A DNA stretch of 22,212 bases from a virus. The notes under the pieces are model-generated. The model saw nothing but the letters and a program-made list of their open reading frames with translations. It ran no database searches and had not been told where the DNA came from. The stretch spans positions 1 to 22,212 of IMG/VR virus record IMGVR_UViG_3300047178_000111. One strand, 5' to 3'. The first letter of the stretch is position 1; each line of letters starts with the position of its first letter. A program made the position numbers and the translations under genes. This document shows positions 1 to 22,212 of the stretch, in pieces.

Positions 1-172
1 TGACGGGTACAGCCTTGCGAACCGTATAACCGGCTTTGCGGGCCTGAGCCTTGAAACCCGTAAACTCATGCGGCATAAGGCGATACACTCCGTTGGCGAA
101 GATCGAAGCATACGTGGCCTCTGCATCAGGCGTGTTGGGCATAATTGCGATCAATTCGCTTCTGGTTTCCAT
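1..172 (-). CDS. Hypothetical protein, 3' end cut off by window edge
   Basis: An open frame on the minus strand begins with ATG at 172-170 and stays open to the window edge, giving 57 complete codons starting METRSELIAIMPNT. A strong Shine-Dalgarno AGGAGGAA (complement of 181-188) lies 8 nt upstream of the ATG, which supports a real start. It follows the minus-strand gene at 229-486 by 56 nt and probably shares its transcript. I recognise no domain in the visible part. The frame is incomplete, so size and function cannot be judged. The overlapping plus-strand frame at 51-242 is considered its shadow. Confidence 0.6.
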   Translation of the reverse strand, partial: METRSELIAIMPNTPDAEATYASIFANGVYRLMPHEFTGFKAQARKAGYTVRKAVPV

Positions 173-228
173 TCTGCTTATTCCTCCTCTGGCAATAATA
201 GCTTACCGTAGGACCGGCGCGGCGGAGC

Positions 229-486
229 TTAAAAGCTGTTGAACTTATTGATTAGGTTGCTGGCATCGCCATCCCACTCGGCGATGAAGACCGCCATGTG
301 CGCCATCTCGCCGTTGGGCAGAGTGTCCATCGGGCCATAGGCGATTCCGCTGGACCCTACCAAAACCGGCATCTCATAGGAGCTTGCCGCGTGGTCGGTT
401 GTAAGCGTGTAGGTATCCATGATGCAGTCGCTGTCCGGCTGAGCTGAGGTGATGTATTCGCGGGCGATTTGTGCGGTGAAAGTCAT
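229..486 (-). CDS. Small hypothetical phage protein (85 aa)
   Basis: An 85-residue protein starting MTFTAQIAREYITSAQ and ending NLINKFNSF. The start is supported by a TAGGAG Shine-Dalgarno (complement of 494-499) 7 nt upstream, and a well-formed promoter lies about 40 nt upstream on the same strand. It is acidic and soluble-looking, with no signal peptide or membrane segment. I do not recognise the family. It leads a two-gene minus-strand unit with the partial gene at 1-172, divergent from all other genes in the window. In phages such divergent small genes are often early or accessory functions, but nothing in this sequence shows which. Confidence 0.65.
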   Translation of the reverse strand: MTFTAQIAREYITSAQPDSDCIMDTYTLTTDHAASSYEMPVLVGSSGIAYGPMDTLPNGEMAHMAVFIAEWDGDASNLINKFNSF

Positions 487-525
487 TGTGTAGCTCCTAA
501 GTGGGCTGGTTGCCTCACTGAGATA

Positions 526-554
526 ACCATATAATTAGTGACATCTATTGTCAA
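526..554 (-). promoter_or_regulatory. Sigma70-type promoter for the minus-strand genes
   Basis: On the minus strand a perfect -35 TTGACA (complement of 549-554) is followed after 17 nt by TATGGT (complement of 526-531, 4 of 6 match to TATAAT). Transcription would start near 519 and read into the gene at 229-486, whose Shine-Dalgarno is at 494-499. Both boxes and the spacing fit a housekeeping promoter. The half-sites described at 539-567 overlap it, so it may be repressible. Confidence 0.65.
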
Positions 555-567
555 GGGGTTTATGTCA
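539..567. promoter_or_regulatory. Candidate operator: three TGACA/TGTCA half-sites
   Basis: TGACA at 539-543 and TGTCA at 549-553 form an inverted repeat with a 5-nt spacer. A third half-site TGTCA follows at 563-567, and TGACAT (539-544) is the exact reverse complement of ATGTCA (562-567). The cluster covers the -35 box and spacer of the minus-strand promoter and lies next to a TATAAT on the plus strand. That layout is what a repressor operator in a divergent switch looks like. No regulator that would bind it has been identified. Confidence 0.4.
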
Positions 568-574
568 TTTATTT

Positions 575-596
575 TATAATTATTTTCAGCTATATT
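575..596 (+). promoter_or_regulatory. Possible plus-strand -10 elements of the divergent region
   Basis: An AT-rich stretch upstream of the small gene at 638 contains a perfect TATAAT (575-580) and TATATT (591-596). No good -35 box stands at the usual distance: TTGTCA at 548-553 is 21 nt from the first, and TTTATT at 568-573 is a weak match 17 nt from the second. A promoter here is plausible because a rightward transcript is needed, but the call is weak. Confidence 0.3.
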
Positions 597-637
597 GGAT
601 TTTGCTTGTACATCCAAACGCGAGAGGATTTTGAGAA

Positions 638-781
638 ATGAGATATAAAGCTTTACTTATGTTGATTTTAGTCGCAACACCTGTATCGCAAGAGAGCTTC
701 AATCGATCCTCTCTCACCTTTATCCCCGACACCAAGATCGATGTACCCATGACCCACTCACCAAGACTCTACGCAATCTAG
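638..781 (+). CDS. Small secreted-like peptide (47 aa)
   Basis: A 47-codon frame starting MRYKALLMLILVATPVSQES. The first 20 residues look like a signal peptide or membrane anchor: two basic residues, a hydrophobic stretch ALLMLILVATPV, then a polar segment. The remaining 27 residues are short and polar. A GAGAGGA Shine-Dalgarno at 622-628 precedes the ATG by about 9 nt. It lies alone between the divergent control region and the gene at 841. It could be a lysis, superinfection-exclusion or host-interaction peptide, but that is speculation. It could also be a chance frame, since it is short and has no recognised relative. Confidence 0.4.
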   Translation: MRYKALLMLILVATPVSQESFNRSSLTFIPDTKIDVPMTHSPRLYAI

Positions 782-840
782 CCGCTCTCCCTGCTACAAT
801 ACCACTTGCACACACATCACGCTAAGCAGGTAGACTCGCA

Positions 841-1182
841 ATGAAGACAGGCTATCGTATTGATAACAAAGATGACCTCATCTCTCCCATTATCGTTACT
901 CCCCCAGAAACCAAAGCTCCACATATGCAAGAGGCCGATAAGTCCTTTAATGCGTATGTTTTACGCCAAAGAGAGTCCCTAGGAAAGCGCACAATCCTGC
1001 GGCTGAACTTCGAGGTTTACGGCAGGAAGAACTCTAAGTCGTTGAGTTTCAATAGGTTGCGGAATAAGCATTTGCTGGTGTCATTGCCATCAGGGGACCA
1101 GGCAGAGGCGTTTATGGCGATCATTGAGCAGGTGGCGAAGGGTTTGAATGGGAAGCATCTGGCTAAGAGCGAGGGCGTATGA
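841..1182 (+). CDS. Hypothetical protein (113 aa)
   Basis: A 113-residue basic protein. The N-terminal third is hydrophilic and probably flexible (IDNKDDLISPIIVTPPETK). The rest has an alternating strand/helix appearance with a basic patch around residues 45-80 (LGKRTILRLNFEVYGRKNSK). The ATG at 841 is preceded by a weak AGCAGG about 11 nt upstream, and TACAAT at 795-800 could be a -10 box. The stop overlaps the next ATG as ATGA at 1179-1182, indicating translational coupling. I do not recognise the family. The basic charge would fit a nucleic-acid-binding role, but no motif shows one. Confidence 0.6.
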   Translation: MKTGYRIDNKDDLISPIIVTPPETKAPHMQEADKSFNAYVLRQRESLGKRTILRLNFEVYGRKNSKSLSFNRLRNKHLLVSLPSGDQAEAFMAIIEQVAKGLNGKHLAKSEGV

Positions 1183-1301
1183 AGGCTAGTGTTATCTGCA
1201 ACTTGCGGCACCACCCCATATTTAATGGGGATCACTGCTATACCGATTTGTCAGGGGATTTCTCAATTGAGGATAGGGTTGACTATTGTTGGGGCTTGTA
1301 G
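1179..1301 (+). CDS. Small hypothetical protein (40 aa), ATGA-coupled
   Basis: A 40-codon frame (MKASVICNLRHHPIFNGDHC...) whose ATG overlaps the stop of the upstream gene in an ATGA junction, with GAGGG at 1171-1175 just upstream. It contains three cysteines and several histidines (C7, H11, H12, H19, C20, C38), so metal binding is possible. No family is recognised. Coupling and the Shine-Dalgarno support translation; the short length keeps confidence modest. Confidence 0.4.
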   Translation: MKASVICNLRHHPIFNGDHCYTDLSGDFSIEDRVDYCWGL

Positions 1302-1358
1302 GCGAGTTCCCGAACCTGCGTATAGGGCGGCTATGCTGGGTGGGGAATAAATAAGGGC

Positions 1359-1412
1359 TGCTATACACTGATAGCCTGTTTGCTATACACTGTATTACAT
1401 GGCTGCTATACA
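1359..1412 (+). repeat. Three TGCTATACA direct repeats: candidate operator of the RHH gene
   Basis: TGCTATACA occurs at 1359-1367, 1381-1389 and 1404-1412, start-to-start distances of 22 and 23 nt, about two helical turns. The first two copies extend to TGCTATACACTG. The third lies inside the first codons of the ribbon-helix-helix gene starting at 1399. The TATACA of the second copy (1384-1389) is also a good -10 element 9 nt before that ATG. Spaced direct repeats over the start of an RHH gene are typical of autoregulation (known for CopG, ParG and Arc-type proteins). Replication iterons are the alternative. Confidence 0.5.
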
Positions 1413-1866
1413 GGTGAACATGCGAGTGCCGGAAGTGTTGCTAGCACGGATCAATGCCGCTGCTGGTGATGAGCGTACCAAGTGGATACTTGAGGCTTGC
1501 CGGATGCGGCTAGATGGGGTTGCAGGGATAGACAAGTCGGCGGTCTCCAAGGGAACAACTGGCAGCCAGACGCTCGACACCGGAACGAACGTGAAATCCC
1601 CTGCTGAGGCTAAAGAACCTCAAACCCCTCCAAAACCCGACATGCAAGCCCTGCGCGACATATGCGCTGGGAAAGGTATTGCCGATGTGGCATACCTTTC
1701 GGAGCTCGATGGCTCACTTGCAAAGGCTATGGCTGCTGAGCCTGCCCGCATCTGCCGCGAGTGCGAGAAGCCCATGAAGACGGCTGAGGGCAGGTGGGCT
1801 TGTGTTGACATGAGTTGTGCGATGTACGGATTGGAGCAGCGATCAAAAGGTGCGATGAGTGTATGA
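1399..1866 (+). CDS. Ribbon-helix-helix regulator with C-terminal zinc ribbon
   Basis: A 155-residue protein in three parts. Residues 3-40 (IQVNMRVPEVLLARINA, then a second helix WILEACRMRL) fit the beta-strand/helix/helix pattern of MetJ/Arc/CopG-type DNA-binding proteins. Residues 45-85 are a Pro/Thr/Ser linker. The C-terminal part holds CxxC at C119/C122 and a second pair C135/C140, a probable zinc ribbon. I chose the ATG at 1399 because it keeps the strand needed for DNA contact; an ATG at 1420 would lose it. There is no Shine-Dalgarno before 1399, and a -10-like TATACA ends 9 nt upstream, so the mRNA may be leaderless. It probably represses its own promoter through the TGCTATACA repeats. 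Other targets are unknown. Confidence 0.7.
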   Translation: MAAIQVNMRVPEVLLARINAAAGDERTKWILEACRMRLDGVAGIDKSAVSKGTTGSQTLDTGTNVKSPAEAKEPQTPPKPDMQALRDICAGKGIADVAYLSELDGSLAKAMAAEPARICRECEKPMKTAEGRWACVDMSCAMYGLEQRSKGAMSV

Positions 1867-1879
1867 AAGAGGCTTACTG

Positions 1880-2038
1880 ATGGCGATACCTAAGTCTAGT
1901 GTTTTCAAGGATTCTTCGGGGCTTTGGTGTTCTAGTGTCTATTTCGTCACCCGGAGCTATGGCGTTAGCCACGTAGTTTTCCGCTCGCGCATCTTTAGGC
2001 GCGCTTTGGATCACGCGGTGCGCAACATTACTCTCTGA
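1880..2038 (+). CDS. Small hypothetical protein (52 aa)
   Basis: A 52-codon frame starting MAIPKSSVFKDSSGLWCSSV, with AGAGG (1868-1872) 7 nt before the ATG. The C-terminal half is strongly basic (several Arg, VFRSRIFRRALDHAVRN). The pattern resembles small phage proteins with a beta-hairpin followed by a basic helix, but I cannot name a family. It lies 13 nt after the RHH gene and is followed by a hairpin at 2056-2083, so it may end that transcription unit. Confidence 0.5.
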   Translation: MAIPKSSVFKDSSGLWCSSVYFVTRSYGVSHVVFRSRIFRRALDHAVRNITL

Positions 2039-2055
2039 GCTAGCCGCACTCTCTG

Positions 2056-2083
2056 ATGCCCTACCAACCCAACGGTAGGGCAT
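2056..2083 (+). terminator. 10-bp perfect hairpin between small genes
   Basis: ATGCCCTACC (2056-2065) pairs perfectly with GGTAGGGCAT (2074-2083) around an 8-nt loop. It lies between the 52-residue protein and the holin-like gene. There is no U-run after the stem, so it is not a classical intrinsic terminator; it could be an RNA-stabilising or factor-dependent element. Confidence 0.45.
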
Positions 2084-2112
2084 TGCTGCATCTAACGACC
2101 AGGAGGACTCAC

Positions 2113-2277
2113 ATGATCGTCTATCTATCCCTGCTCATCGCCATCATCGGACTCATTACCTATGCGCTCGCCGCCAACCCAAAGGCTGCTGAGATTGGGC
2201 GCATCACCTACTTCGCCGGACTGCTTGCCTTCCTGCTGACCAGCGCGGACAGGCTGCTGTCTGCCCTGAAGTCCTAA
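2113..2277 (+). CDS. Two-helix small membrane protein, holin candidate (54 aa)
   Basis: A 54-residue protein with two predicted membrane segments: residues 2-20 (IVYLSLLIAIIGLITYALA) and about 33-50 (ITYFAGLLAFLLTSADRLL), joined by a short polar loop containing NPKAAEIGR. I chose the ATG at 2113 over an in-frame ATG at 2056 because a perfect AGGAGG (2101-2106) sits 6 nt upstream and the extension would run through the hairpin at 2056-2083. Size and topology fit class II-like holins, and similar small two-helix proteins are common in phages, but no endolysin gene is adjacent in this window. It could instead be a membrane protein of another role. Confidence 0.6.
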   Translation: MIVYLSLLIAIIGLITYALAANPKAAEIGRITYFAGLLAFLLTSADRLLSALKS

Positions 2278-2303
2278 CTGTAAGGAGATTTCCGGCGCGG
2301 ATC

Positions 2304-2341
2304 GAACCCACCTCGGGGTTCAAATCGACCCACCGGGGTGG
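2304..2341 (+). other. Structured untranslated stretch upstream of the GroES-like gene
   Basis: GC-rich segment with GAACCC (2304-2309) pairing with GGGTTC (2316-2321) around a 6-nt loop, followed by CCAC (2330-2333) pairing with GTGG (2338-2341). It has no good reading frame and contrasts with the AT-rich promoter-like stretch after it. It contains T-arm-like words (GGTTCAAATC on the plus strand, GGGTTCGATC on the minus strand), but I could not fold a full cloverleaf. It could mark the end of the upstream unit or be a remnant attachment site. Confidence 0.3.
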
Positions 2342-2360
2342 TGTTGCCCGTGCATACCCC

Positions 2361-2388
2361 TTGAAAAATTTCTGGTGTATTTTGTACT
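2361..2388 (+). promoter_or_regulatory. Candidate promoter of the head/packaging operon
   Basis: TTGAAA at 2361-2366 is followed after 16 nt by TGTACT (2383-2388, 4 of 6 match). This is the most AT-rich stretch ahead of the long run of co-directional structural genes, and the position fits a start of the late operon. The -10 match is imperfect, so this is tentative. Confidence 0.35.
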
Positions 2389-2416
2389 CTCGGATAAAGT
2401 AGAAAGGAGTTGCACT

Positions 2417-2452
2417 GTGCAGAATTTATGTATAGAGTGTCGATATGAGTGA
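2417..2452 (+). CDS. Possible 11-codon leader peptide upstream of the GroES-like gene
   Basis: A strong AAGGAG (2404-2409) stands 7 nt before GTG at 2417, which opens an 11-codon frame MQNLCIECRYE ending at 2450-2452. That stop is 8 nt inside the next gene, which starts at 2445 in another frame and has no good Shine-Dalgarno of its own. The arrangement suggests translational coupling, with ribosomes ending the leader and reinitiating at 2445. The CxxC in the peptide could be chance or the remnant of a zinc-binding protein. Confidence 0.3.
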   Translation: MQNLCIECRYE

Positions 2453-3278
2453 GTTGAAGCGAAGTCAGATAGGGAATCAGGCAGACGAGCAGGCTGCGTA
2501 TGAAAAGGGTGCGGATGCGTCTCAGATCAACGTCAGTGGCTTGCCGGAGGCGCGGGAATCGTTGGATGTGGATGCGGAGTATGTGGAGTCTGGGATTCAA
2601 TTGACTCCTCGGGACGCTTCGTTTTTTGAGCAGTTGGGCAGAGTGGAAGAGGGGCCGATCGATTTGCTTTCGGCTTCGTTGTTGGAGGAACCAGACGAGG
2701 TTGGTTTGGAGATTCGGCAGATTCATGGGGTGACGGTGCAGGCGGTGCCGGAAAGGTTGGGGGAGATTGCTACACGGAGTCCAAGAGAGCGGCTTGTTTG
2801 GTACCAGAACAGTTCCGAAGTGTTTGGGGCTGTGCTTGGTGATCGGATTGATGTTCTCAAGGATGTGCTGGAAAGCAGTTATTCGTGTAAGCCTTGCAAG
2901 GGTACTGGCAAGACATCGGAGGTCTGCCCGGTGTGTATGGGGATGAAGTACGAGGAGCAGGGTGGGCAGAAAGTTCCTTGCCGTGGGTGTAAGGTTTTGG
3001 GTTTTGGGATGGAAGTTCCCCATTCGTCTGGTTTCAAGAAGTGCGACAAGTGCGGTGGGTCGGGGTGGAAAGGTGGAGTGATTGTTCCTGAACAGGCGCA
3101 GCAGGAGGCGGTGACGGGGATTGTGGTTTCGATTGGCCCTGATTGCAAGCTAATGAAGATTGGGGATAGGGTTCTCCACTCGAAGTACGCCGGTCACACG
3201 CTGAAGATTGGGGAGAACAACCAGATTGTGACGATGCGCGAGTCGGAAGTGTTGAAGATTTTGAGGCAGCGTCAGTGA
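2445..3278 (+). CDS. GroES-like co-chaperonin with a DnaJ-type zinc finger inserted in the mobile loop
   Basis: 277 residues. The N-terminal 125 residues are acidic and unrecognised. At 131-140 LGDRIDVLKD resembles the first strand of Cpn10 (usually LGDRVLVKR). Next come four CxxC pairs, C148/C151, C161/C164, C179/C182 and C200/C203, the first and last followed by GxG as in the DnaJ zinc domain. Residues 210-276 resume the Cpn10 fold: GGVIVPE like the GroEL-binding mobile-loop end, a strand with SIGP, then KIGDRVLHSKYAG and a C-terminal strand with ESEVLKIL. The zinc finger therefore sits where the GroES mobile loop should be. Phage co-chaperonins such as T4 gp31 help host GroEL fold capsid protein. 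The position ahead of terminase and capsid genes fits that role, but GroEL binding is inferred. Confidence 0.75.
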   Translation: MSELKRSQIGNQADEQAAYEKGADASQINVSGLPEARESLDVDAEYVESGIQLTPRDASFFEQLGRVEEGPIDLLSASLLEEPDEVGLEIRQIHGVTVQAVPERLGEIATRSPRERLVWYQNSSEVFGAVLGDRIDVLKDVLESSYSCKPCKGTGKTSEVCPVCMGMKYEEQGGQKVPCRGCKVLGFGMEVPHSSGFKKCDKCGGSGWKGGVIVPEQAQQEAVTGIVVSIGPDCKLMKIGDRVLHSKYAGHTLKIGENNQIVTMRESEVLKILRQRQ

Positions 3279-3298
3279 GATTGGGGCATACCCCGATC
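3279..3298 (+). terminator. Hairpin immediately after the GroES-like gene
   Basis: GATTGGGG (3279-3286) pairs with CCCCGATC (3291-3298), eight pairs including one G-T, around a CATA loop, beginning at the first base after the stop codon. There is no clear U-run behind it, so complete termination is unlikely. Attenuation between the chaperone-like gene and the packaging genes, or mRNA end protection, is possible. Confidence 0.35.
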
Positions 3299-3357
3299 CT
3301 TTGGCCAGAAGGCCGCGGCGTATGAATGGGATAAATTGGAATTTAGGAGACAAGAAA

Positions 3358-3624
3358 ATGTTGATTAGCCATTTTGAAACGCGCCCTGACTGGAAGTTGA
3401 TTGTCCAGTCCGTTCCTTGTCCCGTATGCGCTGCTGAACAAGAGCAGCCTTGCCGTAATCTTGGCGCGATTCCCGGGACATTGTATGCCGATTCTCCGCG
3501 CCATGACTGGCATCAGGAGCGCAAGGCGCAGGCAGTTTCCGCGTTTATGGCGTTTCAAGAGAAGCCTGCCGAAGTTACAGAGAAGGTCGAAGAGCCTGAA
3601 GAAGTGAAGCAGGTAAGTGAGTAA
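3358..3624 (+). CDS. Small phage zinc-binding protein (88 aa)
   Basis: 88 residues from the ATG at 3358, chosen because TAGGAG sits about 8 nt upstream; an in-frame TTG at 3301 has no such site. Residues 19-52 contain CPVC, then CRN and HDWHQER, spaced like the C-P-x-C / C-R / H-x-x-R pattern of small phage zinc-binding domains found near packaging genes. The C-terminal 30 residues are a charged Glu/Lys/Val tail, probably disordered. The stop overlaps the small terminase start by one nucleotide, so the two are translationally coupled. DNA binding or an accessory role in packaging is plausible but not shown. Confidence 0.6.
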   Translation: MLISHFETRPDWKLIVQSVPCPVCAAEQEQPCRNLGAIPGTLYADSPRHDWHQERKAQAVSAFMAFQEKPAEVTEKVEEPEEVKQVSE

Positions 3625-4073
3625 TGGCAGACGTAAACCTTTCAGATTCGGCGCGTGAGGCTCGTTGTCGCGAGCTTGCCTGTCTGGATTGGGCAAATAC
3701 TCCTTCGTCTGTCATCAAGGAACGGTTTGAAGGTATCAGCTACCAGACGCTCTCGAACTGGCGCGACTCGGATGTCTATAAAGAGCAGTCGGACGAACTT
3801 CGGAAGGCGTGGAGCGAGGAAATGCTTCGCCTTCCGAGTACAGGAGAGCTTCGCAAGAAGATTTCTCAAGGCATGTCCATTGCGGTAAATGTTTTGATCG
3901 AGTGCCTGACAAGTTCGGCGGCGTACAAAGACAAGATTTCGGCGGCTCGTTTGGTTTCGCAGATCGATGGTCGTTTCCTTCGCTCAGGTGAAGACGAGGA
4001 AGGCCGTTCGCGTGAGACGGATTCCTTGGCAGCGGAACTTCTGGATCACATCAAGCAGCAGAGGGCAAATTGA
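3624..4073 (+). CDS. terS: Terminase small subunit (probable)
   Basis: 149 residues. A helix-turn-helix-like segment at about 28-47 (SVIKERFEGISYQTLSNWRD) is the expected DNA-recognition part of a small terminase. A helical middle region (LRKAWSEEMLRLPSTGELRK... IAVNVLIECL) would form the oligomer, and an acidic, polar tail (residues 123-149) would contact the large subunit. It lies directly before terL and overlaps it by 4 nt, the standard order in tailed phages. Family assignment rests on this position and the HTH, because small terminases are poorly conserved. Its role would be recognition of phage DNA and delivery to the large subunit. Confidence 0.7.
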   Translation: MADVNLSDSAREARCRELACLDWANTPSSVIKERFEGISYQTLSNWRDSDVYKEQSDELRKAWSEEMLRLPSTGELRKKISQGMSIAVNVLIECLTSSAAYKDKISAARLVSQIDGRFLRSGEDEEGRSRETDSLAAELLDHIKQQRAN

Positions 4074-5920
4074 GCCTGGAAGCCCTCGCAGACACGCTTG
4101 CGCCTAAGCTGGCACAAGCTCCCGCGCACCGTTGGCAGACGATTGAGCTGACAGATTCGATGTCTACCTCGGTCAAGAAGGCAGCGGTTCGTCTGAATGC
4201 AATGGGTAGCCTTTTCTGGTTTAGCAAGTACGTGCTGATGCACAACCGTCTCAGTCCAAACTTCCATGGTTTGCTTTGTCGTGATCTTGAGCACGATTCG
4301 CTAAGACTTGCGTTGGAAGTGCCTCGCGATCATTTCAAAACGACGCTGGCAAGCGTTTCCTGCCCGATGTGGTGGGCGCTTCCGTTCAATGACGACGATG
4401 AAGAGTTGATGCGTAAGCTGGGGTATGGCGATCCGTGGATTCGCTGGATGCGTCGGGCGCACTATTCTTCTACGCGGACGATGATCGCCTCGGAAGTCTT
4501 GGGGAACGCTCGCAAGATTGGGGCGAAGATTTCCGGTCATTACGAGTCCAATGCTCTTTTCAGGATGCTTTTTCCTGAAATAATTCCAAAGAAGACAGAC
4601 AAGTGGAACCAAGACTCCATGACGCAGAACCGTCTGGACAACGAGTACCACGGTGAGGGAACATTTGATTTCATCGGCGTCAAAGGCGCGTTGCAGTCGA
4701 GACACTACGACAGGCAGGTCATTGACGATCCTGTCGGTGAAAAGGCCATCAACTCCGATCTGGTCATGGACACAACTATCCAATGGATTCAGAAACTCCC
4801 GGGTGCATTTGACTCAGACCCAAATGACCCCAATCGTATGGCCGACCAGCTATTCATTGGTAATCGATGGTCGAATCGAGATGTGGGTACTTGGCTGAGA
4901 AAGAACGTCTCAGGTATGCGGTTTGTGACGCATGATGCTGAAGGCGGATGCTGTGCAGAACATGTAGCCGGTACGCCAATCTTTCCTGAAGAGTTCACGA
5001 TGGAAAAACTGGCAGAGATTCGTTCCATCTTTGGCAGTTACTACTATGCAGCGCAGTACAGAAACAACCCGATTGATCCTGAAGCGGTACGGTTCAAGTC
5101 TTCATGGCTACGCAGGTTCACTATCAATGCGTTTGATGTGGGCGGTGTCTCGATTGCCAATTCGCAGCAGTTTGTGAGTACAAGAAATCCCGCCGATGTA
5201 TTGAAGATGCACGAAAAAGAGGAGATGGCGGGTGCCGTTCCTCAAAGACTCGTAAAAGCCATCTGCCACGAGACGCAATCAGGCGAAGTGCTTGATGACA
5301 TTCGTGCGGGTCAGTTGGAGCGCGTAGCTATCCTCGATCCTAACCACTCTGGTGAGGGTGGACGGTCGCGCCATGCAATTGTTGTCCTTGGGATGTACAA
5401 CAACCCACCTCAGCCTCGCAGAATTTACCTGCTGGACGTTTGGGCGGGTTCTACGACCTTCGATACGATGATTGAGAAACTGATTGGTACAAAGGAAGGT
5501 CATCGCGGACTCGCATTGAAGTGGAAGGTACATCACATCTACCTTGAGTCCGAAGTAGCTGGGCAGCAGGGGTGGCTGCGTTTCTTTCAGGATCGCGTTC
5601 GCAACATGGGGGCGCAGGCTAGTTTTACGGTACGGGGTCTAAAGACTGACCGCAGTGCTGGAGGTAAAGACAAGCGCATCATCGGCATGGAAGCTATCTA
5701 CGAAAACGGACTATTTTGGGTTCCTCGTACGGGAGCGGAACAGTTTTTGCAGGAATACGAGACATTTCCAAATGGATCAACAAAGGATATCTTGGACGTG
5801 ATTGGATACAGCCCTCAGACCTGGGGGATGGGTTCGGTAGAGAAAACAAGAGATTTTGTGCGTGAGGAAAACTCGCGGCGTTCGTCTATGATGCAATCAG
5901 TAGGAACCGCAGGATACTAA
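4070..5920 (+). CDS. terL: Terminase large subunit (packaging ATPase/nuclease)
   Basis: 616 residues. The N-terminal ATPase has a Walker A-type motif VPRDHFKTT (84-92) and a Walker B-like QVIDD (216-220). The C-terminal RNase H-fold nuclease shows the expected acidic residues in ILDPN (D423), YLESE (E493) and ILDVIGY (D576). The length is typical. The start is TTG at 4070, coupled to the small terminase stop (TTGA), with GAGGG 6 nt upstream; the next in-frame ATG is at 4160 and would remove about 30 residues. It pumps DNA into the prohead at the portal vertex and cuts the concatemer. The last six codons share an 18-nt near-identical sequence with the gene ending at 8184. Confidence 0.92.
   Translation: MSLEALADTLAPKLAQAPAHRWQTIELTDSMSTSVKKAAVRLNAMGSLFWFSKYVLMHNRLSPNFHGLLCRDLEHDSLRLALEVPRDHFKTTLASVSCPMWWALPFNDDDEELMRKLGYGDPWIRWMRRAHYSSTRTMIASEVLGNARKIGAKISGHYESNALFRMLFPEIIPKKTDKWNQDSMTQNRLDNEYHGEGTFDFIGVKGALQSRHYDRQVIDDPVGEKAINSDLVMDTTIQWIQKLPGAFDSDPNDPNRMADQLFIGNRWSNRDVGTWLRKNVSGMRFVTHDAEGGCCAEHVAGTPIFPEEFTMEKLAEIRSIFGSYYYAAQYRNNPIDPEAVRFKSSWLRRFTINAFDVGGVSIANSQQFVSTRNPADVLKMHEKEEMAGAVPQRLVKAICHETQSGEVLDDIRAGQLERVAILDPNHSGEGGRSRHAIVVLGMYNNPPQPRRIYLLDVWAGSTTFDTMIEKLIGTKEGHRGLALKWKVHHIYLESEVAGQQGWLRFFQDRVRNMGAQASFTVRGLKTDRSAGGKDKRIIGMEAIYENGLFWVPRTGAEQFLQEYETFPNGSTKDILDVIGYSPQTWGMGSVEKTRDFVREENSRRSSMMQSVGTAGY
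5903..5920 (+). repeat. 18-nt repeat at the 3' end of terL (copy 1)
   Basis: GGAACCGCAGGATACTAA here differs at one base from GGAAACGCAGGATACTAA at 8167-8184. Both copies end two genes at their stop codon and encode a final AGY. In each case an ATG follows within 1-2 nt, so the embedded AGGA can serve as a Shine-Dalgarno. Either functional convergence or a small duplication could explain it. Confidence 0.5.
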
Positions 5921-7846
5921 ATGCCCTTACCTGTTGAATTGCCGACAAGCAAGCACTTCCCCGCCGAACGTATGGTGGAGATAGACAAGTACGCCTTCGA
6001 CCGCCTCTCTGCCCTCAAGCAAAGCCTGTCGGACGTGCGCGAGCGCAAGATCACCCAATGGCGGCGTATCTACATGGGAATGCCGCGTGAAAAGGCGAAG
6101 TCCTTCCCTTGGCAGAATGCTTCCAACCTCGTCGTACAACTCGTAGGGTCTTTTGTCGATCAACTCAAAGCAAAGATTCTGATGAGCATCTTCGGCGTTG
6201 ACGATTTGTTTGAGGTTGGTGTCGTTGGAGAGTGGGAGCGCGACGAAAAGGCAGAAGAGCAGAAGGACGCTCTTCAGGAATGGCTCACCTTTTCCGGCTT
6301 GGAGCCGGGATACCTGAATCTCCTGCCAAAGTATTCCGCTTGGGTGTCCACGATGATTCGTTACGGCATGGGAGCGATTAAACTTCTTCCTGAGCGAACA
6401 GTCGAGCAAGTAGCGGCTACGATTGGATCAAATGGCCGTGTCGTTTTCGAAGAGCATGTACGACACGATGGCCCGGTAGCTCTTCCGCTTCAGTTTGAAG
6501 ATTTCTTGATCCCTTTGACGGTGGCGGAGATCGAGCGTTCCCCTTTTACGGCACAACGAGCGAGGATGTCGCGCTTCGACCTTGAATTGCTAAAGCACGA
6601 CAAGACCTATGACAAACTAGCTGTCGAAAAAGTTCTCAAGACTCCTGACCGTCAAGGCCCAGACCGCACGGATAGCGACATTCGCATGGACCAAGGCCAG
6701 CAAAATGGTTCTGGCGGAGAGACGCAGGAAGAGTGGGATATTTTTGAATGCTACTTCCCTTACTCGGTGGCAGGTAAGACGTTTCACCTGATCTATACGC
6801 TTCACTTAGAGACGAAAAGCGTACTCAAAGCTGTTTTCAACTGGCTTCCTGAAAACTCTATTCCGTATATCAAGGCTGTTCTTGGGTACGACGGCGAAAG
6901 GAGCTATGGGCTAGGCTTTTGTGAGATGCTGAAGGACTATCAGGAAGAGGTTTCCGCCATCCATAACCGGCGCGGCGATGCTTCTACCTTGTCCAACACG
7001 AATATCTTCCGCATTGCTTCTGGAACGCAGTTGGATTCGCAGTTTTCGGTGTATCCAAACGCTATTTTCCCCGGCGAAGATGGTGCTTTTGAGGTCATTC
7101 CGCTGGGTCGGCAGGCAAACGAGACGATCAAAGATGAGCAAATGACCCTAAATCTGGCAACAGACAGGGCTGGTGTTGGGCCAAGCTCTTCCGGTTCCGG
7201 CGCTGGTACTGTCTCAAAAAAGGGTGCTTACTCTGCCATGGGAACGTATTCGACCATGCAGGAAGGCGACACCCGAGCAAACTTGAACAAAACAGAGTTC
7301 CGACAGGCGCACATCACTCTTGGAAGGCAAAAAGTCCTTTATGATGCCCATTTCGGGATACCTCAGAGAGATATTGCCGCCTTTGGGAAACGTGGGCCAG
7401 CCTTGGAGAAGGCTCTTGAGAACATCAAGAAGCGTCGTCTTGCATTGCCGGTTCGCCCGGCTACCGGGTCGATCAACAAGGAAGTGGAAAAGCAGAACTT
7501 GATGCTCCTCCTGAACAACGTACGCGCTCACTGGCAGATGGAAGCGCAGATGATTCAGGCGGCGGAGAATCCCATGCTCTCTCCTATGCAGAAAGACTAT
7601 CTTCTGCAAACGGTGATGGCTGGAAACATGCTGATGACCAAGATTATCAAAGACTTTGGTATCAGCGATCCATCGGCCATTCTTCCGACGCCAGCAGGCA
7701 TCGAGAATGCTTCAAAGATGGCGCATCAGGCGGCAGAGCAGCATTCCGAACAGCAAATGCACCAGCCGCAGGGTGGACAGCCGCAAGCACAAGGGGAACA
7801 ACCGCAGGGTGGTCAACCAGAGGCTAAGCAAGGTGCAGCACAATGA
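5921..7846 (+). CDS. Portal protein
   Basis: 641 residues, starting at the base after the terL stop. The position after terL, the length and the N-terminal pattern (helical region, then FPWQNASN and a hydrophobic helix at about 60-95) fit the portal family of podoviruses, whose 12-mer forms the DNA entry channel and binds the terminase. The central part alternates strands and helices; a helical region around 400-520 probably forms stem and crown. The last 35 residues are a low-complexity Gln/Gly/Pro tail with repeated QPQGGQP-like units, probably disordered. The AGGA in the 3' end of terL serves as ribosome site. No catalytic activity is expected. Confidence 0.85.
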   Translation: MPLPVELPTSKHFPAERMVEIDKYAFDRLSALKQSLSDVRERKITQWRRIYMGMPREKAKSFPWQNASNLVVQLVGSFVDQLKAKILMSIFGVDDLFEVGVVGEWERDEKAEEQKDALQEWLTFSGLEPGYLNLLPKYSAWVSTMIRYGMGAIKLLPERTVEQVAATIGSNGRVVFEEHVRHDGPVALPLQFEDFLIPLTVAEIERSPFTAQRARMSRFDLELLKHDKTYDKLAVEKVLKTPDRQGPDRTDSDIRMDQGQQNGSGGETQEEWDIFECYFPYSVAGKTFHLIYTLHLETKSVLKAVFNWLPENSIPYIKAVLGYDGERSYGLGFCEMLKDYQEEVSAIHNRRGDASTLSNTNIFRIASGTQLDSQFSVYPNAIFPGEDGAFEVIPLGRQANETIKDEQMTLNLATDRAGVGPSSSGSGAGTVSKKGAYSAMGTYSTMQEGDTRANLNKTEFRQAHITLGRQKVLYDAHFGIPQRDIAAFGKRGPALEKALENIKKRRLALPVRPATGSINKEVEKQNLMLLLNNVRAHWQMEAQMIQAAENPMLSPMQKDYLLQTVMAGNMLMTKIIKDFGISDPSAILPTPAGIENASKMAHQAAEQHSEQQMHQPQGGQPQAQGEQPQGGQPEAKQGAAQ

Positions 7847-8184
7847 AGAAACACGAGATTTCACAGCAGGACATTGTAGAAAACCTTGCCAACGCAGGGA
7901 GCGAAGAGTGGAGCAAAGCTCTTTCGTCGCGGCTGGAATTGCTGCGCGGCTATTTGTCACAGGATGAATGGACAAAGGGGATAGCTATCTATCTTCGCGC
8001 CATTCAGGGAACAGCTATGCAGAAGATGCTTGGTGAAGCCCTTTCTCACGACACAAACAATTACACACGCGGCTTGATTGCAGCTCTTCAGATCGTTATT
8101 TCCTTGCCGAAAACAATCGAAGCGGCCATTGAGATGGAGTCGAAAAAGACAGATCGCGGCCCTAAAGGAAACGCAGGATACTAA
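7843..8184 (+). CDS. Hypothetical head-module protein (113 aa)
   Basis: A 113-residue, mostly helical protein (SEEWSKALSSRLELLRGYL, MQKMLGEALSHD, LIAALQIVISLPKTIEAAIEM). Its ATG overlaps the portal stop by 4 nt (ATGA), so it is translationally coupled to the portal. It sits between portal and scaffold, where many podoviruses have a small helical protein of unknown role. No signal peptide or catalytic motif is seen. It ends with GNAGY, nearly the same end as terL. Confidence 0.7.
   Translation: MKKHEISQQDIVENLANAGSEEWSKALSSRLELLRGYLSQDEWTKGIAIYLRAIQGTAMQKMLGEALSHDTNNYTRGLIAALQIVISLPKTIEAAIEMESKKTDRGPKGNAGY
8167..8184 (+). repeat. 18-nt repeat at the 3' end of the 113-residue protein gene (copy 2)
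   Basis: GGAAACGCAGGATACTAA matches 17 of 18 bases of the terL end at 5903-5920. Here the first ATG downstream (8186) opens only a 14-codon frame that overlaps the scaffold-like gene start, rather than the gene itself. Confidence 0.5.
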
Positions 8185-8193
8185 CATGGTGTA

Positions 8194-8207
8194 CTATTTC
8201 GAAATAG
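8194..8207 (+). promoter_or_regulatory. 14-bp perfect palindrome abutting the scaffold gene's Shine-Dalgarno
   Basis: CTATTTCGAAATAG is fully self-complementary. Its last two bases are part of the AGGAG (8206-8210) that serves the scaffold-like gene starting at 8217. As RNA it could form a 5-bp stem with a TCGA loop and compete with ribosome binding, or it could be a protein-binding site. Its small size leaves chance possible. Confidence 0.35.
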
Positions 8208-8216
8208 GAGCAACCG

Positions 8217-8909
8217 ATGGCTTGGAATAATCGTGGTCAGATGAGCGCAGAAGAGATTCTAGGCATGAAGCCAGAAGACCTGCGAACAAAACTGGATGGC
8301 GCGGCCTCCAAGGAAGACATCACAGCCGCTACTGACAAGATTGCTGGCCTGGAGGGTTCTCTTGCGGCGATTCAAGCGTCCCTAGCTAAACTTACGACGC
8401 CTCCCCCTGTAGTCGATCCAAATGACGCCGCCGATCTGAATGACCCCACAACGCAGATGCTTACCGACCCGCAGGGGTTTGTGGCGCGTCAGACGCAGAA
8501 CCTGGCAAAGCAATCGGCTGAAACCAAGGCACAGTTGAACGAGATGCGGGCGCGTGGTGCATACCCGGGAGCTTTTTCAAAGTACAACGATGAGTTGATG
8601 AAGTCGGTCAATAACTTCTCTCTCGAGCAGCGAGCGCAGGAAGGTTTCTGGGATTTTCACATTCGCACCTTCATGGGTGATAAGTACATCAAGGGCGAGG
8701 CGACTGGCTCTTATCCTTCTCTCATGGGCAGCGGTTCTGGGTACTCCAGCGTAGGAGCACCCGAAGACCAGAATGGTGGACTTGACCCGCAGGTAGCCGC
8801 TTTTCTGAAGGATCGTGGCGTTCCTCTCGACAAGGCTGCTCAGATCAAGAAGAATATGATCGATAACGGCGAACCGGTTTCCATCGATACCTACAAGAAG
8901 GCGAGCTAA
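8217..8909 (+). CDS. Probable scaffold-like head assembly protein
   Basis: 230 residues with AGGAG (8206-8210) 6 nt upstream. It lies between portal and major capsid protein, where podoviral scaffold genes sit. The N-terminal half is helical with a probable coiled coil (residues about 35-62, ITAATDKIAGLEGSLAAIQA), then a Pro/Asp-rich segment and another helical region (82-115). The C-terminal part holds a helical KDRGVPLDKAAQIKKNMID segment. Acidic, helical, repeat-poor proteins at this place commonly scaffold prohead assembly and are lost before maturation. The assignment is by position and composition; a minor structural protein is the alternative. Confidence 0.55.
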   Translation: MAWNNRGQMSAEEILGMKPEDLRTKLDGAASKEDITAATDKIAGLEGSLAAIQASLAKLTTPPPVVDPNDAADLNDPTTQMLTDPQGFVARQTQNLAKQSAETKAQLNEMRARGAYPGAFSKYNDELMKSVNNFSLEQRAQEGFWDFHIRTFMGDKYIKGEATGSYPSLMGSGSGYSSVGAPEDQNGGLDPQVAAFLKDRGVPLDKAAQIKKNMIDNGEPVSIDTYKKAS

Positions 8910-9571
8910 TGAGCAATCAGGTTGATCTTGACGAAGCGTTGAAGCAGGCTGGTGTAATTGCAACCAAAGCCGCTCCTGTAAAAGAGCCAGAAGTAAAGGC
9001 AACTACGCCCGAAGGCGGGGCTTTCCTTGCTGGCGATGGTCGCATGATGTACAAGTACCACCTCGACGGTCAGACGGTGGTTTTGCCAAAGCCCATCGAC
9101 CAGATGTCGGAAGAGGATTTCTATCAGCTCCCTATCTCCCTTGGAGATTCTCAGGCGGGGCGCCTGCCCCAGACGCTTACGGTGAAGTTCCGCGATCCTC
9201 AATGGGCGGGTCACTGGTTCAATCGCAAAGCACAGGATGGCCGTCGTATATCTGAAGCGAAGGCTTTAGGGTATATTCCTGCTAAGAGGGAAGATTGCGA
9301 GTGGGTGAGTCATTCCCTCAACGACGATGATGGTGCTATTATCGACAATGACTTGGTACTGATGAAGATACACAAGGCCAAGTTGTTTCTTCAGTACAAG
9401 TCGTGGATGGATATTGCCAAACAAAAGGGCGGCAAGGATTCCTACAAAAGCACGGCTGAGAACGTGGTGGGTGGTAGTGCAGGGGGCAAGGTGGAGCATT
9501 ACTTTACGTCTCAGGCAGAAAAAGAATTTTCGGGTCTGGGGCCGGTGGCTCAGTATCCGACAGCAGGCTAA
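8909..9571 (+). CDS. Hypothetical head-module protein (220 aa)
   Basis: 220 residues, ATG overlapping the previous stop by one nucleotide. The N-terminal 35 residues are polar and Lys/Ala/Pro-rich, probably disordered. The middle (45-160) has mixed strands and helices (MYKYHLDGQTVVLPKPIDQM, TVKFRDPQWAGHWFNR). No motif is recognised. It may be an accessory head protein, since it lies between scaffold and decoration-like genes in a tightly packed operon. It ends shortly before an AAGGAG that serves the next gene. Confidence 0.65.
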   Translation: MSNQVDLDEALKQAGVIATKAAPVKEPEVKATTPEGGAFLAGDGRMMYKYHLDGQTVVLPKPIDQMSEEDFYQLPISLGDSQAGRLPQTLTVKFRDPQWAGHWFNRKAQDGRRISEAKALGYIPAKREDCEWVSHSLNDDDGAIIDNDLVLMKIHKAKLFLQYKSWMDIAKQKGGKDSYKSTAENVVGGSAGGKVEHYFTSQAEKEFSGLGPVAQYPTAG

Positions 9572-9583
9572 GGAGAAACCGAC

Positions 9584-10243
9584 ATGGCAGCATTGCTTAC
9601 GACTCATCTTCCGATTGCTCCGGTCAGCACGATCAGCGGCAACCAAGAGAAGACTCAGAGCTTTCTTGAGGGTTCGGGTCAGACATTCAGCCCCGGTACT
9701 CCCGTAACCCTCGGCGCAACAACCGCTGGATATGTCGGTGCTTACTCTGGCACCCCGACCTACGGCCCTCCGGGCAACATCCTCGGCATCACCGCTCTGC
9801 GCGGTCAGAATCTTCCTTCGAACGGTTCAGGCGCGGCTCCGGTATTTGCCGGTTACGGTTTTCCGGGTGGTCAGGGTGCCGTGCAGGATGTCATCAATCA
9901 GCCTTCGGCCTACTCGATCTATCACGGCGCACCGTTCATTACGGGCAGTACGTTGGTCTGGGTGGCTTCGCAGGACACGATATTTGAGGTTCAGGTCGAC
10001 GCCTCAAGCGGTACCACGTACAACGCTACGACAGCCCTTATCGGAACTTCGGTTGGTCTGACCGTGGACGCCAACGGCTTCTGGTACGCTGATCTTGCCA
10101 AGGTGACAGTGGGTACCAACGCAGTCGGTGTGATCGTCTCCCTGAATCCGCTCGATTTTGTACCGGGTTCTACGACAACTCAACAGAACAATGGTCGCGT
10201 TCGTATCGTGTTCGCAGCCAGCGTGATTCAGGTAACCAACTAG
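9584..10243 (+). CDS. Probable head decoration or capsid-stabilising protein
   Basis: 219 residues, strongly beta-rich with many Gly, Thr, Ser and Val and few charged residues. AAGGAG lies about 8 nt before the ATG. The C-terminal half (residues about 130-219) has the pattern FEVQVDASS...ATTALIGTSVGLTV...GFWYADLAKVTVGT...RIVF seen in proteins often encoded immediately before major capsid genes in podoviruses. Position and composition suggest a decoration protein binding the outer capsid surface. A minor structural protein is possible. No cysteines are present. Confidence 0.5.
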   Translation: MAALLTTHLPIAPVSTISGNQEKTQSFLEGSGQTFSPGTPVTLGATTAGYVGAYSGTPTYGPPGNILGITALRGQNLPSNGSGAAPVFAGYGFPGGQGAVQDVINQPSAYSIYHGAPFITGSTLVWVASQDTIFEVQVDASSGTTYNATTALIGTSVGLTVDANGFWYADLAKVTVGTNAVGVIVSLNPLDFVPGSTTTQQNNGRVRIVFAASVIQVTN

Positions 10244-10246
10244 TAC

Positions 10247-10441
10247 ATGGCAACCCTCATCCAATCCGAACTCGATATCGCACAAGGGCGGTTTTCCCCT
10301 CAATGGCTAGCCGGGTTTTTTGATGGAAAAGGAAAGCGCGTAACGCTTCCCAACAAGGTACGCCGTTTTGAACTGATGGATGCAGTACGCACCGAAAATA
10401 ATTCAGGAAAGAGTGGCTATGTAGAGGGGTATCTACAGTAG
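10247..10441 (+). CDS. Small hypothetical head-module protein (64 aa)
   Basis: 64 residues (MATLIQSELDIAQGRFSPQW...), starting 3 nt after the previous stop without a clear Shine-Dalgarno, so translation may depend on reinitiation. The protein is basic in its middle (GKGKRVTLPNKVRRF). It sits directly before the major capsid gene. I do not recognise it. Codon use and tight packing support it as real. Confidence 0.55.
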   Translation: MATLIQSELDIAQGRFSPQWLAGFFDGKGKRVTLPNKVRRFELMDAVRTENNSGKSGYVEGYLQ

Positions 10442-10457
10442 CTAGGAGGGTATTACA

Positions 10458-11417
10458 GTGTCCATGGTTCGTAATCAGTTCTATCAGGCGATGTCTATCG
10501 ATGTTGCCCACAACTTCATCGAGTTCCTGGACTTGAAGCAGCGTTCGGTGGAGTTCCGCTCCGTCTTCAACGTGCTACCTTCCAAGAAGGCCTATGAGGA
10601 CGCCGTTCATTACGCGGGTACCGGCCCCGCACAGCCAAAGGGTGAAGGCGAGCCTGTCTATTACGACAACCTGATTCAGGGTGGCACCCGTCGTTACATC
10701 CATCAGACTTACGGTCTTGGCGTTCGCATGAGCTATGAGCTGATGCAGGACGATCAGACGGGCATGATGGAGCAATCGCCCAAGTCTCTCGTGCAGGGTC
10801 ACATCTTTGCACAAGAGTACACGGCTGGCAACGTCTTCAACCTCGGATTTTCCTCGACGGGTACCCTTACCGATGACGGTGTTTCACTGTTCAACAACCA
10901 GCATCCTCTGCTGGGTGGGAATACAGCCACAAACATCGCTCCGGGTGCTGGAAACTTCTCGACGGCGGCGGGTACCTATCCCAACCGCCCTGCTGTTGAC
11001 GCCGATCTGTCTTTTACCTCTCTTCAGTATGCCACGATGACCTTCCAGCGTATGCCCAACGCTCGCGGCATCTCGGTAGCGACCAAGCCCAAGCACCTGC
11101 GTATCCCGCCTGAGCTCGAGTACATCGCGATTGAACTTCTGGGTTCCGCTGGCAAGCCTTACACTTCTGATAACGAAGTGAACGCACTCGTGGCGGCAAA
11201 CCTGACGTACGATGTTGGCCATTACTACACCTCGCCGTCAGCATGGTATTTGACCGGCAACAAGGATGAGCATCGTTTGATGTTCTACGAGCGTCAGGCA
11301 ATCTACGGTGATTACGACCGCGACTTCGATCAGCAGGCACTGAAGTTCCTGGCGATTAGCCGGTACAGTGCCGGAGCTGATACGTGGATCAACACGTTCG
11401 GAAGCATGGGCCCTTAA
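10458..11417 (+). CDS. Major capsid protein (probable)
   Basis: 319 residues. The GTG at 10458 is chosen because AGGAGG (10444-10449) is 8 nt upstream; an in-frame ATG at 10464 would be 14 nt away. The sequence resembles the Mu gpT-like branch of HK97-fold capsid proteins: an N-terminal helix, FRSVFNVLPSKKAYEDAVHYAGTGP (44-68, given here as a region), then a strand-rich middle containing the GTRRYIHQTYGLGVRMSYEL-type segment at 95-114, a NNQHPLLGG loop near 147-155 and a C-terminal WYLTGNKDEHRLMFYE region near 257-272. Position after the decoration-like protein and size support this. It would form the icosahedral shell and is the expected client of the GroES-like protein. No separate protease gene is visible. 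Confidence 0.8.
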   Translation: MSMVRNQFYQAMSIDVAHNFIEFLDLKQRSVEFRSVFNVLPSKKAYEDAVHYAGTGPAQPKGEGEPVYYDNLIQGGTRRYIHQTYGLGVRMSYELMQDDQTGMMEQSPKSLVQGHIFAQEYTAGNVFNLGFSSTGTLTDDGVSLFNNQHPLLGGNTATNIAPGAGNFSTAAGTYPNRPAVDADLSFTSLQYATMTFQRMPNARGISVATKPKHLRIPPELEYIAIELLGSAGKPYTSDNEVNALVAANLTYDVGHYYTSPSAWYLTGNKDEHRLMFYERQAIYGDYDRDFDQQALKFLAISRYSAGADTWINTFGSMGP

Positions 11418-11421
11418 GTAG

Positions 11422-11451
11422 TTGAAAACATAGGACTTATTCTATTATAAC
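11422..11451 (+). promoter_or_regulatory. Candidate internal promoter of the HNH gene
   Basis: TTGAAA (11422-11427) and TATAAC (11446-11451, 5 of 6 match) are separated by 18 nt. A transcript starting near 11458 would lack the left arm of the hairpin at 11429-11484 and so would leave the HNH start codon free. Both boxes lie in the short gap after the major capsid gene. Confidence 0.45.
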
Positions 11452-11484
11452 TATGTTATAAAAAGTGATAGAATAAGTCCTATG
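11429..11484 (+). repeat. 17-bp perfect inverted repeat enclosing the HNH start codon
   Basis: CATAGGACTTATTCTAT (11429-11445) is the exact reverse complement of ATAGAATAAGTCCTATG (11468-11484). The right arm ends with the ATG (11482-11484) of the HNH gene. Inside the 22-nt loop TATAAC (11446-11451) pairs with GTTATA (11455-11460). In RNA read through from the capsid gene the start codon would be buried in a long stem. No U-run follows, so termination is less likely. Confidence 0.75.
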
Positions 11485-12036
11485 GAAACTAGATTTTGTG
11501 TTGTATGCGAAGAGACGAAGCCCGCATCAAAGTTTGGTTCTGCTGGGAAGAGAGTAAATGTTGATGGAGAGCCTTACAAAAACCACCGCTGCATTGCCTG
11601 CCAAGGTAAAAGAACTAGGGCTAAAAACCGTCTCGATTTCTTTTCGGCGTATGGTGATTCTTGCTCTTGCTGTGGAGAGGATGATTTCCGATTTCTTACT
11701 CTTGATCATGTTGCGGGCGATGGTCGGAATGATAGGAAAACCCTCAAATGTCATCAAATATACGCTCTCGCTCGAAGAAAAGGATACCCAAATTGCTACC
11801 AGATTTTATGTTTCAACTGTAATTCTGGGCGATCAGCGAATGGTGGAATTTGTCCACACAAAGATGTTATATCTAAAGACGAAGCAAAAGAGCGTATGCG
11901 GAAATATGCTGCACCTATTGGTCGCAGCCATGTGGAAAGCAATCACGCTGGAAGATTTTCAAAAGGATTTGATGCTCGCCGCGATCCCGTAAAGGCTTGG
12001 AAAAAATCTGCGGAGGTTAGGCGTAGGGAGTTTTGA
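11482..12036 (+). CDS. HNH endonuclease, probable free-standing homing endonuclease
   Basis: 184 residues with an N-terminal zinc knuckle pair (C6/C9 and C37/C40), then the HNH part: C61/C64, LDHV at 74-77 with the catalytic-type D75-H76, LCFNCN at 109-114 with C110/C113, and a CPH at 124-126. This matches phage HNH nucleases with a GDG and LCFNCN signature. There is no Shine-Dalgarno, and the ATG is the end of a 17-bp stem. The gene is visibly AT-richer than its neighbours and uses AGA/AGG more often, indicating recent insertion between major capsid and the next structural gene. Proteins of this kind nick cognate phage genomes near their own insertion site. The C-terminal 45 residues are basic and may bind DNA. 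Confidence 0.8.
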   Translation: METRFCVVCEETKPASKFGSAGKRVNVDGEPYKNHRCIACQGKRTRAKNRLDFFSAYGDSCSCCGEDDFRFLTLDHVAGDGRNDRKTLKCHQIYALARRKGYPNCYQILCFNCNSGRSANGGICPHKDVISKDEAKERMRKYAAPIGRSHVESNHAGRFSKGFDARRDPVKAWKKSAEVRRREF

Positions 12037-12038
12037 GT

Positions 12039-12320
12039 ATGTCGATGGGAGTTGGATGGCCCGCAAAATATTGGGATCACGGTGCGTACCACTACTGCTT
12101 TCGCAGTGGTATCAAGTCGAATCTCGATGACATGATCTGGGAGCAGGGGATGTTGGTATCGCCTGAATTTTCGGACACATACTCAGGTGGGGGGTTTGGT
12201 TTGCTGGGGTCGCGCGATGCGGATATCGCGCGACACATCCAGCAAGACAACACCGATCTTCAGCCGCATCCGAAGTTGTCAGAGCCAAACGAGCCAGATC
12301 AAGACGTGTATTTCGATTAG
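12039..12320 (+). CDS. Small hypothetical structural-module protein (93 aa)
   Basis: 93 residues from the ATG at 12039, preceded by AGGGAG (12025-12030) 8 nt upstream; an in-frame TTG at 12033 is less likely. The Shine-Dalgarno lies inside the last codons of the HNH gene. The protein has an aromatic N-terminal part (GVGWPAKYWDHGAYHYCF), then SFDTYSGGG-like Gly-rich and acidic polar sections. I cannot name a family. The HNH gene lies between it and the major capsid gene, so it probably followed the capsid gene directly before the insertion. Confidence 0.6.
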   Translation: MSMGVGWPAKYWDHGAYHYCFRSGIKSNLDDMIWEQGMLVSPEFSDTYSGGGFGLLGSRDADIARHIQQDNTDLQPHPKLSEPNEPDQDVYFD

Positions 12321-12328
12321 GAGCGAGT

Positions 12329-12529
12329 ATGCAAAACCTAAAGTCACTCAACAACCTAATTCAGAAGCCCGTCCTTGGTGCAAATGACGATGTTCTTGCG
12401 AGGGTAGGCAAGCAGTGCGTCGATATCTACTCGTATGAGGAAGAAACTCGGCAGATGCTGATGAAGATCGACGAACCACACAGGAAAGTCTTGAGTCGGC
12501 AGTTGCTTACCGATTCGTTTCAAGATTAG
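12329..12529 (+). CDS. Small hypothetical protein (66 aa)
   Basis: 66 residues (MQNLKSLNNLIQKPVLGAND...), with TAGGAG about 6 nt before the ATG and 8 nt after the previous stop. It is helical and charged, with a probable amphipathic helix ETRQMLMKIDEPHRKVLSRQ. No motif is recognised. It belongs to the same packed operon as its neighbours; a head completion or assembly-related role is possible only by position. Confidence 0.6.
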   Translation: MQNLKSLNNLIQKPVLGANDDVLARVGKQCVDIYSYEEETRQMLMKIDEPHRKVLSRQLLTDSFQD

Positions 12530-12580
12530 CCTTCAGCAACCGCGACCGTGCGCCAAGATTTCACGGTGGGAAGGAAGACG

Positions 12581-13210
12581 ATGCCACGCTTTCAACGCAG
12601 ACTTTCTTGTGATACAGGATACTCGGACGGGGCTTTGTTTCTTTACATGCCGGGAGCTACGGTCACTGCTGGCGTTTCTTCGCTTGCCTTGGCAGGTGCT
12701 ACGGCTTTTAACTTTGCCCTTTCCCAGATATTGCGAACCGGTCTTTTGGACGATCTTCAGGAAGCCTTTGGTGGTGGCTCTATCGGTTCAGGTGCTTTCG
12801 CCCGGGCGAATGGCGATGCTGCTCCTCCTGCAACGTTTACGACGCCAGCAAGTGTGTCGGGAGCTCCGCCGTTTACAGGGCTGAGCCAGTTCACACCTAC
12901 TACGTCTAGGCCAAAGGGAATTCAGATTTCATCGATTACGCCGATCGTGACGGCCACCACTGCATTGACCTCCACCTTCAGCCTCTACCAGACGCTTTTT
13001 GTGAATGGAACGGCGCCGGCAACAACTACGGTTGTTGGGCCATTGACGGCAAACGTTGCAATTAGCACTGACAACGTTACGCCTGTTTCGGTTCCGACTC
13101 CTGTATGGATGACTGGACTGAACGCACAATATGTTTTGAATTGGAATATCACGGCAGGAGTAGGAACCATCTACGGCGTTAAATTAGGCCTTACCTACAA
13201 CTACAACTAG
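12581..13210 (+). CDS. Hypothetical beta-rich structural protein (209 aa)
   Basis: 209 residues. I chose the ATG at 12581 because AAGGAAG (12571-12577) precedes it; an in-frame GTG at 12548 has no ribosome site. Composition is Gly/Ala/Thr/Pro-rich with few charges, like virion proteins. A hydrophobic helix-like section near 21-50 (YMPGATVTAGVSSLALAGAT) is followed by beta-rich repeats of Thr/Val. No known domain is recognised. Position after the capsid module and before the tail genes suggests a minor head or head-tail component. Confidence 0.6.
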   Translation: MPRFQRRLSCDTGYSDGALFLYMPGATVTAGVSSLALAGATAFNFALSQILRTGLLDDLQEAFGGGSIGSGAFARANGDAAPPATFTTPASVSGAPPFTGLSQFTPTTSRPKGIQISSITPIVTATTALTSTFSLYQTLFVNGTAPATTTVVGPLTANVAISTDNVTPVSVPTPVWMTGLNAQYVLNWNITAGVGTIYGVKLGLTYNYN

Positions 13211-13217
13211 GATTCTC

Positions 13218-13415
13218 ATGAGCCAGCCGGGACAGCAGTCTACAGCGCACGAATACGATAAAAATCGTCAATGCATCCATTGTGGGATGTATGAGAATAA
13301 CGTGATTGCATTGAGCCATGACTGCACTCCGCAGCGAGAGGCCAAGTCCGATAGCGACTTTACCATGAAACAAGAAGAGCATCGTGTAGATGTTTTGGAG
13401 GGGAAAGATGGCTAA
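13218..13415 (+). CDS. Small zinc-finger-like protein (65 aa)
   Basis: 65 residues with CIHCG (C19/C22) and SHDC (H34, C36), which fits a C-x2-C...H-x-C zinc-binding site. The rest is charged and probably disordered. TAGGA precedes the ATG by about 7 nt. The 3' end overlaps the next gene by 8 nt. Its function is not known; small zinc-binding proteins of this kind are frequent in phage structural operons. It is one of five proteins in this window with CxxC-type sites. Confidence 0.55.
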   Translation: MSQPGQQSTAHEYDKNRQCIHCGMYENNVIALSHDCTPQREAKSDSDFTMKQEEHRVDVLEGKDG

Positions 13416-13689
13416 TTCGATCAGTTCCGGGATCTGGCGAATTGACACAGCTCCCTTTAGCTATACGTATCCTGTGAAGATCATGAATTTAAACATTACA
13501 GGAGCGACGGCAGCGGATCACGTTGTTCTTAAGGATGTGAATGGAAATACGATTGTCGATTTCACAGCCAACGCCTCGGAGTTAGACTATCGCGTAGGAA
13601 ACCTTGGCTGGACTCGTGGTGTCGTTATTGCCACAGGCGGACTTGGAACAAGTGCTATTGTTACTATCGCAGTGGGTGCAGGGAAGTAG
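13408..13689 (+). CDS. Small beta-rich virion-associated protein (93 aa)
   Basis: 93 residues from the ATG at 13408 (GGAGGGG about 4 nt upstream); a further in-frame ATG at 13390 is less well supported. The sequence alternates short strands (WRIDTAPFSYTYPVKIMNLNI, VVLKDVNGNTIVDFTAN, GVVIATGGLGTSAIVTIAVG) and looks like a small beta-sandwich, as seen in phage virion proteins. No specific family is named. It lies directly before the large tail protein and could be a tail or head-tail component. Confidence 0.6.
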   Translation: MANSISSGIWRIDTAPFSYTYPVKIMNLNITGATAADHVVLKDVNGNTIVDFTANASELDYRVGNLGWTRGVVIATGGLGTSAIVTIAVGAGK

Positions 13690-13695
13690 AGATGA

Positions 13696-16600
13696 ATGCC
13701 TGGAGTAACGAACAAATCGCTAACCGGTTACTTCGAGACTGAGTATGCCTCGGAGTGGCCGGGGCTTGTAACAAACCTTCCCTCTTCTCGTATTCCCCCG
13801 GGTGCGGCTACTTCATGCAATGCCACTGTGGTTCGGGGAAGACTTCAAAACCAGCCGGGTATCTTTCCAGTTACGGGTACGGGTGGGTTGCCTGTAACTA
13901 TTCCTTCGTTTGGAGCGGGGGAAAACATCTGTGCGTTTGCAGAGTTGCAAGTGCCGGGATCGCAACAAGGTTTCAGCGTATTTATCACAAACGTTGGCGT
14001 CTATACAGATTTTGCCACTCCAAAGACTTTTGTTCAGGTATACAGTTTTCCAGTTCCCTTTCCCCGCTATGCGCGATTTGGGACGCAGATCATTAGTAAC
14101 ATTCTGTACTTTTCTTCTGGTTCGCAGAGGGGTGTGTATGCTCTTACCCCTCAATTTTCAATTGCTTCCATCCAAGTAACAAACCCCGGGGGGTATTTTA
14201 CTAGCACTCCGACAGTCGTCATATCCGATGGAGCGGGTACAGGTGCGACGGCGACGGCCACCGTGAGCGGAATGAATTTGACGGGGGTAACAGTTACTTC
14301 CGGAGGTTCAGGGTACATTTCTACTCCTGTTGTCAGTTTCAATGGAGGAAATACATCAGGGACAGGCGCCCCTCCTATTCCTGCTTCGGCGGTCGGAATA
14401 CTTTCTGCTTCGCCAACTGGGTACATTGTCAGGGAAGTGTCTGCGTTTACAGGAGTGGCGTCCGTAACTGTGACGGCTGGAGGTTCTGGATACTACAACC
14501 CTTCAGTTGAATTCATTGGTGGAGGGGGTACTGGAGCGACGGGAACGGCCATTCGAGCGCAGGGTGGTAATGCCATCGTTGCCGTTCAAATCGACTCGTT
14601 TGGTCAAAACTATACGTCCCCTCCTACCATCCAGTTCACCGACACGGGAGGGTCTGGACTATCGGGCGGTACTGGCGCAACGGCAACCGCTACGCTGTTT
14701 GAGGGAACCCCTTATATTGGGGGAGACTTCATGGCGACAATGAACCAAAGATTGTTGCTTGATAACATCATCGGCGGCGATGGCAACATGACCTTTCCGG
14801 TTGCAAGGGTGATTCTGACGGGTGGAGGTACTGGCTACACAAGTGTTCCTTTAATCAGTTTCGAGGGTGGAGGTGGAGCAGGCGCAGCTGCTTATGCCAA
14901 TGAGACGGGGGGTATTGTAACCAGCATCGTGGAAACAAATACAGGTAGTGGATACTATCAAACGCCTAGCGTTCTTATCGATACCAGCCCCGGCGTGACT
15001 GCTACAGCCATTGCACAGCTGGGGAGCATACCTCTTTTAAACTCCTCCGATACACGCTACCCGGACAGGTCGGCTTGGTCGGGGCCAAACGCATACGGGT
15101 ATTTTGATCCAAACTACCTGACCGCTCCGGGTGGTTATGACACGATCACCGAAGCAAGAGGTTTGATTACTTCCATCAACGTAGTAGAGTCCGTAGCTTT
15201 TATTGGGCATAACGGTGGAATCACCGAGATGACACCAAATACTTCGAGCGCGGCAGTTCCTTTTGCCTTTTACCCTATCTGGAGCGCAGATCAGGGAATT
15301 ATTGTTCGTTACGGCTCGATGGCTCAGTATGGATCGACATTAGCTTTTCTTGCAAACGATTCAGCGTATTCTCTTACCCCAAGCGGCGTTTCTGAAATTG
15401 GAGGGAACATAGCCAATCTTCTCAGGGATATGTCGATTTGGAACAATGGTTCGTTTCCGCTGCAAGGTTTATACGGCTCCATTGTAGAGATTGAAGGCCA
15501 GAAGCACTACCTCATTACCTTTTCCAGCGACGATTGGGATTTTCTGCATGGCAATAGCGCCCGCAAGACCATCGTGTATGACTTGAATATGTCGGAAAAC
15601 TGTTGGCATTTTTGGGAATACGACGGTACGACCGCGACTTGCGCTATTTACCAAGCATTTGATCAGGCGGTTTATTCTGGAGCCAACAGTTCAAAGGAAA
15701 TCGCAAAAGATGCTTGGCTGCTAATGTCGGGAACAACCTCATCTACGCCAGAACCGCCTAGCGGACCTGTTTTTCTAATGAACCCGACAAACTTCGATTT
15801 GAGTATCCCGTTTAATTTTGTAGCAAAAAACACGACCAGCACATACGTTTTGCCCATATTCAATGAGGGCGGCTCAAACCTAACAATCACGGCGGTTTCC
15901 GTCACCACGCTCACTGGAAATGCCGGTGACTTTGTGTTGAATGGTTTTTCGGGAACGATTACAATTTCTGACGGAGCGGAAAACACTTCTTTAAGTGTTA
16001 GTTTCACGCCAACCTCTGCCTTCGAAACTCTTGAAACCGCAACGTTATCCTTTACCACAAACGCAGGCACAAAGAATTACACACTCAAGGGAACCTCGGT
16101 AAGTCCCGGCTCTACGTCTGGTCCATATACCCCTACTCCGACAAGCCTCAGCGTTTCCGCAAGCCAAAGTTCTCCTGGCAGCAATACGCAATCGGCCACG
16201 ATGACTTTCGCCGCCCAAACTGTTTTGCCGGGTCAAACGGTAAACGTAAGTGTGAGCTTGCACGGAAACGGGTCTAGTTATTCAGGTGCATCGCCTGGAG
16301 AAAGCTATCAGGCGAACTACAACTACAGCATTGATGGAGGATCGACATATACGAGCTTTTACGAATACGGAGGCCCTCCAGACGGCTACTACAGCGATAC
16401 GCTCACCGTTCCCGTAACGGGGTTGTTGAACCTTTCAAACTTGGTTTTGCAGGTTAAATGCGTAGCCACCTGCCCTAGCTACGAGCAAACCGCGGAGGTG
16501 ACTGGATTTATCAGCAGTGCTTCAGCATCTATTGCTGAACCCGGGGATATTTACTGCGAAGTGATAGAACTTGATCCCTTAGGAAACCATGTTCCTCCAG

Positions 16601-17352
16601 CATTGCAATTTGGCACGGTGACTCCCGGTGATACCTATGTCAGCAACGAAATCGCGCTGACAAATCCAACAAGTTCTCCAGTCACGGTATCCCTTGCTCC
16701 CGATACGGCAAACGGATACTCAATCATCAATCAAGTCGGTTCAAATACGTTGGCGCCAAATAATGGGAGCAACTTTACGTTCAATGTTCAATTAACGAAC
16801 CCCTCAGCGGGAACCCATAACGACACCTCAGCGGTTGCCATAACAATCCCTTCGCAAGTAGGGCCGATTTTGATTGATGCTTGGTATGGAACATCTTCCA
16901 GTGAATCTTCCTCTGTTGTCGAACTTGCCCCCGTATCGCGAAACCTCATGCTTACGTCTTTGGGGGTAACGGGGCAAGACTTTCCATTGGCGTACCAGTT
17001 CCGCTCAGAAGCTCCAAGCATCGCCCGTCTACAGGAAGAGCGCCGAATTCTCGTAGAGTACGAGAACCAGCCCATCCTAGCGGCCTTGTCTGAAAACCCA
17101 ACCTTATCGCTGACCTACACGGGTCAGCAAGACCCCACTAGCCAAACAGGTACGGTGTCTCAGCAGCAAACAAGCACACAAGTGCTGCCGCAGATTGATG
17201 CAAACACTATTCCCGGACAGATTTTAACGGTTCAAGCCGATTTTGGAACTTTTACAGGCGTTTGCACATCGCTTTCGGTAGCAACAGAAGAGCCGGTTTC
17301 CATTGTAAGATTGACGCAGATCGCTGATCTTCCAAAGGGGCAGGTGCCATAA
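13696..17352 (+). CDS. Large tail protein with Gly-rich repeats and Ig-like domains
   Basis: 1218 residues. Residues 1-155 and 440-675 read as one core protein: YALTP, MNQRLLLDN, YPDRSAWSG, GITEMTPN, YSLTPSGVSEIGG and NCWHFWEYDG segments recall podoviral tail hub or stabilisation proteins with a beta-propeller. Six Gly-rich repeats of about 30-60 residues with a GSGYxSxPxVxFxGGxGTGATATA-like pattern interrupt this core at about 156-338 and 370-442. Residues 691-800 form a choice-of-anchor-D/ASH-like Ig domain (TGNAGDF, SVSFTP, LSFTTNAG, LKGT). Two further Ig-like regions follow at about 818-938 and 968-1062, then a C-terminal part that looks like the core again (SVSRNLM..., IARLQEERRIL). The family assignment is inferred. 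The extra domains would extend outward and could bind host surface polysaccharide. Confidence 0.65.
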   Translation: MPGVTNKSLTGYFETEYASEWPGLVTNLPSSRIPPGAATSCNATVVRGRLQNQPGIFPVTGTGGLPVTIPSFGAGENICAFAELQVPGSQQGFSVFITNVGVYTDFATPKTFVQVYSFPVPFPRYARFGTQIISNILYFSSGSQRGVYALTPQFSIASIQVTNPGGYFTSTPTVVISDGAGTGATATATVSGMNLTGVTVTSGGSGYISTPVVSFNGGNTSGTGAPPIPASAVGILSASPTGYIVREVSAFTGVASVTVTAGGSGYYNPSVEFIGGGGTGATGTAIRAQGGNAIVAVQIDSFGQNYTSPPTIQFTDTGGSGLSGGTGATATATLFEGTPYIGGDFMATMNQRLLLDNIIGGDGNMTFPVARVILTGGGTGYTSVPLISFEGGGGAGAAAYANETGGIVTSIVETNTGSGYYQTPSVLIDTSPGVTATAIAQLGSIPLLNSSDTRYPDRSAWSGPNAYGYFDPNYLTAPGGYDTITEARGLITSINVVESVAFIGHNGGITEMTPNTSSAAVPFAFYPIWSADQGIIVRYGSMAQYGSTLAFLANDSAYSLTPSGVSEIGGNIANLLRDMSIWNNGSFPLQGLYGSIVEIEGQKHYLITFSSDDWDFLHGNSARKTIVYDLNMSENCWHFWEYDGTTATCAIYQAFDQAVYSGANSSKEIAKDAWLLMSGTTSSTPEPPSGPVFLMNPTNFDLSIPFNFVAKNTTSTYVLPIFNEGGSNLTITAVSVTTLTGNAGDFVLNGFSGTITISDGAENTSLSVSFTPTSAFETLETATLSFTTNAGTKNYTLKGTSVSPGSTSGPYTPTPTSLSVSASQSSPGSNTQSATMTFAAQTVLPGQTVNVSVSLHGNGSSYSGASPGESYQANYNYSIDGGSTYTSFYEYGGPPDGYYSDTLTVPVTGLLNLSNLVLQVKCVATCPSYEQTAEVTGFISSASASIAEPGDIYCEVIELDPLGNHVPPALQFGTVTPGDTYVSNEIALTNPTSSPVTVSLAPDTANGYSIINQVGSNTLAPNNGSNFTFNVQLTNPSAGTHNDTSAVAITIPSQVGPILIDAWYGTSSSESSSVVELAPVSRNLMLTSLGVTGQDFPLAYQFRSEAPSIARLQEERRILVEYENQPILAALSENPTLSLTYTGQQDPTSQTGTVSQQQTSTQVLPQIDANTIPGQILTVQADFGTFTGVCTSLSVATEEPVSIVRLTQIADLPKGQVP
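14161..15022 (+). repeat. Six degenerate Gly-rich protein repeats within the tail gene
   Basis: Encoded repeats share strand, GGSGY-type turn, S/T-x-P and a closing Gly/Ala/Thr-rich segment. They begin at about 14161, 14287, 14470, 14590, 14808 and 14932. Copies 1-4 and 5-6 are separated by the core segment containing MNQRLLLDN. The nucleotide sequences have drifted, so the array is not a recent duplication. Confidence 0.6.
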
Positions 17353-17579
17353 TGCCAGTTTCTTATCTACCCAACATATCTCCGAAGAACAACAATACAT
17401 CGCAGATGCGCCGTCGCGCCAACGATACAGTTAGCCAGGTTGATTCTATCCAGACCACCCTCAATCCCGGCACAAACGTTACGGGTACGGTACCCATTCC
17501 ATCTCTTACGACGGGTGGCAAAGCTGGCTCCATTACGTTTCAGCATGGCATTATCACATCAATGGTGAACCCCACATGA
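17352..17579 (+). CDS. Small hypothetical tail-module protein (75 aa)
   Basis: 75 residues, ATG overlapping the tail protein stop by one nucleotide (TAATG). The N-terminal half is polar with a short basic stretch (QMRRRANDTV). The C-terminal SITFQHGIITSMVNP resembles the strand-turn-strand ends of phage tail-associated proteins. No domain name can be given. The stop overlaps the next ATG as ATGA. Confidence 0.55.
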   Translation: MPVSYLPNISPKNNNTSQMRRRANDTVSQVDSIQTTLNPGTNVTGTVPIPSLTTGGKAGSITFQHGIITSMVNPT

Positions 17580-18370
17580 GCTACACGCTAGGCGATATCG
17601 TCACTGGACTCCCATCCAAGGGGGCAGGTCGCAACAATTGGGGTACGACGGCAGATGGATCGCTCGGTATCGTAGCCGCGATGCAGGCTGTGCAGGAAAT
17701 CACCGAGACGGCAGAGCTCGAAGAATTAAAGTATCAAACACCTATCCCCCCTGCCACTCCTTTGTCGATGGCTATGGGGGCGCCGATTGTTCCAATAGCG
17801 ACGATCCTTGGAACGATTGCCGCGAACACGAACTTCCCTCAGTTCCAAGCATTGTCTTCTCAAATTACCGATATTACGGATGTTTGGGCTTTTTGGATAT
17901 GGTTTTCAGGAGGGGTTAATCAATCTGGAAGACTGTTGAAGTATCGTCGCGTTCCTACCGTCGATATGAACACCTACGGCGTGACCTCTACGAATCAACA
18001 GAGTTACGGCGTGGCTCCTCCCGTCTATTACTCGCGGTTCAACCAGTATCTTCAAGTTGGCCCGGCTCCCGATCAGAATTACCTGTATTTTGTGCGGGTA
18101 CAGTTGAGGCATCCGTTTCCAGCTACGACGCAGGCAGCGGCTCCGATCTTTGCTCCCGATTCATGGAAAGAAGTGTTTCAACGCGCCGCCATCGTGAAAC
18201 TGGCACAGGATGAGGGTATTACTGATTCCTCAATTTACAAGACGAACGTAGACTTTTTGGAAAAGCGCGGTATGGCACCTTGGCAGCTGAGGACTCTCCA
18301 GCAACAGAGAGATGAGAAGCATAACGAGCGAGCCCTAACGCTGCGAACATCGGTGTATTCTTACAGGTAG
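17576..18370 (+). CDS. Head-tail adaptor-like protein
   Basis: 264 residues, coupled to the preceding gene by ATGA. A central region with LLKYRRVPTVDM, PVYYSRFNQYLQVGPAPDQNY and LYFVRVQLRHPF (about 120-180), followed by PDSWKEVFQRAAIVKLAQDEG (197-217), fits the pattern of podoviral adaptor/tail-tube proteins in the P22 gp4/T7 gp11 class: strand pair, PAPD turn, aromatic Y-x-Y, then a helix with KLAQ. These proteins form a ring that connects portal and tail. Assignment is by pattern and context; I cannot verify with a database. The C-terminal part is a charged helix (RTLQQQRDEKHNERA). Confidence 0.6.
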   Translation: MSYTLGDIVTGLPSKGAGRNNWGTTADGSLGIVAAMQAVQEITETAELEELKYQTPIPPATPLSMAMGAPIVPIATILGTIAANTNFPQFQALSSQITDITDVWAFWIWFSGGVNQSGRLLKYRRVPTVDMNTYGVTSTNQQSYGVAPPVYYSRFNQYLQVGPAPDQNYLYFVRVQLRHPFPATTQAAAPIFAPDSWKEVFQRAAIVKLAQDEGITDSSIYKTNVDFLEKRGMAPWQLRTLQQQRDEKHNERALTLRTSVYSYR

Positions 18371-18377
18371 GTGATCT

Positions 18378-19082
18378 ATGTCCACAGCTACCACGATTCC
18401 AAACATGAACCCGACTGGAGTGATTGGTTCCGGCAGCGGCAATGTTATGCCTGGACAAACAGCCACGGCGTTTATGCCCACCGGTACGGGTACGGGTGGC
18501 GCGGGTACGATGAATTACGGCAACGCAACAAACCCTGTGGCCGCTACGACCTCTGCCAATCCTTATGTGGCTTCGAGTTCGGCCACTCCATCTACCTTGA
18601 CCCCGGGAGGAGCCAGCGCAGCCGCGAGTCCTGCATCTGGTGAGTTGTCGAAGATTTATGGTGGTGACATTGGTGCATTGATTTCTCAATATCTTGGCAC
18701 GAATGGGGGATTTAACTCGGGAATCACGCAACAGGCTATCACGGGTCAAGTCAACGCGATGGGACAGCAGATTCAGGGAGGTGCAAATAATCTGACCTCT
18801 ATGCTTTCTGCCATGGGAATCTCAGGTGGAAGCTCTGGCATGACTTCTTCGCTGACGAACTACATGAACCAAGCTACGACGCAGGAAAATGCGATTACGT
18901 CGCAGGAATACTACAACATGTGGAACCAAAGCCAGCAGAATGAATTATCCGAACTGCAAAGTGTTCAGAACGCTGCCGGCACGTATGAGGCCAATCAATT
19001 CAACTGGCAGGACGCTTTGGGCGATATTATTGGTCTCGGCGGGGCGGCTGGCAGTATTATGAAGGGCATAGGGGGTTTGTAA
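18378..19082 (+). CDS. Probable internal virion (ejection) protein A
   Basis: 234 residues. The first 85 residues are Gly/Thr/Ser/Ala-rich and probably disordered. The middle and C-terminal half is helical with Gln/Asn-rich helices. The C-terminus is a glycine-rich hydrophobic segment (DIIGLGGAAGSIMKGIGGL), suited to membrane insertion. AGGTGA precedes the start by about 4 nt. Three successive proteins with such compositions after the adaptor match the ejection proteins of P22 (gp7, gp20, gp16) and T7 (gp14-16), which leave the capsid before DNA and form a conduit through the host envelope. That match is based on context and composition. Confidence 0.6.
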   Translation: MSTATTIPNMNPTGVIGSGSGNVMPGQTATAFMPTGTGTGGAGTMNYGNATNPVAATTSANPYVASSSATPSTLTPGGASAAASPASGELSKIYGGDIGALISQYLGTNGGFNSGITQQAITGQVNAMGQQIQGGANNLTSMLSAMGISGGSSGMTSSLTNYMNQATTQENAITSQEYYNMWNQSQQNELSELQSVQNAAGTYEANQFNWQDALGDIIGLGGAAGSIMKGIGGL

Positions 19083-20782
19083 TGAGCAGCCCTGCGATCA
19101 CTCCTAATCCGCAACAAGCGAATCCTGAGCAGTATGCCGAGTATTTGAAGGAGCAGATTGCCCAGCAATCGAACACCACTGGTTTGACGCAAATGGCGCC
19201 CAATACCAGCGGGGCGCGTCCGCAGGCGCATTTACCCTCCCAACAGCCACAGCAGCAGCAAAACCAAACATTTGGCCCCGGCATGGCAGGCGCAAACAAG
19301 CGGCAGTCCATGCAGAACCTTGTGAACTCGGTAAAGGGCGTAGCGCAGCAGTTCAGCCAGTATGCCGAACAGAAGCAGCAGCGTCAGTATGAGCAGGTTA
19401 CAAGCCGTTTCATACAGGCCAATCAGGGTGTCCAGCAGGCACAGTCTCAGGTACAGCAAGGGCAGGAGATGCTGCGTAAGGCTTCTGAGTTGCTGAAGGC
19501 CAATCCGCAAGACCCACAGGCGCATCAACTGGTGCAGCAAGGTCAGCAGATGTCGCAACAAGGGCAGGCTGCGCTCAAGCAGAACTCTACAATTCTGAAC
19601 GACATGGCAAATGACCCTAAGCAGCACAAGGTTATCACCAAGGCGTTTGGTATCGATGACAAAAACGCCGATTCTCCCGAACGTGCGGCGGCGACCGCTG
19701 CGCTCAAGAAGCAGATGGGTGGTCAAGTCGGAGGCAGTGCGGCTGGAATGCTATCGCAGCTTCCACAGACGCAGCAACTAAGTCCACAGGCGCAACAGCA
19801 AGAGATGGCTCGCAAGGCAGGAATTGTAGGAGCCCCGGCCACTGGTGGACAGCAACTTGCAGCAGAAACTCGGTTATCTACGACGGCAACTACAGAGCAA
19901 GGAAAAGACCAGAGAGCGCAACTGCGTTCGACCTTGACTGCGGCAATGAACGGGCAGAAGTACGATGCAAGCGGAAAGCTTGTCCCCATGACGCCCGATG
20001 AGATTGCCAAGAGTCCGGTGTTGGCAGCGAAAATGAGTGTGGCTAGTTCTAAATCTCAGTTAGAGCAGGCGCAAGCAGAATTAACCAAGGCCAAAACAAA
20101 CGCGCTTCCTGAACAAGTAAAGATGGCAGAGGCCAAAGTTGCGGTGGCTCAGGGAAACCTGATGATGCGCCAAAAGGAGTTCGGCATCAAGGTTGCGGAC
20201 GAGGAGCGTAAGCAACTTGAAACCGCTTTAAAGACGGGCGGCACTATCACGACGCCTGAAGGTGGAAAAGTTGATGTAGGACAGTTGACGGGTGGCCGTC
20301 CACTCCAATCGTGGGCGCAGCAAACGGTCGTGCAGGTTCAAGATCGATTATCTCAAGTGCAAGCATTGAAATCTAAACTCGAGTCACTAAAAGATAACAA
20401 TCAGCCCGGATATTTGGCTGCCGACAGGCTTAGTTATGCAATGGGTATGGGTGGCGAAAATGGAGAACTTGCTTCGGAGATTTCCAATATAGAGTTGCAA
20501 AAAGTCGTCAACGCGGCGCAAATCCTTAAAGGCTCTTCTCGCTCGTGGGGAGCGTTGCAGGCTGCAATTATTCACACGCCCAACGCTTGGACGGATTCTC
20601 CTAAATTGATGTACCAAAAGCTTCAAACCATAGAGAATAACCTGCAAGACATGCAACGAGATGCCATCCAGTATGGACAAAAGAATGAACGTTCCAGTGA
20701 GATGCCGGGCCAACATGCTCCATCCAAACCATCTGCCAAGCCCGACAAAGCCGTGGACGATTTTCTTTTGAACCTCAAGTGA
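19082..20782 (+). CDS. Probable internal virion (ejection) protein B, Gln-rich
   Basis: 566 residues, ATG overlapping the previous stop by one nucleotide. The N-terminal 230 residues are unusually Gln/Ala-rich (clusters such as QQPQQQQ and QQGQQMSQQGQ). Predicted long helices and coiled coils cover about 340-440 (SQLEQAQAELTKAKTNALPEQ). No enzymatic motif is seen. Size, helical composition and position suggest the middle ejection protein. A tail or virion accessory protein is the alternative. The 3' end is 4 nt from the next ATG. Confidence 0.6.
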   Translation: MSSPAITPNPQQANPEQYAEYLKEQIAQQSNTTGLTQMAPNTSGARPQAHLPSQQPQQQQNQTFGPGMAGANKRQSMQNLVNSVKGVAQQFSQYAEQKQQRQYEQVTSRFIQANQGVQQAQSQVQQGQEMLRKASELLKANPQDPQAHQLVQQGQQMSQQGQAALKQNSTILNDMANDPKQHKVITKAFGIDDKNADSPERAAATAALKKQMGGQVGGSAAGMLSQLPQTQQLSPQAQQQEMARKAGIVGAPATGGQQLAAETRLSTTATTEQGKDQRAQLRSTLTAAMNGQKYDASGKLVPMTPDEIAKSPVLAAKMSVASSKSQLEQAQAELTKAKTNALPEQVKMAEAKVAVAQGNLMMRQKEFGIKVADEERKQLETALKTGGTITTPEGGKVDVGQLTGGRPLQSWAQQTVVQVQDRLSQVQALKSKLESLKDNNQPGYLAADRLSYAMGMGGENGELASEISNIELQKVVNAAQILKGSSRSWGALQAAIIHTPNAWTDSPKLMYQKLQTIENNLQDMQRDAIQYGQKNERSSEMPGQHAPSKPSAKPDKAVDDFLLNLK

Positions 20783-20786
20783 GCTT

Positions 20787-22184
20787 ATGCCAGAGCAAGA
20801 TGTAGTCGCGCAGTGGAAAGCATTTTCACCCGAACAGAGGCAGTCTGCTTTGGGCAAGATGACGCCTGAGCAAAAGAACACGCTTAAATCGAAAATCGAG
20901 GCATCTACGAGTGTTCCACGTGGAACATCAAACACTCCAATGATGAGCGCGGCCTCACCTGAAGACATTGCGCGAAGTAAGCGCGTCCCTGTGACTTCGC
21001 AGGCCAAGACACCCTACCAGAAGGCGGAGAACTTCGCCACAGGCTTACAAAAGCCACTCAAGGAGGCTTTACCCGCGGTTGCTGCAACTGTCGGAGCCAT
21101 GTACGGAGGAATCCCCGGCGCGGCAGCGGGAGGGGCTGCTGGAGAGCTTATATCGCATCCTGAGGCTGGAGCAAAGGGTGCGGCAATTGAAGGAGCAGAG
21201 CAGGGCGCATTAGAGTTGGTTGGTGGGAAGATTGCCCCAAAGGTCTTGAGCAAGATTGCTGCTAAGGCTTCACCGAGGGCGGCTGAAATCCTCAACAACT
21301 ACATTGGACTCGGGAAGGCGAATCTTCCAAAGTTTGGGCGCACAATACAGAACGCCAGAGACATCGCCCAGACGGTTCTGGAGAAAGTTGGCGTCAAGCC
21401 TACACTGGAAAGTCAAAGAGCCGCCATCGAGTCCACAAGAGCTTCTTACGAGGCCGCTACGCAGAAGATCGTCGCCACGCCGGGAGGAAAGCTAACGGAT
21501 GTCCATACGACCCTGCTGAATCGAGCAGTAGAACTCCTAAAGCAGGTAGAGAAAGAGGGAGTTCCTCACGAGCAGATCGTTGCTATCGACAAGAACCTTG
21601 AGGCTGTAACGGACGCTGCCAAAAAGAAACTGATGAATCCTGCTGAGATTCACGAGATGCGCCGCGAAATACAAAAACAAATCACTGACTGGCGACCGGA
21701 TACGACGAACATCCGTATGCGCTTTCTTCAGGGTGTTTACCACGATCTTAACGACGCGATTACTCGCTCACTTCCTGCTGATGAAGCCAGAGCGTTTCGC
21801 GCTGCCAACAAGGTTCAGAGTAAACTTATTACAGCGCGGCAGGCGGCAGACAGTACCCTTCTGAAAGAAAGCCTCAAGCAATCGCCTGGACTTGTTACAA
21901 AAGCCGCTCGGGTGGTTGGGGGTGCGGCGGCTGGCGGTGTAGCGGGCGCAGTCTTTGATTCTGGAGACAGAGCGCATGGAGCCATTGAGGGCGCATTACT
22001 TGGGGCGGCGGGTGGAGGCGTCTCAAACAAGATTTCCTCCATCAATAAGCCTGCTCTGGATGTGGCAGCGCAGAAGATTCTTGGGCGTTCGGCTGAGGCT
22101 TTGGCAAAAGTCAGCAAAGCGTCTCCTACGGTTGTGCGAGCTTTGCAATCTATTCGTGCGATCCAATCAACTCCCCAGCAGTGA
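20787..22184 (+). CDS. Probable internal virion (ejection) protein C with Gly/Ala membrane segments
   Basis: 465 residues. The N-terminal 85 residues are polar. Two Gly/Ala-rich hydrophobic regions occur at about 94-118 (LPAVAATVGAMYGGIPGAAA) and 376-415 (VVGGAAAGGVAGAVF, AIEGALLGAAGGGV), typical of proteins that enter membranes. Between them is a long helical section (180-345). No lysozyme or transglycosylase motif is visible. As the third in the A/B/C series it resembles podoviral ejection proteins that form the transenvelope channel. The coding sequence contains a perfect parS-type palindrome at codons 42-47 (SVPRGT). The ribosome site is weak (GTGAG), so it may rely on coupling. Confidence 0.6.
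   Translation: MPEQDVVAQWKAFSPEQRQSALGKMTPEQKNTLKSKIEASTSVPRGTSNTPMMSAASPEDIARSKRVPVTSQAKTPYQKAENFATGLQKPLKEALPAVAATVGAMYGGIPGAAAGGAAGELISHPEAGAKGAAIEGAEQGALELVGGKIAPKVLSKIAAKASPRAAEILNNYIGLGKANLPKFGRTIQNARDIAQTVLEKVGVKPTLESQRAAIESTRASYEAATQKIVATPGGKLTDVHTTLLNRAVELLKQVEKEGVPHEQIVAIDKNLEAVTDAAKKKLMNPAEIHEMRREIQKQITDWRPDTTNIRMRFLQGVYHDLNDAITRSLPADEARAFRAANKVQSKLITARQAADSTLLKESLKQSPGLVTKAARVVGGAAAGGVAGAVFDSGDRAHGAIEGALLGAAGGGVSNKISSINKPALDVAAQKILGRSAEALAKVSKASPTVVRALQSIRAIQSTPQQ
20912..20927. promoter_or_regulatory. Perfect parS-type palindrome (TGTTCCACGTGGAACA) inside the third ejection gene
   Basis: TGTTCCACGTGGAACA is a perfect 16-bp palindrome and matches the widely conserved bacterial parS form recognised by chromosomal ParB (consensus TGTTTCACGTGAAACA and this variant). 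It overlaps codons for S42-V-P-R-G-T47. A chance exact match in a 22-kb window is very unlikely. No ParA or ParB gene is present here, so host ParB would be the expected partner. I found no second exact copy by eye. Confidence 0.7.
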
Positions 22185-22199
22185 TGTATATTTGAAGTG

Positions 22200-22205
22200 A
22201 AGGAG
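22200..22205 (+). promoter_or_regulatory. Shine-Dalgarno of the next gene
   Basis: AAGGAG lies near the right window edge, 15 nt after the previous stop codon. A start codon is expected just beyond 22212, so the operon appears to continue. Confidence 0.5.
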
Positions 22206-22212
22206 AACTATC

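Follow-up and report, generated by a model that had tools for sequence, protein, structure and literature searches.

In protein folding, the mobile loop of GroES forms a contact that is both central and highly constrained, and the flexibility of this loop sets the affinity of GroES for GroEL. A metal-binding extension is present in the GroES of H. pylori, where it is C-terminal and not in the loop. Among phages, T4 gp31 is essential for folding of the T4 capsid protein and is built without the roof loops (PMC6318259), and pelagiphages of the HTVC023P type have GroES in a core of 13 genes (PMC9599517). In the window, i.e., the whole stretch of viral DNA analysed here (22,212 bases, IMG/VR record IMGVR_UViG_3300047178_000111), we found a gene whose product is almost certainly a Cpn10 protein carrying a zinc-type domain within the mobile loop (Table 1). 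With a probability of roughly 0.6, we read this product as a phage co-chaperonin that caps host GroEL and folds the capsid protein, the N-terminal arm of its loop being replaced by a zinc-binding four-CxxC domain.

The open reading frame encodes a 277-AA product from the ATG at 2445, and no earlier in-frame start was present upstream. The N-terminal region of the protein contains the motifs LGNxAxExGQxExGADFExIN (near residues 10–30), LLxAQLxEEPE (74–84) and RExLVWY (114–120), has a mean pairwise identity of 36% in the family alignment A2, and gave no convincing match in Pfam, PHROG or PDB. It is followed by LGDRIDVLKD (residues 131–140), four CxxC pairs (C148/151, C161/164, C179/182, and C200/203) and GGVIVPE (210–216). 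As the order is strand 1, zinc domain, tripeptide and barrel, the insertion occupies the N-terminal arm of the mobile loop and leaves the tripeptide arm intact. An earlier note on this DNA had placed four CxxC pairs within residues 148–203, which was confirmed, and an insertion just N-terminal to the GroEL-binding tripeptide, which was upheld by a family of 13 proteins. Its title, that the zinc finger stands in place of the mobile loop, is right for the replaced N-terminal arm and not for the tripeptide arm, which is retained.

Table 1. Coordinates of the zinc-form Cpn10 gene, its parts and neighbouring genes in the window.
Feature	Position	Strand	Basis
ZnF-Cpn10 gene	2445..3278	+	Pfam Cpn10 E=1.9e-10; 13-member family alignment A2
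N-terminal region, residues 1–126, family-specific	2445..2822	+	conserved in A2
Cpn10 first strand (GDRIDVLKD) and start of mobile loop, residues 127–144	2823..2876	+	PSSM, HMM, hhalign
Inserted four-CxxC zinc-type domain, residues 145–208, last residues GSGW	2877..3068	+	8 Cys invariant in 13/13
Rest of Cpn10 barrel, residues 209–277	3069..3275	+	Pfam Cpn10, hhalign, model of relative L145
VIV, residues 212–214, equivalent of the GroEL-binding tripeptide, followed by Pro	3078..3086	+	alignment with plain Cpn10s
Short turn GPDCKLMKI, residues 231–239	3135..3161	+	9 residues in 13/13 members
Small zinc-binding phage protein, PF24623 Phage_zn_bind_8	3358..3624	+	Pfam E=4e-7; syntenic in relatives
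Small terminase-like protein	3624..4073	+	precedes TerL, conserved in relatives
Terminase large subunit	4070..5920	+	phrog_38 E=2.4e-51
Portal protein, SU10-like	5921..7846	+	PF23899 E=2.3e-15
Major capsid protein, proposed client	10458..11417	+	phrog_371 E=2.8e-11

The Cpn10 resemblance proposed for residues 210–276 was confirmed by Pfam (PF00166, residues 209–271, E=1.9e-10, 41.1 bits vs. a cut-off of 21.1) and by the PHROG GroES family (E=3.5e-10), and the best matches in a PDB sequence search, Cpn20 and several GroES chains, covered the same C-terminal part. Family cut-offs were exceeded over the C-terminal quarter of the window protein only, and those of NCBIfam GroES were not reached (37.6 of 96 bits). 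All 13 family members gave a Cpn10 match. Comparison of the family with 16 ordinary Cpn10s using hhalign, a profile-profile check of the kind suggested in the earlier note, was significant in local mode (E=5.5e-15). Forced global alignment (E=2.3e-16) put GDRIDV on the GroES first strand and left the zinc domain as a single insertion. Another hhalign comparison (A3 vs. L069) was circular and was not counted as evidence. The tripeptide is [VI][VI][VI]P in 13/13 sequences, i.e., three beta-branched aliphatics, and aligns with GGIVL/GGIIIP of the plain Cpn10s. The roof hairpin, a typical though not a defining feature of Cpn10/GroES, is absent; the segment at residues 231–239, which we take to be the place of the hairpin in E. 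coli GroES, is nine residues long in every member.

For the first strand, an HMM of ordinary Cpn10s gave a second hit, weak and collinear, in 10/13 members, the window protein not being among them. Using a first-strand PSSM, the same place was the best-scoring N-terminal stretch in 13/13 members, and the score of the window protein alone was not above shuffles (p=0.43). The Cpn10-like strand claimed at residues 131–140 is convincing at the level of the family, by PSSM, HMM and global alignment, and weak in the window protein alone, as judged from sequence.

Structure prediction with AlphaFold2 of the full-length window protein gave pLDDT values of about 70–91 for blocks of the zinc region, mostly <50 for the barrel and <50 for most of the N-terminal region, and a fold search with this model returned no useful match. 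The C-terminal part of the relative L145, 52% identical to the window protein there, was modelled with a pLDDT of 78.8 and showed the GroES barrel strands including strand 1 (11–16, 96–103, 115–118, 124–128, 131–137, and 141–145), its input alignment including two plain Cpn10s that could steer the prediction. The top 32 matches of this model in the PDB were all Cpn10-type chains, many of them over 141–154 columns across the insertion. They included Cpn10s of Thermus, human mitochondria, Hydrogenophilus, Mycobacterium, and Xanthomonas (E from 5.9e-5), as well as T4 gp31 (1g31, E=4.2e-3), and the best named matches in a viral library were mostly phage GroES proteins. A single barrel built from the counterparts of residues 131–140 and 210–276, as envisaged earlier, is seen in the L145 model with its two aligned plain Cpn10s, the full-length window model being of low confidence in this part.

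No relatives were obtained when DNA was scanned with the full-length protein or the C-terminus alone, because relatives are at most about 50% identical. Instead, a degenerate DNA pattern running from the last CxxC pair to the tripeptide (CxxCxGxG-xx-GG[VI]xxP) found four loci, all of them true relatives, further ones were found with another pattern spanning pairs 3 and 4, and a genome collection supplied one more. The search for the same domain order elsewhere, proposed in the earlier note, yielded in total 12 further proteins from uncultured phages, 33–53% identical to the window protein, so that A2 holds 13 distinct sequences. A2 shows no variation at the eight cysteines, at the proline that follows the tripeptide, or in the barrel motifs GDRV and AG. 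Conservation is highest in the tripeptide and Cpn10 core, with a mean identity of 58% for loop and barrel vs. 36% for the N-terminus. A barrel-only pattern that does not require the zinc domain (GDRV.HS[KR][FY]AG) found 17 loci, 16 with the zinc form and one ordinary Cpn10 (L169). The restriction of above-cut-off matches to the C-terminal quarter could be taken for an artefact in which a GroES fragment was joined to a cysteine-rich one by chance or misassembly; but 13 distinct sequences, taken from different assemblies and flanked by conserved genes, show this order, and the family refutes such an artefact, to which we leave practically no probability.

Several candidates were rejected. A looser pattern returned mostly unrelated phage structural proteins with C..CxGTGWxGGY, and a match in Streptomyces phage BeardedLady was antisense to annotated genes and spurious. 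An archaeal host, considered because the 3.3-kb scaffold with the relative L011 had been binned into a Methanoregulaceae MAG, is doubtful: the gene was absent from the other Methanomicrobiales genomes drawn (150 searched in all), so that misbinning is likely. In a contig of this MAG (L185, 1594–3574), a plain GroES (106 aa) is directly followed by GroEL (555 aa) with nuclease-like and vWA-like neighbours in phage-looking DNA, possibly a phage groESL pair. A virion-type protein with C.C...C..CYGTGWVGGYEGP was also seen in many phages, among them L012, L017, L025, and L051; it is a zinc-knuckle structural protein of wide distribution, and its motif resembles co-chaperonin pair 4 plus GG. A terminase scan found no sister phages, and no intermediate between plain and zinc-form Cpn10 was found. 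The statement that no GroES with such an insertion had been described was sustained, none being found in the full-text literature, where subscription journals are partly covered; as far as found, the domain arrangement is new and previously undescribed.

The inserted domain resembles the DnaJ zinc domain at the level of motifs. Strict CxxCxGxG is present in the window protein at pairs 1 and 4 only, pair 2 being CPVCMGM and pair 3 CRGCKVLGFG; the DnaJ-like GxG spacing claimed earlier applies to the former two pairs and not to the latter two. The spacing between pairs is 13/18/21, vs. about 17/22/14 in E. coli DnaJ. Pfam DnaJ_CXXCXGXG scored 13.1–15.6 bits on the window, below its cut-off of 32.7, with E=0.12 for the full-length protein and 0.02 for the excised domain. 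In the family, this model matched 12/13 full-length members at E<=1 (best 1.4e-5) and 9/9 excised domains (best 1.1e-6), and was the most frequent weak match. PDB profile matches to DnaJ were marginal (E 0.04–0.2) and mainly over the first two pairs, RtpA/anti-TRAP scored about as well as DnaJ for the zinc domain, one member showed a weak zinc-motif likeness to antitermination protein Q, and Pfam gave no match to a J domain (HPD) in the window protein. Since RtpA/anti-TRAP is similar in score and the pair spacing is unlike that of DnaJ, we use the term DnaJ-type without assignment to the DnaJ family. Homology to DnaJ is weak and of motif level as far as sequence comparison goes, and of the DnaJ zinc finger in the earlier note this much stands. 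The phrog_37414 family was rejected as a precedent for the same order; it matches most control genomes and hardly the relatives, mainly through the zinc motif. All eight cysteines are invariant in 13/13 members, the loop that joins pairs 2 and 3 is of variable length, and the four-CxxC domain is predicted to bind zinc.

Two readings of this domain can be weighed on these data. With four CxxC motifs (two of them CxxCxGxG), a recurrent weak match to DnaJ_CXXCXGXG and a suitable position beside the GroEL contact, it could bind unfolded capsid protein, in the way the DnaJ zinc region binds its substrate, and hand it to the GroEL cavity, which the same protein then caps, along the lines of the earlier note. 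Seven client-binding modules would surround the mouth of the chaperonin and feed nascent capsid protein into the cage, making the protein a co-chaperonin with a built-in substrate receptor. We find this doubtful in view of the Pfam score below cut-off, the marginal DnaJ matches confined mainly to two pairs, the equal match to RtpA/anti-TRAP, the deviating pair 3 and the lack of a J domain. In the other reading, the domain serves structure or specificity alone: it stiffens the disordered loop arm and tunes affinity or restricts the protein to its host's GroEL. The conservation of all cysteines despite the variable pair 2–3 loop is consistent with this, as are the gap of only eight residues between C203 and V212 in the window protein and the GW there, invariant in all members; we regard it as a tangible possibility, at somewhat below even odds.

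The gene stands before the terminase and capsid genes, a position noted earlier and upheld here by a block conserved in relatives: the order zinc-form Cpn10, small zinc-binding protein, TerS-like protein, TerL, portal, head genes and capsid is largely kept where contigs reach. The reading frame of the Phage_zn_bind_8 neighbour is listed from a TTG at 3301, its likely start being the ATG at 3358 behind TTTAGGAG, and the small terminase-like protein gave no confident Pfam or PHROG family. The packaging block is inverted in L003 and L010, where the strand that carries the terminase (and portal) genes is opposite to that of the co-chaperonin. Exactly one Cpn10, the zinc form, was present in each of 15 viral records (15/15 above the Pfam cut-off), and no Cpn60/GroEL gene was found in these records, five of which span 40–49 kb and which are possibly incomplete. 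Two further genes of the window carry cysteine motifs. A 155-aa ORF at 1399–1866 ends in a small zinc-ribbon-like motif (CRECEKPM...CVDMSC) and is the third such gene in the vicinity, counting the co-chaperonin and the gene at 3358–3624; its end also matches upstream of the co-chaperonin gene in L011. Directly after the capsid gene, a 184-aa ORF (11482–12036) with several CxxC motifs has the look of an HNH endonuclease and is placed as a free-standing homing endonuclease might be.

A link to the capsid protein comes from those GenBank phages whose major capsid protein is homologous to that of the window (21 records, 26–33% identity). One Cpn10 was present in 14/14 of those checked, in most of them a few genes from the capsid gene; in vir526 it precedes the large terminase, like the window gene, and its position in ct7ZZ929 is elsewhere in the genome. 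One such plain Cpn10 matched 18 of 50,697 phage records at E<=1e-5, mostly from the same groups. As the records are related, this co-occurrence is an association and not a set of independent trials, and as such it strengthens the fit with capsid folding suggested earlier. The dedication to the capsid appears as a genomic association, and the window's co-chaperonin is both phage-encoded and roofless. In the three relatives where it was seen (L008, L127, and L157), the capsid protein is 82–94% identical to that of the window, and the co-chaperonins are only 39–52% identical. The proposed client is unusually conserved also in comparison with portal, terminase and co-chaperonin taken together (about 39–72%). 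The mobile loops of the plain Cpn10s of these phages are without cysteines, and the simplest account is therefore that the zinc domain was inserted later, in the lineage of the window. Loops of phage Cpn10s are highly variable: the mobile loop in the Cpn10 of the QDWS535 GenBank phage (L166, 3531–3872) is degenerate, and the ordinary Cpn10 of L169 (6011–6367) has some 20 residues inserted in the roof region. In Caudoviricetes sp. vir526 (L175, 1027–1383; host Methanomicrobiales), the same gene order includes a plain roofless Cpn10 before TerL.

A function independent of GroEL, with the Cpn10 fold reused for head assembly or nucleic-acid binding and the zinc domain on DNA or RNA, would accord with the family-specific N-terminal region of about 126 residues, the weak likeness of the zinc motif to anti-TRAP (and to antitermination protein Q in one member), and a gene that adjoins those of the terminase. 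Yet it is the tripeptide and Cpn10 core that are best conserved, not the N-terminus, the three tripeptide positions are aliphatic in 13/13 members, and phages with homologous capsids retain an ordinary Cpn10; we consider such a function improbable. Given the conserved head-gene block and the 14/14 co-occurrence of Cpn10 and capsid, the protein is most likely a phage co-chaperonin that serves capsid folding by the GroEL of the host. It probably caps GroEL, and the capsid protein may well be its main client.

As a co-chaperonin, the protein would form a presumably heptameric ring that caps host GroEL via the aliphatic tripeptide and helps phage head proteins to fold, above all the major capsid protein. 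A putative zinc-binding domain of about 60 residues would end directly at each tripeptide, so that seven zinc domains would ring the GroEL contact; capping would require that the loop can still enter the GroEL groove with this domain attached. The domain may stiffen the loop and/or contact the client or the GroEL apical domains, rather than being merely tolerated. With the roof loop missing as in T4 gp31, the dome would stay open; the size of the client does not explain this, because a capsid protein of 319 aa needs no larger cage. A folded zinc domain in the loop with the tripeptide kept would mean that loop disorder is replaceable, and makes its role directly testable. It also suggests a new viral way of steering a general folding machine of the host to the virus's own capsid protein, in a capsid lineage (phages of several marine, freshwater, and other hosts) that seems to need a dedicated co-chaperonin throughout.

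Compared with GroES/Cpn10 (PF00166), the phage protein has a significant domain match, the same strand order, an aliphatic tripeptide and, in the L145 model, a single barrel, but differs in its zinc-type loop domain (~60 residues), its N-terminal extension (~126 residues) and the absence of a roof hairpin. T4 gp31 (1g31) is likewise a phage-encoded replacement of GroES without roof loops; unlike the window protein, it has a longer flexible loop of 22 residues (PMC6318259) and no zinc domain. The plain Cpn10s of the HTVC023P, CRP-901, Caulobacter RW, and Pag-Yong1 type occur with a homologous major capsid protein as well, yet their loops are without CxxC and their genes usually lie between portal and capsid, whereas that of the window is before the terminase, vir526 being the exception. 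The DnaJ zinc domain (PF00684) shares the four CxxC pairs, two CxxCxGxG motifs and a weak profile similarity, and the window protein differs from DnaJ by the missing J domain, the deviating pair 3, the 13/18/21 spacing and a score below cut-off. Chloroplast Cpn20 (7ekq_R) is the best PDB sequence match of the family profile (E=6e-16) and also has a short roof in its first domain; it consists of two Cpn10 domains in tandem with no zinc domain. BSD2, a chloroplast protein with a DnaJ-type zinc domain, is a Rubisco chaperone that acts on a chaperonin client. It offers a conceptual parallel, with negligible sequence similarity (E=0.68), as a separate protein that is not joined to a co-chaperonin.
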